This document shows positions 1-64,000 of a stretch of DNA of 64,000 nt, piece by piece. The first letter of the stretch is position 1. Each line of letters opens with the position of its first letter. Under the pieces are notes generated by a model. The model saw only the letters and a list, made by a program, of their open reading frames with translations, was not told the DNA's origin and ran no database searches. The DNA is taken from positions 62,001-126,000 of the forward strand of contig WGNG01000005.1 in assembly GCA_016124675.1 (NCBI GenBank). The letters are read 5' to 3'. The position numbers and the translations under genes were made by a program. Origin of the DNA: Alphaproteobacteria bacterium (GTDB lineage Bacteria; Pseudomonadota; Alphaproteobacteria; Caulobacterales; Maricaulaceae).

Positions 1-98
1 ATGCCGCCCAGCGCCTCACCCGCGTACCCAGCGCCGCCCACGACATGCGCCTGGACTGGATCGTGACCGAGCATGGGGCGCTGAAAGCGGGGGCGTGA
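1..98 (+). CDS. 3' end of an unidentified gene
   Basis: A reading frame open from the window edge (first full codon at 3) ends at TGA 96-98 and gives about 31 residues ending in TEHGALKAGA. It stops just before the ribosome binding site of the FkbM-type gene, so the two may be co-transcribed. I do not recognise the family from this short tail. It could be a chance open frame, although the spacing to the next gene looks natural. Confidence 0.4.
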   Translation, partial: AAQRLTRVPSAAHDMRLDWIVTEHGALKAGA

Positions 99-118
99 GA
101 TGAAATTTGAGGGATGAA

Positions 119-964
119 ATGAACACGAACCTGCCACAGGGCAAGCTTGGCCAAGTTGAGATTGGCGAACTCCGCCTGCAATTCCTGGCGGAAGATGGCG
201 GCGGCACGCACTATTACGGGCGCACGCATTTCGAGGAATATCTCAGCGCCTTCTACCCGATCCTGCGCCAGACCATCGATCCGCGCACCTGTATCGATGT
301 CGGGGCAAATTACGGCTATACGGGCATGCTGATGCGCCGGGCCTTTGCAAAGGCGAAACTGGTTCTGGTGGAGCCGATCCCCTGGCTAGAGCCCTTCATA
401 CGGCACAATTTCGAGCGCAACGGCCTCAGCTTCGATGCGCTGCATTCAGCCATCGTGTCGATGCCGGCGCCCGGCGGGCGCTCCCAATTCGGGGTGAATC
501 TGCGCTCAAGCCAGGACAGCCGTGTCATCGCTCAGCCGGGCTGGGAGACAGTGGAAACCGGCGTCGTGACGCTGGACGCGCTTATGGAAAGGGCGGACCC
601 CGAAGCGGGCATCTATATCAAGGTCGACACGCAAGGTTGGGAGCGTTCGGTCTTCGCTAGCGGTGAAACCAGCCTTCACCGCTGCAAGCGATGGCTGGCG
701 AAATCCGAGTTTGCGCCCGCCTGGATGGAAAGCCAGGGCAGCGATCCCGCCGAGTTCCTCGAATATCTTCTTGCGCATTATCAGGTCCATGAGCAGGCCG
801 GCCGTGAGCGGTGGAACGCCGTGTCACTTAAAGACTTGCTGGGCGCGCCGCTCATGCAGGGCGATGGGCGTGCGTTTACCGATTATGTGCGCCGTCTGGG
901 GCGGAACGATACGGGCTGGGTTGACCTGCTGATCTTGCCGCGCGGATTGGCCGCTCTCCGGTGA
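119..964 (+). CDS. FkbM family methyltransferase
   Basis: A 281-residue SAM-dependent methyltransferase of the FkbM family, whose members usually O-methylate sugars or polyketides. The SAM-binding glycine motif CIDVGANYGYTG is at residues 58-69. The family's second signature, KVDTQGWE, is at about 168-175. There is no signal peptide or membrane segment, so it should be cytoplasmic. I start it at ATG 119 because GAGGG lies five bases upstream; a TTG at 107 would add four residues but has no binding site. FkbM proteins often modify surface polysaccharide, but no glycan cluster surrounds this one, so the substrate is unknown. Confidence 0.85.
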   Translation: MNTNLPQGKLGQVEIGELRLQFLAEDGGGTHYYGRTHFEEYLSAFYPILRQTIDPRTCIDVGANYGYTGMLMRRAFAKAKLVLVEPIPWLEPFIRHNFERNGLSFDALHSAIVSMPAPGGRSQFGVNLRSSQDSRVIAQPGWETVETGVVTLDALMERADPEAGIYIKVDTQGWERSVFASGETSLHRCKRWLAKSEFAPAWMESQGSDPAEFLEYLLAHYQVHEQAGRERWNAVSLKDLLGAPLMQGDGRAFTDYVRRLGRNDTGWVDLLILPRGLAALR

Positions 965-1066
965 CCCCCCGCGACACAGTGATACGGTTGGCAAGCGCGC
1001 GCCGCGCGCCGTAAAACCGCTGGCAAACGCGGTAATCCACACGACGGCTTGAAACGGGGACGATCC

Positions 1067-1837
1067 ATGGCGGCGGTGACGGAACAGACGGTGTTGTCGG
1101 TGCGCCATTATACCGACCGCCTCTTCGCCTTCCGCGTCACCCGGCCTGCGAGCTTCCGCTTCCGCTCGGGCGAGTTTGTGATGCTGGGCCTCATGATCAA
1201 CGGCAAGCCGCTCCTGCGCGCCTATTCCATCGCCAGCCCGTCCTGGGACGAGGCGCTGGAGTTCTTCTCCATCAAGGTGCCCGGCGGCCCGCTCACCGAG
1301 CACCTCCAGCACATCCAGCCCGGCGACAGAATCCTTCTGGGGACCAAGTCGGTGGGCACGCTGGTGCATGACGCGCTTTTGCCCGGCGAGCATCTCTATC
1401 TCCTCTCCACCGGCACCGGCATTGCGCCCTTCGCCGCGATCGTGCGCGATCCGGAAACCTATGAGCGCTTTTCCAGGGTGATCCTCACCCATACCTGCCG
1501 CGAGGCCGCCGAGCTCACCTATGGCGTGGAGCTGGTGGCGGCGGCCAAGGCCGACCCGCTGGTGGGCGACATGGCCAGCGCCCAGCTCATCCACTACCCC
1601 ACCACCACCCGCGAGCCCAGCGCCCGCATGGGCCGCATCACCACGCTGATCGAGACCGGCAAACTGTTCGAGGATCTGGGATTTGCCCCCTTCGACCCCG
1701 CCCGCGACCGGGTGATGATCTGCGGCTCCATGGACATGCTCGCCGACCTCAAGACCCTGTGCGAAGCGGCGGACCTTGAAGAAGGCGCCAATTCACGCCC
1801 TGCCCACTACGTGGTGGAAAAGGCATTTGTGGGGTAG
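1067..1837 (+). CDS. fpr: Ferredoxin--NADP(+) reductase
   Basis: A 256-residue flavoprotein of the bacterial Fpr class that moves electrons between NADPH and ferredoxin or flavodoxin. The FAD-binding motif RAYSIAS is at residues 51-57. The NADP-binding loop STGTGIAPF follows at about 115-123. The C-terminal part contains the CGSMDML segment of the nicotinamide domain, and the protein ends in a short tail as in subclass I Fpr. The start at ATG 1067 has GGGGA six bases upstream; an upstream TTG at 1049 is less likely. It stands alone, with an orphan antitoxin-like gene facing its end. Confidence 0.92.
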   Translation: MAAVTEQTVLSVRHYTDRLFAFRVTRPASFRFRSGEFVMLGLMINGKPLLRAYSIASPSWDEALEFFSIKVPGGPLTEHLQHIQPGDRILLGTKSVGTLVHDALLPGEHLYLLSTGTGIAPFAAIVRDPETYERFSRVILTHTCREAAELTYGVELVAAAKADPLVGDMASAQLIHYPTTTREPSARMGRITTLIETGKLFEDLGFAPFDPARDRVMICGSMDMLADLKTLCEAADLEEGANSRPAHYVVEKAFVG

Positions 1838-1885
1838 GGGGCGCTTGCTCTGATCGTTCCGGATGTTGGGCCGCCGGTTCCCCGA

Positions 1886-2044
1886 TCACCAGCCATGCTT
1901 GGCTTCGATCCGGGCGAACACCTCTTCAGCGGGAATGACCTTGCCTTCGCGAGCAGCGGCGATGCCCGCTGCGATCCGCGCCATTTGCCAGGAACGCGAT
2001 GGGGGAGGCGGCGCGCTGCTTTCCGGGGCTGGCCGTTTGGGCAT
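1886..2044 (-). CDS. Small antitoxin-like protein, no toxin partner
   Basis: A 52-residue protein with a proline-rich, probably disordered N-terminus. Its C-terminus ([20 protein letters not shown], then [11 protein letters not shown]) matches the pattern of RelB/ParD-type antitoxins, which bind their toxin through such a tail. GGAG lies seven bases before the ATG at 2044. An ATG at 2080 would add 12 residues but has no binding site. Only 48 bases separate its stop from the end of fpr, so no toxin gene fits downstream, and none is seen upstream. The family call rests on the C-terminal pattern only. Confidence 0.6.
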
Positions 2045-2179
2045 AACTGTCTCCGCCGTGTTGGCCTGAAGTCTTATCATGGCAGGCTGCCGCAGTCAGG
2101 GGCTACCCCCCGTTTGCCAAATCGTCATGCTCTCCCGATAAGACGGGCTCGGAACGCCGCCCTCGCGATGGAGCCCGCC

Positions 2180-2836
2180 ATGCAGATTTTTCTCGATACC
2201 GCCGATATCGACGCCATCCGGGAGCGCGCCCATTCGGGCCTGGTGGACGGGGTGACGACCAATCCGTCCCTGATCGCGGCCTCGGGCGCGGAGATTTTCG
2301 GGCGCATCGCCGAGATCTGCGACGCCGTGGATGGCCCGGTCAGCGCCGAAGTGGTGGCCACCGACTTTGAGGGCATGCTGGCCGAGGGGCGCAAGCTCGC
2401 CGCCATCGCGCCCAATGTGGTGGTCAAGCTGCCGCTCACCATGGACGGCCTCAGGGCCTGTCACATCTTCGCGGGCGAGGGCGTGCAGACCAATGTCACC
2501 TTGTGCTTCTCCATCAACCAGGCCCTGCTCGCGGCCAAGGCGGGCGCCAGCTATATCTCGCCCTTCGTGGGCCGGGTGGAGGATATGGGCGGGGACGGGC
2601 TCGACCTCCTCATGGGCATTCGCGAGGTCTATGACCAGTTCGGCTATGAGACCGAGCTGCTGGCGGCATCCTTGCGCTCGCCCGCCCATGTGGAATCGGC
2701 CGCGCGGGTGGGGTGCGATGTGGTGACCATTCCGCCCAAGGTGTTCGACGCCCTGATCCGCCACCCGCTCACCGATGCGGGGCTGGAGGCGTTTCTGGCC
2801 GACTGGAAAAAGACCGGGCGCGGCGGGCTGGCGTAA
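2180..2836 (+). CDS. Transaldolase, short FSA/TalC type
   Basis: A 218-residue transaldolase of the short TalC/fructose-6-phosphate aldolase class. It catalyses transfer of a dihydroxyacetone unit in the non-oxidative pentose phosphate pathway. The start [10 protein letters not shown], the GVTTNPSL loop at about 24-31 and the Schiff-base lysine in VVKLPLT (Lys83) are diagnostic. ATG 2180 has GGAG six bases upstream. An ATG four codons earlier (2168) and a much longer frame from 1895 are also open but unsupported. Length is normal for the class. It is convergent with accA. Confidence 0.93.
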
Positions 2837-2854
2837 ACCCGGTCAGGACCGCCC

Positions 2855-3835
2855 CTACGCCTCGCCCAGCGTGCGGCCGATGGCCAGGAAGCGCTCGCGG
2901 CGGCGCTTGCGAATCTCCGCCGGGTCGAGCCCTTCAAGGTTGGACAGCGCCGATTCCACCGCGTCACCCACCCGCGCAATGGTCGCCGCCCGGTCGCGAT
3001 GGGCGCCGCCCAGCGGCTCGGGAATGATGGAATCGATGATTTTCAGCTCGATCAGGTCCTGGGCCGTGATCTTCATCGCCATGGCCGCATCGCGCGCCTT
3101 GGCGCCGTCGCGCCACAGGATCGAGGCGCAGCCCTCGGGCGAGATCACCGAATAGATCGAATGCTCCAGCATGATCACCGTATTGGCCGAGGCCAGCGCC
3201 ACCGCGCCGCCCGATCCGCCTTCGCCGGTGATGACCGAGACCAGCGGCGTGCCCAGCGTCAGGCAGCGCTCGGTGGAGCGGGCGATGGCTTCGGACTGGC
3301 CGCGCTCCTCCGCGCCGACGCCGGGATAGGCGCCGGCCGTGTCCACCAGCGTGATCACCGGCAGGCCATAGCGCTCGGCCAGATCCATCAGGCGGATCGC
3401 CTTGCGGTAGCCTTCGGGCCGGGCCATGCCGAAATTGTGCTTGATGCGGCTCTGGGTGTCATGACCCTTCTCATGACCCATGATGACCGCCGGACGACCC
3501 CTGAAGCGGCCCGTACCACCCACAATGGCGCAGTCCTCGCCGAAGCGCCGGTCGCCGCTGAGCTCTTCAAAATCACTCACCAGCCCGTCGAGATAATCGC
3601 GCAGATGCGGGCGCTCGGGGTGGCGCGCGACCTGGGTCTTGCGCCACGCATCCAGCTTTGAATACAACAGCTTGAGCTGATCGGCCGACTTCTGGCGCAG
3701 CTTGGCGACGTCCTCGGCGGCGTCGGGTGCATCGGCGCCGTTGCGCGCCAGAACGCCCTGCAATTCCTCGATCTTGGCGTCGAGCTCGGCGATCGGGCGT
3801 TCAAAGTCGAGATAGGTGCGGGTCGGGTCAGACAT
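2855..3835 (-). CDS. accA: Acetyl-CoA carboxylase carboxyltransferase subunit alpha
   Basis: A 326-residue alpha subunit of the carboxyltransferase that, with AccD, moves the carboxyl group from biotin to acetyl-CoA to make malonyl-CoA. The N-terminal 80 residues look helical (AKIEELQ and similar). The crotonase-fold core carries the [11 protein letters not shown] oxyanion segment at about 200-210. The start is ATG 3835 with GGACGG upstream, giving the family start [12 protein letters not shown]; an in-frame extension to 3904 is not supported. It lies about 100 bases downstream of xerD on the same strand, an arrangement common in alphaproteobacteria. Confidence 0.95.
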
Positions 3836-3933
3836 GAGCCGTCCTGGACAGGCGCTGATACAGATAAGTGCGTGCAAACTATAGCCCGCCTGCGCACGGC
3901 GCAATCGCTGCGCGCGGCGGGGCCGGGCGCGCC

Positions 3934-4863
3934 TTACTCCGTCTTGCGCGCCAGCGGGTGGGCGTCATGGACAAGACGCGTCAGCCGCTCTTCCAGCACA
4001 TGGGTATAGATCTGCGTCGTGGACACATCGGCATGGCCCAGGAGGAGCTGCACGCTGCGCAGATCCGCCCCATGGGCCAGAAGATGCGTGGCGAAGGCGT
4101 GGCGCAGCACGTGCGGGCTGACGCGCTCGGGGTCAATCCCGGCGGCGAGGGCTATCTCCTTCAAAACCTGCGCAAAACGCTCGCGGGTCAGATGCCCGGC
4201 GGCGCCGGTTTGTGACGGGAAGAGATGGCGCTCGGCCTTGGCGCGCGCCGGCGACGCCTTGCCCGGCAGATGCTCGGCGCGCACCGCCTTGTAGGCGGCC
4301 ACCGCCTCCAAGGCGGCGTCGGTGAGGGGGACAAGCCGCTCGCGCCCGCCCTTGCCGGTGACGATCACGCAGCGCTCGGCGCGCGCAAACGCCGCCAGCG
4401 GCAGCCCCACCAGCTCGGTGACCCGCAAACCCCCGGCATAGAGCAGCTCCAGCAGCGCCCGCGCGCGCACGCCATGGGCGCCGGGCAGCGCATCCGCCGC
4501 CTCGAACAGCGCCTCGACATCAGCCTCGCTGAGAATTTTGGGCAAGGGACGCGGCAGTTTGGGACCGGACAGTCCCGCGGCCGGATCATCGGCGCGCAGC
4601 CCCTCCTTCAGGAGGAAGCGGTAATAACGCTTGAGCGCCGACAGGCGCCGCGCCCCGGTCGCCGGGGCCAGCCCGTCAGCGGCGATCCCCGCCAGCACGC
4701 GTTCCAGATCCGGCGTCGACGCCCTCTCCAGCGCCGCGCCGCGCGCGCCGAGGCGGGCGGCGCAGTCGTTCAGATCGCGGCGATAGGCGTCGAGCGTGTT
4801 GCGCGCCGCGCCGCGCTCCGCGGCCATCATGTCGAGGAACAGGGCGATGGAGCGCCCGCTCAC
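3934..4863 (-). CDS. xerD: Tyrosine recombinase XerD
   Basis: A 309-residue site-specific recombinase that with XerC resolves chromosome dimers at dif. The N-terminal SAM-like DNA-binding domain covers about 1-100. The catalytic set is complete: Arg147 (GGLRVTE), Lys171 (TGKGG), His251 and Arg254 (HVLRHAF), His277 (LGHADVS) and Tyr286 (QIYTH). Its ATG overlaps the stop of the upstream secreted-protein gene by four bases (ATGA), which implies translational coupling. I call it XerD rather than XerC from its position before accA. No attachment sites or cargo suggest an integrase. Confidence 0.93.
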
Positions 4864-6527
4864 GCGGCCTCTTCCAGAACCAGCTCCAGCACGAAGCGCA
4901 GCGCCTCCAGGCGCAGCCCCGCCCGGTCAAGCACGAACGCCGCCGCGGCGCAGGCCTCGGGATCGCGCCCGCCCTGCTCGATCAGGCGCGCCGCGTGCAG
5001 CTGGGTCTCGCCCCTGGCGCCCGCCACTGCGGCCAGCAGCGCCGGCACGATCAGCGGCGCCGGCGCGTCGGGGTCACGTATAAGCCCCGTCATCGCAGTA
5101 CGGATCGCCGCGCCATCATCGGCGCCCAGCGCGTTCAGCGCGGCGCCCTGGCACAGGCGCGCCGGATTGGGCGTCTCCATGCGCGCAGCCAGCAGGGCCT
5201 CGAACCCGGGTCCGGTGATGGCGCCCGTCGCGACGGCGCGCGCGAAATCCACGGCGACCAGAATGCCGGGGGGCGGCGGGACCCAGTCAATTTCCGGCTC
5301 GGCTTCGGCTGCCGGCGGCGCGCCGCCGGCGATCTCTGCGGCCAGCGGGCCGGCCGGCGCGTCCTCAAACGACAACCAGTCTGTCTCGGCGGGCGCCGGT
5401 TCGGGGCGGGGCGGTCCGCTCATCAGCGCCTCGCGCCAGGTCTCTGCGGCCACGACATCGTCTGCGGCCAGCGCGGCGAGCACGAAGCGCGCGCCATGCG
5501 CCAGCGTGTCGCCCGTGATCGGCAGATCGGCGACTTCCACGCCATAGGCGCTGGCGGTCTCGACAAATCCGCCCGAGCGGGCCGCATCGTCGAGCGCGAT
5601 GGCCAGCGCCTCGGCGGCGATCTCGCGGTCTAGGTCCTGCTGGATCAGCGCGCCCAGCGCCGCGGCGCGCAACGCGCCCTCCAGCGCCACGGCCGCTTCC
5701 AGCGCCTCGCCCAGATCCTGGGGCAAAGCGACCGTCTCGCCGGTCCGCTCGGCGGCGCGTTTGAGCCAGGCCGGCGCGGTCTCGCCCGGCATGATCCGCA
5801 CGCCCGGCGCCAGATGCTCGGCCATCGCCAGTTGCAGGCCGCTCATGGGCGCGGCGCCCGCAGGCAGGTCCTGCCCCAGGACCAGCGCATCAAACAAGAC
5901 TTCAAACGACGGGTTGGCCGCCTGCGCGCGCGCCAGCTCCGCCGTCAGCTCGGCGGCGGCGACCTGGCCGGCGAAGGCCTGGCACGCCGCGCGCACGCGC
6001 AGCCAGTAGGCGGTCTCCCGCCCGTTCAGCAGCGTCTCGGCGATGCGGCAGCCCTCGTCGCGCCGGCCCAGCGCAAACGCGGTTTCGGCGTAATGGCGCG
6101 ACAGCGAGGGTGATTCGTTGGTGCGCGGGGTGCGCGACAATAGGGCGTAGACGGGCTCGGCGCGCCCCGCTGACAAGGCGCGGCCGGCGCGCCGCGCGGC
6201 CAGCTCGCTGTCACCGCGCGCGCCATCGGGCGGCGCGCCTGCGCTCAACAGCGCACGCAAGGCCAGGCGCGCCGCCGCGGGCGAGCGCCAGCCTGCTGCG
6301 GTGCTCTCGGGCAGAACGTCCAGAATGGCGCGCAGCGCGCGCGCATCGCCTGATGACCAGACATCGTTTTCGAGGGCGCCGCCCGGCGCGCCGACCTCGA
6401 ACGGGTCAACGGCTGACAATTCGCGCATCTCGATCGGGGCGCGCGGCGGCTGGGCCAGCGCGGCGGGCGCGGCCAGCGTCAGAATGAGCCCGCAGGCCAC
6501 GGCAGGCGTGAAAACCGGCAAGGTCAT
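4860..6527 (-). CDS. Secreted alanine-rich helical-repeat protein
   Basis: A 555-residue protein with a clear signal peptide (VFTPAVACGLILTLAAPAAL then AQ). The rest is alanine-rich and helical with TPR-like spacing but no motif I can name. ATG 6527 follows the stop of the 46-residue membrane gene by one base, and its own stop overlaps the xerD start, so the three form a coupled operon. An ATG nine codons earlier (6554) would overlap the small gene and has no binding site. As I recall, alphaproteobacteria often carry a poorly conserved hypothetical gene between aroK and xerD; function is unknown. Confidence 0.8.
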   Translation of the reverse strand: MTLPVFTPAVACGLILTLAAPAALAQPPRAPIEMRELSAVDPFEVGAPGGALENDVWSSGDARALRAILDVLPESTAAGWRSPAAARLALRALLSAGAPPDGARGDSELAARRAGRALSAGRAEPVYALLSRTPRTNESPSLSRHYAETAFALGRRDEGCRIAETLLNGRETAYWLRVRAACQAFAGQVAAAELTAELARAQAANPSFEVLFDALVLGQDLPAGAAPMSGLQLAMAEHLAPGVRIMPGETAPAWLKRAAERTGETVALPQDLGEALEAAVALEGALRAAALGALIQQDLDREIAAEALAIALDDAARSGGFVETASAYGVEVADLPITGDTLAHGARFVLAALAADDVVAAETWREALMSGPPRPEPAPAETDWLSFEDAPAGPLAAEIAGGAPPAAEAEPEIDWVPPPPGILVAVDFARAVATGAITGPGFEALLAARMETPNPARLCQGAALNALGADDGAAIRTAMTGLIRDPDAPAPLIVPALLAAVAGARGETQLHAARLIEQGGRDPEACAAAAFVLDRAGLRLEALRFVLELVLEEAA

Positions 6528-6528
6528 G

Positions 6529-6669
6529 CTAGAGCCCCAGCGCTTCGCTGACATCGGTGCGAATCTCGGCTGGCTCGGGCGCGCCAGCCTCGGCGATCAC
6601 CAGAAGGGCGGTGAACCCGCCCCCGGCGATCAGCGCCAGCACCACCAGACCCACCAGAAAACCCCTCAT
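6529..6669 (-). CDS. Small single-span membrane protein
   Basis: A 46-residue protein, MRGFLVGLVVLALIAGGG followed by a second hydrophobic stretch to about residue 26 and a short acidic tail ending in TDVSEALGL. A very good ribosome binding site (GGAGG, eight bases before ATG 6669) supports it. Its TAG ends one base before the ATG of the 555-residue secreted protein, so translation is probably coupled. It begins 117 bases from the divergent aroK. No family is recognised; the location suggests an envelope partner of the next protein. Confidence 0.72.
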   Translation of the reverse strand: MRGFLVGLVVLALIAGGGFTALLVIAEAGAPEPAEIRTDVSEALGL

Positions 6670-6785
6670 GGAACGCCGCCTCCGTCGCGAAACTTCACGA
6701 ACGCACTATAAAGCAGGAGATTGGGGCGTTTTCCAGACAGGTGCGCTGATTGCGGCGCCCGCCTTCGGTGTCGTATAGACACGTC

Positions 6786-7343
6786 ATGACCCAGGCCGAT
6801 CCCCTGCGCGATCTCGCGCGCCCCGTCGTGCTGGTCGGACTGATGGGCGTGGGCAAGACCACGGTCGGACGCCGGCTGGCGGCGCGGCTCAACCGCCCGT
6901 TTATGGACGCCGATGAAGAGATCGAACGATCTGCGGGCCGGTCCATCCCTGAAATCTTCGCCGATTTCGGTGAGCAGGGCTTTCGCGACGGCGAACGCCG
7001 CGTGATCGCGCGCATTCTCGAATCACCCCGGCCCATGGTGCTGGCGCTGGGCGGCGGCGCGTTCGTTCAGGCGCCGGTGCGCGCCCTGGTCAAATCCTGC
7101 GCCGTGTCGATCTGGCTGCGCGCGGATCTCGATACGCTGATGGAGCGGGTGGGCCGGCGCCCCGGCGCGCGTCCCCTGCTGGAGACCGAGGACCCGCGCG
7201 AGGTGATGGCCCGGCTGATCGAGGCGCGCGCGCCCGCCTATGGCCAAGCGGACATCATCGTGGACAGCGCGGCCGGATCCCACGATTCCACCACCCAGCG
7301 CGTCGTGGAGGCCCTGTCGGCGTGGATGGAGACGGCCGGCTGA
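6786..7343 (+). CDS. aroK: Shikimate kinase
   Basis: A 185-residue kinase that phosphorylates shikimate at O3 in aromatic amino acid synthesis. The Walker A motif GLMGVGKTT is at residues 18-26. The shikimate-binding DADEEIE segment and the LGGGAF loop follow, and an arginine-rich lid lies near RRPGARPLL. ATG 6786 is chosen to give the normal family start; a frame opening at 6750 is longer but unsupported. Its TGA shares one base with the aroB start (TGATG), so aroK and aroB are coupled, the standard arrangement. Confidence 0.95.
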   Translation: MTQADPLRDLARPVVLVGLMGVGKTTVGRRLAARLNRPFMDADEEIERSAGRSIPEIFADFGEQGFRDGERRVIARILESPRPMVLALGGGAFVQAPVRALVKSCAVSIWLRADLDTLMERVGRRPGARPLLETEDPREVMARLIEARAPAYGQADIIVDSAAGSHDSTTQRVVEALSAWMETAG

Positions 7344-8446
7344 TGTCCTGCCTCACCGTCACCGTCGCACTGGGGGCGCGCAGCTATGACGTGCTCATCG
7401 GGGAGGGCGCGCTGGAGGCCGGCGCCGCCCGCCTCGCAGCGCTCTGCCCGCGCCGCCGCGCCCTGATCGTGGCTGACGGTACGGCGCTGGGCCTGCATCG
7501 CGCGCGGCTTGAAAGCGCCCTCAGGAAGGCCGGGCTTGATGCGTTGATCCATGCCGTCGAGGGCGGTGAGGGGGCCAAGAGCTGGGCGGGGCTGGAATCG
7601 CTGGTCGACTGGATGCTCGATCAGGGCATGGAGCGCGGCGAGGCGCTTATCGCCTTTGGCGGCGGCACGGTGGGTGATCTGGCGGGTTTTGCGGCGGCGG
7701 TGATGAAGCGCGGCTGCGCCTTTGTGCAAATCCCCACCACCTTGCTGGCGCAGGTGGACAGCTCGGTGGGCGGCAAGACCGGGATCAACACGCGCCAGGG
7801 CAAGAACCTCGCGGGCGCGTTCCACCAGCCCTCTCTGGTGATTGCCGACACCGGGTTTCTGGCGACTCTTCCGGCGCGCGAAATGCGCGCGGGCTATGCC
7901 GAAATCGTCAAGGCCGGGATGATCGCCGACCGCCCCCTGTTCGAGCGGCTCGAGGCGCTGGGCGCCAACGCGCTTGAAGGGGAGGCGCTGACGCAGGCCA
8001 TCGCCGGCGCGGTCGCCTTCAAGGCGCGCATCGTGGCGGGCGACGAGCATGAGCGCGGCGCGCGCGCCTTGCTCAATCTCGGTCACACCTTCGCCCACGC
8101 CTTCGAGGCCGAGGCCGCCAAGGGCGCCCTCATCCATGGCGAGGCGGTGGCGGCTGGTCTCGTACTGGCGATGCGTTATTCTGTGCGCCTGGGCGTGTGC
8201 CCGCCAGCGGATGCCGCTCGCGCCGAAAATCATATCGCCGCTTGCGGCCTGCCTGCCCGCATCGCGCAGCTTCCCGGCGGGCCGTATGACGCGGCGCGCC
8301 TGGTGGCGCGCATGGGATCGGACAAGAAAAATACCGGCGGCGCGATCACCCTGGTGCTCGCGCGCGCGCTGGGCGGGGCCTATATCAGCCCCGGCGCCGA
8401 CCCGGCGGATCTGGAATGCTTTCTGAACGAGGAAATGGAACGGTGA
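7343..8446 (+). CDS. aroB: 3-dehydroquinate synthase
   Basis: A 367-residue enzyme that cyclises DAHP to 3-dehydroquinate, using NAD and a divalent metal. The NAD-binding FGGGTVGDLAGF motif lies near residues 104-115. The substrate loop with QIPTTLLAQVDSSVGGK follows, and the metal-binding LNLGHTFAHAFE helix lies near 235-250. ATG 7343 overlaps the aroK stop by one base. A GTG at 7322 is also in frame but would overlap aroK more. The end overlaps the following CNNM gene by four bases (GTGA). Confidence 0.96.
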   Translation: MSCLTVTVALGARSYDVLIGEGALEAGAARLAALCPRRRALIVADGTALGLHRARLESALRKAGLDALIHAVEGGEGAKSWAGLESLVDWMLDQGMERGEALIAFGGGTVGDLAGFAAAVMKRGCAFVQIPTTLLAQVDSSVGGKTGINTRQGKNLAGAFHQPSLVIADTGFLATLPAREMRAGYAEIVKAGMIADRPLFERLEALGANALEGEALTQAIAGAVAFKARIVAGDEHERGARALLNLGHTFAHAFEAEAAKGALIHGEAVAAGLVLAMRYSVRLGVCPPADAARAENHIAACGLPARIAQLPGGPYDAARLVARMGSDKKNTGGAITLVLARALGGAYISPGADPADLECFLNEEMER

Positions 8447-9735
8447 CCATCATACTGGAGCCCTGGATGATCTGGGCGGGCCTCGTCATCCTTTTCCTTT
8501 TGTGCTGCTCGGCCTTCTTCTCGGGCTCGGAAACGGCGCTGACGGCTACCTCGCGGGCGCGCATGCTCACCCTGGAGAAGGACAAGGATCACCGCGCCGC
8601 GCGGGTCAACAGGCTCATCGCTGACCGCGAAAGCCTGATCGGCGCGATCCTTCTGGGCAATAACATGGTCAATATCCTGGCCTCGTCCATCGCCGCGGCC
8701 GTGTTTCTTGACATGTTCGGCGATGCCGGCGTGCCGGTCGCAACGCTGGTGATGACGCTGCTGGTGCTGATCTTCGCCGAGGTGCTGCCCAAGACCTATG
8801 CCCTGTCCAATCCGGACCGGCTGGCCCTGATCGTGTCCCTGCCTCTGCGCTTCTTCGTGCTGGTGTTCGCCCCCGTCGTGGCGGCGGTGCAGGCGGTGGT
8901 GCGCACCACGCTGCGCCTGCTGGGCGCGCGGGTGGAGGGGCCTGTGCTGTCGGCGCGCGAGGAGATTCGCGGCCAGATCGACCTGCACCACCAGGAAGCC
9001 TCGCTGGTCAAGTCGGACCGCGACATGCTCGGCGGCGTGCTCGATCTGGGCGACCTCAGCGTCGTGGACATCATGGTCCACCGCAAGAACCTCATCATGC
9101 TTGATTTCGATGCGCCCAATAATGTCATCGTGGAGATGGCGCTGCACAGCCCCCACACCCGCCTGCCGCTTTTCCAGGGCGACGCGGAGAATATCGTGGG
9201 CGTGCTGCATGTGCGCGATCTCGCCCGCGCCCTGCGCCAGGCCGGCGGCGATCCTGAAGCTGTCGACATCCAGGCGATCATGCGCGAGGCCTGGTTCGTG
9301 CCCGAGACCACCCGCGTGCATGACCAGCTGTCTGCCTTCCGCAACAAGCGCGAGCACTTCGCCCTGGTGGTGGACGAATACGGCGCGCTGATGGGCGTGG
9401 TGACCCTGGAAGACATTCTCGAGGAAATCGTCGGCGAAATTCAGGACGAGCACGATGTGACACCGGCGGGCGTCTCGCGCACGGCGGACGGGTTCGTGAT
9501 TGTCGATGGCGCCACTCCGATCCGCGACGTCAACCGGGCGCTGGACTGGGATCTGCCCAATGAGGAAGCGGTGACCATCGCCGGCCTCGTCATTCACGAG
9601 GCCCAGACCATTCCCGAAACCGGCCAGGTCTTCCGCTTTCACGGCGTGCAGTTTGAAATTCTCGAGCGCAAGCGCAACCAGATCACCCGCCTGCGCCTGA
9701 AAGCCGATCCGGGCCAGAGCGATGCGGCGCTCTAG
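8443..9735 (+). CDS. CNNM/CorC-type transporter with CBS domains
   Basis: A 430-residue membrane protein of the HlyC/CorC (CNNM) family, associated with magnesium or cobalt efflux. An N-terminal DUF21 domain has four hydrophobic segments and the family sequence FFSGSETALTATSRARM. It is followed by two CBS domains (about 200-330, including the LVVDEYGALMGVVTLEDILE stretch) and a C-terminal CorC/HlyC domain. I use GTG 8443, which overlaps the aroB stop and has GAGGAA upstream. An ATG at 8416 lies deeper inside aroB. The aroK-aroB-CNNM order is frequent in alphaproteobacteria. Confidence 0.9.
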   Translation: MTIILEPWMIWAGLVILFLLCCSAFFSGSETALTATSRARMLTLEKDKDHRAARVNRLIADRESLIGAILLGNNMVNILASSIAAAVFLDMFGDAGVPVATLVMTLLVLIFAEVLPKTYALSNPDRLALIVSLPLRFFVLVFAPVVAAVQAVVRTTLRLLGARVEGPVLSAREEIRGQIDLHHQEASLVKSDRDMLGGVLDLGDLSVVDIMVHRKNLIMLDFDAPNNVIVEMALHSPHTRLPLFQGDAENIVGVLHVRDLARALRQAGGDPEAVDIQAIMREAWFVPETTRVHDQLSAFRNKREHFALVVDEYGALMGVVTLEDILEEIVGEIQDEHDVTPAGVSRTADGFVIVDGATPIRDVNRALDWDLPNEEAVTIAGLVIHEAQTIPETGQVFRFHGVQFEILERKRNQITRLRLKADPGQSDAAL

Positions 9736-9858
9736 AACGCGATCATTGAGCTTTGCTAAATCATCGGTGAGGCTGGCTAGCCTTGCTTCGGTGCGGCGCA
9801 CGGTTAGGTGACACGGGATGACCCGGCCGCATTGCGGCTGTTTCCCGGAGACCGCGCC

Positions 9859-10428
9859 ATGCGCCTTGCCGTGCCCGCCTTGCTCGCCCTGACCCTCACC
9901 CTGGCCGCCTGCGGCCGTGACACCGGAGACCGCGTCATCGAAACGCCCGCCATCCCCGACGAGATCGCCTTCGAGATCCCGGACAATGCCTATGCCGCCA
10001 CGCCGCCTGCCATGGCGGCGCTCGACGCCGCCTTCGCCGAGGCCGCGCGCGGGAACAAGCGCGTGCTGGCGGTCTTCGGCGGGGACTGGTGCCCCGATTG
10101 CCGCATCTTCGCAGGCATGCTGACCATTCCGGCGATGGCCGGGTTCGTCGACGCCCATTTCGTGACGGTCCGGATCGAGGCCGAGCGCACCGGTGAGATC
10201 AATGCCGATGCCATCGCCCGCTTCGGATTTGACGAGGGGCTGGCCGGCTATCCCACCGTGGTCGTGGTCACCGCCGGCGGCGAGGTGGTCAACAGCGCCA
10301 GCGCCGCCGAGTGGCGCACCGCCCGCAGCCGGCGCCCGCAGGAGGTCGCCGACTGGCTCTCCGCCCTCATCACCGCGCCGGCGCCCGCTGACGCCGGTCA
10401 GGTCGCGACCTCTTCGGGCGGCGCATGA
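9859..10428 (+). CDS. Thioredoxin-fold lipoprotein
   Basis: A 189-residue protein with a lipoprotein signal peptide (LALTLTLAAC, Cys18). A thioredoxin-like domain carries WCPDC at residues 77-81, a CxxC centre different from the WCGPC of thioredoxin. A cis-proline candidate is in GYPTVVV. It should sit in the periplasm on a membrane anchor and act as a thiol reductase or oxidase; the partner is unknown. ATG 9859 has GGAG eight bases upstream; the longer frame from 9808 lacks this. Its end overlaps the PhzF gene by four bases. Confidence 0.85.
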   Translation: MRLAVPALLALTLTLAACGRDTGDRVIETPAIPDEIAFEIPDNAYAATPPAMAALDAAFAEAARGNKRVLAVFGGDWCPDCRIFAGMLTIPAMAGFVDAHFVTVRIEAERTGEINADAIARFGFDEGLAGYPTVVVVTAGGEVVNSASAAEWRTARSRRPQEVADWLSALITAPAPADAGQVATSSGGA

Positions 10429-11243
10429 TCAGCCTGCCTTATGCCGAACTGCACGCCTTCCCCGATGGCGACGCGCCCCATACCGGCAATCCGGCGGGCG
10501 TGATCGTGCTGAGCGCGCCCATGGGCGATGCGGACCGGCTGGGCGTCGCGCGCTCGAACAATCTGTCCGAGACCGCGTTTCTCGAAGCCTCGGGCGAGGC
10601 GGATCTTTGGCGCCTGCGCTGGTTCACGCCGGGCGTGGAGGTCGATCTGTGCGGTCACGCCACCATGGCCAGCGCCGTCTGGCTGTTTGAAGAGGGCCAT
10701 GTGGCGGGCGACATCGCGCGCTTTGACACCCGCTCGGGCATCTTGAGCGTCAGCCGCGCCGGTCCGGGCCGCTACGCCATGGATTTGCCGGTCATTGGCT
10801 ACACGCAAGCAGACCCGGCCTCTGAAGCCGTCGCCGCCCTGGGCGCCGGCGCGCCGGAGGCCGCCTTCGACATCGAGCGCGTCCATGGCGCGCGCTACCA
10901 GATGCTGGTGTACGCGGACGAAGCCACTGTGGCGGGCCTGCGCCCCGACATCAGCGCGCTCAAAACCGCCGGGATCAATGTCATCGCCACTGCGCCGGGC
11001 CGCACCGCCGATGTCGTCTCGCGCTTCTTCGCCCCTGCCAGCGGCGTGGACGAGGACCCCGTCACCGGCTCGGCCCACGCCACGCTCGCGCCCTACTGGG
11101 CTCAGCGCCTGCGCCGCACCACTCTCGCCGCCCGCCAGATCGGCCCCCGCCCCGGCGCGCTGGAAATGACGCTGGGCGAAAACGGCCGCGTCACGCTGAC
11201 CGGAACCGCGAGGCGGTATCTGGACGGGGTGGTGCGGGTTTAG
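10425..11243 (+). CDS. PhzF family isomerase
   Basis: A 272-residue member of the PhzF family (diaminopimelate epimerase fold). The catalytic glutamate lies in NLSETAF at about 43-49. The substrate-binding loop VDLCGHATMA is at about 70-79, with its symmetric partner DEDPVTGSAHA near 210-220. PhzF in phenazine makers isomerises a dihydro-hydroxyanthranilate, but no phenazine genes are here, so the substrate is open. ATGA overlap with the thioredoxin lipoprotein suggests coupling. A dispersed repeat follows the stop. Confidence 0.88.
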   Translation: MISLPYAELHAFPDGDAPHTGNPAGVIVLSAPMGDADRLGVARSNNLSETAFLEASGEADLWRLRWFTPGVEVDLCGHATMASAVWLFEEGHVAGDIARFDTRSGILSVSRAGPGRYAMDLPVIGYTQADPASEAVAALGAGAPEAAFDIERVHGARYQMLVYADEATVAGLRPDISALKTAGINVIATAPGRTADVVSRFFAPASGVDEDPVTGSAHATLAPYWAQRLRRTTLAARQIGPRPGALEMTLGENGRVTLTGTARRYLDGVVRV

Positions 11244-11251
11244 GTCCCTTT

Positions 11252-11308
11252 CCCTCCCCTTGATGGGGAGGGTGGGCCGGCGCGCAAGCGCCGGGCCGGG
11301 TGGGGTGA
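11252..11308. repeat. Half copy of a dispersed intergenic repeat
   Basis: A short hairpin (ccctccccttgatggggagg) is followed by a GC-rich arm (gggccggcgcgcaagcgccg and on). The same sequence starts the full copies at 11758, 11933 and 24562. It lies between the convergent PhzF and DUF559 genes. It may act as a terminator or be a mobile REP/MITE-like sequence. Confidence 0.75.
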
Positions 11309-11326
11309 GGCCACGGGACCCGTCCG

Positions 11327-11689
11327 TCACCCCTTGTGCTCGCGCTCGCGAATGCGCTCGTGCAACACGTCCCAGACCCAGTCGAGCGTGGCGTCGAGCG
11401 CCTGATCGAGCTGGATGTTCCAGATGCGCAGGGTAAGATAGCCTTCGGTCTCGAACCAGGCGTCCCGGGCGCGGTCTCTGTCGGGCTGCGCGCCGTCATT
11501 ATGGCCCGAGCCATCCAGCTCGATCACCACCCGCGCCTTGTGACAGATGAAATCGGCGATGAAGGGGCCCATGGGAACCTGACGGCGCAGGTGCAGACCC
11601 GCCTCCCGCCACGTGCGCACACGCGACCAGAACAAGACCTCGTGCGGCGTGGCGCGGCGTCTGAGCGCCCGGGCGCGCTGGATCGACAT
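11327..11689 (-). CDS. DUF559 domain protein (Vsr/restriction-endonuclease fold)
   Basis: A 120-residue DUF559 protein related to Vsr-like endonucleases. Visible family features are the N-terminal LRRRATPHEVLFWSRVR, the PMGPFIADFICH strand with the first acidic residue, and VVIELDGSGHNDGAQPDRDR with the Glu-x-Asp pair. Real endonuclease activity is not established for most members. ATG 11689 is used; a TTG at 11710 could extend it. The gene sits between copies of the dispersed repeat, which hints at an accessory gene, but it has normal GC-rich codon use. Confidence 0.85.
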   Translation of the reverse strand: MSIQRARALRRRATPHEVLFWSRVRTWREAGLHLRRQVPMGPFIADFICHKARVVIELDGSGHNDGAQPDRDRARDAWFETEGYLTLRIWNIQLDQALDATLDWVWDVLHERIREREHKG

Positions 11690-11757
11690 GGCGGTCAACA
11701 GCCTAATCAATGACGATCAACAGACTAAGTCATGCAATCAAAGGCCGCCACATTTTT

Positions 11758-11910
11758 CCCTCCCCTTGATGGGGAGGGTGGGCCGGCGCGCAGCGCCGGG
11801 CCGGGTGGGGTGATGGCGCCGTGCGGTTCAGGACTTTAGCAGCCGCCTGCCGGCGGCGCCCCCACCCGGCTTCGCTGACGCTCAGCCACCCTCCCCACTT
11901 CGGGGGAGGG
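11758..11910. repeat. Dispersed mosaic repeat, copy 1
   Basis: A unit of about 150 bases. It starts with the hairpin ccctccccttgatggggagg and a GC-rich arm. A variable core around gccgtgcggttcaggac follows. It ends with cagccgcctgccggcggcgc, a segment ending in ctcagccaccctcccc and cttcgggggaggg. The two ends are roughly complementary, so the unit could fold into one long imperfect stem. Near-identical units lie at 11933 and 24562. Confidence 0.85.
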
Positions 11911-11932
11911 AAGGAAGCGATCGCTACACTTT

Positions 11933-12128
11933 CCCTCCCCTTGATGGGGAGGGTGGGCCGGCGCGCAGCGCCGGGCCGGGTGGGGTGATGGCGCCGTGCG
12001 GTTCAGGATTGTGAGCAGCCGCCTTTCGGCGGCGCCCCCACCCAGCTTCGGTGACGCTCAGCGGTTCGGCCGGTCGTCTGGTCCCCCGGACCAGACCTGG
12101 CGGCCTCACCCCCACTTCGGGGGAGGGG
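11933..12128. repeat. Dispersed mosaic repeat, copy 2 with insertion
   Basis: The first 75 bases match copy 1 nearly perfectly. After the gacgctcagc segment this copy carries about 45 extra bases (gttcggccggtcgtctggtc and on) that contain their own inverted repeat, ggtcccccggacc. It then ends with the shared cttcgggggagggg. With copy 1 it fills the 440-base gap between the DUF559 gene and fliP, where I see no gene. Confidence 0.8.
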
Positions 12129-12150
12129 AAAAGTGCGCAGCCACCAACGC

Positions 12151-12948
12151 TCAGCCCGGCGGCGGCACCACGCTCAGATCAAAGCTCTGCACCAGCGAGC
12201 CGACAACCAGCCGCCAGCCATCCACCAGCACGAAGAAGATCAGCTTGAACGGCAGCGAGATGACGATGGGCGGCAGCATCATCATGCCCATGGACATGAG
12301 GATGGACGCCACGACCAGGTCGATGATCAGGAAGGGGATGAACAAAAGGAAGCCGATCTCGAACGCCCGGCGCAGCTCGGAAATCATGAAGGCGGGGGCG
12401 ACCACCTGGAAGGGGACGGCCTCGGCGCTCTCCGGCTCGATCCCGGCGATGGAGATGAACAGCGCCAGATCATCCTCGCGCGTCTGGGCGAGCATGAAGG
12501 TTTTCACCGGCGCGGTGGTGGCGGTGAAAGCCGCTTCGGTCTCCAGCTGGCCGTCGATATAGGGCGCCAGGCCCTGCTCCCAGGACTGGGTGAAGACCGG
12601 CGCCATGATGAAGGCGGTCAGGAACAGCGCCAGCGAGACCAGCACAGCGTTGGGCGGGCTCTGCTGCAGGCCGATCGCCGTGCGCAGCAGGCTCAGCACC
12701 ACCACGATGCGCACGAAGCTCGTCGTCATGATGATGATCGACGGCGCCAGGCTCAGCACCGTCAACAGGACGATGAGCTGGATCACCCGCTCGGTCAGGC
12801 CGCCGCCTTCCTCGCCCAGATCGATGCTGATCGCCTGCGCCTCGGCGGCGCCGGCGGCGAGGGTCATGAAAACCAGGCCCAATGACACATGGAGCGCCAT
12901 TTTGAACACATGGACCCACGCGGATGACCCCGAAAACACCAATCTCAT
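12151..12948 (-). CDS. fliP: Flagellar export apparatus protein FliP
   Basis: A 265-residue inner-membrane protein that forms the flagellar type III export gate with FliQ and FliR. A signal-like N-terminus (MALHVSLGLVFMTLAAGAA) is followed by a long hydrophobic region near 60-110 with the family sequence LSLAPSIIIMTTSFVRIVVV. The conserved C-terminal membrane hairpin includes GFLLFIPFLIIDLVVASILM. ATG 12948 overlaps the fliO stop by four bases. An internal ATG at 12900 would place the signal peptide at the very start and is an alternative. It faces flgB across a CtrA-type site. Confidence 0.96.
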   Translation of the reverse strand: MRLVFSGSSAWVHVFKMALHVSLGLVFMTLAAGAAEAQAISIDLGEEGGGLTERVIQLIVLLTVLSLAPSIIIMTTSFVRIVVVLSLLRTAIGLQQSPPNAVLVSLALFLTAFIMAPVFTQSWEQGLAPYIDGQLETEAAFTATTAPVKTFMLAQTREDDLALFISIAGIEPESAEAVPFQVVAPAFMISELRRAFEIGFLLFIPFLIIDLVVASILMSMGMMMLPPIVISLPFKLIFFVLVDGWRLVVGSLVQSFDLSVVPPPG

Positions 12949-13343
12949 GGCTGGCTATCCCCGGTTTTCGGGGCGGCTCTGTCCGCCCCCGCGCCCGTGT
13001 CCGCAACCGTTTGGCTATCCACGCTCTCAGTCGCCTCAAACACGGGCATAAAAAGGGGTTCAGCCGGGGCCGGGCGGGTGTCGAGCACGGTCTCGCCCGC
13101 GGCGCCCAGCAGCACCACATGCTCGATCCCGTCAGCGCGCACGATGACCACGCGCCGGCGCGGATCGAGAAGCAGGCTTTCGCGCACGCTCAGGCGCCGC
13201 GCGCCGCGCGCCGGCTGCAGATTGACCAGGCCGGAAAACCCCGACGGCAGCCAGCCCTTGCGCAGAATCACCCAGAACCCGCCCAGCAGGCCCAGCACCA
13301 GGATCAGTGCTGCAAAAAAGCGTATGAAATCAACCTGGTCCAC
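12945..13343 (-). CDS. fliO: Flagellar biosynthetic protein FliO
   Basis: A 132-residue FliO, which assists assembly of the FliP/FliR export gate. One membrane segment (FFAALILVLGLLGGFWVIL) lies near the start. A basic cytoplasmic domain with RRLSVRESLLLDPRRRVVIV and GIEHVVLLG follows, typical of FliO. I use GTG 13343, which gives VDQVDFIRFF directly before the membrane segment and has AAGGCGG upstream. An ATG at 13400 and GTG at 13409 would add 19 or more polar residues. FliO is coupled to fliP by an ATGA overlap. Confidence 0.85.
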   Translation of the reverse strand: MDQVDFIRFFAALILVLGLLGGFWVILRKGWLPSGFSGLVNLQPARGARRLSVRESLLLDPRRRVVIVRADGIEHVVLLGAAGETVLDTRPAPAEPLFMPVFEATESVDSQTVADTGAGADRAAPKTGDSQP

Positions 13344-13439
13344 CCTGCCGCCTTGCCGATTGAGGCCATCGCGCCACGGGCGCGCCGCCGGTGCGCGCAT
13401 CGTGCTCACGTTTAGGCCTAGCGGGAGTCGGGCGTCCGG

Positions 13440-13455
13440 TTAAGCCTGTCTTAAC
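13440..13455 (+). promoter_or_regulatory. CtrA binding site at fliO / flgB
   Basis: TTAAGCCTGTCTTAAC is an exact TTAA-N7-TTAAC, the consensus for the cell-cycle regulator CtrA. It lies 55 bases before the flgB start and about 100 before the chosen fliO start. A third TTAAC follows at about 13471. In Caulobacter early (class II) flagellar genes are CtrA targets, which fits both neighbours. Confidence 0.8.
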
Positions 13456-13510
13456 CGGCGCGCGGGAAGGTTAACGCCACAGTCAAACTCCAGAACGGAG
13501 CGTGGCGCTG

Positions 13511-13921
13511 ATGCGCTCAGACTACATTCCGCTTCTGTCCATGCTGCGCGATGCGATGGGCTTTCACGCCGCGCGCCAGCGCACGCTGGCCCAGAACGTC
13601 GCCAACGCCGACACGCCGGGCTTCACCCCGTCTGACCTCTCGCGCGCCTCGTTCGAGCAGGCGCTGGCGGGACGCGCGCGCCCGAGCCCCGGCCTGCAGC
13701 TCACCGACGCGCGCCATATCGCCGGCCAGGCGGGCGCCGGCGTGCGCTTTCGCGCCGAGCGCACGCCGGACAGCGCGACCACCGCCAACGGCAATTCGGT
13801 CGTGCTGGAAGAGCAGATGGCGCGCGCCAGCGAGACCCGGATGAATTACGAAACAGCCGTCAGCCTGTATCAGAAAAGCCTGACGCTGCTGCGCATGGCC
13901 GCGCGCGGCCCCGGCGCCTAG
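13511..13921 (+). CDS. flgB: Flagellar proximal rod protein FlgB
   Basis: A 136-residue rod protein, part of the rod driving the filament through the periplasm. The family N-terminus LLSMLRDAMGFHAARQRTLA is followed by the rod signature QNVANADTPGFTPSDL (about 28-43). The C-terminal helix contains MNYETAVSLYQKSLTLLRMA. ATG 13511 follows GGAG at 13497-13500; GTG 13502 lies too close to that site. It begins the flgB-flgC-fliE operon and has no signal peptide, as expected for type III export. Confidence 0.94.
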   Translation: MRSDYIPLLSMLRDAMGFHAARQRTLAQNVANADTPGFTPSDLSRASFEQALAGRARPSPGLQLTDARHIAGQAGAGVRFRAERTPDSATTANGNSVVLEEQMARASETRMNYETAVSLYQKSLTLLRMAARGPGA

Positions 13922-13945
13922 GTCACTGACAAGGAGGTCTGATCC

Positions 13946-14359
13946 ATGGACCGCTCCCACGACGTCCTGCACATCTCCGCCTCGGGTCTGCGCGCGCAAT
14001 CGGCGCGCATGCGCATCATCGCGGAAAACCTCGCCAACGCCGATTCCGCCGCCCAGACGCCCGATGCCGACCCATATCAGCGCCAGATCCCGGTGTTCAG
14101 CGCCGAGCTCGACCGCGCCACCGGCGCGCAGATGGCGCGCATGACCGATGTGCGCCTCGATAATCGCGAGTTCCGCTCGGTCTACCAGCCCGGGCACCCG
14201 GGCGCTGACGACCAGGGCTATGTGCGCTACCCCAATGTGTCCTCGCTCATCGAGCTGATGGACATGCGCGAGGCCCAGCGCAGCTATGAAGCCAACCTCA
14301 CCATGATCGAAGGCTCGCGCCGCATGCTGGAACGCACCCTCGATCTGTTGCGCCGCTAG
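13946..14359 (+). CDS. flgC: Flagellar proximal rod protein FlgC
   Basis: A 137-residue rod protein. It has the N-terminal helix LHISASGLRAQSARMRIIAE, then NLANADSAAQTPDADPYQRQ with the rod signature, and a C-terminal helix with LIELMDMREAQRSYEANLTM typical of FlgC. A strong AAGGAGGT sits eight bases before ATG 13946. The spacing to flgB (24 bases) and fliE (10 bases) shows one transcript. Confidence 0.95.
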   Translation: MDRSHDVLHISASGLRAQSARMRIIAENLANADSAAQTPDADPYQRQIPVFSAELDRATGAQMARMTDVRLDNREFRSVYQPGHPGADDQGYVRYPNVSSLIELMDMREAQRSYEANLTMIEGSRRMLERTLDLLRR

Positions 14360-14369
14360 GAGCTAGCCC

Positions 14370-14675
14370 ATGGATCTCGCCGCACTCCGCGCCTATGCCC
14401 AGGCGGCCCAGGCCGCCAGCGGCGCCGCCGCGCCCCCGCCTGCGCCCACAGGCGAGGCGGGCGGCTTTGCAAGCCTTGTCACCGACGCGGTCAACGCGCT
14501 GCAGTCGAGCGTCTCGGCTGCTGAAACCCAGTCAAGCCAGGCGGTTCTGGGCCGCGCGGAACTCACCGATGTCGTCACCGCCATGGCGGCCGCCGAAGTG
14601 CAGCTGGAAACCGCCATCGCCGTGCGCGACCAGGTGATCCGTGCCTATCAGGAAATCATGCGCATGCCGATCTAG
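14370..14675 (+). CDS. fliE: Flagellar hook-basal body protein FliE
   Basis: A 101-residue FliE, the adaptor between the MS ring and the rod. The N-terminal third is alanine/proline-rich. The C-terminal part holds the family sequence with LGRAELTDVVTAMAAAEVQL and the final RDQVIRAYQEIMRMPI. GGAG is eight to nine bases upstream of ATG 14370. The operon seems to end here: the next frame has no binding site and non-flagellar content. Confidence 0.95.
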   Translation: MDLAALRAYAQAAQAASGAAAPPPAPTGEAGGFASLVTDAVNALQSSVSAAETQSSQAVLGRAELTDVVTAMAAAEVQLETAIAVRDQVIRAYQEIMRMPI

Positions 14676-14677
14676 GC

Positions 14678-14983
14678 ATGGCGCGGTCGTCTGATACCGT
14701 CCGCCTGAGTGCTGTCGTCCGGAAATTATATGGAAAGAAACGCAGGCCGGGTGATCTTGACGCGCGGCGCTGGCAGGCGATCGCCCAGGCTGTGAACTAT
14801 CGGCCCGCCGATGTTCTCCAGCGGGTCCAAGAGCTTGTCGACTCCATGCTGGCGGAACGGGTCGCAGTGGCCGAGGCCGTGGCCAGTCTGCAAGGCAGTG
14901 TGCGCGGGTATGTCGAGCAAGCAGCTGAACTTATTGAGGCGAACGCCTTGCGCATCGCCGGCCGCCTTCGAAAGGCGCCATGA
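14678..14983 (+). CDS. Unknown small protein, possibly the tail of a HipA-like kinase
   Basis: An open frame of 101 residues begins two bases after the fliE stop but lacks a ribosome binding site. The stretch ARRWQAIAQAVNYRPADVLQ and the following helices resemble, by eye, the C-terminal helical region of HipA-family kinases (type II toxins). The kinase core and a HipB antitoxin are absent. It directly precedes the collapsed Anbu genes, so I think it is a remnant of a larger gene. It could instead be a small independent protein. Confidence 0.4.
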   Translation: MARSSDTVRLSAVVRKLYGKKRRPGDLDARRWQAIAQAVNYRPADVLQRVQELVDSMLAERVAVAEAVASLQGSVRGYVEQAAELIEANALRIAGRLRKAP

Positions 14984-15109
14984 ACCTTCAGCCCGGCGCA
15001 CGCCCAGACACTGGCTAGCCCCCGCCCGAACCGCGCCGCACTGCAACATTTTGGTTGCCGTGACGCCTGTGTGACGCCCACACTCTCCCTCTGGCAGAGG
15101 CAGGGCGTC

Positions 15110-15648
15110 ATGATTTTTGATGAGATGACGGGTCACGGGGGCGTGGAGGAGGTCCGCGACAGCTATCGCGCCCTGGCGCAGTGGCTGGCGGATTCCCCGC
15201 CCGATCTCCTGGAGGCGCGTTCGCGCCAGGCGGAGTTCTTCTTCCGGCGCATGGGCGTCACCTTCGCCGTCTATGGCGAGGCCAACGCCAGCGAGCGCCT
15301 GATCCCGTTCGACATCGTGCCGCGCATCTTGTCGGCATCCGAATGGCGGCTGCTGGAAGCGGCGAGCTCAAGTATGGCAAGCCCATTCTGGACCGGGCCC
15401 TGCGCACGGACACCCCGCTCATGGAGGCGGTCAAGCTGGGCCTGATCTTGTTTGATTCAACCTTGCGGTCGAATCTCGGCGTCGGCCTGCCCTTCGACAT
15501 GATCACGCTACGCCCCGGCACGTTCAAGGGCGCGCAGCGGCGCATTGAGACCGACGACCCGTATTTTCGTGAGCTGGGCGTGCAATGGTCCGACGCGATC
15601 ACCAAGGCCCATCGCGCCATGCCCGCGCCGCCCTGGGACATCGGCTAA
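15110..15648 (+). pseudogene. Fusion remnant: ATP-grasp start joined to Anbu protease end
   Basis: From ATG 15110 to about 15360 the frame encodes the N-terminus of a circularly permuted ATP-grasp protein (VRDSYRALAQWLADSPPDLL, RMGVTFAVYGE, RLIPFDIVPRIL, SEWRLLEA). At about 15357-15366 the reading shifts by one frame. The second frame, up to TAA 15646-15648, encodes the C-terminus of an Anbu proteasome-type protease (GELKYGKPILDRALRTDTPL, FDSTLRSNLGVGLPFDM, RIETDDPYFRELGVQW). In intact genomes these are the first and last genes of a four-gene operon with alpha-E and transglutaminase-like genes between them. One deletion explains the joint. No functional product is expected. Confidence 0.85.
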
Positions 15649-16051
15649 AGCCTGCCGGGCGAGCCAATTGCGTCCCAAACAGCTTTTTTGAGCCCGCCGG
15701 GAACCAATCAGCTGGCGTCCGGTTACACCTGCACAGCTTCAGCAGATGCTGCGCCATGATCCCGGCGCCCGTCTGCAACGAGGGCCGGCGCTGCGATGGA
15801 TTTTCAGCGCCCAACAGGAGACTGGACAGTCAGGCAGCCGCCGATGCGATATGGATCACCCCTCCCCGGTCACCAGAGGCGTCGCGGCGTTCCACCAACC
15901 TGGCTGTCCAGTCGGCCCTATCACAAGACGCGGCCGGTAATCCGATGGCGCCGCTGCACGACGCGTCCGTGCAGGCTGCGTGACGGCTGCACGGCGGGGA
16001 ACCGCTCGGGTGCTGGCGCGTTTGACCCTTACCAACAAGGAGAGCGGACCC
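15649..16051. other. Intergenic stretch without a recognisable gene
   Basis: About 400 bases between the Anbu remnant and the entericidin gene. Open frames here have no binding sites or recognisable products. An inverted pair (cgctgcacgacgcgtccgtg / cacggcgg) near 15952-15995 is weak. The entericidin promoter is presumably in its right end, but I could not pick out convincing -35/-10 boxes. Confidence 0.5.
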
Positions 16052-16186
16052 ATGAAATTCCTTCTGACAGCCGCTATCGCTTCGCTGACGATTTTTGTCG
16101 CCAGCTGCAACACCATCGCCGGCGCCGGCCGCGATACCCAGCGCGCAGGCGAGGCCGTGGAAGAAGCGGCTGAAAACAACAGCTAG
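16052..16186 (+). CDS. Entericidin A/B family lipoprotein
   Basis: A 44-residue entericidin-like lipoprotein. The signal peptide MKFLLTAAIASLTIFVAS ends before Cys19. The mature part (NTIAGAGRDTQRAGEAVEEA) has the family's NT-x-GAG-D pattern. In enterobacteria entericidins affect envelope stability under stress; here the role is unproven and there is only one copy. AAGGAG lies about ten bases before ATG 16052, and a strong terminator follows, so it is a single-gene transcript. Confidence 0.88.
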   Translation: MKFLLTAAIASLTIFVASCNTIAGAGRDTQRAGEAVEEAAENNS

Positions 16187-16213
16187 ACCCTGGAAGCAGA
16201 TTATATCTCTGTC

Positions 16214-16246
16214 GCGGGCGGCCCTTCGTGGCCGCCCGCTTCTTTT
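16214..16246 (+). terminator. Rho-independent terminator after the entericidin gene
   Basis: A perfect ten-base-pair stem (GCGGGCGGCC / GGCCGCCCGC) with loop cttcgt is followed by ttctttt. It sits 27 bases after the entericidin stop and just before the end of the convergent aspartic protease gene. Confidence 0.88.
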
Positions 16247-16249
16247 GCC

Positions 16250-17224
16250 TCACAGCCCGGGGGATGGGAGGCCGGGGTGAAAGCCGATATGGGACGGCTC
16301 CTCGGCCACGCGCCGGGGACGGTGCGGCGAGTCCTCGCGGCAGGCGAGCGACGGCGCGCCGGGATCAATGCGGATCGTGCGCGCCGGTCCGTCAATGGTG
16401 ATCACTGCGTGCTGCAACAGATCAAGGCCGAGCACCATGGCCGGGCGGTCGCGCCAGCCCAGCGCCCGGAACATGTCCACATCGGCCGTCGGCGCTGTCA
16501 TGGCCGGCACGCACACATCGCCAAAGCGCACCCGTTCAAGCCGGGCGCGCTCTTCCACCGCGGCGCTGGGCGCGGCGCGCGTGATCGCCCCGATCCGCAT
16601 GCGCGTCACGGGTTCACGCGCCAGCTGGCGCGCCAGAACCGAGTTGATCAGGGTGAAGCCCGACCCGGTATCGATCAGCACCATGACCGGTTCGCGCACG
16701 CCGCGCACACTGGCCTCCATCATGGCCACGCCGTGCACTGGATCGATGCGCCCGTGGGCGCCATCCGGGGCGGACACATCGAACGCGATGTCGCCTGCGG
16801 GAAAGTCGAGGCGCACGCGCTCGCCCGCCAGCGCATCAAGGCCGATCAGCCCCTGAATCTCGCCGCCCGCCACATCGGCCACGACCGAGTAGAGGCCGTC
16901 CGCACGCGCCGGTCCGAAGCGCATGTCGGCGATGGCGAGCCGCTCCTCCAGCGTTTCCGCCGTCAGGGTCTGGACCGGGTGCAGATGCTCGCGCGTCGCG
17001 ATGAAGCCCAGCGCCTCGGCCACGGGCAGGGCCAGCGTGGTGTGGCTGGCGCCGGTATCGATCATGAACGGCCAGGGGCCCTCGCCGGCGATCGTCACAT
17101 CCATCAGGAACTGACCGGTGGAGGCGCGCGCCAGCGGCAGGCGCACGCCGCTCTCTGCGCCCACGGCGTCATCAGCGGCGTAAAGGCTCAGGGCGCTCAG
17201 CAGGATGGCCAGCATGATGCTCAT
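16250..17224 (-). CDS. Exported retropepsin-like aspartic protease, tandem
   Basis: A 324-residue protein with a signal peptide (MLAILLSALSLYAADDAVGA) and two retropepsin-like domains. The first catalytic triad is FMIDTGASHTTL (Asp56), the second VLIDTGSGFTL (Asp185). Each domain has a later hydrophobic-hydrophobic-Gly element (GLIGLD near 126-131, VLGLDLL in the second). It is probably a periplasmic protease; substrate unknown. ATG 17224 and ATG 17215 are both possible starts: GAGGG is closer to ideal spacing for 17215. Confidence 0.8.
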   Translation of the reverse strand: MSIMLAILLSALSLYAADDAVGAESGVRLPLARASTGQFLMDVTIAGEGPWPFMIDTGASHTTLALPVAEALGFIATREHLHPVQTLTAETLEERLAIADMRFGPARADGLYSVVADVAGGEIQGLIGLDALAGERVRLDFPAGDIAFDVSAPDGAHGRIDPVHGVAMMEASVRGVREPVMVLIDTGSGFTLINSVLARQLAREPVTRMRIGAITRAAPSAAVEERARLERVRFGDVCVPAMTAPTADVDMFRALGWRDRPAMVLGLDLLQHAVITIDGPARTIRIDPGAPSLACREDSPHRPRRVAEEPSHIGFHPGLPSPGL

Positions 17225-17275
17225 GCCCTCGGTTCCGGATCCGCCCCCGCATCCCGGCCTTGAGCCTATACCTGT

Positions 17276-18688
17276 TTACCCCGCCCCGCCAAGCGTCAGG
17301 CCTTCCACGCGCAGGGTCGGCTGACCGACGCCCACGGGCACGCCCTGTCCGCCCTTGCCGCACATGCCCACGCCGGAATCCAGCGCCATGTCATGGCCGA
17401 TCATGGTGATCTGTTTGAGCGCCGCCGGGCCGTCGCCGATCAGGGTCGCGCCCTTGATGGGCTCCATGATCTTGCCGCCGCGCACGCGGTAAGCCTCGGT
17501 GCAGCGGAACACGAACTTGCCCGAGGTGATGTCCACCTGGCCGCCGCCGAAATTCTTGGCGTAGATGCCGTCCCTCAGGCTTTCCAGAATCTCGCCCGGA
17601 TCGTGGGACCCGTTTTCCATGAGAGTGTTGGTCATGCGCGGCATGACGGGATGGGCGTAGCTCTCGCGCCGGCCGTTACCCGTGGGGGCCATGCCCATCA
17701 GCCGGGCGTTCTGCCGGTCCTGCATGTAGCCGCGCAGGATGCCATCCTCGATCAGCACGGTGCGCGAGGTCGGCGTGCCTTCATCATCAAACGACAGCGA
17801 GCCGCGCCGGTCAGGGATCGTGCCGTCATCCACGATGGTCACGCCTTTGGCCGCCACCTGCTGGCCCAGTCTGCCGGCGAACGCGCTGGTGCCCTTGCGG
17901 TTGAAATCGCCTTCCAGACCGTGCCCCACCGCCTCGTGCAGCAGCACTGCGGGCCAGCCCGGCCCCAGCACCACAGGCCATTCGCCCGCCGGCGCGTCCA
18001 CGGCGTCCAGATTGACATGGGCCACGCGCAGCGCCTCGGCGGCGAGGCCTTTCCAGCTCTCGGGGGCCAGCCAGTGGCCGAACGCCGCGCGCCCGCCCGC
18101 GCCGGCCGATCCGGTCTCGCGCCGGCCGTCACGCTCGCACGTCACCGACACATTCAGGCGCACCAGCGGGCGCACCTCGGCGCGCACATCGCCGCCGGAG
18201 CGCACAATGGCGATCACCCGGCGCGACCCGGTCAGCGAGGCTGAGACCTGCACCACGCTGGAATCCTGTGCCCGCACCCAGGCGTCGATCTCGGCCAGCA
18301 GGGCCGATTTGGCCTCGAAACCCGGCTCGGCGATCACGTCAACATCGTCGTAGAGGCGCTGATTGGCGCGCGCGGGCGGCGGCGCCATCACCGCGTCGCG
18401 CCCCTTGCGGGCGGCGGACGCCGTCTCGGCGGCGCGTGTCAGCGCGGTGAGGGACGGATCGCTGGAGTGGGCAAATCCTGTGGTCTCGCCAAACACGGCG
18501 CGCAGGCCGAAACCGCGCTCGGACGAGAAATTGGCGATCTTCAGCCGGCCATCATCAAAGGCCAGCGATTCCGAGGCCGAGGTCTCCAGAAACAATTCCC
18601 CGTCATCGGCGCCCGCCAGCGCCCGGTCCAGCACCTTGCCTGCATCGGCGGCGTCAAACTCGAAGGCGGCGAACGCATCTGTGGTCAT
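17276..18688 (-). CDS. tldD: Metalloprotease TldD
   Basis: A 470-residue TldD, the metal-binding subunit of the TldD/TldE protease, which degrades unfolded peptides and matures some peptide natural products. The zinc site is in LLHEAVGHGLEGD near residue 250 (HExxxH). Conserved later segments include FDDEGTPTSRTVLIEDGILR and the cysteine in GMCGKGGQG. ATG 18688 has GGGAG six bases upstream; the frame extends six more codons without support. The tldE partner is not in this window. Confidence 0.94.
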   Translation of the reverse strand: MTTDAFAAFEFDAADAGKVLDRALAGADDGELFLETSASESLAFDDGRLKIANFSSERGFGLRAVFGETTGFAHSSDPSLTALTRAAETASAARKGRDAVMAPPPARANQRLYDDVDVIAEPGFEAKSALLAEIDAWVRAQDSSVVQVSASLTGSRRVIAIVRSGGDVRAEVRPLVRLNVSVTCERDGRRETGSAGAGGRAAFGHWLAPESWKGLAAEALRVAHVNLDAVDAPAGEWPVVLGPGWPAVLLHEAVGHGLEGDFNRKGTSAFAGRLGQQVAAKGVTIVDDGTIPDRRGSLSFDDEGTPTSRTVLIEDGILRGYMQDRQNARLMGMAPTGNGRRESYAHPVMPRMTNTLMENGSHDPGEILESLRDGIYAKNFGGGQVDITSGKFVFRCTEAYRVRGGKIMEPIKGATLIGDGPAALKQITMIGHDMALDSGVGMCGKGGQGVPVGVGQPTLRVEGLTLGGAG

Positions 18689-18772
18689 GTCGGCTCCCGG
18701 GGGCACGGCGTGGCCTTCAAGACATAGAGGCTCCGGCGCGCGCTTGCGAGGGGGCGGGGCGCCACGGGCCTT

Positions 18773-19612
18773 TCAGCCGCGCTCCAAGGCGATCAGGCGT
18801 TCCACTGCCGCAATCTTGTCGATCGCGGCGGCGACATAGACATCCAGGGCGGAGCCTTCAGTGTAATCGGCTTCTGCTGTGAAATGCACCCGGTGATCGG
18901 CTTTCAGCTGGGCGGTCTTGGCCGCCAGCGCGCCGTCTTCAGGCGGATGCACGGCGATGGACACCCCGCCCTGTTCCTTGACCGTGCGCATGCACGGCAC
19001 GTCGGTATCGCCATCGCCCACATAGATCATGTTGCGGAATGGCACCGGGCGCTCGTCTTCGGGCACATAGCGGTTGACCGCAGCATGGTCGCCGGGGTCG
19101 AGAACGCCCTTGTTGATGCGGAACAGGAACTGGGTCTTGTTGGTGTAATTGACCGCCGCAGCCGCCCATTCGGGCACGTCATTGGCGTCGTATTTGAATT
19201 GCGAGGCGAAGATGGCGGCAAACTCCGGCCCGATGGCGCTGGCCTCGATCATCTCTTTCAGCCCGGATGAAATGATGTAGTGCTGCACCTCCAGCCCCGC
19301 CGCCGCGCCGCGCGCGCGCTGGCGCGCGAACCAGCCGTCGGCGACGCCGGGAAAGAAGCCCACGCGCGCGCCATGGCGCTGGATGTCTTCCTTGCGGAAA
19401 CGAACCCCCTGCTTGCGCGCGGCCTTCACCATCTCGTGCATGTAGACGAGGATATTGTCGGCTTTCAGCCGCGCCGCATCCCCATTCACCCGCGCCCAGA
19501 ACGCGGCCTTGTCCTCCCCGATCTCAGGGATGAAGGAATGCTCCTGCATGGAGCCCGGCGACAGCGTGCCGTCAAAATCATAGGCGATGGCCAGGATGGG
19601 GCGCTGGGTCAT
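18773..19612 (-). CDS. HAD superfamily hydrolase
   Basis: A 279-residue haloacid dehalogenase-type hydrolase. HAD motif I is AYDFDGTLSPGS (Asp12 and Asp14). Motif II is probably ISSGL at about residue 115. Motif IV is YVGDGDTDVPC near 208-218. The large cap between motifs I and II carries basic segments. No signal peptide: cytoplasmic. Substrate cannot be inferred. ATG 19612 is the first with the motif near the start; a frame open to 19780 overlaps the start region of the divergent ankyrin gene. Confidence 0.82.
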   Translation of the reverse strand: MTQRPILAIAYDFDGTLSPGSMQEHSFIPEIGEDKAAFWARVNGDAARLKADNILVYMHEMVKAARKQGVRFRKEDIQRHGARVGFFPGVADGWFARQRARGAAAGLEVQHYIISSGLKEMIEASAIGPEFAAIFASQFKYDANDVPEWAAAAVNYTNKTQFLFRINKGVLDPGDHAAVNRYVPEDERPVPFRNMIYVGDGDTDVPCMRTVKEQGGVSIAVHPPEDGALAAKTAQLKADHRVHFTAEADYTEGSALDVYVAAAIDKIAAVERLIALERG

Positions 19613-19721
19613 AAGGGCGATCTCTACGGCGCTTGCCCGCCGTCGCCAAGCGCCTCGTGGCGCCGCCGCTAGCCAAGGACGGTTTCGCGGTCCAAAATCG
19701 TCCCTCAGTGGAGGGGGCCTG

Positions 19722-20648
19722 ATGAAGCTGTGTCGACTGGCGTTCGTGCTTGCCTGCGCCGCCGGCGCCGCGGCCTGCAATGAGCCTGGCGCTTCGGCTG
19801 GCTCCGAAGCGGAGGTTTTTCAAACCGAGCCGGCCCGGGCCGTGGCGGTTGCGGCTTGCAACGGCGACGTCGAAACGCTTCATGACCTGATCGCCGCGGG
19901 CGCCGACGTGAATGCGCCTGGCCGCCACGGCGTCACGCCCCTGATCTGGGCGCTGACCTGCCACGGGCTGCAATTCAACGACATGATCGCCAATGAAGCG
20001 GTCAGGCTGGGTCCCGGAGCCGTCAGACCCATGCCCGCTCTGCGCCAGCTTGCGGCGCTGGAGGTGCTGCTGGACGCCGGGGCCGATCCCAATGCCGTGA
20101 TCGATGGCGATTTTGGTCCGGTCTATCCCGGCGCCGACGCTTATTGGATTGACCGTTACACCCCCATGCTCATCGCGGCGGAGTTTCACGAGCCTGACGT
20201 GCTGGCCCTGCTGCTCGCCCATGGCGGCGACCCGAATGCAGTGCATGGCGATGGCGACACTTCCGCCTTGAGGCTGGCGTATGAGCGCGGGTCATGGCTC
20301 GACCTCGGCCCGCAACTGGCGCCCTTCGATGACCGGCAGTGGCGCAGCATGTTCACGCTGCTCGATGCCGGCGCCCGGCTTGAGCGCGCGGCAGGCGATC
20401 AATCGAATATCGTCGAGCAGGCGTCAGCGCACCGGGTCGCCATCGCGTCAATATTGCTCCGGGAGTATGAATACCACGGCGATTTCGACGCCATCGTCTA
20501 CAATCTTTACAATGGCCTGGACACAGGCTTTCCCGGCGAACAGGAACGCCTTGATCTCCTGGCCTGGCTGCGCGATGAGCGCGGGATCGATATCGAGGCG
20601 GTCCGGGCGCGGTACGGGCGCGCGCAGGACGCGGAGCCCGGCCCCTGA
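19722..20648 (+). CDS. Ankyrin-repeat lipoprotein
   Basis: A 308-residue lipoprotein (signal LACAAGAAAC, Cys19) with ankyrin repeats. One is near residues 42-70 (AACNGDVETLHDLIAAGADV), one around LAALEVLLDAGADPNAV, one at TPMLIAAEFHEPDVLALLLA with HGGDPNAV, and a degenerate one at MFTLLDAGARLE. It should sit on the periplasmic face of a membrane and bind proteins. GGAGGGGG precedes ATG 19722. The gene ends 45 bases before a TPP riboswitch, so the next genes are a separate unit. Confidence 0.85.
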   Translation: MKLCRLAFVLACAAGAAACNEPGASAGSEAEVFQTEPARAVAVAACNGDVETLHDLIAAGADVNAPGRHGVTPLIWALTCHGLQFNDMIANEAVRLGPGAVRPMPALRQLAALEVLLDAGADPNAVIDGDFGPVYPGADAYWIDRYTPMLIAAEFHEPDVLALLLAHGGDPNAVHGDGDTSALRLAYERGSWLDLGPQLAPFDDRQWRSMFTLLDAGARLERAAGDQSNIVEQASAHRVAIASILLREYEYHGDFDAIVYNLYNGLDTGFPGEQERLDLLAWLRDERGIDIEAVRARYGRAQDAEPGP

Positions 20649-20693
20649 CCCTTGCGCGCCCCGCCCGGCGCGTGCGAAACTGCTATTTCAACG

Positions 20694-20774
20694 TTCCAAG
20701 GGGCGTCCCGTGCTTGCCACGGGGCTGAGAGTGCACCCTCAGGACCGGATCCGGGTCATGCCGGCGTCGGGATG
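20694..20774 (+). promoter_or_regulatory. TPP riboswitch (THI box)
   Basis: The conserved elements appear in order. They are a GGGGCG stem side at 20699-20704, gctgagagtgcaccct (the CUGAGA element and its stem, 20724-20739), and gaccggatccgggtcatgcc then ggcgtcggga, matching the CCTGATCTGGGTAATGCCAGCG part. P1 can form between ttcc (20694-20697) and ggga. The Shine-Dalgarno of the next gene (GGAG 20774-20777) directly abuts P1, which suggests TPP acts on translation initiation. Confidence 0.92.
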
Positions 20775-20780
20775 GAGCCT

Positions 20781-21212
20781 ATGACGCTAGACGATTACAA
20801 CACCCATTGCGCGCGCCTGCCCGCCGCCTCCCATGTGATCCAGTGGGGCGGGGCGCATGTGTGGAAGGTGGGCGCAGGCCCCGGCCAGACCGGCAAGGTG
20901 TTCGCCGTCGCCGGCTGGGGCGAGGACGATGCGCTCGCCGTCACTTTCAAATGCTCCGACATCGTGTTCGAGGTGCTGCGTGATGCGCCCGGCTGCCGGC
21001 CGGCGCCCTATCTGGCCTCGCGCGGCATGTTGTGGATCCAGCGCACGTCGGACGCCAGCGTCAGTGATGACGAGCTCAAATCCCATCTGGTCGAGAGCTG
21101 GCGCCTCGGCGCCCTTGCCCTCACCAAAAAGCGCCGCGCCGAGCTGGGTCTGGCCGATCCCGCCCCCGGGCCAGACGCCGCCGCGCGGCGCCCGCGCCGA
21201 TCCGCATCCTGA
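20781..21212 (+). CDS. MmcQ/YjbR family protein
   Basis: A 143-residue protein of the MmcQ/YjbR family (CyaY-like fold; biochemical role poorly defined). Visible features are the N-terminal MTLDDYNTHCARLPAASHVI, the FKCSDIVFEVLRD strand-helix and the RGMLWIQRTSD stretch. It is the first gene after the TPP riboswitch, four bases from its end. A lipoprotein gene and thiC follow, so it should respond to thiamine status. ATG 20781 has GGAG three bases upstream, unusually close. The frame open from 20652 runs through the riboswitch and is not used. Confidence 0.85.
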   Translation: MTLDDYNTHCARLPAASHVIQWGGAHVWKVGAGPGQTGKVFAVAGWGEDDALAVTFKCSDIVFEVLRDAPGCRPAPYLASRGMLWIQRTSDASVSDDELKSHLVESWRLGALALTKKRRAELGLADPAPGPDAAARRPRRSAS

Positions 21213-21238
21213 ACCCTTTGACCTCTGGAGACCGAGCC

Positions 21239-23733
<2,495 letters not shown>

Positions 23734-23738
23734 ATCCA

Positions 23739-24311
23739 ATGGAGTACCCTGCCAGACTAGGCGAACTCCGTCAGAGATTTCAGAATTTGCGCCAACGCGA
23801 AATTAGCTGGTCGGGGTCAAACCCCAGCTTGAGCCCGAAGTCCATGACGCCAGAAAATTCGGCGCGCCTCTTTGGCGCGATAGATTCGCTATTGGATATG
23901 GAGAATGCCCTCCGGGGACTTTGGGGGAAAATTGGGAGAGGCGAAACACCAACGCAGCTCGAATGCCTTGGCTTTTTGTCAGCACTTTATATCCAGCAGG
24001 ACTGCGTGAAGGAAGTTTATCGCGCGCTCAACCGAACAGGGTTCGTCTTCACTTCAGAATTGTAGTCTATTCGCAATATACGGAACAGAGTCTCCGGACA
24101 TGCTGCATTTGCTGAAAAGGCGAAGCCGCCCGGCAGCGCGATTTGGAAAACCGACACAATATCGTCTGATGGTTTTGAGATGGTTATATATTATGTCCGT
24201 GGATATGAAACCGAATTCATAGATTTAATAAAGCTTATTCGAGCCAACAATGACGGGTTAGCAGATCTGCTTCAGGTAATCATTGATCAGCTCAACCAAG
24301 CGATTGATTAG
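23739..24311 (+). pseudogene. HEPN-like protein gene interrupted by an amber codon
   Basis: One continuous frame of 190 codons with a single internal TAG (24063-24065, codon 109). The first half reads MEYPARLGELRQRFQNLRQR to TGFVFTSEL. The second half reads SIRNIRNRVSGH to the end LLQVIIDQLNQAID. The RNRVSGH segment fits the HEPN RNase motif R-N-x4-H (Arg115, His121). CAG to TAG is a one-base change and would restore a smooth ELQSIRNIRN helix. The DNA is visibly poorer in GC than its surroundings. It starts five bases after thiC and lacks a binding site. It could also be two short genes or be read through. Confidence 0.7.
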
Positions 24312-24330
24312 TTTTGCCACACACCCGCAG

Positions 24331-24387
24331 GCAGGGCTTTCGGAGAATGAGAAGGCCGACCTGGAAAGCCCGGCTGACGAAGCCTCC
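24331..24387 (+). pseudogene. Diverged duplicate of the thiC 3' coding end
   Basis: Nineteen codons ([12 protein letters not shown] to DEAS) align with thiC 23584-23640. My hand alignment gives 45 of 57 bases and 17 of 19 residues identical. Ten of the twelve differences are at third codon positions. Together with the real thiC end it flanks the low-GC insertion at 23739-24311. There is no start codon of its own. Confidence 0.85.
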
Positions 24388-24402
24388 AATGAAAACAATA
24401 CT

Positions 24403-24843
24403 GGGGACACATACCCATTTCCGCTACACGGTTCCTCTCAACACCTCCCTCTCCATCCCATCCCGCAGCCTCCCCCAACCCGCCCAACCCACGCCAACCT
24501 TCGCCAGCTTGGCTTCCGCCCGCTGCGCGGCGTCCCGGGTCAGGGGGCGCGCCTCTGTTTTCCCTCCCCTTGATGGGGAGGGTGGGCCGGCGCGCAAGCG
24601 CCGGGCCGGGTGGGGTGAGGCGCCGCCGGGTGGAGGTTCTGAGCAGCCGCCTGACGGCGGCGCCCCCACCCGGCTTCGCTGCGCTCAGCCACCCTCCCCA
24701 CGAGGGGGAGGGGAAAAATTCAACCACGCTAACCACCCCCTTATCCCCGCCCATTCCGACTACGTCGAGAAACCGGGGACAAACACCTATTTCCCATCCC
24801 GCAGCCTCCCCCAACCCGCCCAGCCCGCGCCAACCTCCGCCAG
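24403..24843. repeat. Nested repeats: GGGGACA boxes and a 50-base direct repeat
   Basis: Two boxes, ggggacacatacccattt (24403-24420) and ggggacaaacacctattt (24775-24792), resemble the short repeats often found beside REP-associated transposase genes. Two direct repeats starting cccatcccgcagcctccccc lie at about 24457-24506 and 24793-24843 and differ at a few bases. The mosaic repeat at 24562 is between them. Reverse-strand reading of each direct repeat gives a similar RLRDG-ending peptide, so they may be tails of a lost gene. No transposase gene remains. Confidence 0.6.
24562..24713. repeat. Dispersed mosaic repeat, copy 3
   Basis: Nearly the same as copy 1 at 11758. It begins ccctccccttgatggggagg, then has the GC-rich arm with the gcgcaagcgcc variant, a different core (ggcgccgccgggtggaggtt), cagccgcctgacggcggcgc, and the closing acgagggggaggg. 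It lies in an 850-base region (24312-25160) where I see no intact gene. Confidence 0.85.
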
Positions 24844-25100
24844 CCTCCCCCGCAGCCGCCGCGCCACGTCCCACGCCAAGCCCGTGTCAGCCTCGACCCG
24901 CCCTGACGCTTGCGAACAGGGTTTGCAGGGTTTGCGGGGGCGGCGCCACATGCCGAGTAGGGTGGAGAGACGGCGCCAAGGCCTGAACATGGCCCGCATC
25001 ATGTCCCCCCAGATGCCTTCCCGGGCGAGCGTAGGGAGACCCGGGATCCATCCACCGGTCCTGTCAGCCGCTGAGGCGGTTGGTCTGTATGGAGGATGGG

Positions 25101-25130
25101 TCCCGGATATGGGCTTCGCCCATTCCGGGA
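25101..25130. repeat. REP-like hairpin
   Basis: TCCCGGATATGGGC ttc GCCCATTCCGGGA forms a 13-base-pair stem with one bulge. No T-run follows on either strand, so it is more like an extragenic palindrome than a terminator. It lies 30 bases past the end of the small basic gene at 25161. Confidence 0.7.
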
Positions 25131-25160
25131 AAACAGGGGGATGAGCGGGCCGTCAGGCGC

Positions 25161-25307
25161 CTATTTCTTCTTGTTGCCCAGATGCTCCAGCCCGCCGGCG
25201 GCGCCGGTCTTCTGGGAGGGCTGGGAGGCGTTGGTCTTCTTCTTCTGGTTCTTTTCGGCTTTGGGCTTTTTCGCCTCGCGGCCGGATTTCTGTTGGCCTT
25301 TGGCCAT
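25161..25307 (-). CDS. Small lysine-rich conserved protein
   Basis: A 48-residue very basic protein starting MAKGQQKSGREAKKPKAEKN and ending LEHLGNKKK. Short proteins with this MAKGQQ-REAKKPK start recur in proteobacteria as conserved hypotheticals. The composition suggests it is disordered or binds nucleic acid. AAAGGA lies about ten bases before ATG 25307. A longer frame to 25349 is unsupported. It is on the same strand as the pilus-associated gene upstream, 80 bases away. Confidence 0.75.
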   Translation of the reverse strand: MAKGQQKSGREAKKPKAEKNQKKKTNASQPSQKTGAAGGLEHLGNKKK

Positions 25308-25387
25308 GGCGCGTGATCCTTTGCTGGAGGGCAAGGCCCTCAGCCGCAATGATATGCCGGATCGCGCCGTCCGGTCACGCGATTTTG

Positions 25388-25807
25388 CTAGGGTGTTTCA
25401 GCGCCATTGAGGGTGTTCCACGCCGCATCATCGGCCAGCGTGGGAATGGCCTGACAGTCGGGCGCGCAGACATAGCTGGCGCGGGTATTGTTGCGGAACA
25501 CCTGCACCACGCCCCGGTCATTGCCGGTGACGGCGAGGTCGGCCGTGTAGAGCACGCGGCCTTGCGCGTTGAGGGCGATGAGATTGGTGCGCCCGAACTG
25601 CTTGCCCGTGATGAAGATGGTGCGGGCGTCATAGAGATTGGCGTCGGCAATGGCCGGATTGCCCACCACAATGGCCGCCGCCTCGCCGGGCAGGCGGATC
25701 AGCGCGGCATGGTCGGCGGGCACGCGAAACACCTGGGCGAGGGCCGGCGCAGCCGTGAGGCAGGCGGCGGCGAGTGCGAGGGCGGCGATACGGGCGCACA
25801 GGCGCAT
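25388..25807 (-). CDS. Secretin N-terminal (CpaC-type) domain protein
   Basis: A 139-residue exported protein (signal MRLCARIAALALAAACLTAA). Its single domain matches the N-terminal domain of pilus secretins such as CpaC/RcpA (DHAALIRLPGEAAAIVVGNP, DANLYDARTIFITGK, TNLIALNAQGRVLYTADLAV). The secretin channel itself is absent, so this is a stand-alone periplasmic module, perhaps an accessory of the Flp pilus. Two cysteines in YVCAPDCQAIPTL may form a disulphide. It is divergent from the Flp pilin gene and shares its 255-base control region. Confidence 0.82.
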   Translation of the reverse strand: MRLCARIAALALAAACLTAAPALAQVFRVPADHAALIRLPGEAAAIVVGNPAIADANLYDARTIFITGKQFGRTNLIALNAQGRVLYTADLAVTGNDRGVVQVFRNNTRASYVCAPDCQAIPTLADDAAWNTLNGAETP

Positions 25808-25893
25808 GGCGGCATCCTTGCTGGAATGATCGCCTCTGTTGTCGCGCGCGCGGATGAAGGAAGTCTAAACGCGCCAACGGGCAGGCGCGCGGC

Positions 25894-25988
25894 GTTTACT
25901 CAATATAAAGCATAATCCACGCAATTGCAATTAACTGAAAATAAAGCATGGATTTTTACGCGGCTTAAATGGTCATCGTGTTTACTCA
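25894..25988. promoter_or_regulatory. AT-rich control region of the Flp pilin gene
   Basis: An AT-rich stretch between the divergent pilus genes. ATAAAGCAT occurs at 25905-25913 and again at 25941-25949, 36 bases apart. GTTTACTCA occurs at 25894-25902 and 25980-25988. TTAA-CTGAAAA-TAAA at 25931-25945 is one base off the CtrA consensus TTAA-N7-TTAA; pilA is a CtrA target in Caulobacter. No clear -35/-10 pair was chosen. Confidence 0.45.
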
Positions 25989-26062
25989 TATCACGTTCAG
26001 AGCGGGTCGGGACGGACTTGAGCCTCTGGGCTGGGAAAAAAGAGCAAACGGAGTGGATGGAC

Positions 26063-26224
26063 ATGAAAAACCTGGTTTCGAAATTCTTCAACGACGAGTC
26101 CGGCGCCACGGCCATTGAATATGGCCTGATCGCCGCCCTGATCGCCGTGGCGATCATCACCGTGGTCGGCCTGGTGGGCACGAACCTCACCGCGACCTTC
26201 CAGACGGTCGCTGACAGCATCTAA
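26063..26224 (+). CDS. Flp family type IVb pilin
   Basis: A 53-residue Flp prepilin. A short basic leader MKNLVSKFFNDESG is followed by the processing site Gly14-Ala15 and ATAIEYGLIAALIAVAIITV, with Glu19 (the +5 glutamate) and the adjacent Tyr20 of the Flp motif. The hydrophobic helix runs to about residue 40. I use ATG 26063 (GGAG nine bases upstream) rather than ATG 26057. A strong terminator follows. Its processing peptidase CpaA is encoded 370 bases downstream. Confidence 0.93.
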   Translation: MKNLVSKFFNDESGATAIEYGLIAALIAVAIITVVGLVGTNLTATFQTVADSI

Positions 26225-26259
26225 TCAGGGCCGCCCCGACGGGCGACTCGCTGGCGAAC

Positions 26260-26291
26260 AGAGCCGTCCCGTCACCGGGGCGGCTCTTTTG
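26260..26291 (+). terminator. Rho-independent terminator after the pilin gene
   Basis: AGAGCCGTCCCG and CGGGGCGGCTCT pair over 12 positions (one G-U) with loop tcac, followed by ttttg. It is 36 bases after the pilin stop and likely sets the high pilin level apart from cpaA. Confidence 0.88.
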
Positions 26292-26350
26292 CGTTCGGGC
26301 AGCCCCCCTGTTGGGGAAGGGGCATCACAATTCAGGCCTGCACCTCTTCT

Positions 26351-26459
26351 CCCTCCCCTTGAGGGGAGGGTTGGGGTGGGGTGTTCGGCGATGACCGGTG
26401 ACGTGCAGGTGGCTGAAGCTGCATACCCCCCACCCCGGCCCTCCCCCGGTGGGGGAGGG
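26351..26459. repeat. Dispersed repeat, second type
   Basis: This element starts ccctccccttgaggggaggg with ttggggtggggtg, has an unrelated core, then ends caccccggccctcccccggt with gggggaggga, so its two ends are complementary. It shares the outer arms but not the middle of the copies at 11758 and 24562. It occupies most of the 366-base gap between the pilin and cpaA, where no gene is seen. Confidence 0.7.
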
Positions 26460-26590
26460 AGAGCAGACGGTCCGGCAGTCACAGCAATCCGACATGCCCG
26501 GTCAATTTGCGCGCCCCCATGTTGGGGAAGCCTTAAGCCCTTGCGGGGCAGGCTGGCGGCGATAGGCACGCTCATCCAGGACGCCCGCCG

Positions 26591-27094
26591 ATGATTGCTC
26601 AAATCCTCCTTCTTGCCTTCGCCGCTCTGATGCTCGTGGCGGCGTGGCAGGACGCATCGCGCTTCATCATTCCCAACTGGATATCGGGCGTCATGGTGCT
26701 GGCCTGGATCCCGGCGGCGTTTGCTCTGGGCTATGGCTGGCCCGGCGCGGGACTGGCCCTGCTGACGGGGGTGGCGGTGCTGGCTGCGGGCTTGGCGCTG
26801 TGGGCGCCGGGCTGGCTGGGCGGGGGCGATGTGAAGCTCATCGCCGCCGGGGCGCTGTGGTTTGGCTGGCCGGACGTTGTGGCGTTTCTGGTGTGGTCGA
26901 TGCTGGCGGGCGGCGTGCTGGCCCTGGTGCTGGTTCTGGCGCGCAAGATTGCACCGGCGATCCCGATGATGGCCGGGCGCCTGGACGGCACGGCGCTGGC
27001 GGCGGGTGCGCCGGCGCCCTATGGCATCGCGATCGCCGCGGGCGCGCTGATCACCCTGCCGCGCAGCCAGATATTCGCGGCGCTGGGGCTGTAG
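26591..27094 (+). CDS. cpaA: Prepilin peptidase CpaA
   Basis: A 167-residue A24 family aspartic peptidase that cleaves the Flp prepilin leader in the inner membrane. Catalytic aspartates are Asp21 in WQDASRFIIPN and Asp80 in GGGDVKL, the hallmark of the family. Four to six hydrophobic segments fill the rest. The short size, without an N-methylase domain, is typical of CpaA/TadV. ATG 26591 follows directly on the repeat region. The other tad/cpa genes are not in this window. Confidence 0.92.
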   Translation: MIAQILLLAFAALMLVAAWQDASRFIIPNWISGVMVLAWIPAAFALGYGWPGAGLALLTGVAVLAAGLALWAPGWLGGGDVKLIAAGALWFGWPDVVAFLVWSMLAGGVLALVLVLARKIAPAIPMMAGRLDGTALAAGAPAPYGIAIAAGALITLPRSQIFAALGL

Positions 27095-27097
27095 GGC

Positions 27098-27871
27098 TTA
27101 GCCGCGAAACCTGTCCTTGGCCGCACGAACCGCGCCATAGACCTGCCAGTCCTGCGCGGTTTCCAGACCCAGACCTGCGCGCAAGGCCGAATCGTCCCAG
27201 CGCAGGAACGGGTTGGCCGCGCGCTCGCGGGCGATGGTCGTGGGCACGGTCGGCTCGCCGCGCGCGCGCAACGCCTCGACCTCGCGGGCATAGGCCTGCA
27301 GCGCCGCATTCTGCGGATCGACGCTCAGCGCAAACTTCGCATTCGCCTGCGTGTATTCATGGGCGCAATAGATTACGGTCTCCGGCGGCAAGTCGCGCAG
27401 CCGCGCCAGCCCCGCCTGCGCCTGTTGCGGCGTGCCTTCGAACAGGCGCCCGCAGCCCAGCGCGAACAGGGCGTCGCCCACAAACGCCACGCCTTCGGTC
27501 TCGAACCAGTAGGCGATATGGCCCAGCGTATGCCCGCCGACATCCAGGATTTGTGCCTCCAGCCTGCCGAGCCTGACCCGGTCGCCGGGATGCATGCGGG
27601 CGTCCACATGGCCGATCTTGTCGGCCTCTGCCGCCGGGGCCGTGATGCGCGCGCCACTGGCCGCGCGGATCGTGTCATTGCCCCCGGCATGGTCCCAGTG
27701 ATGATGCGTGTTCCAGATCTCGCTCACCCGCCACCCCGCGGCGCGGGCCTCCTCAAGGATGCGGGCCGGTTCAGGGGTGTCGATGGCGGCGCAGGCGCCG
27801 GTCTCGCTGCAATGGATCAGGAAGCCGTAATTGTCCTCAAGACAGGCAAACTGACGGATCTCCAGAGCCAT
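27098..27871 (-). CDS. gloB: Hydroxyacylglutathione hydrolase (glyoxalase II)
   Basis: A 257-residue metallo-beta-lactamase fold enzyme that hydrolyses S-lactoylglutathione in methylglyoxal detoxification. The metal motif THHHWDHAGG is at residues 55-64. Further ligands lie in GGHTLGHIAYW and FVGDALFALGCGRLFEG, and the family's CAHEYTQANAKFA binds glutathione. The C-terminal glutathione-binding domain includes NPFLRWD. It is convergent with cpaA and divergent from the methyltransferase gene 82 bases away, an arrangement I recall from other Caulobacterales-like genomes. Confidence 0.95.
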   Translation of the reverse strand: MALEIRQFACLEDNYGFLIHCSETGACAAIDTPEPARILEEARAAGWRVSEIWNTHHHWDHAGGNDTIRAASGARITAPAAEADKIGHVDARMHPGDRVRLGRLEAQILDVGGHTLGHIAYWFETEGVAFVGDALFALGCGRLFEGTPQQAQAGLARLRDLPPETVIYCAHEYTQANAKFALSVDPQNAALQAYAREVEALRARGEPTVPTTIARERAANPFLRWDDSALRAGLGLETAQDWQVYGAVRAAKDRFRG

Positions 27872-27953
27872 GGCGCCGGTCCTCGTGCTGCAGACCCTGT
27901 CGCGGGCCGGGGGCTCAGCCTATCATTCACCGTGCAAGCAATGCGAGGGCGCC

Positions 27954-28727
27954 ATGCGCACGGATGCGCTGGAGATTGACCGCTTTTACCGCTCGGTGCG
28001 CGGCCGCGCCGCGCGCGACATGGCGCTGCGCCGCCTGACCGCGCTGTGGCCGCAGGCCCGGGGGCTCGACATGCTTGGCTATGGGTTTGCGGGCGCCTAT
28101 CTCGAACCTTACCGGGGCGAGGCACGGCGCACCGTGGCCTATATGCCGGCAGCGCAAGGCGCGGTGGGCTGGCCCAAGGGCGCAGCCTCGCTGACGGCGC
28201 TGGGCGAAGAGGCGCGCCTGCCGTTCAAGGAGGCCATGTTTGACCGGATCGTGCTGGCGCACGCGCTGGAGGAGGCGGAGGATCTGCGCCGCCTGCTGCG
28301 CGAGCTGTGGCGCGTCGCCGCGCCGGAAGGGCGCATTGTCGTGATCGCGGCGCACCGGGCCGGGTTGTGGGCGCGCTCCGAAGCCACACCGTTTGGCCAC
28401 GGACGCCCGTTCTCGAAGCGCCAATTGACCGACCTCCTCACCGGCGCGCTGTTTGAGCCCGTGGCCTGGTCGCGTGCCCTGTATGCGCCGCCCTGGCGCT
28501 GGGCGTGCGGGCCGAAAACGGCCTCTGCGTTCGAAAGCGCGGGCGAGCGGGTGGCGCCGGCCTTTGGCGGGCTGATCCTGGCTGAAGCCATCAAGCATGT
28601 CGGCGCGGTGCGTCCGGGCGGCGATGCTGTGCGCGTCCGGCGCAGCGCGCTTGAAGGCGCCGCGCGCCCCGCGCTATCTCCCCACTCCCGCCCGTCCGAT
28701 CCAGCCGCGAAAGACAGAGCTTCATGA
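27954..28727 (+). CDS. Class I SAM-dependent methyltransferase domain protein
   Basis: A 257-residue protein with a degenerate methyltransferase fold: the first motif region reads GLDMLGYGFAGAYLE, then FDRIVLAHALEEAEDLRRLL and LWRVAAPEGRIVVIAAHRAG. The usual GxGxG SAM loop is weak (GYGFAG), so catalytic activity is uncertain. ATG 27954 has GAGGG five bases upstream. It overlaps the hisC start by four bases (ATGA). Position next to gloB is common in this group; the substrate is unknown. Confidence 0.82.
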   Translation: MRTDALEIDRFYRSVRGRAARDMALRRLTALWPQARGLDMLGYGFAGAYLEPYRGEARRTVAYMPAAQGAVGWPKGAASLTALGEEARLPFKEAMFDRIVLAHALEEAEDLRRLLRELWRVAAPEGRIVVIAAHRAGLWARSEATPFGHGRPFSKRQLTDLLTGALFEPVAWSRALYAPPWRWACGPKTASAFESAGERVAPAFGGLILAEAIKHVGAVRPGGDAVRVRRSALEGAARPALSPHSRPSDPAAKDRAS

Positions 28728-29809
28728 CGCTTCAACCCCGCCCCGGCCTCATGGACATCAAGCCCTACGTGCCCGGCGCCGCTGCGCCCGCGGGCGCGGT
28801 GAAGCTGTCGTCCAATGAAAATGCGCTGGGCGCGAGCCCGAAAGCGGCCGAGGCTTTCAAGGCGGCCGCTGGCCGGCTGCAGCTTTATCCTGATGGGGGC
28901 GCCACCAAGTTGCGCGAGGCCATCGGCAAGGCTGAAGGGATTGATCCGGCGCGCATTGTCTGCGGCGCAGGGTCGGACGAGCTGTTGCAATTGATCGGGC
29001 GGGCCTATCTGGCGCCGGGCGATACGGTGGTGCAGAGCCAGTACGGATTTCTGGTCTATCGGCTGGTGGCGCTGCAATCGGGCGCCCACTGCGTCAGCGC
29101 GCCCGAGCGCGATTTCACCGCCGATGTGGATGCGCTGATCGAGGCGGCGGCGCCTGGCGCGCGCATCGTGTTTCTGGCCAATCCCAACAATCCCACCGGC
29201 ACCTGGATTTCCGGCGCCGAGGTGCGCCGCCTGCGCGAGGGCCTGCCCGAGGATACCCTGCTGGTGCTGGACGGGGCCTATGCCGAGTTTGTCGACGCGC
29301 CCGGCTGGGAAGACCCGATCAAGCTGGCGGATGAGTATTCCAACGTCGTGGTGACGCGCACCTTCTCCAAGATTCACGGCCTCGCCGCCCTGAGGCTCGG
29401 CTGGATGTATGGCCCGCAAGAGGTGGTGGACGTGATCCACCGCGTGCGCGGCCCCTTCAATGTCAACCTGCCGGCGATCGAGGCGGGCGTCGCCGCCATC
29501 TCCGATCCCGATTTCGTGCGCCGCTCCAAGGACCATAACGATCAGTGGCTGGCCTATCTGACCCAGCAGCTGGGCGGGCTCGGCTTTGAGGTCACCCCAT
29601 CAGTGTGCAATTTCGTGCTGGTGCATTTCGAGGATGCGCCGGGCCGCACCGCGGCGGAGGCAGACCGCTTTCTCACCGCGCGCGGCCTCGTCGTGCGGGC
29701 GCTGGCCCCCTATGGCCTGCCCAACGCCCTGCGCATCACCGTGGGGCTGGAGGCGCATAATCGCGCCGTGGTCGAGGCGCTGACCGCCTTCCGCGACAGC
29801 TGGAATTAA
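28724..29809 (+). CDS. hisC: Histidinol-phosphate aminotransferase
   Basis: A 361-residue PLP-dependent aminotransferase. Conserved features are KLSSNENALGASP (about 27-39), FLANPNNPTGTW, the DGAYAEF strand that contacts PLP, and the Schiff-base Lys216 in TFSKIHGLAALRLGW. The family acts in histidine synthesis and in some species also on aromatic amino acids. It is coupled to the methyltransferase gene by ATGA and ends tail-to-tail with serC, sharing four bases. Confidence 0.94.
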   Translation: MTLQPRPGLMDIKPYVPGAAAPAGAVKLSSNENALGASPKAAEAFKAAAGRLQLYPDGGATKLREAIGKAEGIDPARIVCGAGSDELLQLIGRAYLAPGDTVVQSQYGFLVYRLVALQSGAHCVSAPERDFTADVDALIEAAAPGARIVFLANPNNPTGTWISGAEVRRLREGLPEDTLLVLDGAYAEFVDAPGWEDPIKLADEYSNVVVTRTFSKIHGLAALRLGWMYGPQEVVDVIHRVRGPFNVNLPAIEAGVAAISDPDFVRRSKDHNDQWLAYLTQQLGGLGFEVTPSVCNFVLVHFEDAPGRTAAEADRFLTARGLVVRALAPYGLPNALRITVGLEAHNRAVVEALTAFRDSWN

Positions 29810-30975
29810 GCGATCCCCAGCTCTTCCATCGCCGTTTCATAGGCCCAGTCGAGCCAGGGTCCGAGGGCGGCGACATCGTCGGTGTCCACCGTGGGGCCGC
29901 ACCAGATGCGCAGGCCCGCCGGGGCTTTCGGGTGGGGGATGACGTCAAAGGCCGCGCCTTCGCGGTCCAGCAAGAGCCCCATGCGCCGCGACACCGCCCA
30001 GCGCTCGGCGTCAGACTTGGCGGCGAGTGCCGGGCTGGTGAATGTCAGCGTGACCGAGGTTGTCGACCGCGTCGCCGGATCCTCGGCCAGGAAATCGATC
30101 CAGGAGGCCCCCTCGACCCACGACGCCAGCGCCGCGAAATTGGCGTTGGTGCGCGCGATCAGCGCCGTGACGCCGCCTTCGCGCGCGGCCCATTTCAGGG
30201 CGTCGAGATAATCCTCCACGCACATCAAAGAGGGCGTGTTGATGGTGGAGCCGGCATAGATGGCGGCGTCTTCGGCGCCCGCTTCAAACAATTGCAGCAG
30301 CCGCGGCACGCCCCAGGACGGGCGATAGTCGCGCAGGCGCGCCCGGGCGCGCGGCGACAGGACCGCAACGCCGTGCTGGGCCTCGCCGCCGAGGCATTTC
30401 TGCCAGCTGAAGGTGGTGACGTCGAATTTCTCCCACGGCATGTCCATGGCGAAAGCCGCCGACGTGGCGTCGCAGATCGTCACGCCCTCGCGGTCGTCGC
30501 GGATCCAGTCCGCGTGCGGGATGCGCACGCCGGCGGCGGTGGCGTTCCAGGTGAAGACCTGGTCATGGGCGCTGTTGGCGCGCGAGTAGTCAGGCGCCCG
30601 GCCATAGGGGGCTTCATAGATGTGCAGCCCGGCAGGTTTGAGCTCGTCGCGCAGATCAAAGAGCCAGCGCCGTCCGAACTCGTCGCAGGAAAACACGTCC
30701 ACGGGCCGCGCGCCGGTCATCGACCACAGCGCGCCCTCCATGGCGCCCGTGTCGGACGCAGGCAGGATCACCACCTTGTAATCGGAAGGAATCTCAAGCA
30801 CCGCCGCGGTGCGCTCCAGCGCTTCGGCGAGGCGCGCCTTGGGCGTTCCAGCCCGGTGATTGCGCCCCAGCGGGGCTGCCGCCAGCGCGCTCCATTCCCA
30901 GCCCGGGCGCTTTTTCGTGGGACCGCAGGAAAAGCGTGCGTCGGACGGGCGCAGGCTGGGTTTGGAGCGGGCCAT
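29806..30975 (-). CDS. serC: Phosphoserine aminotransferase
   Basis: A 389-residue class V aminotransferase that makes 3-phosphoserine from 3-phosphohydroxypyruvate in serine synthesis. The PLP lysine is Lys193 in FSWQKCLGGEAQHG. The N-terminus has the SCGPTKKRPGW signature of the longer type found in alphaproteobacteria and archaea. ATG 30975 has GGGGGAA six bases upstream. The in-frame extension to 31506 is spurious. No serA is next to it, although serC-serA pairing is common in this class. Confidence 0.93.
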   Translation of the reverse strand: MARSKPSLRPSDARFSCGPTKKRPGWEWSALAAAPLGRNHRAGTPKARLAEALERTAAVLEIPSDYKVVILPASDTGAMEGALWSMTGARPVDVFSCDEFGRRWLFDLRDELKPAGLHIYEAPYGRAPDYSRANSAHDQVFTWNATAAGVRIPHADWIRDDREGVTICDATSAAFAMDMPWEKFDVTTFSWQKCLGGEAQHGVAVLSPRARARLRDYRPSWGVPRLLQLFEAGAEDAAIYAGSTINTPSLMCVEDYLDALKWAAREGGVTALIARTNANFAALASWVEGASWIDFLAEDPATRSTTSVTLTFTSPALAAKSDAERWAVSRRMGLLLDREGAAFDVIPHPKAPAGLRIWCGPTVDTDDVAALGPWLDWAYETAMEELGIA

Positions 30976-31155
30976 GACGATTCCCCCGGGCTGTCTGGTT
31001 TGCAGTCTATTGCGGTAGGCCTTCGCGCGCGCAGCGTCAAATCCTGTCTGGGGCGGCGGCTTGACGCGGATGCAGCGCGCGCCTACCGGCACGGCCATGA
31101 TCACGCGCACACGTCCCCCGACCATTTGCGCCGCCCATGGCCGGGAGCGGTCTTC

Positions 31156-32061
31156 GTGACGCCGGACAAGCCAGGTCTCAAGGGCTGGGGCGGGCTTATC
31201 CTGCTGGCGCTCTTGTGGGGCGGGGCGTTCGCCTTCATCACGGCCGGGGTGGAGACCCTGGCGCCGTCCGTGGTGGCGTTCGGGCGCCTGGCGCTGGCGG
31301 CGATCATCCTGACAGTCTGGGCCGTGGCGCAGCGCCGTCACCTGCCCCCGCTGAATGACCGGCGCTGGCTGTGGTTCGCGGCCCTGGGCCTGTTCGGCAA
31401 TACGCTGCCCTTCACCCTCATCGCCATCGGCCAGCAGACCGTGCCGTCGGGGGTGGCGGGCATCCTGATGGGCATGACGCCGCTGGCCATCATCATGGCG
31501 GCCCATTTCGTCCTGCCTGGGGAGCGGCTCAACGCCTGGAAGGGCGCAGGCTTCCTGATCGGGTTTTCCGGCATCGTGCTGCTCACCGGACCGGCGGCGC
31601 TTGCGGGCATGCTGGAGACGGACTTTCTGGCCCAGATGCTGATCTTCGCCGCCACGCTCGCCTACGCCACCAACGCGATCCTGTACCAGCGCATGCCTGA
31701 AACGGCGCCGATCGTCGTTGCGGCGGGCTCGCTGACCTGCGCCTCGGTGCTGGCCTTGCCGCTGGTGGCCTGGGACATCATCGCGGGCGCGCCGATGCAG
31801 CCGAGCCTCAATTCCATCCTCGCCGTCATCGCTCTGGGCGTGCTGCCGACGGCGCTGGCGACGATCATCTACATGGGCATCGCCCGCAAAGTGGGCGCAG
31901 CCTTCATCGCACTGATCAATTACGCCGTCCCGGTGGTGGCCGCGATGATCGGACTGATGCTGGGCGAGGCGCTGGGGCTGACGGCCTGGCTGGCGCTCGG
32001 CGTTATCCTTCTGGGCATTTTCATCGCCCGGCGCGGCGCGCAGCGTAGGAAAACCGGCTAG
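31156..32061 (+). CDS. EamA family (DMT) transporter
   Basis: A 301-residue drug/metabolite transporter with ten predicted membrane segments in two EamA repeats. The first begins LILLALLWGGAFAFITAGVE, the second FLAQMLIFAATLAYATNAIL. It would export small metabolites or amino acids; the substrate is not visible. No ATG is available at the right place. GTG 31156 has GGGAG eight bases upstream and places the first membrane segment at about residue 12. It ends convergently with the pseB-like gene, overlapping by four bases. Confidence 0.87.
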   Translation: MTPDKPGLKGWGGLILLALLWGGAFAFITAGVETLAPSVVAFGRLALAAIILTVWAVAQRRHLPPLNDRRWLWFAALGLFGNTLPFTLIAIGQQTVPSGVAGILMGMTPLAIIMAAHFVLPGERLNAWKGAGFLIGFSGIVLLTGPAALAGMLETDFLAQMLIFAATLAYATNAILYQRMPETAPIVVAAGSLTCASVLALPLVAWDIIAGAPMQPSLNSILAVIALGVLPTALATIIYMGIARKVGAAFIALINYAVPVVAAMIGLMLGEALGLTAWLALGVILLGIFIARRGAQRRKTG

Positions 32062-33155
32062 ACCGCCTTGAACGCTGCGGGGCGCAGCATGGGCCGGCTC
32101 AGGCCCAGAAGCGCCTGCAGGCCGGGGATGTCGAGCTGCTCTGGATTATTGTCCGACGAATAGGACCAGCCATCGCGCACGACGCTGGCGCCCGCCTCCT
32201 CCCAGGCCCGGCGCAGCGCCTCAAGGCCCGGCGCGATCACGACATAGCGGTCGCCGGCGTCCAGCGTCGAGCGCGAATCATCGGGCGTGATCATCACCTC
32301 GTGCAGCTTCTCGCCCGGACGCGCCCCGACGATGCGGTGAGGCAGGTTCGGCGCGATGGCGCGCGCCAGATCAATGGTGCGCATGGAGGGCAGCTTGGGC
32401 ACGAAAATCTCCCCGCCCTGCATGTCGGACAGGACCGACAGAACAAAGTTCACGCCCTGGTCCAGCGTGATCCAGAACCGTGTCATGCGCGGATCGGTGA
32501 TCGGCAGATCGCGCGCGCCTTCGGCGGCCAGGCGCTGGAAGAAAGGCGCCACCGAGCCGCGCGAGCCCACCACATTGCCGTAGCGCACCACCGAAAAGCG
32601 CGGGCCCTTGGCGCCGGCGAGATTATTGGCGGCGATGATGATCTTGTCGGACGCCAGCTTCGTCGCGCCATAGAGATTGACCGGCGCCGCGGCCTTGTCT
32701 GACGACAGCGCCACCACCCGCTCCACGCCATTGGCGATGGCGGCGCGCACGATGTGTTCGGCGCCGTGAATGTTGGTCTGCACGCATTCGAACGGGTTGG
32801 CCTCGGCGATGGGCACATGCTTCATCGCGGCGGCGTGGATGACGATGTCCGCCCCGCGCATCGCTTCTGACACCCGCGCCGCATCGCGCACATCCCCGAT
32901 GACAAAGCGCAGATAGGGATAGGCCTCGGGGCTGAAACGCTGGGACGTTTCGTATTGCTTGAGCTCGTCGCGCGAGAAGATCGTGAGCTGGCGCGGGCGG
33001 AAGCGGCGCGTCACCGTGTCGAGAAACTGGTGGCCGAACGAGCCGGTGCCGCCGGTGAGGAAGATCGACCGCCCGGTGAGATCGCAGGCCGTGCCGGAGA
33101 AGTCACGCAAGGTCGACCCTTGCGCATCCGGCGTTGCCCCTCCTGATCCGGCCAT
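32058..33155 (-). CDS. UDP-GlcNAc 4,6-dehydratase (PseB/FlmA type)
   Basis: A 365-residue inverting 4,6-dehydratase of the PseB type, first enzyme of pseudaminic-type sugar synthesis used to glycosylate flagellin. The NAD-binding SIFLTGGTGSFG is near residues 30-41. HAAAMKHVPIAE carries the active-site lysine, and the catalytic pair lies in NLYGATKLASDK. In Caulobacter the flmA homologue is needed for flagellin modification. Here no other pathway genes are adjacent, but the FlaEY-like gene is divergent 187 bases away, supporting a flagellar role. The binding site upstream of ATG 33155 is weak. Confidence 0.85.
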   Translation of the reverse strand: MAGSGGATPDAQGSTLRDFSGTACDLTGRSIFLTGGTGSFGHQFLDTVTRRFRPRQLTIFSRDELKQYETSQRFSPEAYPYLRFVIGDVRDAARVSEAMRGADIVIHAAAMKHVPIAEANPFECVQTNIHGAEHIVRAAIANGVERVVALSSDKAAAPVNLYGATKLASDKIIIAANNLAGAKGPRFSVVRYGNVVGSRGSVAPFFQRLAAEGARDLPITDPRMTRFWITLDQGVNFVLSVLSDMQGGEIFVPKLPSMRTIDLARAIAPNLPHRIVGARPGEKLHEVMITPDDSRSTLDAGDRYVVIAPGLEALRRAWEEAGASVVRDGWSYSSDNNPEQLDIPGLQALLGLSRPMLRPAAFKAV

Positions 33156-33342
33156 GAAACCCGCCCCGCAAGTGATTCTCTGACGCTTCAGCCTAAAGCT
33201 GGACTCCGCCGGGTTAACGCTCCGTTTGTGCTACGGCGCGACGGGCGCTGCACGGGGGGCATCCTAACGAATTGTCAGCGCTTTGAGCGCCATGATGCGC
33301 GGTGGCGGCATGCGTGCGCCGTCGGGATGCAGCAGTCAGGAC

Positions 33343-36090
33343 ATGGCGTTTTCGGTTGATCTGCTCGGCGCCTGGTATGGCGCGCAGTCGGCCCGGCAAC
33401 TGGCCGGTCAGCCGAGTGCTGTGCGATCGCCGAACGCCGGCCAGGGCGCCCAGAGCCAGAACCGCGCCGAGACCTTGCCGCCCTGGGACCCGCGCGGGTC
33501 CATCACCGCGCTGGAGACCCTGCGCCGGCAGGTGCTGGCCAGTGGCCGCTTCTTCGACGCGTCGCTGACCAGCGCCTCCAGTCCCGGCGTCGCCCGCGAC
33601 GAGCAGCAGCTGTTTGCGATGTATCAGGGCCTGCGCGGGCTGCAGGCGCTCGCCGATGCGGCCCTGCAGCGCAACGTCAATGATTTCGACCGGTCCTTCA
33701 TGCAGCGCCGGTTCAATGAGGGGCTGGAGCAGCTGGGCGGGTTCTTTCAGGACCTGGACCTGCAGGGCGTATCGGTGCTGCGCGGCGAGGAGCTCAGCAA
33801 GGCTGAAAGCACGCTCACGATTTCGCGCGGCCAGTCGCAATACACCACCGCCGCCATCCATACCGGCGCCTTCGACGCCGAAGTCGCAGCGTTTCAGGGC
33901 GATACCGCCTTCACCATCACCGTGCGCAAAAACGGCGGCGACACGGATATAGCGATTGATCTGGCCGAGCTCGGCGCGGCGCCGCGCACGCTCGACAATG
34001 TTGTCGGGCTCATCAATCAGAAACTCGAAGACGCCGGCATGCTGACCCGCTTCGAGCGTCAGCGGGTAGGTACACCCAATGAGAACGGCCTCGTCACGGG
34101 CGATGACTGGGGCTTTAAAATCGAGGGCATACTGACCGAGCGCATCAGCTTTTCCGCGCCGGCGTCTGAGCCCGCCGTCTGGCTCGCCGGCGTGAGCGGC
34201 GCGAAGGACGCGGCGTCCGGCCAGCTGACCCGGATCAGCGGGCTCAGTGCGGGCAGCCAGACCGATTTCACCCGCCGGATCGAGGCTGATCCGGATGTGG
34301 CCGAAACCAAAAACGACAAGGGCGAGACCAAGACCAGCGAGACCTCCAATCCGCTGCGCATCCTCGATACGGCGCAAGCGGCCGATGGCGGCATCTATGT
34401 GGTCGGTCATGGCGCCTCCAGCGTGGCGGGACAGGCGCTCAAGGGCGAGCAGGACCTGATCCTTCAGCGCTTTGACACCACCGGCAAGCTGGTCTGGACC
34501 CGCGCGCTTGGCGCCGCGCAGAGCGCCTCGGGCGCGTCGATGGCGGTGGACGGGCAGGGCAATGTCATCGTGGCCGGATCGGTGACCGGCGCGCTGAGCG
34601 GAACCAATGCGGTGGGCGGCGAGGATTCGCTGGTGGTCAAATTCAACGCCGACGGCGTGGAGCAATGGGCCCGGCGCTTTGGCGGGCAGGGTGATGACCG
34701 GGCGCTCGCCGTCACGGTGGATGATGCGGGCAATGTGTTTGTGGCGGGCGAAACCCGCTCCGGCTTTGGCGGGATGGCTCATCAGGGCATGGTGGACGGC
34801 TATGTGCGCGCCCTCGATGCGTCGGGCGCCACGCTCTACACCCGCGCGCTGGAAGCCGGCGCCGGGGTGGAGCGGGTGCGCGCCGTGGCCATGGCCGCCG
34901 ATGGCGGGCTGCTGACCGCCACCGAAGTCGACGGCCGCGCGGTGCTGGTCAAGTTCGCCCCCGGCGATGACGGGACCGGCGCGCCGGTCTGGCGCCTCGA
35001 CATGGGCGATCTGGATGGCGGGCGCATTGCGGGCCTGGCCGTGGACGAAGATGGCGCAATCTATCTGGCGGGCTCCGCCGGAGCGGGCTTTGCGCCGGGC
35101 GCGGTGCTCAACGCCAATGCCGGCGGGCGCGACGCGGTGCTGGTGCGCATCGAGGACGGTGGTTCGCCGACGGTGAGCTACACGACATTCCTCGGGACCG
35201 AAGGCGACAATACGGCCGCATCGGTAGAGGCGGCGGGGGGCAAGGTCTATCTGGCCGGAACCACATCCGGCGCGCTGCCGGGTTCGGAGCAGTCGGGTGA
35301 GCGCAACAGCTTCGCCGCCGGGTTCGACGCCGCCACGGGCGCGCTGGAGTGGACCCGGCAAGTCGCCGGGCGCAGCGGGGTCTCCGAAGCCACGGGGCTG
35401 GTGGTGGATCAGGGCGGCGATTCAGTGCTGAACCGGCTGGGCCTGCCCAATGGCGCCGTCGCCTATGCCGACAGCCGCGCGATCAATCAGCGCTCGTCCG
35501 TGCGCGAGGGCGACCATTTCTTCATCTCGGTCAATGGCGGGCGTCAGCGCAAGATCGAGATCGGCGCGAACGAGACCATGCGCTCGCTGACCTTCAAGCT
35601 GAACGCGGTCATGCTGTTCAACGGCTCGGCTGATGTGCGCCGGTCCGCTGCGGGCGACATGCTGCGCCTGACGCCGAAAACGGGCGTGACCATTGAGCTG
35701 ACCGCTGGCGCCGAGGGCCGCGACGCCCTGTCCGGGTTGGGCATGCCGTCAGGCGCGATCACCGGCAAGGCTTCGCTGCTGGACAGGTCCGATGACGCTA
35801 CGTCCGATGCGCCCGCCGTGTTCGCGCTGGAGCTGCCCGACCGTCTGTCGATCACGGACCGCGGCACGGCGCAGGCCGCCTATGAGGCGCTGTCCGCCGC
35901 CCAGGCCAAGATCCAGCGCGCCTGGCGCGACCTGACCATGGACCCGGCGCTCAAGAACCTCCTGAAGGGCCCCGCCAACGGCAGGCGCGGCGGAACCGTG
36001 CCGGGTTATCTCACCGCGCAGATATCCAATTACCAGGCCGGCCTCGACCGGCTGGTGAACGGCGGCGGCAATACACTGGGGTTTTTCTAG
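33343..36090 (+). CDS. FlaEY-like flagellar protein with SBBP beta-propeller
   Basis: A 915-residue protein. The N-terminal third is helical (LRRQVLASGRFFDASL) and contains a segment like the hook IN motif (FTITVRKNGGD, NVVGLINQKLEDAG). Residues 340-690 hold at least five SBBP-type propeller repeats (IYVVGHGAS, NVIVAGSVTGALS, NVFVAGETRSGFG, IYLAGSAGAGFA, VYLAGTTSGALPG). A second IN-like segment follows (FFISVNGGRQRKIEIGANET), then a helical tail. This recalls the Caulobacter FlaEY protein, from memory. There is no signal peptide. ATG 33343 (MAFSVDLLGAW) is chosen by sequence; ATGs at 33292-33310 are possible. Confidence 0.65.
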   Translation: MAFSVDLLGAWYGAQSARQLAGQPSAVRSPNAGQGAQSQNRAETLPPWDPRGSITALETLRRQVLASGRFFDASLTSASSPGVARDEQQLFAMYQGLRGLQALADAALQRNVNDFDRSFMQRRFNEGLEQLGGFFQDLDLQGVSVLRGEELSKAESTLTISRGQSQYTTAAIHTGAFDAEVAAFQGDTAFTITVRKNGGDTDIAIDLAELGAAPRTLDNVVGLINQKLEDAGMLTRFERQRVGTPNENGLVTGDDWGFKIEGILTERISFSAPASEPAVWLAGVSGAKDAASGQLTRISGLSAGSQTDFTRRIEADPDVAETKNDKGETKTSETSNPLRILDTAQAADGGIYVVGHGASSVAGQALKGEQDLILQRFDTTGKLVWTRALGAAQSASGASMAVDGQGNVIVAGSVTGALSGTNAVGGEDSLVVKFNADGVEQWARRFGGQGDDRALAVTVDDAGNVFVAGETRSGFGGMAHQGMVDGYVRALDASGATLYTRALEAGAGVERVRAVAMAADGGLLTATEVDGRAVLVKFAPGDDGTGAPVWRLDMGDLDGGRIAGLAVDEDGAIYLAGSAGAGFAPGAVLNANAGGRDAVLVRIEDGGSPTVSYTTFLGTEGDNTAASVEAAGGKVYLAGTTSGALPGSEQSGERNSFAAGFDAATGALEWTRQVAGRSGVSEATGLVVDQGGDSVLNRLGLPNGAVAYADSRAINQRSSVREGDHFFISVNGGRQRKIEIGANETMRSLTFKLNAVMLFNGSADVRRSAAGDMLRLTPKTGVTIELTAGAEGRDALSGLGMPSGAITGKASLLDRSDDATSDAPAVFALELPDRLSITDRGTAQAAYEALSAAQAKIQRAWRDLTMDPALKNLLKGPANGRRGGTVPGYLTAQISNYQAGLDRLVNGGGNTLGFF

Positions 36091-36094
36091 GGTC

Positions 36095-36538
36095 TCAAGC
36101 CGTCTGATTGCACGCCAGCGCGCCCACGGCGCCGTAGCGGGCCGCCGACGGGCCGTATCCGGCCTGGGCCTGCTTCTGGCGCGAGGCTTCCTCGGCAATG
36201 GCGCGCACCAGGCCTTCGGTGAGCACTTTGAGCGCTTCGACAGAGGCATAGTTGCGCGACAAAGCTGTATTGAAGTGTTCAGTCGCCGTGCGCAGGCGGT
36301 CCTTGAGGGCTGGCGCAAGCCCGGACAGGCGCTCCGGTTCCCGTGCCGCGCGCTGGGTTTCGGCGCGGTAGAGCGTGGCCAGGCGCATTTTCTCGGTCTG
36401 CAGATGGACCGCCTCATGCGGGCGGCGCGCCTCGAACAGGCCGGTTTCCTGTTCCAGCAGAACGGTGAGCCGCTGGGTCAGGCGGATCATCGCCTCGGCG
36501 CGTTCGGCCGGGGTCTGGGCGGCGAGCTCGGTGGTCAC
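36095..36538 (-). CDS. FlbY / FlgN-like flagellar protein
   Basis: A 147-residue helical protein (AMIRLTQRLTVLLEQETGLF, HLQTEKMRLATLYRAETQRA) with the length and helix pattern of FlgN-type chaperones for hook-associated proteins. In Caulobacter a protein called FlbY occupies the place downstream of flgI and cheL. Its ATG overlaps the CheL-like stop (ATGA), so flgI, cheL and this gene are coupled. It is convergent with the FlaEY-like gene, four bases away. Chaperone function is inference. Confidence 0.78.
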   Translation of the reverse strand: MTTELAAQTPAERAEAMIRLTQRLTVLLEQETGLFEARRPHEAVHLQTEKMRLATLYRAETQRAAREPERLSGLAPALKDRLRTATEHFNTALSRNYASVEALKVLTEGLVRAIAEEASRQKQAQAGYGPSAARYGAVGALACNQTA

Positions 36539-36858
36539 GATCCGGCCTCCTGATATCTGAGCATTTCACGCGCCAGGGAATCGGCCAGGCCAATGCCGCC
36601 GGCGCGGGTGATGACCTTGGCGTATTCCTCGTTAAGCATGGAGCTGAACGCCGCTTCGCCGGGTCCGCCGCCGAAGCTGGACTGGGTGGTCTCACCCATC
36701 ATCGCTTCCAGCACCTGGGCGAGGAACACGGCCTCGAAGTCCTCCGCCGTGGCGCGCAGCTGGTCGGGCGTGCGCGACTGGCGCGCCGCAGCGCCCGGCG
36801 GGGCCGCGCGCGCTGACAGCATGGCCGCCTGCATCTGGGCGTCGAGAAGACCGTCCAT
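36535..36858 (-). CDS. CheL/FlgJ-type rod-binding protein
   Basis: A 107-residue protein equal to the N-terminal rod-binding domain of FlgJ without the muramidase domain. Family features are LRATAEDFEAVFLAQVLEAM, the glycine-rich FGGGPGEAAFSSMLNEEYA and GGIGLADSLAREML. In Caulobacter relatives this short form is called CheL. It likely caps or scaffolds rod assembly. ATG 36858 shares one base with the flgI stop (TGATG), so it is coupled to flgI. Confidence 0.9.
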   Translation of the reverse strand: MDGLLDAQMQAAMLSARAAPPGAAARQSRTPDQLRATAEDFEAVFLAQVLEAMMGETTQSSFGGGPGEAAFSSMLNEEYAKVITRAGGIGLADSLAREMLRYQEAGS

Positions 36859-37964
36859 CACAGCACCTCGATATCGGCTTGCAGCGCGCCGGCGGCCTTG
36901 ATGGTCTGCAGGATCGTGATCAGGTCGCGCGGGCTGACGCCCAGGGCGTTGAGGCCATCGACCAGCTCGCGCAGCGTCACCGAGCCTTGCAGCACGCCCA
37001 TTTCGCGCATCTCCTGCTCCACCGTCACATCGGTGCGCGGCAGGACGACCGCATCGGCCTCGGTAAACGGCGCCGGCTGAATGGCGATGGGGCTTTCAGA
37101 CACCGTGACCGTCAGCCCGCCCTGGGCGATCGCGACGGTGGATACGCGCACATTATCGCCCATCACGATGGTGCCGGTGCTTTCGTCGATCACCACGCGC
37201 GCGCGCATGTCGGTCTGGACCCGCAGCTGCTCCACATCGGCGATCAGGGACACCATGTCGCCGCCAAAGCTGGCGGGACGGGTGAGGGCCACGGTGGACG
37301 GGTTCTGCGCCGACGCCACGCCGGAGCCCAGATAGGCGTTGATCGTGTCGGCCATGCGCCGGGCGGTGGTGAAATCGGGATTGCGCAGCGACAGGCGGAT
37401 CTCGTCGCGGCCGGCGAGGTCAAACTCCATCTCGCGCTCGATCACGGCCCCGTTCGGGATGCGCGCCGTCGTGGGCACGCCGCGCGTGACGCTGGCCGCC
37501 TGACCGCCGGCTGCGAAGCCGCCAGCGGCGACCGAGCCTTGCGCCACCGCAAACACTTCGCCATTGGCGCCGACCAGCGGGGTGGCGATCAGCACGCCGC
37601 CCTGCAGGCTGCTGGCGTCGCCCAGCGCCGAGACGGTGACGTCGATGCGCGTGCCCTGCATGGAGAAGGGGGGCAGCTCGGCGGTGACCATGACGGCGGC
37701 GACATTGCCGGTGCGCAGATCGGCGTCGCGCACATTGATGTTGAAGCGCTCGAGCATGGAATTCATGGCCTGGCGCGTGAAGGCGGCGTTGCGCAGCGTG
37801 TCGCCCGACCCGTCCAGACCCACCACCAGGCCATAGCCGACCAGCTGGTTGGAGCGCACGCCCTCGACATCGGCGATGTCCTTGATGCGCGGATTGGCGT
37901 GCGCGCCCGGCGCCGCGGCGGCCCACAGGGCCAGGGCGGACAGGATGAGGATGGTTCTGATCAT
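36858..37964 (-). CDS. flgI: Flagellar P-ring protein FlgI
   Basis: A 368-residue periplasmic P-ring protein. The signal peptide (TILILSALALWAAAAPGAHA) is followed by the family start NPRIKDIADVEGVRSNQLVG. Later come SMQGTRIDVTVSALGDASSL and VVIDESTGTIVMGDNVRVST. ATG 37964 starts just before the signal peptide; an 18-codon extension is not supported. It heads flgI-cheL-flbY, divergent from fliX with a CtrA-type box in the shared region. Confidence 0.96.
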   Translation of the reverse strand: MIRTILILSALALWAAAAPGAHANPRIKDIADVEGVRSNQLVGYGLVVGLDGSGDTLRNAAFTRQAMNSMLERFNINVRDADLRTGNVAAVMVTAELPPFSMQGTRIDVTVSALGDASSLQGGVLIATPLVGANGEVFAVAQGSVAAGGFAAGGQAASVTRGVPTTARIPNGAVIEREMEFDLAGRDEIRLSLRNPDFTTARRMADTINAYLGSGVASAQNPSTVALTRPASFGGDMVSLIADVEQLRVQTDMRARVVIDESTGTIVMGDNVRVSTVAIAQGGLTVTVSESPIAIQPAPFTEADAVVLPRTDVTVEQEMREMGVLQGSVTLRELVDGLNALGVSPRDLITILQTIKAAGALQADIEVL

Positions 37965-38129
37965 GGCGCACGCAACTCCGTCCGGGTCATATGCGCGCAC
38001 CTGCGAAAACCGTGCCAAGGTTAACGCGGGAATGTGGCATATAAATCAGCATGTTGGATTTGAGCGTGCCGGCGCAATCTGCCGGTCAGCCGCCATGCAG
38101 GCAAAAACTGCCCGGCCAGCGCGGCCCGC

Positions 38130-38145
38130 TTAATCGCCCGTTAAC
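38130..38145 (+). promoter_or_regulatory. CtrA binding site at fliX / flgI
   Basis: TTAATCGCCCGTTAAC is an exact TTAA-N7-TTAAC. A further TTAA at 38151-38154 extends it to three half sites. It lies 48 bases before the fliX start and 166 before the flgI start. In Caulobacter fliX is a CtrA-dependent class II gene. A lone TTAAC at about 38021 lies nearer flgI. Confidence 0.8.
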
Positions 38146-38192
38146 CCAGGTTAAGCCAGCTTCGTCGCGACGATTTGCCTTCGGGGTCAGCC

Positions 38193-38618
38193 ATGAAAAT
38201 CAATGCGCCGCGCAGCACCCAGCCGGTTTCGCCATCCCGCCGCACACCGGGCGCCGGTCCGGCGCAGGGCTTTGCGCCTGAAACCGCCCCTGCGCCATCG
38301 GGGCCGGGCGCGGCCGCCGGCGTCAGCGCCGCCAGTGCGGTCAATTCCATCGAAGCGCTGATGGCGCTGCAGGGGGCTGACGATTACGGCGGCGCCCGCA
38401 AGCGCGCCACTGATCGCGCCTTTTCGCTTCTGGACGTGCTGGGCGATCTCAAGCTGGAGATCCTCGACGGGACACTGCCGCGTGACACGCTGGTGCGGCT
38501 CATGGAGACGGTGAAGACCCAGCGCGACCAGACCCGCGATCCGCGGCTCGAAGCGGTGCTTGACGAGGTCGAGATTCGCGCCGCCGTGGAGCTCGCCAAG
38601 CATGGCTGGCGTGGCTGA
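38193..38618 (+). CDS. fliX: Flagellar assembly regulator FliX
   Basis: A 141-residue class II flagellar regulator. In Caulobacter FliX couples completion of the early basal body to activation of FlbD, the sigma-54 activator. The N-terminus MKINAPRSTQPVSPSRRTPG and the C-terminal domain (DRAFSLLDVLGDLKLEILDG, DPRLEAVLDEVEIRAAVELA) match the family. ATG 38193 has GGGG about six bases upstream. It faces flgI across the CtrA box. FlbD itself is not in this window. Confidence 0.94.
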   Translation: MKINAPRSTQPVSPSRRTPGAGPAQGFAPETAPAPSGPGAAAGVSAASAVNSIEALMALQGADDYGGARKRATDRAFSLLDVLGDLKLEILDGTLPRDTLVRLMETVKTQRDQTRDPRLEAVLDEVEIRAAVELAKHGWRG

Positions 38619-38760
38619 ACGCTGTTCAAGCACCTCTTCTGCCTCATGATTTTCACAATGGCGCCAAACTTGCGCTCCAGCGGCTGCGCCTGATTGACTT
38701 GAGAGGCTTGCTGGATATGCTCCGGCGCGCTTGCGGCAGGGCATGCATGGAGTCGCGAAT

Positions 38761-39192
38761 ATGGCTGTGACCGAGTCCTCGATCGAACTGCCCAAAGGCT
38801 ACGCCCCCAGCGAAGCCGAGCCGTTCATGAACCCCCGCCAGAAAGAATACTTCCGCCGCAAGCTGACGGCCTGGAAGGACGAGATCATCCGCGAGAGCCG
38901 GTCGACCCTGTCCGCGCTCCAGGAAGACATCGGCGCGCTGCCTGATCTGGCGGACCGCGCCTCCACCGAAACCGACCGCGCGCTTGAGCTGCGCGCCCGC
39001 GACCGCCAGCGCAAGCTGGTGGCCAAGATCGACGCGGCCTTGCGCCGGATCGAGGAAGACACCTACGGCTATTGCGAGGAGACCGGAGAGCCGATTTCGC
39101 TCGCCCGCCTGGACGCCCGCCCGGTGGCGACGCTCAGCCTGGAAGCCCAGGAGCGCCATGAACGCTCCGAACGGGTTCACCGCGACGACTGA
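38761..39192 (+). CDS. dksA: RNA polymerase-binding factor DksA
   Basis: A 143-residue DksA, which enters the secondary channel of RNA polymerase and works with ppGpp. It has the N-terminal MNPRQKEYFRRKLTAWKDEI, a coiled coil with the aspartates in LPDLADRASTETDRA, and a C-terminal zinc-finger region. Only one cysteine, Cys105 in GYCEETGEPI, is seen where classic DksA has four; the second CxxC pair reads ARLDARP. GGAG is eight bases before ATG 38761. Its place beside fliX matches Caulobacter. Confidence 0.93.
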   Translation: MAVTESSIELPKGYAPSEAEPFMNPRQKEYFRRKLTAWKDEIIRESRSTLSALQEDIGALPDLADRASTETDRALELRARDRQRKLVAKIDAALRRIEEDTYGYCEETGEPISLARLDARPVATLSLEAQERHERSERVHRDD

Positions 39193-39200
39193 GCCCGGAC

Positions 39201-39587
39201 TCAGCCGAGCCGTTCGCGCATCCACGCTTCGGCTTCGGCCCAGCTGGCGAAGCACCGCGAGGCGAACCCGGCCTTGTGGAGCATTTTCGTCATCATCAGC
39301 GCATGCATCATGTTGGCGGGGCTGTAGACGTAGGCGATCACCAGATGCCGGGGCAGGGCCTTGGCGAATATCTCAGCAATCGCCGCAAACTGCGGCACGG
39401 TATGCTCCAGCGCGCAGTCGCTGTAATCAAGCATCAGCCCGTCGCGCGCTTCCTCGATCAGGCGCTGGCACAGGCGCGGCGCATTGGCCCGGCTTTCGGC
39501 CACGGAGTTGCGGCCCCGCGTGCGGATGCACAGCACGTTGGCGCCGTCGAGGGCGAAGCGTTCAATCTGCAGAGGTTTTTCGGGCAT
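39201..39587 (-). CDS. Small STAS/SpoIIAA-like protein
   Basis: A 128-residue alpha/beta protein with alternating strands and helices (LMLDYSDCALEHTVPQFAAI, RHLVIAYVYSPANMMHALMM) as in SpoIIAA-like/STAS-like families, and a C-terminal SWAEAEAWMRERLG typical of that group. No canonical phospho-serine is obvious. ATG 39587 follows the flgH stop by five bases, so it is the last gene of the flgF-flgG-flgA-flgH operon. GTG 39605 is another possible start. A flagellar role is only inferred from position. Confidence 0.65.
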   Translation of the reverse strand: MPEKPLQIERFALDGANVLCIRTRGRNSVAESRANAPRLCQRLIEEARDGLMLDYSDCALEHTVPQFAAIAEIFAKALPRHLVIAYVYSPANMMHALMMTKMLHKAGFASRCFASWAEAEAWMRERLG

Positions 39588-39592
39588 CAGCG

Positions 39593-40390
39593 TCAGAATG
39601 GCCACAGAAGGTTATAGACTTCCTGCCCGATGGGCGGGCGCTGCATCTCCGATATATGGCCGCGGCCGCCATAGGACACCCGCGCCTCTGCGATCTTGCG
39701 GTGCTCGATCGTATTGTCCGCCGCGATGTCCTGCGGACGTACGATTCCCGATATGAGAAGCTCGCGCACCTCATTGTTGATGCGCACTTCCTGACGGCCA
39801 TGGATCACCAGATTGCCGTTCCATAGCACGTCCACCACGATGGCTGCGGCGGTCATGGAAATGGTCTCGGACCGGTTGACGCTGCCGGAGCCCTGCGTGG
39901 ATGAGTTGGAGCCGAAGCGGGTCAGATTGGCCGGATCGATGGCGTCATTGAAGATGGCGTCGAGCGCCGCTTCGCCGCCGAGGAAATTGGTCAGGTTGGA
40001 GCGCTCTGACGTCTGACGGTTGCGCGTGGTCTGGTTCTGCACCTGGGCGCGGTCGGAGATATCGATCGTCACCGTCAGTATGTCGCCTACATGGGCGGCG
40101 CGCGGATCGCCGAAGAAGGTGGTCGTGTTCGCGCTCCACAGCGAATTGACGTTGCGGCGCTGGTGGGCGCGCTCGGCCATCAGCTGCTGGATGCGCGCTG
40201 CGCGCGCCGCGTCGATCTGGGCGGGCGTCATGCCGGCGCTGCTGACCGCGCCGGTCAGGACGGCGGTGTTGTCCATCGGCGACAGGGGCGGGGGCTGACC
40301 CACATAGGACAGCCGGTCGGTCGCCGCGCACGCGGTCAACAGGGCGCCGGTCATCATCACGGCGGCGGTGGTCTTCAAGGTCGCGCGCAT
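39593..40390 (-). CDS. flgH: Flagellar L-ring lipoprotein FlgH
   Basis: A 265-residue outer-membrane L-ring lipoprotein. The signal ends with MTGALLTAC (Cys21). Family features are SLWSANTTTFFGDPRAAHVG, DILTVTIDISDRAQ and the C-terminal GNLVIHGRQEVRINNEVREL followed by SGIVRPQDIAADNTI. GGAGCC precedes ATG 40390. It lies 12 bases after flgA in the operon. Confidence 0.96.
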   Translation of the reverse strand: MRATLKTTAAVMMTGALLTACAATDRLSYVGQPPPLSPMDNTAVLTGAVSSAGMTPAQIDAARAARIQQLMAERAHQRRNVNSLWSANTTTFFGDPRAAHVGDILTVTIDISDRAQVQNQTTRNRQTSERSNLTNFLGGEAALDAIFNDAIDPANLTRFGSNSSTQGSGSVNRSETISMTAAAIVVDVLWNGNLVIHGRQEVRINNEVRELLISGIVRPQDIAADNTIEHRKIAEARVSYGGRGHISEMQRPPIGQEVYNLLWPF

Positions 40391-40402
40391 GGCGGCTGGC
40401 TC

Positions 40403-41350
40403 CTAGTGGGTGAAAACGGGACCCGACGCGACGCGGGCCTGGCCCGGCGCTTCGGCGATCGCTTCGATGGTGCGGTTCGATTGCAGGTTCAGGAAACGCG
40501 CGGTCTGACCTTCAGCAGCGTTATCCAGCGCCCGCGCCCGTGCGGTGAGGACGAGCCCGCCCGTCTGGTAGACAAGCTGAACGGTGTCGCCGCGTGCGAT
40601 CATGACCGGCGCCTGCAGATCGAGCGCGCGCAGGGGCGTGTCCGCGCGCAGGGTGCGGCGCGCTTCCTGCCCGATCAGGGCGTCCGCGCTCATCAGCGTG
40701 TCGGGGCGCACCTGACCGGCGGCCAGCCGCTCCCAGCGGACCATGTCCCCGGTGATGACATCGCCGCGCGCGACCGCACGGGTCAGCACCGGGACGTCGC
40801 TGACCGGCTGGACCCGGCCGCCAATGCGCTCGGGCGCGCCGCCCGGCCAGGGGGCGATCTCGGCGCGAAACAGGCCGGCGCGCGCGTCATGTTCAAGGCT
40901 GATGAGCTCGGGACCGCCCGCACTGTCCAGGGGCGCATGCAGCGCCTGGGTGCGGTTGGACAGCTCCACCAGATGGGCCTGGCCGCTCTCCACATAGAGG
41001 GCTTCCTCGATCAGGCGGGCAATGTCGGTGGCGCTGACCGTGCGGCCCGCGCGCTCCACGGTCACGCGCAGGACGCCCCCTGCATTGGCCCAGTGAAGTC
41101 CGTGGCGCGCGGCCTCGGCGCGGATGAAGTCCGGGTCCAGCGACAGGCTCTGCCCGGGCGCGGGTGCGCGCGCCAGTATGGCGTCGCCCGCCTCGCCTGC
41201 GCCGTCGAACAGATCGCCCAGCGTGATCATGGCGCCGAGCGTGGTCAGGCGCTCCTTCAGGAATACCGTGCGCGGCTCCTGCGCGCGGGCGTCCGGTACG
41301 GTTGAAACCGCGAGGGCGAGGGCGGCGAGCAGGGCGAGGGTGCGGGTCAT
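40403..41350 (-). CDS. flgA: Flagellar P-ring assembly chaperone FlgA
   Basis: A 315-residue periplasmic chaperone for P-ring assembly. A signal peptide (LALLAALALAVSTVPDARA) is followed by an N-terminal domain. The C-terminal SAF and ChapFlgA region has VPVLTRAVARGDVITGDMVR, RRTLRADTPLRALDLQAPVM and RGDTVQLVYQTGGLVLTA. It is longer than enterobacterial FlgA, as usual in this group. The gene sits between flgG and flgH. Confidence 0.94.
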   Translation of the reverse strand: MTRTLALLAALALAVSTVPDARAQEPRTVFLKERLTTLGAMITLGDLFDGAGEAGDAILARAPAPGQSLSLDPDFIRAEAARHGLHWANAGGVLRVTVERAGRTVSATDIARLIEEALYVESGQAHLVELSNRTQALHAPLDSAGGPELISLEHDARAGLFRAEIAPWPGGAPERIGGRVQPVSDVPVLTRAVARGDVITGDMVRWERLAAGQVRPDTLMSADALIGQEARRTLRADTPLRALDLQAPVMIARGDTVQLVYQTGGLVLTARARALDNAAEGQTARFLNLQSNRTIEAIAEAPGQARVASGPVFTH

Positions 41351-41369
41351 GGCGCGGGTTTCCTATCCA

Positions 41370-42155
41370 TCAGCGCAGGTTGGATGAGGCGGCGAGCATC
41401 TCGTCGGCGGCGCTGATGACGCGGGCGTTCATTTCATAGGCGCGCTGGGCGGCGATCAGCGCGGTCACCTCGGTCACCGCGTCGACATTGGAGCTTTCGA
41501 TGAAGCCCTGGCGCACCACGCCGAAGCCCGGATCGCCCGGGACGCCGGGCTGGGGCGCGCCGGAGGCTGCGCTCTCCAGCAGGAGATTGCCGCCGATCTG
41601 CTCGAGCCCCGCCTCATTGGCGAAAATCACCAGCTCCAGCTGGCCCACCACCTGGGGCTCGGCCTCGCCGTCGAGCAGGGCCTGGACCTGACCTTGCTGG
41701 TTGATGACCATCTGGCGCGCTTCCACAGGCACCACGATGCCCGGCTCCACCCGGTAACCGTCAGCGGTGACGAGCTCGCCCTCAGGGCTCAGGGAGAAAT
41801 TGCCCGCCCGGGTGTAGGCCTCGCCGCCATTGGGCAGCTGGATGCGGAAATACCCGTCGCCGGAGATCGCCACGTCATACGGGTTGGCGGTCTGCGACAG
41901 GCTGCCCTGTTCGGTGATGCGGTAGACCGAGCCGGCATTGACCCCGAGGCCGACCTGGACCCCCGTGGGCACGATCGTGCCGGCGTCGGACGAGGCCGCG
42001 CCCGGCTGGCGCAGGGTCTGATAGAGCAGATCCTGAAACTCGGCCCGCTGGCGCTTGAACGCCGTGGTGTTCATGTTCGCCAGATTGTGGGCGATCACCT
42101 CGACAGCCAGCTGCTGGGCTTCCATCCCGGTGGCGGCGGTGGACAAGGCGCGCAT
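41370..42155 (-). CDS. flgG: Flagellar distal rod protein FlgG
   Basis: A 261-residue distal rod protein. It starts MRALSTAATGMEAQQLAVEV with the rod signature HNLANMNTTAFKRQRAEFQD, has the FlgG-specific insert GVQVGLGVNAGSVYRITEQG, and ends with SNVDAVTEVTALIAAQRAYE and AADEMLAASSNLR. Length matches the family. It lies 26 bases after flgF and has no signal peptide. Confidence 0.97.
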   Translation of the reverse strand: MRALSTAATGMEAQQLAVEVIAHNLANMNTTAFKRQRAEFQDLLYQTLRQPGAASSDAGTIVPTGVQVGLGVNAGSVYRITEQGSLSQTANPYDVAISGDGYFRIQLPNGGEAYTRAGNFSLSPEGELVTADGYRVEPGIVVPVEARQMVINQQGQVQALLDGEAEPQVVGQLELVIFANEAGLEQIGGNLLLESAASGAPQPGVPGDPGFGVVRQGFIESSNVDAVTEVTALIAAQRAYEMNARVISAADEMLAASSNLR

Positions 42156-42181
42156 GGTGACGTCTCCAGATCAAGGGAAAA

Positions 42182-42913
42182 TTATGGCCGGCCAAGGCGT
42201 TCGATCGCCTTGCGGCTCAGTTCGTCGGCGTCGGCGATCATGCGGGTCACCGACTGGTAGGCGCGGCTGACTTCCATCATCCGGGTCATTTCCAGGATCG
42301 CCCGCACGTTCGAGCTTTCCCGGAAGCCCTGACGCACGGCCGGCCGCTCATCCAGGCGCACGGCGTCTTCGGGGGCTGCAAACCGGTTATCGCCGATCTT
42401 CGAGAGCAGGCCCGGCCCCTCGAACACCGCCAGGGCCAGGCGCGCGCCGGGCTGTCCGTTCTGGATCAGCGCGCCATCGGCGCTGAACTGCACAGGCCCG
42501 GCGGCGGGATCGAGCACCACCGGCGCGCCGCCCTCATCAAGCACGCGCGCGCCGTCAGCGGCGGTGAGTTCGCCTTCAGCGTTGAGCGTGAAGCGTCCGT
42601 CGCGGGTGAAGCGCTCGCCGGCGGGCGTTTCGACGACGAAAAAGCCCGGCCCGTCCAGCGCCAGATCCAGCGGACGCCCGGTCGCGGTCAGCGCGCCCTG
42701 GGTGAAGTCGCGCGCCATCCCCCATTCGCCCACGAACTGGGTGGGCGGCGGACCGTCCTGGTGACGGGCGCGGGGCGTTTCGCGCGACTCCAGCAACACG
42801 CGCTCGGCCTTGAAGCCGTCGGTGTTGATGTTCGCGATATTGTTGGCCGTGATGTCCATCTCGCGGCGCAAGGTGAGCTGGCGCGACAGGCCGATGAGCA
42901 TCGTATTGTCCAT
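42182..42913 (-). CDS. flgF: Flagellar rod protein FlgF
   Basis: A 243-residue proximal rod protein. It starts MDNTMLIGLSRQLTLRREMD with the rod signature ITANNIANINTDGFKAERVL, then the GPGFFVVETPAGERFTRDGR segment. It ends with SNVRAILEMTRMMEVSRAYQ. ATG 42913 has AGGAG upstream; the frame extends 26 codons without support. It is the first gene of the flgF-flgG-flgA-flgH unit, behind a sigma-54-type promoter 67 bases upstream. Confidence 0.96.
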   Translation of the reverse strand: MDNTMLIGLSRQLTLRREMDITANNIANINTDGFKAERVLLESRETPRARHQDGPPPTQFVGEWGMARDFTQGALTATGRPLDLALDGPGFFVVETPAGERFTRDGRFTLNAEGELTAADGARVLDEGGAPVVLDPAAGPVQFSADGALIQNGQPGARLALAVFEGPGLLSKIGDNRFAAPEDAVRLDERPAVRQGFRESSNVRAILEMTRMMEVSRAYQSVTRMIADADELSRKAIERLGRP

Positions 42914-42979
42914 GGGGCGCCTCTCCTTCTGGCGTTGAGCCCCAGCCGCAGGTTCTGGGCGGCCGTTCACCCTCGCAGG

Positions 42980-42995
42980 CGCAAGCCTCATGCCA
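42980..42995 (-). promoter_or_regulatory. Sigma-54 promoter of the flgF operon
   Basis: On the minus strand TGGCATGAGGCTTGCG matches the -24/-12 consensus (TGGCAY-N5-TTGC) with GG and GC exactly ten bases apart. It ends 67 bases before the flgF start. In Caulobacter the flgF operon is a class III sigma-54 target activated by FlbD. Confidence 0.78.
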
Positions 42996-43178
42996 TGGTT
43001 AACGTATTGATTTTAAATGATGCGAGAGATGGGCCTCCCCGCCAGCGGGTGCAGGCTTGCCGCCTGCGGGCGCCAAAGGCGGCAATTCCTGCCGGGTGAC
43101 GCTGCTTTCCCAACGAATCGTTAACCGCAGCGGCGGTTAATGCCGGGAGGTCGCGGTGTCGGCGTGCGGGAGCAGGCT

Positions 43179-43733
43179 ATGGCTGAAAAAATGGAAACGG
43201 ACGGCGAGGCGGACGGCGCGGAAGCTCCGGCCGAAAAGGCCAAGCCTGACATCAAGAAGCTCGCCCTGTTCATCGGCCTGCCGGTGGTGATCCTGATCCT
43301 GGCGGGAGTGGCCGGCGCCTTGCTGCTTCTGGGCGGCGGCTCCGAAGAGGCTGACCTGGCCGTGGCGGAAGCCGAAGCGGCGGCGGCGGCCGAGGCGGCG
43401 CCGCAATCCTATTTCGACCGGATCGACACCGCCTCGCCCCTGGACGAACCCATCACCGTCTCGCTGGCGGGCGACGGCCGGCGCACCACGATCATCGTGT
43501 CGTTCCGGGTGGCGTTCGAGGACCCGCTCGTCGCCGAGCAGCTGGCGGACCCGATGCGCCGCGTTGCGCTGAGGGACAGCTATCTGGAGTTTCTGCGCAC
43601 CTTGCGTGCGGAAGATCTTGACGGGTCCATGGGCCATTTCCGCTTCAAGGCGGAACTGGTGCGCCGCACGAATCTGATCATCGCCCCGCTCGAGGTGGAC
43701 GATGTGCTGTTCGACGAATTCATGATGCAATAG
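43179..43733 (+). CDS. fliL: Flagellar basal body protein FliL
   Basis: A 184-residue FliL, which associates with the stator and rotor. A charged cytoplasmic start is followed by one membrane span (LALFIGLPVVILILAGVAGA). The periplasmic domain contains RRTTIIVSFRVAFEDPLVAE and ends with NLIIAPLEVDDVLFDEFMMQ. GGGAG lies seven bases before ATG 43179. fliL-fliM order is as in Caulobacter. TTAA half sites occur upstream but not with CtrA spacing. Confidence 0.93.
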   Translation: MAEKMETDGEADGAEAPAEKAKPDIKKLALFIGLPVVILILAGVAGALLLLGGGSEEADLAVAEAEAAAAAEAAPQSYFDRIDTASPLDEPITVSLAGDGRRTTIIVSFRVAFEDPLVAEQLADPMRRVALRDSYLEFLRTLRAEDLDGSMGHFRFKAELVRRTNLIIAPLEVDDVLFDEFMMQ

Positions 43734-43746
43734 CGGGGACCTGGCG

Positions 43747-44910
43747 GTGAGCGACGTCGATCAGGAAGCCATGGCCGCCGAGTGGGAGGCGGCCGCCGGT
43801 GGCGGCGAGCCCGGGGCGGGCGATGCTGCGGGCGCGCCTGAAGACGGCGAGGCGCTGGCGTCTGAATGGGAGGCGATGGTCGGGCAGGAAGCCCAGACCT
43901 CCCTGCCCACCCAGAACGGCCAGAGCCAGGAGCGCATCCTCAATCAGGACGAGATCGACTCGCTGCTCGGCTTCTCGGTCTCCGATGACGAGAACAATGA
44001 GCGTTCGGGCATACGCGCCATCATCAACTCGGCGCTGGTCTCCTATGAGCGCCTGCCCATGCTGGAGATCGTCTTTGACCGCCTGGTGCGGCTGATGACG
44101 ACAAGCTTGCGCAATTTCACTTCGGACAATGTCGAGGTCAGCCTCGACAACATCTCTTCCATCCGCTTTGGCGATTATCTCAACTCCATCCCCTTGCCGG
44201 CGATTCTCGCCGTGTTCCGGGCGCGCCAGCTGGACAATTTCGGCCTTCTGACGGTGGACTCCAACCTGATCTATTCCATCGTGGACGTGCTTCTGGGCGG
44301 TCGGCGCGGCACCTCGGCGATGCGGGTGGAGGGCCGGCCCTACACCACCATCGAACGCACGCTGGTGCAGCGCATGATCGAAGTGGTGCTCAATGATGCG
44401 CGCGCCGCCTTCGCGCCGCTGACGGAAGTGGATTTCGATCTCGACCGGGTGGAGACCAATCCGCGCTTCGCCGCCATCGCCCGGCCCGCCAACGCCGCCA
44501 TTCTGGTCAAGCTGCGCATCGACATGGAAGATCGCGGCGGGCGCATCGAGATGCTGCTGCCCTACGCAACGCTCGAGCCGATCCGCAAAATGCTGCTCCA
44601 GCAGTTCATGGGCGAAAAGTTCGGGCGCGACAATATCTGGGAAAGCCATCTGGCGACCGAGCTGTGGTCGACCAAGATCGAAGTGTCCGCCGTGCTGGAT
44701 GAAATGCAAAAGCCGCTCGGCGAGGTGATGAAGCTCAAGGTCGGCGACACGCTCCTGCTCGATACCGGCCCCGACGGCGCCATCGAATTGCGGTGCGGCC
44801 CGATTCAGCTGACCCACGGTCGCATGGGCCGCATTGGCCACAATATCGGCGTGCGCCTCGACGCGCCGCTGTCGTCCGCCGCGCGCAAATCGGTAATGAG
44901 GTTCACATGA
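43747..44910 (+). CDS. fliM: Flagellar motor switch protein FliM
   Basis: A 387-residue C-ring switch protein. An acidic variable N-terminus is followed by the family opening QERILNQDEIDSLLGF. The CheC-like middle domain has LEIVFDRLVRLMTTSLRNFT and LDNFGLLTVDSNLIYSIVDV with LLGGRRG. The SpoA-like C-terminus includes LKVGDTLLLDTGPDGAIELR. The start is GTG 43747 with GGGGA upstream. It overlaps the DUF6468-like gene by four bases. Confidence 0.96.
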   Translation: MSDVDQEAMAAEWEAAAGGGEPGAGDAAGAPEDGEALASEWEAMVGQEAQTSLPTQNGQSQERILNQDEIDSLLGFSVSDDENNERSGIRAIINSALVSYERLPMLEIVFDRLVRLMTTSLRNFTSDNVEVSLDNISSIRFGDYLNSIPLPAILAVFRARQLDNFGLLTVDSNLIYSIVDVLLGGRRGTSAMRVEGRPYTTIERTLVQRMIEVVLNDARAAFAPLTEVDFDLDRVETNPRFAAIARPANAAILVKLRIDMEDRGGRIEMLLPYATLEPIRKMLLQQFMGEKFGRDNIWESHLATELWSTKIEVSAVLDEMQKPLGEVMKLKVGDTLLLDTGPDGAIELRCGPIQLTHGRMGRIGHNIGVRLDAPLSSAARKSVMRFT

Positions 44911-45305
44911 CGTTGGCTGCACTCGCCTTTGAAGGCCTGGTCTGCGTGCTGCTCGCCGCAGCCGCCGTGATGTGCTGGCGGGTGGATCGGCGCCTGCGCA
45001 CGCTGCGCGAGGGGCAGGACGGGCTGAAAGAAACCATCGCCAGCCTCAATGACGCTGTGGACCGCGCCCGCGCCAGCCTGGCGGCGCTTGACCGCGCGGC
45101 CCGCGAGCAGGGCGCGAGCCTGAAGGGCGATGTCGACCAGGCCCGGCGCCTGTGTGACGAGCTGCGCTTCCTGGGCGCAGGCGCGGATGAGCAGGTGTCA
45201 CGCCTTTCGGGCCGTGCGCAACGCGCGCCCGCGCCCCGCGCCGCCGAGGCGCCGCCAGCCGGGGCGGCGGGCCGCCGGCTCGATCCGCTCAAGGCGATGA
45301 GGTAA
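44907..45305 (+). CDS. DUF6468-like membrane-anchored coiled-coil protein
   Basis: A 132-residue protein with an N-terminal membrane anchor (LAFEGLVCVLLAAAAVMC) and a long helical part (LREGQDGLKETIASLNDAVD). A basic Ala/Pro tail ends in RRLDPLKAMR. This pattern and its place between fliM and motE match the DUF6468 family. ATG 44907 overlaps the fliM stop (ATGA). Its function is not known; a motor or stator role is likely from context. Confidence 0.75.
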   Translation: MTLAALAFEGLVCVLLAAAAVMCWRVDRRLRTLREGQDGLKETIASLNDAVDRARASLAALDRAAREQGASLKGDVDQARRLCDELRFLGAGADEQVSRLSGRAQRAPAPRAAEAPPAGAAGRRLDPLKAMR

Positions 45306-45309
45306 ATCC

Positions 45310-46002
45310 ATGCGCGCCGCCCGCCCGCTTCTGCTTTTGTCGGTCATTCTGGCGGGCCTGCTGGCCTTGAAGGGGCTGTCGCTGGCCGATGGCGCGCTGA
45401 TCTGGCTCGGCGAAGCGTCCGCCCAGGCGGCGGAGGATCCCGCCCCGGAGGCGGCCGAACCCGATCCTGAAGCGGGCGAAGACGCGCTGCCGCCTGCGCC
45501 GCCTTTGCCTGACGCGTCAGCCCCGATGTCGCTGCCGTCGCAGGCCGAGCTTGATCTTCAGAGCCGGGTCGCCCAGCGCCTGCGCGCCCTGGACAGCCGC
45601 GCCGCCGAACTCGACACGCGCGAGCAGCTCATCGTCGTCGCCGAGCGGCGCCTCGACGAGCGCGAGACCCAGCTTCTCGCCCTGCGCGACGAGATTGAAG
45701 GACTGGTCGCGGCGCTCAATACGGCGCGCGACGCGCAGCTCGACGCCATTGTGCAGGTCTATGCAACCATGGAGCCGGAATCCGCCGCTCCCGTGATGGA
45801 GACCCTGATGGTCACCGATCGCGATACGCTGATCCAGATCGCCGGAGCGTTGCAGACGATCAACCCGCGCCGCTACTCGCAAATCATGCAGAGCGCCGAT
45901 CCCCGCTTTGTCGCCGAGCTGACGACGCTTCTGGCCGCGCGGGCCCAGCCGCCCCTGACCCGCGCAGAGATGGAGGCGCGGCGTGTCGCGGCGGTGGACT
46001 GA
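45310..46002 (+). CDS. MotE-like flagellar motor protein
   Basis: A 230-residue protein with an N-terminal signal/anchor (LLLLSVILAGLLALKGLSL), an acidic Pro-rich linker, a coiled coil (about 75-150, REQLIVVAERRLDERETQLL) and an MgtE-N-like domain (IVQVYATMEPESAAPVMETL, QTINPRRYSQIMQSADPRFV). This is the layout of MotE, a periplasmic chaperone of MotC first described in rhizobia. It is five bases after the DUF6468-like gene. The end overlaps the next gene by 20 bases. Confidence 0.83.
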   Translation: MRAARPLLLLSVILAGLLALKGLSLADGALIWLGEASAQAAEDPAPEAAEPDPEAGEDALPPAPPLPDASAPMSLPSQAELDLQSRVAQRLRALDSRAAELDTREQLIVVAERRLDERETQLLALRDEIEGLVAALNTARDAQLDAIVQVYATMEPESAAPVMETLMVTDRDTLIQIAGALQTINPRRYSQIMQSADPRFVAELTTLLAARAQPPLTRAEMEARRVAAVD

Positions 46003-49000
46003 TCTGCGGGTTCTGATCGCCGCCGTCTGCGCGGCGCTGTCGGGCGCCATCGCGCAGGCGCAGGTCCCGGCCAGCGTGTCGGTGGAGCGCTCCGGCGCCA
46101 CCGCGCGCCTGCTGATAACCTTGCCCGAAGAGTCGGGCGGCGATGTGTCGGCGCAGGCGGACGTCGCTGCGGGCGCCGTGCTGGTCGCGCGCCTGTCCCG
46201 GGCCATCACGCTGGACCCCGATGCGGTGCGCGATGCGGCCCCGGACCTCATCGCCATGGCGCGCCTTGACCCGGACGGGCGCACATTGCGCCTGGCGCTC
46301 AATCGCGAGGTCGAGCCGCGTGTGTCGGTGTCCCATAACGTGATCGCGCTGGACCTGGCGGCGCCCGGCAGTCCGGCGCTGGCCCCCGTCGTGAGTGATT
46401 TCGTGCGCCGTCAGCGCGAGGCGCAGGCCGCACGCGAGGCCGCTGCGGCTGAAGCTGCGCAGGCCGCCGCGGCCCCGCCGCCGCCGCTTCCCGCCAGCGT
46501 GCGCGTCGGCGAGGCCAGCGACTGGTCGCGGCTGATCTTCACCTGGCCCGAGCCGGTGGAGTGGACGCTGGAGCAGGGCGCCCGGGAGACACGGCTGCGC
46601 TTTGCACGCGAGGCGGAGATTGATCTGTCCGACCTTCTGGGCTCGCCGCCGCGTTTCATCGAGTCGGTGCGCCGCGAGCGCGATGACGGGCGCAGCTTCA
46701 CGCTGGTGTTTCAGCTGCCCGAGGGCGCCGCCTTGCGCGCCTGGTCGGATGCGCCGGGCGAGCTGACCGTGGATGCGGCGCGCACGCAGTCGGGCGCAGA
46801 TGCGGCGCTCGCCGCCTTGCAGGCTTTCGCCGACGCCAATGGCGCCGCCCCGGCCGCGCCGGAGCCATCTGCTCCAGAGGGTCAAGCTGAGCCCCAGCCC
46901 GATCTGACGGCAGAAACAGAGCCCCGTCTCCAGGAGGACTCCGGTCCTGCCGAGACGGCGGCGGACGACGCCGCAGCGCTGCCGGACGAGCCGCCGGTGA
47001 TGGCTGCGCCGGTCAATCCGGTCCCGGACGACGGCGTGGTGCGCGTGCGGATCTCGCCGGCGCCGGGCGGGGTGGTGAGCCTGAACTTCACCTGGGCGGC
47101 GCTGCCGGGCGCGGCGGTGTTCCGGCGCGCCGGCGCCATCTGGATCGTGTTTGACGCCGCCGCGCAGCTGGATTTGAGCGCGCTGGACGCCTCGCCATCG
47201 ACCCGTGTGCGCGATGCACGCACCATCCAAGGCGCCGATTATACGGCGCTGCGCTTTGACACGACGGCGGCGACGCTGGCCGAAGTGCGCGCGGCCGGGG
47301 CAGGCTGGACGATCACGCTGGGCGATTCCCTGTCTGAGCCCCCGCATCCGGTGCGCCTGGCGCGCGACACGGGCGCCGGGCGTTCAGCCGCGCTCAGAAT
47401 GGCGGTTTCCGGCGCGCGCTCCGTGGTCGAGCTTGCCGACCCGGTGGTGGGCGACCGCCTGCTGGTGCTGACGGCGGACGGGCGCATGAGCGGTCTGCCC
47501 GAGGAGCGCCGCTTCGCGGACGCCGTGATCCTGCCCTCCGCACATGGCGCTGCGGTCCAGCCCCTGTCTGACGGGATATCCCTCATTGCGCGGGCGGGCG
47601 GCGCGGAGCTTGTGCGTCCGGGCGGGCTGACCTTGTCGCGCGCCTCCGATCCCTCCCTCAGCGCCGGCGCCGACGCCCCGGTCACGCCGGGCTTTCTCGA
47701 TTTCGAGCGCTGGCGCGGCGATCAGCTGTTCATCGACGGACGGCGCCATCATGAGCGCCAGGCGCGGGCGCAGGACCCGGAAAGCCTCCTGGCGCTGGCG
47801 CGCTTCCTGCTGGCCTGGGAGCTGGCGGGCGAGGCGGCGGGCGTCGTCCGGCTGGCTGTCCAGCTGCGCCCCGAATACGAGACGGCGCCGGAGATTGCCG
47901 CGATGCTGGGCGCAGCCGCCTATATGGCCGGACGCATCGGCGAGGCGGAGCGGCATTTCGCCCATCCGGCGCTGGTCAACGATACGGCGGCGCGGCCCTG
48001 GCAGGGCCTGCTGGCGGCGGCGCGCGGCGACTGGCCGAGGGCGCGGCGATTATTCGAGGAGGGGCGCGACGCCCTGTTCTTCATGGATCCCGTCTGGCGC
48101 GCGCGCATGTCTGCGTCAGCGGCCATCGCCGCGCTGAACAGCCAGGATATCGCCGGCGCAAACGCCTGGGTTGACCGCACCATGGCTGAACCCGCCGATC
48201 CGCGCGCACGCGCCGAAGCAGCGTTTGCGATGGCCGGTCTCGCCGCCGCGCAAGGCGATATCGATCTGGCGCTGGCGCGCTATGGCGCACTCGACAACGA
48301 TCCCTGGACGCCGATACAGGCGCGCGCCCTGCTGGAGAAGACGCGCCTTGAAATGGCTCATGACCGGATCAGCGCCGATGACGCGGCGATCCAGCTCGAG
48401 GGTCTTCTGTATCGCTGGCGCGGCGACGAGGTGGAGCAGGCGGTCGCGGGCATGCTGGGCTCGGCCTATGCGCAGGCTGGCCGCTATGAGGAAGCTTTCG
48501 CGATCATGGCCGCAGCCCAGGCGCGTTTCCCGGGAAGCCGCGTGGCCCGCCAGCTCGGCATCGACATGCAGGAGGCGTTCCGCCAGCTCTTCGAGGGTGA
48601 GCGGTTCGACCGGATGGACCCGATGCAGGCGCTGGCCCTGTGGTACGACAATAACGCCCTGACCCCGCAGGGACCGGCCGGGCACCGCATCGTGCGCCGC
48701 ATCGCGCGCCGCCTGGTGGAGATCGGCCTGTATGATCGTGCAGCGCAATTGCTGGACCACCAGCTCAGCCCTGATGTGACCATGACCAGCCTGGCGCGCG
48801 CCCAGATCGCGCAGGAGCTGGCGCAGGTTCATCTGATGGACCGCAATCCGGAAGCGGCGCTGAACGCCATCGAGCGCACGCGAATCGCCGGCCTGCCGGC
48901 CGAGCTGGTCACATCGCGCCGCATGCTTCAGGCGCGCGCTCTGGCAGGTCTCGGCCGGGCCGACCAGGCGCTGGAGCTCATCAGCTCCGACCGCTCGCCC

Positions 49001-49363
49001 GAAGCCGACCGCTTGCGCGCCGACATCGCCTGGGATGCGCGCCGCTGGGTGGAGGCGGGCCAAAGGCTGGAGGCGGTGCTGGGCGAGCGCTGGCGCGACG
49101 GCGCGCCGCTCGGTGACGCCGAGACCCATGACGTGCTGCGCGCGGCCCTGGCCTATGCGCTGGCCGACAACCGCGCCGGGCTGGAGCGTGTCGAAACCCG
49201 TTATGGCGACGCCATGGCCGCCAGCCGGCATGCCGACGCCTTCGAGCTTGTCACCGACAGTACCGGCCGCTCTGCCGATCCGCGCCTGTCAGCGCTGGCC
49301 AACACCTTGTCTGATGTCGGCGGCGCGCGCGCCTGGCGTGGCGGCTTTGGCGCAGGGCGCTAA
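45983..49363 (+). CDS. Large exported AMIN-like / TPR protein
   Basis: A 1126-residue protein with a signal peptide (VLIAAVCAALSGAIAQAQ). Three beta-rich segments resemble AMIN modules: about 25-135, 170-270 (VRVGEASDWSRLIFTWPEPV) and 350-470 (VRVRISPAPGGVVSLNFTWA). An acidic Pro linker lies between the last two. From about 590 to the end it is helical with TPR-like units (LLAWELAGEAAGVVRLAVQL, AYAQAGRYEEAFAIMAAAQA, ALAGLGRADQALELISSDRS). The start is GTG 45983 with GGAGG upstream. It is the last gene of the fliL-fliM-motE unit, so a periplasmic flagellar scaffold is a fair guess. Confidence 0.72.
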   Translation: MSRRWTDLRVLIAAVCAALSGAIAQAQVPASVSVERSGATARLLITLPEESGGDVSAQADVAAGAVLVARLSRAITLDPDAVRDAAPDLIAMARLDPDGRTLRLALNREVEPRVSVSHNVIALDLAAPGSPALAPVVSDFVRRQREAQAAREAAAAEAAQAAAAPPPPLPASVRVGEASDWSRLIFTWPEPVEWTLEQGARETRLRFAREAEIDLSDLLGSPPRFIESVRRERDDGRSFTLVFQLPEGAALRAWSDAPGELTVDAARTQSGADAALAALQAFADANGAAPAAPEPSAPEGQAEPQPDLTAETEPRLQEDSGPAETAADDAAALPDEPPVMAAPVNPVPDDGVVRVRISPAPGGVVSLNFTWAALPGAAVFRRAGAIWIVFDAAAQLDLSALDASPSTRVRDARTIQGADYTALRFDTTAATLAEVRAAGAGWTITLGDSLSEPPHPVRLARDTGAGRSAALRMAVSGARSVVELADPVVGDRLLVLTADGRMSGLPEERRFADAVILPSAHGAAVQPLSDGISLIARAGGAELVRPGGLTLSRASDPSLSAGADAPVTPGFLDFERWRGDQLFIDGRRHHERQARAQDPESLLALARFLLAWELAGEAAGVVRLAVQLRPEYETAPEIAAMLGAAAYMAGRIGEAERHFAHPALVNDTAARPWQGLLAAARGDWPRARRLFEEGRDALFFMDPVWRARMSASAAIAALNSQDIAGANAWVDRTMAEPADPRARAEAAFAMAGLAAAQGDIDLALARYGALDNDPWTPIQARALLEKTRLEMAHDRISADDAAIQLEGLLYRWRGDEVEQAVAGMLGSAYAQAGRYEEAFAIMAAAQARFPGSRVARQLGIDMQEAFRQLFEGERFDRMDPMQALALWYDNNALTPQGPAGHRIVRRIARRLVEIGLYDRAAQLLDHQLSPDVTMTSLARAQIAQELAQVHLMDRNPEAALNAIERTRIAGLPAELVTSRRMLQARALAGLGRADQALELISSDRSPEADRLRADIAWDARRWVEAGQRLEAVLGERWRDGAPLGDAETHDVLRAALAYALADNRAGLERVETRYGDAMAASRHADAFELVTDSTGRSADPRLSALANTLSDVGGARAWRGGFGAGR

Positions 49364-49372
49364 AGAGCCTGC

Positions 49373-50650
49373 TTACATCCGTCTGGCGTCTTCGCGTTCG
49401 TTGATCTGGTGGGCGATCAGCGCCGCCATCAGGCTCATGGAGCGCTTGGGCGTCTTGCCGTCGCCGAGGCGCAGGATATTGCGATAGAAGAACGCCATCA
49501 CCGCCAGCGCCTCCACCACACGGCGCAGCTCGCCGGGCAGGGCGGCGGTGAAGACCGGATGGACTTTCAGCTGCGTCTCCCAGGCGGGCAGCCAGTCCCA
49601 GTCGCCGCGCAGGAGTTTGGTCGGGGCGTCCGGATCGACACACAAGGGCCGCGCGAGCCCGATCAGCGCCACGCCGTCCTCCAGCGCCTCGGTCATGGCC
49701 TTGGCGGTGCGGAACCCGCCGGTGACCATCACCGGCGTCTTCGCCGCCGCGATCACCTCGCGCGCATAGGTCATGAAATAGGCTTCGCGCGCCCGTGTGC
49801 TGTCGCGCACGCGTGCATCGAACACCGGCTCCAGCCCGTCTATGCCCATCATGCTGGGTTGTTCGTAATTGCCGCCTGAGATCTCGATGAGATCGACGCC
49901 TTCCTGGTCGAGGAGCGCCACCACCGCCAGACAGTCCTCGAAGCTGAACCCGCCCTTCTGGAAGTCGGACGAGTTAAGTTTCACGCTGACGATCCTAACA
50001 GGTCCCACGGCCTTGCGTACGGCGCGCACGGTGTCGATCAGCAGGCGCGCGCGGTTCTCCAGCGCCCCGCCCCAGCGGTCCTCGCGCTGATTGACGCGCG
50101 GATTGAGAAACTCGCTGATCAGATAGCCGTGGGCGGCGTGAACCTGCACCCCGTCAAATCCGGCATCCGCCAGGCAGCGCGCCGTGTGGGCGAAGCGCGC
50201 GATGATGTCGGTGATCTCCGCATCAGCCAGCGCGCGCGGCGCAGCAAACACGCCGCCGGGCAGTTCCACCGCCACCGCAGACGGCCCCACCGGTTCCGGC
50301 GCAATGATTTTCGGGCTCTGGCGCCCGGCATGGGAAATCTGCGCGATCGCCACGCCGCCTCCTGACTTTGCAGCTTCCGCGAATGCGGCAAGACCCGCCA
50401 TGGCCTCAGCGCTTTGTTCACCCTCCACCACGATATTGGCTGGACGCTCGCGATAGCGCCGGTCGATCATGATATTGCCGGTGATTTGCAAGCCCGCCCC
50501 GCCTGCGGCCCAGGCGCGATAGGCGCGCGCAATGCGCGGCCCCGCCCGCCCGCCCGGCTCGGCCAGGCCTTCGGTCATCGCCGCTTTTGCCAGGCGGTTC
50601 GCGATTGCCACGCCGCATGGCAGGGTGAAGGGTGAGGCCATCAGGGTCAT
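49373..50650 (-). CDS. NADH:flavin oxidoreductase (Old Yellow Enzyme family)
   Basis: A 425-residue FMN enzyme. The barrel start FTLPCGVAIANRLAKAAMTE, VAIAQISHAGRQSP, GVQVHAAHGYLISEFLNPRV with the His-x-x-His-like pair, REDRWGGALENRARL and MVTGGFRTAKAMTEAL are typical. It lacks the FeS/FAD extension of dienoyl-CoA reductases. It probably reduces an activated double bond. ATG 50650 or 50641 starts it, only 14 bases from the divergent esterase start. Confidence 0.88.
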   Translation of the reverse strand: MTLMASPFTLPCGVAIANRLAKAAMTEGLAEPGGRAGPRIARAYRAWAAGGAGLQITGNIMIDRRYRERPANIVVEGEQSAEAMAGLAAFAEAAKSGGGVAIAQISHAGRQSPKIIAPEPVGPSAVAVELPGGVFAAPRALADAEITDIIARFAHTARCLADAGFDGVQVHAAHGYLISEFLNPRVNQREDRWGGALENRARLLIDTVRAVRKAVGPVRIVSVKLNSSDFQKGGFSFEDCLAVVALLDQEGVDLIEISGGNYEQPSMMGIDGLEPVFDARVRDSTRAREAYFMTYAREVIAAAKTPVMVTGGFRTAKAMTEALEDGVALIGLARPLCVDPDAPTKLLRGDWDWLPAWETQLKVHPVFTAALPGELRRVVEALAVMAFFYRNILRLGDGKTPKRSMSLMAALIAHQINEREDARRM

Positions 50651-50664
50651 GACAGGAATCTCTC

Positions 50665-51594
50665 ATGCTGGAATGGATCGGCAGTCAGGGCGGGCTGAGA
50701 CTGCGCCGCCATCTCGGGCGGCGCATTGCGCGCAAGGTAGGACGCAGCATGCTGTCGCGCCATTCGCCCGTTCAGGTTCAGCGCGCGCGCATGGACCACG
50801 GCGGCGACCGTCTGCCCGCGCCCAGGGGCGTTGCGATCGAGCGCATCCGCTATGCCGGCCTGCCAGCGCTGCGCTTCGCGCCGCGCCAGCCGGAGCCAGG
50901 CCTGATCCTGTACTTCCATGGCGGAGGATATTCGCGTGGCTCGGCGCGGAGCCACAGGCCGCTGGTGGCCCGCCTGTCGGCGCTGTTCAACTTGCGCGCC
51001 GTGTCAGTGGATTACCGCATGGCGCCCGAGCATGCCTGCCCGGCGGCGGTGGAGGATGGCGCGGTTGCGCTGGCGCTGGCCTGCACCGAGGAAGACGGCC
51101 CGCTCCTGCTGGCCGGGGACAGCGCCGGCGGCGGGCTGGCGCTGGCCAGCGTCATCCGGCAGCGCGATGCCTGCGGGGGCTTGCCGGACGCGCTTTATCT
51201 CATCTCGCCCTGGATAGATCTGTCCTTGTCGGGGGACAGCGTGAAGACGCGCGCGGGCGCCGATCCCATGCTGACGCCGGCCAATCTCAAGGCGGGGGCG
51301 GAGCTTTACCTGCGCGGGCTGGACCCGCGAGATGCGGACGCCTCGCCGCTCTATGCCGACCTGACTGATCTGCCGCCCGTCTTCATCCAGGTGGGAGAGG
51401 ACGAGATCCTGCTCGACGATTCGGTGCGTCTGCACGCGGCCCTGGAGGCGGCGAGGGTCGACACGCGGTGTGAGGTCTGGGCCGGGATGTGGCATGATTT
51501 CCAGCTCTTCGCGCCCCTCATCAGCGAAGCCGACGCGTCGCTCAAGCGGGCCAGAGACTGGCTCAAGCCTCATCTTTCCGCCAACCAGGCCTGA
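50665..51594 (+). CDS. Alpha/beta hydrolase, HSL-type esterase
   Basis: A 309-residue hormone-sensitive-lipase family esterase. The oxyanion motif LYFHGGGYSRG is near residues 82-92, and the nucleophile is in LLAGDSAGGGLAL near 150. The acid residue lies in GEDEILLDD and the histidine in GMWHDFQLF near 275. AGGA precedes ATG 50665. It ends convergently inside the end of the Baeyer-Villiger-type gene (25-base overlap). A role in cleaving esters made by that enzyme is plausible. Confidence 0.88.
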   Translation: MLEWIGSQGGLRLRRHLGRRIARKVGRSMLSRHSPVQVQRARMDHGGDRLPAPRGVAIERIRYAGLPALRFAPRQPEPGLILYFHGGGYSRGSARSHRPLVARLSALFNLRAVSVDYRMAPEHACPAAVEDGAVALALACTEEDGPLLLAGDSAGGGLALASVIRQRDACGGLPDALYLISPWIDLSLSGDSVKTRAGADPMLTPANLKAGAELYLRGLDPRDADASPLYADLTDLPPVFIQVGEDEILLDDSVRLHAALEAARVDTRCEVWAGMWHDFQLFAPLISEADASLKRARDWLKPHLSANQA

Positions 51595-53054
51595 TCATCG
51601 CCGCCCGCCAGCGCCAGCGCAAAAGAGGTGGCGAAGCCTGACCAGTTATGGGTGATCACCCCGTCACGCGTCTTGTACCAGCTCGGACAATCCTCGGCCC
51701 AGACGGTTCGGGCGAGGCGCGCCTGCATGCGCGTGTTGAAGCGGGCCTCCGCCTGCGCGGTGACTTCCAGCGTGCGCCAATCCTCGCCGATCAGGCGGCG
51801 TACTTGCCTGGCGACATACTCGCTCTGGCGCTCGAGCATGAAGATGATGGAGTTGTGGCCCAGATTGGTGTTTGGCCCGTAGAGGATGAACAAATTGGGA
51901 AAGCCGTGCACCGCCACGCCGCGATAGGCGCGCGGGCTGTCGCCCCACACGGCGCGCAAGTCCAGCCCGTCCCGCCCGGTCACCGAGAGGGTGGGCAGAA
52001 ACTGCGTGGTCCTGAACCCCGTGGCGAAGACCAGCGTGCTGGCGGCGATCCGCTCGCCCTTGCCATTGATGATTTCGCGCGGGCCGATCTGCGTCACCCC
52101 GCTATCGTCCAGCGTGACGTTGCCGCGCTGCAATATCCCGTAAAAGTCTTTGGTCAGGAGGATGCGCTTGCAGCCCGGCGCATAATCCGGTGTCAGCCTG
52201 GCGCGCAAGGCCGGGTCGGCCACCTCGCGCTTCAGCCGCGCCAGCATGCGCCAGCGGGTGTAGGCGTTGGCCAGCGTACCCGACAGGAAGGCGGCAAACC
52301 GGGTTTCGTGGATCAGGAAGCTGGCGGTGCGGTAGAGCCAGCGCCAGCCCGGGAGATGACGGAAGGCGGCTTTCTCCAGCGCCGTGAAGGCGCGGTCGGG
52401 CTTGTCGATGATCCAGTTGGGCGTGCGCTGAAACACCGTGAGATGCGCTGCGCGCCCGGCCATCTCGGGCAGAAGCTGCACGGCGCTCGCCGCCGCGCCG
52501 ATCACCGCCACGGCTTGACCTGTAACGTCCAGGGCGTCAGGCCACTCAGCCGAGTGCACGACGCGCCCCTCAAACCCATCGAGGCCGGGAATGGCCGGGA
52601 TGACAGGTTCGGACAGCTGGCCCACCGCGCTGATCACGGCGCGGGCGCAGAGCGTGCGTCCGTCGGACAGCGTGACGCGCCAGCGCCCCTTCTCCTGATC
52701 AAAGGCGAGGCTGGTGACCGCGCAGCCGAACCGCATCCTCCGGCGCAGATCGAAGGCGTCGGCGGCGCGGTCCAGATAGGCGAGGATTTCGGCCTGGGGC
52801 GAGAATTTCCGGCTCCAGTCCGGATTGGGAAAGAAGCTGAAGGAATAGAGATGGCTGGGCACGTCGCACGCTGCGCCGGGATAGCGGTTGGCGCGCCACA
52901 CGCCGCCCGGCCCGCCGGCGCGCTCCAGGATCACGAAATCGCTGACGCCTGCCCGGTCCAGCTGGCGGCCCATCGCGATGCCGGCAAAGCCGGCGCCAAT
53001 GATGACCGCGTCGCAGCGCTCGGGCAGCGGGGCGTCAGATTTCGGCGCCGGCAT
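51570..53054 (-). CDS. Flavin monooxygenase, Baeyer-Villiger type
   Basis: A 494-residue FAD/NADPH monooxygenase. The FAD motif is VIIGAGFAGIAMG at about 18-30. The Baeyer-Villiger fingerprint F-x-G-x3-H-x3-W is present as FEGRVVHSAEWP near 163-174. A second Rossmann motif is VIGAAASAVQ (an Ala replaces the usual second Gly). Such enzymes turn ketones into esters. Its start overlaps the end of the acyl-CoA ligase gene by 20 bases. The substrate is unknown. Confidence 0.88.
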   Translation of the reverse strand: MPAPKSDAPLPERCDAVIIGAGFAGIAMGRQLDRAGVSDFVILERAGGPGGVWRANRYPGAACDVPSHLYSFSFFPNPDWSRKFSPQAEILAYLDRAADAFDLRRRMRFGCAVTSLAFDQEKGRWRVTLSDGRTLCARAVISAVGQLSEPVIPAIPGLDGFEGRVVHSAEWPDALDVTGQAVAVIGAAASAVQLLPEMAGRAAHLTVFQRTPNWIIDKPDRAFTALEKAAFRHLPGWRWLYRTASFLIHETRFAAFLSGTLANAYTRWRMLARLKREVADPALRARLTPDYAPGCKRILLTKDFYGILQRGNVTLDDSGVTQIGPREIINGKGERIAASTLVFATGFRTTQFLPTLSVTGRDGLDLRAVWGDSPRAYRGVAVHGFPNLFILYGPNTNLGHNSIIFMLERQSEYVARQVRRLIGEDWRTLEVTAQAEARFNTRMQARLARTVWAEDCPSWYKTRDGVITHNWSGFATSFALALAGGDDQAWLAER

Positions 53055-54873
53055 GGCCCTCGGCGTACATCGCCTCGATCAGGGCGCTGTTGCGCGCGGT
53101 CACCACATTGCGCCGCACCTTCATGGTGGGGGTCAGCTCTCCTGTCTCCACAGTCAGGGCGCTGGGCAGAACGCGGAACTTGCGCACATTCTCAACCCGC
53201 GCATAGCGCCGGTTGACGCCATCGACTGCCGTCTGCAGCGCGGCGGTGAGGGCTGCGCTTGAGCGCGCGCCGCCCGCATCCATGCCATTGGCCCTGGCGA
53301 ATTTCGCCAGCCCGTCCTCGCTCAGCGTAAGCAGGGCGGTCAGGTAGGGGCGCGCGTCGCCGACCACCACCGCATGCTCGATCAGCGGATCATTCATCAG
53401 ATCGGTCTCGATATTGGCCGGCGTGATGTTCTTGCCGCCTGACGTGATGATGATGTCCTTGATCCGGCCCGTGATGAAGATGAAGCCGTCCTCGTCGCGG
53501 CGCACCACGTCGCCGGTGCGCATCCAGCCATCGCGGGTGAAGCTGTTTTCGGTCGCCTCGTTATTCTTCATGTAGCCAGCGAAGACGTTGGGCCCTTTGA
53601 CCTGCAGCTCGCCCTCTTCGGAGATGCGCGCCTGCATATGATTGATCATGCGCCCCACTGAACCGAGACGCACGGCGCCGGGCTGGTTGAAGGCTGTGGG
53701 CGCGCTGGTCTCAGACTGGCCGTAGCCCTCGTAGATCACAAGATCGAGCCCGGTGAAGAAGACCAGCACCTCTTTCGAGATCGGCGCCGCGCCGGAGATC
53801 AGCATGCGCGCCCGGTCGAGCCCCAGCGCCGCCTTGATCTTGTTCAGCACCAGCTTGCGCGCCAGCGCCATCTGCACGCCAAGAACCGGTCCGGGATTGC
53901 GGCCATTGATATCGGCTTCGTGATAGCGCCTGGCCACGCCCATGGCCCAGGCGGCGATCTTGGCTTTGGCGCCCGTGGCTTCGGCGAGGCGCCCGCGCAG
54001 GGCCTCATGGAATTTCTCCCACACCCGCGGCACGCCGAAAAAGACGGTCGGGCGGGCGGCCTTGAGGTCCTCGGCCAGCGTTTCCATGGAGCGCGCGAAA
54101 TAGAGATTGGCGCCCGCGGTCACGTGATTGTGGATGCTGGCCTGCTGCTCGGCGATGTGGGCGATGGGCAGGTAGGACAGGCCGGTATCACCCTCGCGGT
54201 GCTTGAACATTTCCGACAGCATCGCGGCGCTCCACGAGATATTGCCATGGCTGAGCATGACCGCCTTGGGCGGGCCGGTGGTGCCGGAGGTGTAGATCAG
54301 CGCGCCGATGGTCGCCTCATGGATCGCCTTGAGCCGGGCGCTGACCGCGTCATCATGATGGCCCTCGCCCCGGGCCATGAAGGCCTCCCAGCTCAGCACG
54401 CCCTCGGGCGCGGGCTCCGGCCCCTGCATCATGATGATATGGGCGAGGCTGGGACATTGAGCTTTCAGCGCCAGGGCGTTGCGCGCCTGTTCGGCGGTCT
54501 CCACCAGATAGACCGGGCTTTCCGAGTGCTGGAGGATGTAGGCGATCTCCGGTTCGGAGCTGGTCCAGTAAACCCCCGCCGGGCGTCCGCCCGCCATCAT
54601 CGCGGCGATGGCGGTGATGGTCCATTCAGGCCGGTTGAAGCCGAGAATGGCGCAGCTGTCATCGGCCCTGAAGCCCAGCGCGATCAGGGCGCGCGCCGCC
54701 TGGCGCGTCTCGCCGGCGTAATCACGCCAGCTGGTCGATACCCAGCCTGTTCCGTCAAAGGTGGTATAGGCCGGCGCCGGGCCCCGGCGCTGCGCCTGAT
54801 CCAGCAGGCGCGCCGGCGTGGATGGAAACAGTCCGTCCAGAATTGTCGGCAGATCTTTCGCAGTCGCCTGCAT
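53035..54873 (-). CDS. Long-chain acyl-CoA synthetase (AMP-binding)
   Basis: A 612-residue adenylate-forming ligase that activates a fatty or related acid as its CoA thioester. The P-loop is LIYTSGTTGPPKAVMLSHGN near 190-209. Motif YEGYGQSETSAPTAFN and the hinge DGWMRTGDVVRRDEDGFIFI with GRIKDIIITSGGKNI are all present. It resembles the FadD15 / long-chain (AFD-type) group. It lies upstream of the monooxygenase gene and close to the carboxylase cluster, so it may feed acids into that pathway. Confidence 0.9.
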   Translation of the reverse strand: MQATAKDLPTILDGLFPSTPARLLDQAQRRGPAPAYTTFDGTGWVSTSWRDYAGETRQAARALIALGFRADDSCAILGFNRPEWTITAIAAMMAGGRPAGVYWTSSEPEIAYILQHSESPVYLVETAEQARNALALKAQCPSLAHIIMMQGPEPAPEGVLSWEAFMARGEGHHDDAVSARLKAIHEATIGALIYTSGTTGPPKAVMLSHGNISWSAAMLSEMFKHREGDTGLSYLPIAHIAEQQASIHNHVTAGANLYFARSMETLAEDLKAARPTVFFGVPRVWEKFHEALRGRLAEATGAKAKIAAWAMGVARRYHEADINGRNPGPVLGVQMALARKLVLNKIKAALGLDRARMLISGAAPISKEVLVFFTGLDLVIYEGYGQSETSAPTAFNQPGAVRLGSVGRMINHMQARISEEGELQVKGPNVFAGYMKNNEATENSFTRDGWMRTGDVVRRDEDGFIFITGRIKDIIITSGGKNITPANIETDLMNDPLIEHAVVVGDARPYLTALLTLSEDGLAKFARANGMDAGGARSSAALTAALQTAVDGVNRRYARVENVRKFRVLPSALTVETGELTPTMKVRRNVVTARNSALIEAMYAEGHAGAEI

Positions 54874-54914
54874 GCCTTCCTCCCGTTATGTCCCGGCCCC
54901 TTGGGTCCGGCAGT

Positions 54915-55778
54915 CTAGTGCGCCAGTCCCATGATCTTACGGGCTTCTGCGGGCGACGCCACTTCGCGTCCGGCGTTTTTCGCGCATTGCGCCAGCGCCT
55001 CGATCAGCGCGCCGTTGCCGGGCGCCCGGTCGCCGCCGGGCAGGTAGAAGGTGTCCTCCAGCCCGGTGCGCAGCATGCCGCCGAGCTCCGCCACGCGCTG
55101 GTGGAGGGGCCAGATCTCGGCGCGTCCGATGAGGGTCGCCTGCCAGGGATCGCCCGCGCGCTTGTATTTAATGAGCAATTTCAACAGGTCAGGGTCGCAC
55201 GGCATGCCCGAGGCGACGCCCATGACGAAGTTGTAGTGTGCGGCCGGGGCCATGCCGTTCTCGATATACATGCCGACGCTGCGCACGATGCCCACGTCAA
55301 AGCACTCAAATTCCGGGTGCGCCCCGACCTCGGCCATGGCGTCGAGCATGGTCTGGATCTTGTCCACCGGATTGTCGAAGACCATGGGCGGCCAGGCCCA
55401 GGCGCCATCGCTCTTGAGCTTGAGATAATTGAGCGAGCCGGCGTTGCAGGCCGCGATCTCGGGCCTGACGCGGCGGATACAGGCGACGGGGCCGGACACG
55501 TCGGGACCCACAATGCCGGTGGTCTGATTGATGATCACGCCCGGACAGGCCTCGCGGATGGCGTGGACAATGGCCTCGGCCACGTCCGGGTCCCAGCTGG
55601 GGAAATGACCGACGCCCTCTTCCTGCATGCGGAAATGGACGTGCATCACGCTGGCGCCCGCGTCATACGCCTCGCGCGCGCTGGCGGCCATCTGCTCTGG
55701 CGTCACCGGCACGGGATGGGTCTTGGGATTGGTCAGCACGCCATTGAGCGCGCAGGTCAAAACAGCCTTGTCGGTCAT
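54915..55778 (-). CDS. BKACE family beta-keto acid cleavage enzyme
   Basis: A 287-residue member of the BKACE (formerly DUF849) family, whose founder Kce reacts 3-keto-5-aminohexanoate with acetyl-CoA. It has a TIM barrel with the zinc-binding ASVMHVHFR strand near 45, VIINQTTGI, and the second histidine region near AAHYNFVMGV. The specific beta-keto acid is unknown. It overlaps the biotin carboxylase gene start-to-stop (ATGA), so it belongs to the carboxylase operon, in the position where liu clusters keep HMG-CoA lyase. Confidence 0.88.
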   Translation of the reverse strand: MTDKAVLTCALNGVLTNPKTHPVPVTPEQMAASAREAYDAGASVMHVHFRMQEEGVGHFPSWDPDVAEAIVHAIREACPGVIINQTTGIVGPDVSGPVACIRRVRPEIAACNAGSLNYLKLKSDGAWAWPPMVFDNPVDKIQTMLDAMAEVGAHPEFECFDVGIVRSVGMYIENGMAPAAHYNFVMGVASGMPCDPDLLKLLIKYKRAGDPWQATLIGRAEIWPLHQRVAELGGMLRTGLEDTFYLPGGDRAPGNGALIEALAQCAKNAGREVASPAEARKIMGLAH

Positions 55779-57742
55779 GGCTTTACCTCAAGCTTGAGTT
55801 CGATCAGGAGGGCGCCGCCGGCAGCCTGCTGGCCCGGCGCAGCATGCACGGCGGCCACCTCGCCGTCTGCAGCGGCGGTCAGGCGCATCTCCATTTTCAT
55901 GGCTTCCATCACGGCGAGCACGTCGCCGGCCTTCACGGCGTCGCCGGGCGCTACACGGACGGCGACGACAGCCCCGCTCACCGGCGCGGTTATGCGCGAG
56001 GGATCGGCCGCGCCGGCCCCTGCCAGCACAGCCGGTTCGCGCACGACGGCGATGCGGTTGTCCAGCGCAATGTGCAGCGCGCCGTCGGGGGTTTCCAGGG
56101 CGAGGCAGCGCCGGTCGACGCCGTCGAGGCGGTAGCGCAGGCGCGGGCCGCCGCGCTCCAGAAGGCTGATATCGTGACGGTTATCCCCCAGGGTGACGGT
56201 CAGCGCGCCGGACCCGGCCTGCTCCACCATGGGCGCGACCGGTGTCCCGTCCACGTCCAGGGGCAGCGCAAAACGCGTCACCGAACCGGACCGGATCACC
56301 CCTTCGCCGTGTCGCGCCAGGATGAGCGCGGAGACAAGAACAGCCTCTGTGGAGACATCAGCGGGCGCAAAGGGTCCCGTCCGCGCGCCCGCCCACTCGT
56401 CGAGGTCCGAAATGGTGATGTCGCCCGCCCGGAACGCCTGGCTGCCGATCAGGCGCATCAGGAAATCGCGGTTGGTCTTCACGCCCAGAAGCGGCGCCTT
56501 GGCGAGCCCGAGGAGGAGCCGGTCGATCGCCTCGTCACGGTTCATCGAGAAGGCGATGAATTTGGCGACCATGGCGTCATAGGCGGTGGAGATCACATCC
56601 CCGGTTTCAAAGCCGGTATCGATGCGCACCTCGCGCCCGGCGTCCCCGGTCTCGAACCAGGCGATATCGCCCGCTTGCGGCGTGAAGCCGTTGAGCGGGT
56701 CTTCGGCGTAGAGGCGCACCTCGATGGCGTGGCCGTAGGGCTCCATCTGGTCCTGTGTGGCGGGCAGCGCGCCGCCGGCCGCCACGAGGAATTGCCAGCC
56801 CACCAGATCCATCCCGTAGACCTCTTCGGTCACCGGATGCTCCACCTGCAGGCGGGTATTCATTTCCAGGAAATAGAAGGCGCCGCCGGCGTCCAAAAGG
56901 AACTCGACGGTGCCGGCGCCGACATAGCCCACCGCCTGCGCCACCCGGACCGCTTCCTGCCCCATGGCGTGGCGCAGCGTGGGGCTCACCGCGGGCGAGG
57001 GGGCTTCCTCGACCACTTTCTGGCGGCGGCGCTGGGCCGAGCAGTCACGCTCGCCGATGTGCAGCACATTGCCATGGGTGTCGGCGAAGACCTGCACCTC
57101 CACATGCCGGCCGCGCTCGATCAGCCTTTCCAGCAGCACGGTCTCGTCGCCAAAGGCGGATTTCGCCTCGCGCCGCGCCGAGATCAGCGCTTCGGCAAAC
57201 TCGCCCTGCGAATGCACCGCGCGCATGCCGCGCCCGCCGCCGCCCGCGACGGCCTTGATCAGCAACGGATAGCCAATCCTGTCAGCCTGTTCGGCGAGAT
57301 TGGCGTCGGACTGGTCCTCGCCCTGCCAGCCGGGGACCATGGGCACGCCCGATCGGGCCAGCAGCGCCTTGGCGCGCGCCTTGTCGCCCATGGCCTCGAT
57401 GGCGCTGGCCGGCGGGCCGATGAAGATGATCCCCGCCGATTCGCAGGCGCGGGCAAACGCGGCGTTCTCTGACAGAAACCCATAACCGGGATGGATGGCG
57501 TCCGCGCCGGTGGCTTTGGCCGCCGCGATGATGGCCTCGATGTTGAGGTAGCTCTGCGCCGCCGGAGCCGGACCGATGCGCACGGCGATATCGGCCTCGC
57601 GCACATGCATCGCGCCGGCGTCGGCGTCGGAATACACCGCGATGGCGCGCATCTGGTTGTTCTTCGCATGACGCAACACGCGCACAGCGATCTCGCCGCG
57701 ATTGGCCACAAGGACGGATGTGATGCGGCGGCGGGGGGTCAT
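55775..57742 (-). CDS. Acyl-CoA carboxylase biotin-carrying alpha subunit (MCC/GCC type)
   Basis: A 655-residue alpha subunit with biotin carboxylase (N-terminal VLVANRGEIAVRVLRHAKNN, ATP-grasp near 115-310 with GGGGRGMRAVHS, EMNTRLQVEHPVTE), a BT-like linker, and the biotin carrier with Lys616 in EAMKMEM. With the beta subunit at 59952 it should carboxylate 3-methylcrotonyl-CoA or a longer branched enoyl-CoA such as cis-geranyl-CoA. Sequence alone does not separate these. A dispersed repeat lies just upstream. Confidence 0.9.
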   Translation of the reverse strand: MTPRRRITSVLVANRGEIAVRVLRHAKNNQMRAIAVYSDADAGAMHVREADIAVRIGPAPAAQSYLNIEAIIAAAKATGADAIHPGYGFLSENAAFARACESAGIIFIGPPASAIEAMGDKARAKALLARSGVPMVPGWQGEDQSDANLAEQADRIGYPLLIKAVAGGGGRGMRAVHSQGEFAEALISARREAKSAFGDETVLLERLIERGRHVEVQVFADTHGNVLHIGERDCSAQRRRQKVVEEAPSPAVSPTLRHAMGQEAVRVAQAVGYVGAGTVEFLLDAGGAFYFLEMNTRLQVEHPVTEEVYGMDLVGWQFLVAAGGALPATQDQMEPYGHAIEVRLYAEDPLNGFTPQAGDIAWFETGDAGREVRIDTGFETGDVISTAYDAMVAKFIAFSMNRDEAIDRLLLGLAKAPLLGVKTNRDFLMRLIGSQAFRAGDITISDLDEWAGARTGPFAPADVSTEAVLVSALILARHGEGVIRSGSVTRFALPLDVDGTPVAPMVEQAGSGALTVTLGDNRHDISLLERGGPRLRYRLDGVDRRCLALETPDGALHIALDNRIAVVREPAVLAGAGAADPSRITAPVSGAVVAVRVAPGDAVKAGDVLAVMEAMKMEMRLTAAADGEVAAVHAAPGQQAAGGALLIELKLEVKP

Positions 57743-57772
57743 GGAGCTTTCCGGGAAACGATGCGCTTCTTT

Positions 57773-57915
57773 CCTCCCCCGCTTGCGGGGGAGGTGTCAG
57801 CGAAGCTGACGGAGGGGGGAAGCGGCCGAGCGTATGGTCGCAAGGGTTTGACGTGTTGCATGCCCCCCTCCGTCTGGCGCTCCGCGCCATCCACCTCCCC
57901 CGCAAGCGGGGGAGG
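57773..57915. repeat. Dispersed repeat inside the carboxylase operon
   Basis: cctcccccgcttgcgggggagg at the left and its near copy cctcccccgcaagcgggggagg at the right are each self-complementary hairpins. Inside them lie gtgtcagcgaagctgacgga and the partner ccctccgtctggcgctccgc. It opens a 200-base gap between the enoyl-CoA hydratase and carboxylase genes, which are otherwise tightly packed. It belongs to the same broad class as the repeats at 11758, 24562 and 26351. Confidence 0.8.
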
Positions 57916-57944
57916 AAAGAGAGGACGCGATTGAGTGAACAGTC

Positions 57945-58748
57945 TCATCCCTGAACCCATCTGGCCGGGCGCTTTTCCAGGAATGCGGTCAGGCCTTCCG
58001 CGCCTTCGTCACTTTTCACCGCGGCTGCAAACACGGCCGCGGCCTCGTCGATGAGATCGCCGGCATCGCGCAGGCGGGCCTTGCGGATCAGGCGCTTGGT
58101 GGCGGCGATGGCGTTGGGCGCGCCCTTGCGGATATCGCCCAGAACCGCGTCGAGCGCCGCGGTCAGCGCGTCCTCGCCATCATGAACGCTGTGGACAAGC
58201 CCCAGTGCGAGGGCCGCGTGCGCATCGATCTTGCCGCCGGTGACCGCCAGGCGGCGGGCCTGGGAATAGCCGAGCCGCTCCACCAGGAAGGGCGCGATCT
58301 GGGCCGGTACGAGGCCAAGGCCGGTCTCGGGCAGGCGGAACACCGCCGTCTCGCGCGCCAGCGCCACATCGGCGACGCAGGCCAGGCCAAACCCGCCGCC
58401 CATCACCGCGCCGTCGAGCACGGCGACGACCGGCAGGCCGGTCTCCGCATAGGCCTTGCACAGATGACCGAAGCGGGCGTTCACGCGCGCCGCCGGATCG
58501 ATGCCGTCAGCGCCCGCAGCGCCCTGGGCCGCGCCCATGTCCCTGATGTCGCCGCCGGAGCAGAAATGCCCGCCGGCGCCGCGCAGCACGATGGCGCGGG
58601 CGCCCGAGCCTTCAGCGCCTTCAAGCGCGGCCAGGAGCTCGTCCACCATGGTGAGCGACATGGCGTTGCGCAGTTCGGGCCGGTTCAGCGTGATGTGAAC
58701 CACGCGCGCGCGGGTCTCGAGCTTCAGGGTTTCAAAGGCTTCAGGCAT
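57945..58748 (-). CDS. Enoyl-CoA hydratase/isomerase family protein
   Basis: A 267-residue crotonase. Oxyanion-hole segments are GHFCSGGDIRDMG near 60-72 and LDGAVMGGGFGLACVADVAL near 110-130. The catalytic glutamate candidate is in FRLPETGLGLVPAQIAPF. In this operon it would hydrate 3-methylglutaconyl-CoA or a longer analogue. It overlaps the acyl-CoA dehydrogenase gene by eight bases. Confidence 0.88.
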   Translation of the reverse strand: MPEAFETLKLETRARVVHITLNRPELRNAMSLTMVDELLAALEGAEGSGARAIVLRGAGGHFCSGGDIRDMGAAQGAAGADGIDPAARVNARFGHLCKAYAETGLPVVAVLDGAVMGGGFGLACVADVALARETAVFRLPETGLGLVPAQIAPFLVERLGYSQARRLAVTGGKIDAHAALALGLVHSVHDGEDALTAALDAVLGDIRKGAPNAIAATKRLIRKARLRDAGDLIDEAAAVFAAAVKSDEGAEGLTAFLEKRPARWVQG

Positions 58749-59913
58749 TGCCTTCCACCGGTTTCTTGCGGCGCGGCAAGGTGCCTTCGAGCTTGGCGAT
58801 GATGCCGAGCATGATCTCGTCCGCGCCGCCGCCGATGGATACCAGGCGCCCGTCGCGGAAGGCGCGCGCGATGGGGTTGTCGGCCGTATAGCCCATGCCG
58901 CCCCAGTATTGCAGGCAGGTATCGGCCACTTCGCGCGACAGCCGGCCGGTCTTGAGCTTGGCCATGGAGGCGAGCTTGGTGACGTCCTTGCCGGCGATGA
59001 AATCCTCCACCGCCCGGTAGGTCAGCGAGCGCAGGGCCTCCACTTCGGTGCGCAGCTCGGCGAGGCGGAAATGCACCACCTGATTGTCCAGGATCGGCGT
59101 GCCGAAGGTCTTGCGCTCGCGCGTGTATTCGATGGTGAGGTCGATCTGGCGGTCGAGGGCCTTGAGCGACGAGGCCGCGCCATAGATGCGCTCCTCCTGG
59201 AATTGCAGCATCTGATAGAGGAAGCCAGCGCCCTCATCGCCGATGCGATTGCGCTTGGGCACCCGCACTTCATCAAAGAAGAGCTGCGCGGTGTCGGACG
59301 AGTGCATGCCGATCTTGTGGATTTTCTGGCGGGTGATGCCCTTTTCGTTCATCGGCACGATGATCAGGGACTTGTTCTCGTGCGGCTTGCCTTGCGAGGT
59401 GTTGGCCAGCAGGCAGCACCAGTCGGCCTTCATGCCATTGGTGATCCACATCTTCGTGCCGGTGATGACGTAATCATCGCCGTCGGAGACCGCTTTTGTG
59501 GTCACCGCCGCCACGTCCGAGCCGCCGCCGGGTTCCGAGACGCCCAGGCACCCGACATAATCGCCGGTGATGGAGGGGGTCAGAAACTCGCGGCACAGCT
59601 CTTCGGAACCGAAATTGGCCAGCGCCGGCGTGCACATGTCTGTGTGGACGCCAATGGCCATCGGCACGCCGCCGCAATTGATCAGGCCCAGCTCCTCGGC
59701 CATCACCATGGAGTAGGACATGTCCAGCCCCGCGCCGCCATACTTCTCCGGCCAGCGCAGGCCGAGAAGGCCCAGATCACCCATTTTCTTGAAGACCTCA
59801 TGGGAGGGAAACTCGCCCGCCTTCTCCCATTCCTCCACATACGGATTGATTTCCTGGGTGATGAATCGGGCGACCGTGTCGCGAAGCTGGTCGTGCTGTT
59901 CGGTGAACTGCAT
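58741..59913 (-). CDS. Acyl-CoA dehydrogenase (isovaleryl/citronellyl type)
   Basis: A 390-residue FAD enzyme. Features are CLGVSEPGGGSDVAAVTTKA, the YVITGTKMWITNG strand and YWGGMGYTADNPIARAFRDG. At the usual C-terminal catalytic position the sequence reads SIGGGADEIM, with Gly in place of Glu. A Glu is available in MLQFQEERIYG, the position used by isovaleryl-CoA dehydrogenase. This fits a branched substrate. GAGGAG lies six bases before ATG 59913. Confidence 0.9.
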   Translation of the reverse strand: MQFTEQHDQLRDTVARFITQEINPYVEEWEKAGEFPSHEVFKKMGDLGLLGLRWPEKYGGAGLDMSYSMVMAEELGLINCGGVPMAIGVHTDMCTPALANFGSEELCREFLTPSITGDYVGCLGVSEPGGGSDVAAVTTKAVSDGDDYVITGTKMWITNGMKADWCCLLANTSQGKPHENKSLIIVPMNEKGITRQKIHKIGMHSSDTAQLFFDEVRVPKRNRIGDEGAGFLYQMLQFQEERIYGAASSLKALDRQIDLTIEYTRERKTFGTPILDNQVVHFRLAELRTEVEALRSLTYRAVEDFIAGKDVTKLASMAKLKTGRLSREVADTCLQYWGGMGYTADNPIARAFRDGRLVSIGGGADEIMLGIIAKLEGTLPRRKKPVEGNA

Positions 59914-59951
59914 GTCTGGTCTCCTCAAGAAGCATGGGGCGGGGGCGCCGG

Positions 59952-61562
59952 TCAGAAGCGCGCCACGCCGAACGTGTTGGGCCGCAAGGTGCGCGCCTGG
60001 CTTTCAGCGCAGATATTGAGGCATTCGATGAGGATGGCGCGGGTGTCGCGCGGATCAATGATGCCGTCATCCCAGAGCCGGGCCGAGCCGAACAGCGCCT
60101 GGGACTGCTCGTTCAGCCCCTGCTCGATCATGGCGCTCATCTGCGCGAGGCCCGCTTCGTCCGTCTCCTGACCGTCGCGGGCATTCTTGGTGCGGGTGAC
60201 GATCTCCATCACCTTGGCCGCTTGCGCGCCGCCCATCACGGCGGTGCGCGCAGTGGGCCAGGCGAAAATGAAGCGCGGATCGAAGCCGCGCCCGCACATG
60301 CCGTAATTGCCGGCCCCGAAACTGCCGCCCAGAACGATGGTGAGCTTGGGCACGCGGGCATTGGCCACGGCCTGGATCATCTTGGAGCCATGCTTGATGG
60401 CGCCCTCGCGCTCGGCGCGCGTGCCGACCATGTAGCCGGTGGTGTTCTGCAGGAAGACGATGGGCGTGCCCGACTGGTCGCATAGCTGGATGAACTGGCC
60501 CGCCTTCATCGAGCCTTCGGGCTGGATCGGCCCGTTATTGCCGATAATGCCGACCGGGCGCCCGCCCATGCGCGCATGGCCGCAGACCGTCTCGGCGCCA
60601 TAGCGCTCCTTGAAGGGCAGGAAGTCCGATCCGTCCACGATGCGGGCGATCACCTCGCGCACATCCCAGGGCGTGCGGTCATCGGGCGGGATGATGCCCA
60701 GAAGCTCCTCAGCCTCATGGCGCGGCGGCGCGCCGGCGCCGGGCGCAGTGGCGGCGTCCCAGTTGAGCTTGTCCATGATCTCGCGGGCGCAGGCGAGGGC
60801 CTGGGCGTCATCATCGACGATGTATTCGCCCAGCCCCGTCACTTCGGCATGGAGATCCGCGCCGCCCAGCGCCTCATCGTCCGCGTCCTCGCCAATGGCG
60901 GCTTTGACCAGCGGCGGACCGGCCAGGAAGATTTTCGACTTCTCGCGCACCAGGACGACATAGTCCGACAGGCCCGGCAGATAGGCGCCGCCCGCGGTGG
61001 ATGAGCCGTGCACCACGGCGATCTGGGGGATGCCGGCCGCGCTCAGGCGCGCCTGATTGGCGAAGCTGCGTCCGCCATCAACGAAAATCTCGGCCTGATA
61101 CAGGAGATTGGCGCCGCCTGATTCCACCAGATGGATCATGGGCAGCTTGTTTTCCAGCGCGATCTCCTGCGCGCGCAAGGCCTTCTTCAGGCCCATGGGC
61201 GCCACCGTGCCGCCCTTGATGGCGCTGTCGGAGGCGGACACCACGCAGCGCTTGCCCGCCACCACGCCAATGCCGATGATGGACCCGCCGCCCGAGGCGC
61301 CGCGCCCGCCATCATCATCATGCATTTTCAGCCCGGCCAGCGCCGACAGCTCCAGAAACGGCGCGCCGCGATCGACCAAAAGGGCCACGCGCTCGCGCGG
61401 CAGGATTTGTCCGCGTTCGGTGAAACGCTCGCGCTTGGAGGCGGAATTGGTGCGCACCCTGTCTTCCAGCCCGCGCGCCTCGCCGAGCTTCTTCGCCATG
61501 GCGTCGCGTGCGGCGTTGAAATCATCCGAAGCCGGATTGAGGCGTGAGACGATCTGAGGCAT
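59952..61562 (-). CDS. Acyl-CoA carboxylase carboxyltransferase beta subunit
   Basis: A 536-residue carboxyltransferase of the MCC-beta/GCC-beta family. Two crotonase-like halves are visible: N-terminal (LELSALAGLKMHDDDGGRGA, VVHGSSTAGGAYLPGLSDYV) and C-terminal (IVFLQNTTGYMVGTRAEREG, IVLGGSFGAGNYGMCGRGFD). It works with the biotin subunit at 55775. Its ATG shares its bases with the stop of the downstream-numbered SDR gene (end-start overlap of one base at 61562). No alternative start is better. Confidence 0.92.
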   Translation of the reverse strand: MPQIVSRLNPASDDFNAARDAMAKKLGEARGLEDRVRTNSASKRERFTERGQILPRERVALLVDRGAPFLELSALAGLKMHDDDGGRGASGGGSIIGIGVVAGKRCVVSASDSAIKGGTVAPMGLKKALRAQEIALENKLPMIHLVESGGANLLYQAEIFVDGGRSFANQARLSAAGIPQIAVVHGSSTAGGAYLPGLSDYVVLVREKSKIFLAGPPLVKAAIGEDADDEALGGADLHAEVTGLGEYIVDDDAQALACAREIMDKLNWDAATAPGAGAPPRHEAEELLGIIPPDDRTPWDVREVIARIVDGSDFLPFKERYGAETVCGHARMGGRPVGIIGNNGPIQPEGSMKAGQFIQLCDQSGTPIVFLQNTTGYMVGTRAEREGAIKHGSKMIQAVANARVPKLTIVLGGSFGAGNYGMCGRGFDPRFIFAWPTARTAVMGGAQAAKVMEIVTRTKNARDGQETDEAGLAQMSAMIEQGLNEQSQALFGSARLWDDGIIDPRDTRAILIECLNICAESQARTLRPNTFGVARF

Positions 61563-62446
61563 CAGCCCTCTCCGCGCAGGACAGCCGGGTCCACCGCCCG
61601 GTGGAAGCCGTTATAGACGCGCGCCTTGTCATGCGCCTCCAGCGGCCAGTGGCGCCCGCCCAGCGGCGCGCCGCCATCCACGCGCAGCATCGCGCCGGTG
61701 ATGAAGGCGGCGGCCGGGCTCAAAAGGAAGGTCACCGCCGCCGCGATCTCGGCTTCCGAGCCCAGGCGCTGGGCGGGCGAATGCTGTTTGAGATAGGGGA
61801 TCATGGCGCGCACCGCGCCGCCATAGGTATCCATGCCCGAGGACGCGACCCAGCCGGGCGCCACGGCGTTGACGCGCACGCCGTATCTCGCCCACTCCAC
61901 CGCCGCGGTCATGGTCAGGTTTTCCATGCCCGCCCGGGCCGCGCCCGAATGGGCCATGCCCGGCATGCCGTTATGCATGTCGGCGGTGATGTTCACCACC
62001 GCGCCGCCGCGCGCCTGCATCGAGGCCTCGAACACCGCCTTCATGACCACAAACCCGCCGGTCAGATTGGTGGCGACGACAGCGTCCCAGCCCTTTTTCG
62101 AGATGTCCTTGATCTCGGCCGGGAACTGGCCGCCGGCATTGTTGACGAGGCCGTGAATAGCGCCATGGCGCGCGATGATCTGCGCCACGCCCGCACGCAC
62201 CGCCTCTTCGTCGCGAATGTCGAAGGCCTGGGTGTCGGCCTGTCCGCCGTCGGATGCAATCTCTCCTGCGACGGCGGCGAGCTTGTCCGGCTTGCGCCCG
62301 GCGAGCACGACATGCGCGCCGAGCGAGGCCAGCTCGTGGGCGATGCAGCGCCCGATGCCGGAGCCGCCGCCGGTGACCAGAATGACCTGGCCTGCGAACA
62401 GGCCGGGCCGGAACACGCTGTCATAACGGGCGGGCGTGTCGGTCAT
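61562..62446 (-). CDS. SDR family protein lacking the catalytic Tyr/Lys
   Basis: A 294-residue short-chain dehydrogenase-like protein. The cofactor motif ILVTGGGSGIGRCIA is at about 21-35 and the NNAGG motif is intact. Where YxxxK is expected it reads HSGAARAGMENLT, so Tyr is Ser and Lys is Arg. Similar active-site changes occur in dienoyl-CoA-reductase-like SDRs and, as I recall, in AtuG-type proteins. ATG 62446 (GGAGGAG about 11 bases upstream) is the first gene of the operon, facing the MerR gene. Confidence 0.85.
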   Translation of the reverse strand: MTDTPARYDSVFRPGLFAGQVILVTGGGSGIGRCIAHELASLGAHVVLAGRKPDKLAAVAGEIASDGGQADTQAFDIRDEEAVRAGVAQIIARHGAIHGLVNNAGGQFPAEIKDISKKGWDAVVATNLTGGFVVMKAVFEASMQARGGAVVNITADMHNGMPGMAHSGAARAGMENLTMTAAVEWARYGVRVNAVAPGWVASSGMDTYGGAVRAMIPYLKQHSPAQRLGSEAEIAAAVTFLLSPAAAFITGAMLRVDGGAPLGGRHWPLEAHDKARVYNGFHRAVDPAVLRGEG

Positions 62447-62520
62447 GCGGGCCCCGTCTCCTCCCTGACTGGTCCGGCGATACATGCCGCCACGATCCAG
62501 ATCGCCAGCCTCTCCCACGC

Positions 62521-62534
62521 TGACGTATACGTCA
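62521..62534. promoter_or_regulatory. Palindromic operator between SDR and MerR genes
   Basis: TGACGTATACGTCA is a perfect 14-base palindrome in the 145-base divergent region. It is 75 bases from the SDR start and 57 from the MerR start. LiuR-type MerR regulators bind short palindromes of this ACGT-centred kind, so it is the natural site for the adjacent regulator. Confidence 0.7.
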
Positions 62535-62591
62535 AGCGTCTCTTGTTTGCGTCAGCAGCCTTGGCTAGGCTGCCGGTGCGGGAGACAGGCC

Positions 62592-63005
62592 ATGGGCTCG
62601 AACATCAAGGACGCGGCGGCGGGCGAGACGCTCTACGGCATCGCTGAATTGGCTGAGGCCCATGGCGTCAGCCAGCGCACCATCCGCTTCTATGAGGACA
62701 AGGCGCTGCTGAGCCCGCGCCGGGTGGGCGGGCAGCGCGTCTACACCGAGGCCGATTCCAAGCGCCTGTCGCTGATCCTGCGCGCCAAGGCCATCGGCAC
62801 GAAGCTGTCCGATATCCGCACCTTTCTGGAGCTCTATGGCCGGGAGGGCGAGGGGCGGCTGCGCCAGCTGGAGTTCGTCATCGGCAAGACCGCCGCCGAG
62901 ATCGAGGCGCTGGAGGCCAAGAAGCGACAGATCGACCAGACGCTGGCGGAACTCAGGATCATCCATGACGGCGCGAAGGAGCGCCTGGCCCGCCGGCGTG
63001 GCTGA
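62592..63005 (+). CDS. MerR family regulator, LiuR-like
   Basis: A 137-residue MerR protein. The helix-turn-helix and wing are LYGIAELAEAHGVSQRTIRF with YEDKALLSPRRVGGQRVY. A dimerisation coiled coil follows (about 90-125, IEALEAKKRQIDQTLAELRI). There are no metal-binding cysteines, so it is not a metal sensor. LiuR regulators of branched-chain catabolism have this form. GGGAGA precedes ATG 62592. It is divergent from the carboxylase operon. Confidence 0.85.
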   Translation: MGSNIKDAAAGETLYGIAELAEAHGVSQRTIRFYEDKALLSPRRVGGQRVYTEADSKRLSLILRAKAIGTKLSDIRTFLELYGREGEGRLRQLEFVIGKTAAEIEALEAKKRQIDQTLAELRIIHDGAKERLARRRG

Positions 63006-63083
63006 GGGCTCGCCAGTGCGCACCGGCGCGGCTAGGGTGCGCCGCAACACATCACAAACACAACACCATCGGGAGGAAGTCTC

Positions 63084-63860
63084 ATGTCCGAACAGGATCT
63101 GTCGCTCAAGGGCAAGGTCGCGCTGATCGCCGGCGCAAGCCGCGGCATTGGCGAGGCGGCGGCCAGGCGCCTGGCGCGCAATGGCGCCATGGTGATCTGC
63201 TCCAGCCGCAAGCTGGACGATTGCCAGCGCGTCGCTGACGAGATCAAGGCCGAGGGCGGACAGGCGCGCGCCATGGTGCTGCACCTGGGCGAGGCCGAAC
63301 ACCGCGAGGCGGCGATTGAGTCCATCCGCAAGACCGAGGGCCGGCTGGATATTCTGGTCAATAACGGCGCCACCAGCCCCTATTTCGGCGAAGCGGCCAA
63401 GACGCCCGAGAACGCCTGGGACAAGACCATGGAGGTCAATGTCAAGGGCCCGTTCTTCCTGTCCTCGCTGGCCATTCCGATGATGTCGGCCCAGGGCGGC
63501 GGGTCCATCATCAATGTCGCGTCCATCAATGGCATCCGTCCGGGCTTCTTCCAGGGCGTGTACTCGGTGTCGAAAGCGGCCGTGATCTCCATGACCCAGG
63601 TGCTGGCCCAGGAATATGGCGCCCACAAGATCCGCGTGAACGCGCTGTGCCCGGGCCTGACCGAGACCAAGCTCGCCTCGGCGCTGACCTCCGATCCCGC
63701 CCTGGAAGACATGATGAAGCGCAATTTTTCCATCCAGCGCGTGGGCCAGCCTGAAGACATGGCCGCGGCCATCCATTTCCTGGCCAGCGATGCGTCGAGC
63801 TACATGACCGGCCAGTGCCTGATCATCGATGCGGGCATTACTGCGCGCGGACCGCTCTAG
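63084..63860 (+). CDS. SDR family oxidoreductase
   Basis: A 258-residue classical short-chain dehydrogenase. The cofactor motif is [15 protein letters not shown] at about 13-27, NNGAT replaces NNAG, and the catalytic [11 protein letters not shown] (Tyr-x3-Lys) is intact, with INVASIN holding the Ser. A GGGAGGAAG sits before ATG 63084. It follows the MerR gene by 78 bases, on the same strand as kynureninase. Substrate unknown; a hydroxyacyl-CoA or alcohol is likely from context. Confidence 0.9.
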
Positions 63861-63864
63861 CCCC

Positions 63865-64000
63865 ATGCGCACACGCGAGGCCTGCGCGGCGCTGGACGCC
63901 GCCGATCCGCTTAAAAGTCGCCGGGCGCTGTTCGCGCTGCGGGCCGGCGATATCTATCTCGACGGCAATTCGCTGGGGCCGCCGCCCGCAAGCGCGCTCA
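63865..64000 (+). CDS. kynU: Kynureninase, N-terminal part (cut by window edge)
   Basis: The first 45 codons of a gene starting at ATG 63865, four bases after the SDR stop. The translation contains [19 protein letters not shown], which is the conserved N-terminal segment of kynureninase (kynurenine to anthranilate, PLP-dependent, tryptophan catabolism). The PLP lysine region lies beyond the window. The close spacing suggests translation together with the SDR gene. Confidence 0.82.

Follow-up and report, generated by a model that had tools for sequence, protein, structure and literature searches.

A short stretch of the alphaproteobacterial genome G000 is, with high confidence, the non-functional scar of one deletion of ~3.47 kb in a four-gene Anbu operon. 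It lies within the window, the stretch of 64 000 nucleotides analysed here (G000:C2:62001–126000), which belongs to a 2.88-Mb genome assembled in 23 contigs and 99.95 % complete. At this place the start of a gene for a circularly permuted ATP-grasp protein is followed by the end of a gene for Anbu, a proteasome-type protease, as a preliminary description made from the sequence had proposed (Table 1). The biology of the scar is that of ordinary gene loss, producing an ordinary deletion pseudogene, and it provides a textbook case of operon loss through one deletion, caught before visible decay.

Table 1. Features of the remnant locus and its surroundings (positions within the window)
Feature	Position	Strand	Evidence
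Flagellar genes (flgB-like, flgC, fliE), which fix the upstream side of the site	13502..14675	+	Flg_bb_rod in the first; gene order shared with G011 and G013, next to their operons
Second remnant: 3′ end of a HipA-type gene, past fliE and before the Anbu remnant	14678..14983	+	61 % identity to HipA C-terminal end
Presumed leader/promoter, DNA just 5′ of the operon	15026..15109	+	Inside a block of 82.8 % identity with G011 (15026–15362)
5′ remnant of circularly permuted ATP-grasp gene, codons 1–84	15110..15361	+	91 % amino acid identity to G011 residues 1–85
Deletion joint, 2 bp (GG) fitting both G011 flanks	15361..15362	+	Ungapped comparison with G011
3′ remnant of Anbu gene, last ~95 codons and stop	15361..15648	+	PDB match 5loy_A; 86 % identity to G011 Anbu 152–245
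Aspartyl-protease-like gene, downstream	16250..17224	-	PF13650, E 4e-22

The remnant and its intact parent operon

Neither the head nor the tail fragment alone matched Pfam or NCBIfam at E 0.1, and a search of the fragments against PHROGs was also empty, so that comparison with kin and with PDB sequences was needed for identification. The Anbu tail (query 15346–15648) matched 5loy_A with E 8.5e-28 (query residues 6–98 against 147–240), as well as 5nyj, 5nyf, 5lox and 5nyw with E values down to 2.3e-18. The ATP-grasp head (query 15110–15370) matched the beginning of a 472-residue protein of G011, a genome of the same genus. At full length this G011 protein belongs to PF14403/PF04174 (PF14403, 553.6 bits). 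The head fragment has no Pfam match because the Pfam ATP-grasp domain spans residues 71–448 of the G011 protein and so begins only at residue 71, with the window fragment stopping at about residue 85; the domain itself was not found in the head. The tail has none because the complete G011 Anbu also lacks any Pfam or NCBIfam match at E 0.001. The family search of the two halves that had been recommended was thus fruitless in Pfam and NCBIfam and successful through PDB Anbu sequences and the ATP-grasp proteins of kin.

The ATP-grasp frame (15110+3k) and the Anbu frame (15361+3k) differ, and the one-base frame change that had been placed at about 15360 coincides with the joint. The ATP-grasp frame is open only to 15445, ~83 bp beyond the joint, and the Anbu frame has neither a start of its own nor a catalytic end. 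The catalytic residues of Anbu are given in PMC6376114 as Thr1, Asp17 and Lys32/33; only residues from about 152 on are left in the window. With the N-terminal end of Anbu deleted, the tail counts as a leftover of the gene rather than as a working member of the family.

Relatives were searched in a set of 61 genomes (60 relatives and G000) at a threshold of E 0.001 or better. The Anbu tail was matched in 28 of these and the ATP-grasp head in 39, the weaker head matches being other ATP-grasp genes of the family. Intact ATP-grasp, alpha-E, transglutaminase-like and Anbu genes, in this order, were found in G011, G013 and G008, which are of the same genus and have the closest operon type, and the first three operon proteins of G011 carry the expected Pfam families. 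These intact operons establish that both fragments stand in operon order and on the same strand, in agreement with the preliminary description. The operon of G011 and G013 directly follows the same flagellar genes as the window remnant, genes to which we assign the names flgB, flgC and fliE as an assumption; in G008 the same-type operon and the flagellar block are on different contigs. Among named relatives, the closest operon type is that of Glycocaulis profundi, Alkalicaulis satelles and Oceanicaulis MAGs; as two of these are classified in Maricaulaceae, the organism of the window probably belongs to the same family. On the downstream side of the remnant there is a small lipoprotein-like ORF (16052–16186), presumably entericidin-like, which G013 and G011 likewise have 3′ of Anbu and for which G009 has three neighbouring matches (L146 1925–2426).

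According to PMC6376114, the Anbu operon consists 'predominantly' of four genes whose order is conserved; PMC5666114 uses the words 'frequently co-occurs'. A survey of named Anbu loci agrees with this picture. It took the best 80 of 385 relatives, of which 12 loci with less than 4 kb upstream were unscored; all four genes were present at 66 of the 68 scored loci, and at the threshold applied each of the other two was short of a single recognisable partner. The earlier statement that Anbu loci are four-gene operons therefore holds for nearly all scored named loci and fails for four of the 15 genomes of the genus, in which Anbu has no adjacent partners.

Size, joint and probable mechanism of the deletion

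The left match between the window and G011 stops at 15362 and the right match starts at 15361; in G011, G013 and G008 the head and the tail give two separate matches, ~3.5 kb from each other, which meet at the joint. The register offset, equal to the deletion size, was 3467 bp against G011, 3475 bp against G008, 3468 bp against G013, 3461 bp against G. profundi and 3469 bp against Oceanicaulis HLUCCA04. The range for these five kin (3461–3475 bp) falls inside the single deletion of 3–4 kb that had been predicted from typical gene sizes. One illegitimate (non-homologous) deletion inside the standard four-gene operon would have removed the ATP-grasp gene from about residue 85, the whole alpha-E gene, the whole transglutaminase-like gene and Anbu residues 1–151, with the reported catalytic residues falling within the lost part. 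The leftover ends would then have been joined out of frame, giving a scar that is presumably without function.

The joint aligns with G011 without gaps and without unmatched bases on either side. When 20 000 pairs of breakpoints were drawn at random in the two G011 genes, 18 % had an overlap of at least 2 bp, and no exact repeat of at least 8 bp was common to the 120-bp stretches around both G011 ends. A look for short repeats at the deletion ends had been recommended, and on these results a repeat-mediated deletion was rejected. Since an overlap of this size is unremarkable and a repeat of at least 8 bp was not found, the comparison with kin makes an illegitimate deletion the more probable mechanism and recombination between repeats the less probable one. 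The joint was absent from all of the other 14 same-genus genomes in which it was sought (one genome per species).

Wrong joining of the operon ends during assembly would produce the same picture, and the G000 genome is in 23 contigs. Such an artefact is very unlikely, as the 120-bp stretches at the G011 ends hold no exact repeat of at least 8 bp that could mislead an assembler, and the missing middle was found on no other contig of an assembly of this completeness. The deletion may also be an event of a single isolate.

The short interval between fliE and window position 15648 holds two gene remnants. The HipA-type ORF runs from 2 bp past the fliE stop to 126 bp short of the ATP-grasp start, and the window has ~320 bp extra relative to G011 at this remnant. 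Its identity with HipA extends over 83 aa, residues 353–435 of a 440-aa reference HipA. This full-length reference has HipA_C and Couple_hipA; the ORF itself gave no Pfam HipA match, for the N-terminal or the C-terminal domain. Of the eleven plasmid records that matched the ORF, ten have HipA annotated at the matching place and one is unannotated. The ORF is the sole match to the reference HipA in G000, and it was matched in four of the 61 genomes; within the genus it was confined to G000, with no match in the other 14 genomes. A remnant so near to the ATP-grasp start suggests that the spot has lost DNA more than once, and with it a succession of at least two deletions, or one tied to the HipA-type insertion, comes into consideration. 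This course of events is improbable for the Anbu joint, which has no unmatched bases on either side and is most simply explained by one event.

Loss of the system in G000 and age of the remnant

The operon DNA of G011 matched G000 only at the two flanks and in three short weak matches, and by this search the transglutaminase-like gene between alpha-E and Anbu was missing. There were no matches in G000 to alpha-E (PF04168) or to PF14403. The ATP-grasp query matched only the 85-residue fragment, and the Anbu tail, as a protein query, matched only itself; the result for a second Anbu rests on this tail and on the G011 gene as a DNA query. A search of the rest of G000 for another copy of the system, by operon DNA, protein and Pfam profiles, found none. 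From the lack of a match to alpha-E, PF14403 or a second Anbu it is concluded that the organism has lost the Anbu system. Given that searches of this 99.95 %-complete genome turned up neither alpha-E nor an ATP-grasp core nor a further Anbu, the remnant is most likely a pseudogene.

The remnant has no stops in its 84 ATP-grasp codons or its 95 Anbu codons. For the ATP-grasp piece, dN/dS between G000 and G011 was 0.053, compared with 0.074–0.228 for G011 against other copies; the corresponding values for the Anbu piece were 0.123 and 0.081–0.258. Against its remaining kin, G000 gave 0.117–0.292 for the ATP-grasp piece and 0.085–0.169 for the Anbu piece. The highest of these values, 0.292 for the ATP-grasp piece of G000 and G. 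profundi, exceeded that of every pair of intact copies (highest 0.228). Changes unique to G000 were few, with one nonsynonymous and one synonymous in the head and two and five, respectively, in the tail. Synonymous differences between G000 and G011 were large (pS 0.48 for the head and 0.44 for the tail), which indicates that most of the divergence built up while the genes were still in use.

The absence of stops and the low dN/dS against G011 indicate that the loss is probably recent, with the low power of 84 and 95 codons. The claim of a recent event is thus favoured, and tempered by the shortness of the pieces and by the value of 0.292 with G. profundi. The low dN/dS could alternatively mean that a fragment is still in use. 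A functional fusion or short gene, in which the head or a frameshifted ATP-grasp–Anbu product is made and used, would fit the lack of stops, the low dN/dS against G011 and the retention of the presumed operon leader. It is scarcely credible given that the frames mismatch, that the ATP-grasp frame closes so soon past the joint, that neither the ATP-grasp domain nor the catalytic end of Anbu survives, and that the joint occurs in none of the other same-genus genomes compared.

Operon states and orphan Anbu genes in the genus

Across the 15 genomes of the genus, G000 included, the intact operon was present in five (G007, G008, G011, G013 and G014), Anbu without adjacent partners in four (G001, G009, G010 and G012) and the scar in one (G000). 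The remaining five (G002–G006) had no Anbu match, and two of them, G002 and G004, have ATP-grasp and alpha-E. The alpha-E family PF04168 and PF14403 occurred in the same ten of the 15 genomes.

G012, a single-contig genome, encodes a complete Anbu of 246 residues with 95 % identity to that of G011. This is preceded by only the last 50 residues (224–273) of the transglutaminase-like protein (L141 8748–9716), and no match to ATP-grasp or alpha-E was found in the genome. Within a 19.5-kb stretch, this 969-bp block alone matches the operon loci of G011, G008 and G. profundi. Some genes further 3′ match the HLUCCA04 locus, but in that genome they are found 5′ of the operon and point the other way from Anbu. 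An earlier operon site may therefore have been where the block now lies. By contig coordinates it is ~1.65 Mb from the flagellar genes of G012, where the aspartyl-protease gene directly follows fliE. An ancestral loss shared with genus neighbours was considered and rejected; the arrangement in G012 differs, with an empty flagellar site and an Anbu block elsewhere, and its history is therefore separate. Quartet sites in the flagellar block numbered 39 for G011+G012, 30 for G000+G012 and 17 for G000+G011. The support is weak and the branching order accordingly tentative, so that the flagellar site of G012 may have been emptied or may never have been filled.

No partner genes were found in the 16-kb stretch around Anbu of G001, G009 and G010, in which ATP-grasp and alpha-E are on other contigs or ~770 kb from Anbu. 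In G001 these two genes and a transglutaminase-like gene make up a separate operon of three genes, the third being assigned by sequence and position. A tree of Anbu, which took in the short broken row of G025 with its internal stop and left out the G000 fragment, placed G001, G009 and G010 (L148, L146 and L147) in one clade adjoining the operonic G007 and G014, and grouped the Anbu of G012 with that of G011. Among G001, G009 and G010, dN/dS for Anbu was 0.126–0.249, and in three pairs with G007 or G014 it was 0.238–0.356. The G012 gene gave 0.064 against G011 and 0.055 against G013. Pairs of operonic genes gave 0.087 (G007–G014), 0.115 (G011–G013) and 0.171 (G008–G011). By these values the orphan Anbu genes are under constraint, which may be somewhat relaxed in the three-species clade of G001, G009 and G010.

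In the wider family, all that is left in G025 is a broken Anbu tail directly next to a transposase gene of rve type, which we take to be IS30-like, near a contig end (L194 10471–11502). G046 (L035) has a close ATP-grasp head (60 %) and no Anbu match, and so the opposite state, with ATP-grasp kept and Anbu absent, exists too. The cases of partial loss were found with the Anbu tail as query, by which losses removing Anbu itself would stay invisible. In view of this bias and of G046 as a counter-case, a one-sided pattern of Anbu kept and partners lost is not claimed.

A tentative suggestion, to which we give rather less than even weight, is that the operon repeatedly sheds partners in this genus and that Anbu is sometimes retained under purifying selection, once in G012, where the single contig gave no ATP-grasp or alpha-E match, and once in the clade of G001, G009 and G010, where the sole ATP-grasp and alpha-E genes are distant. 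If true, Anbu would have a function that needs no operon partners. Orphan Anbu genes are a more useful lead than the scar, as they allow testing of whether Anbu works without its operon, and the intact, orphan and deleted states in one genus form a natural series for the roles of Anbu and its partners. Literature searches of little reach found nothing on orphan or lost Anbu, and the 2017 Anbu paper names the finding of physiological substrates as a future task.

At both of its ends the remnant agrees with the known Anbu operon in gene identity, gene order and strand, and G011 and G013 have the operon in full at the corresponding site; in the window, by contrast, no more than 84 codons from the N-terminal part of the first gene and ~95 from the C-terminal part of the last survive. 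The partial losses in kin (G012, G025 and G001/G009/G010) resemble the scar in that partner genes are gone and Anbu or its tail remains. Their breakpoints differ from those of G000, however, and G012, G001, G009 and G010, unlike G000, keep a full-length Anbu.
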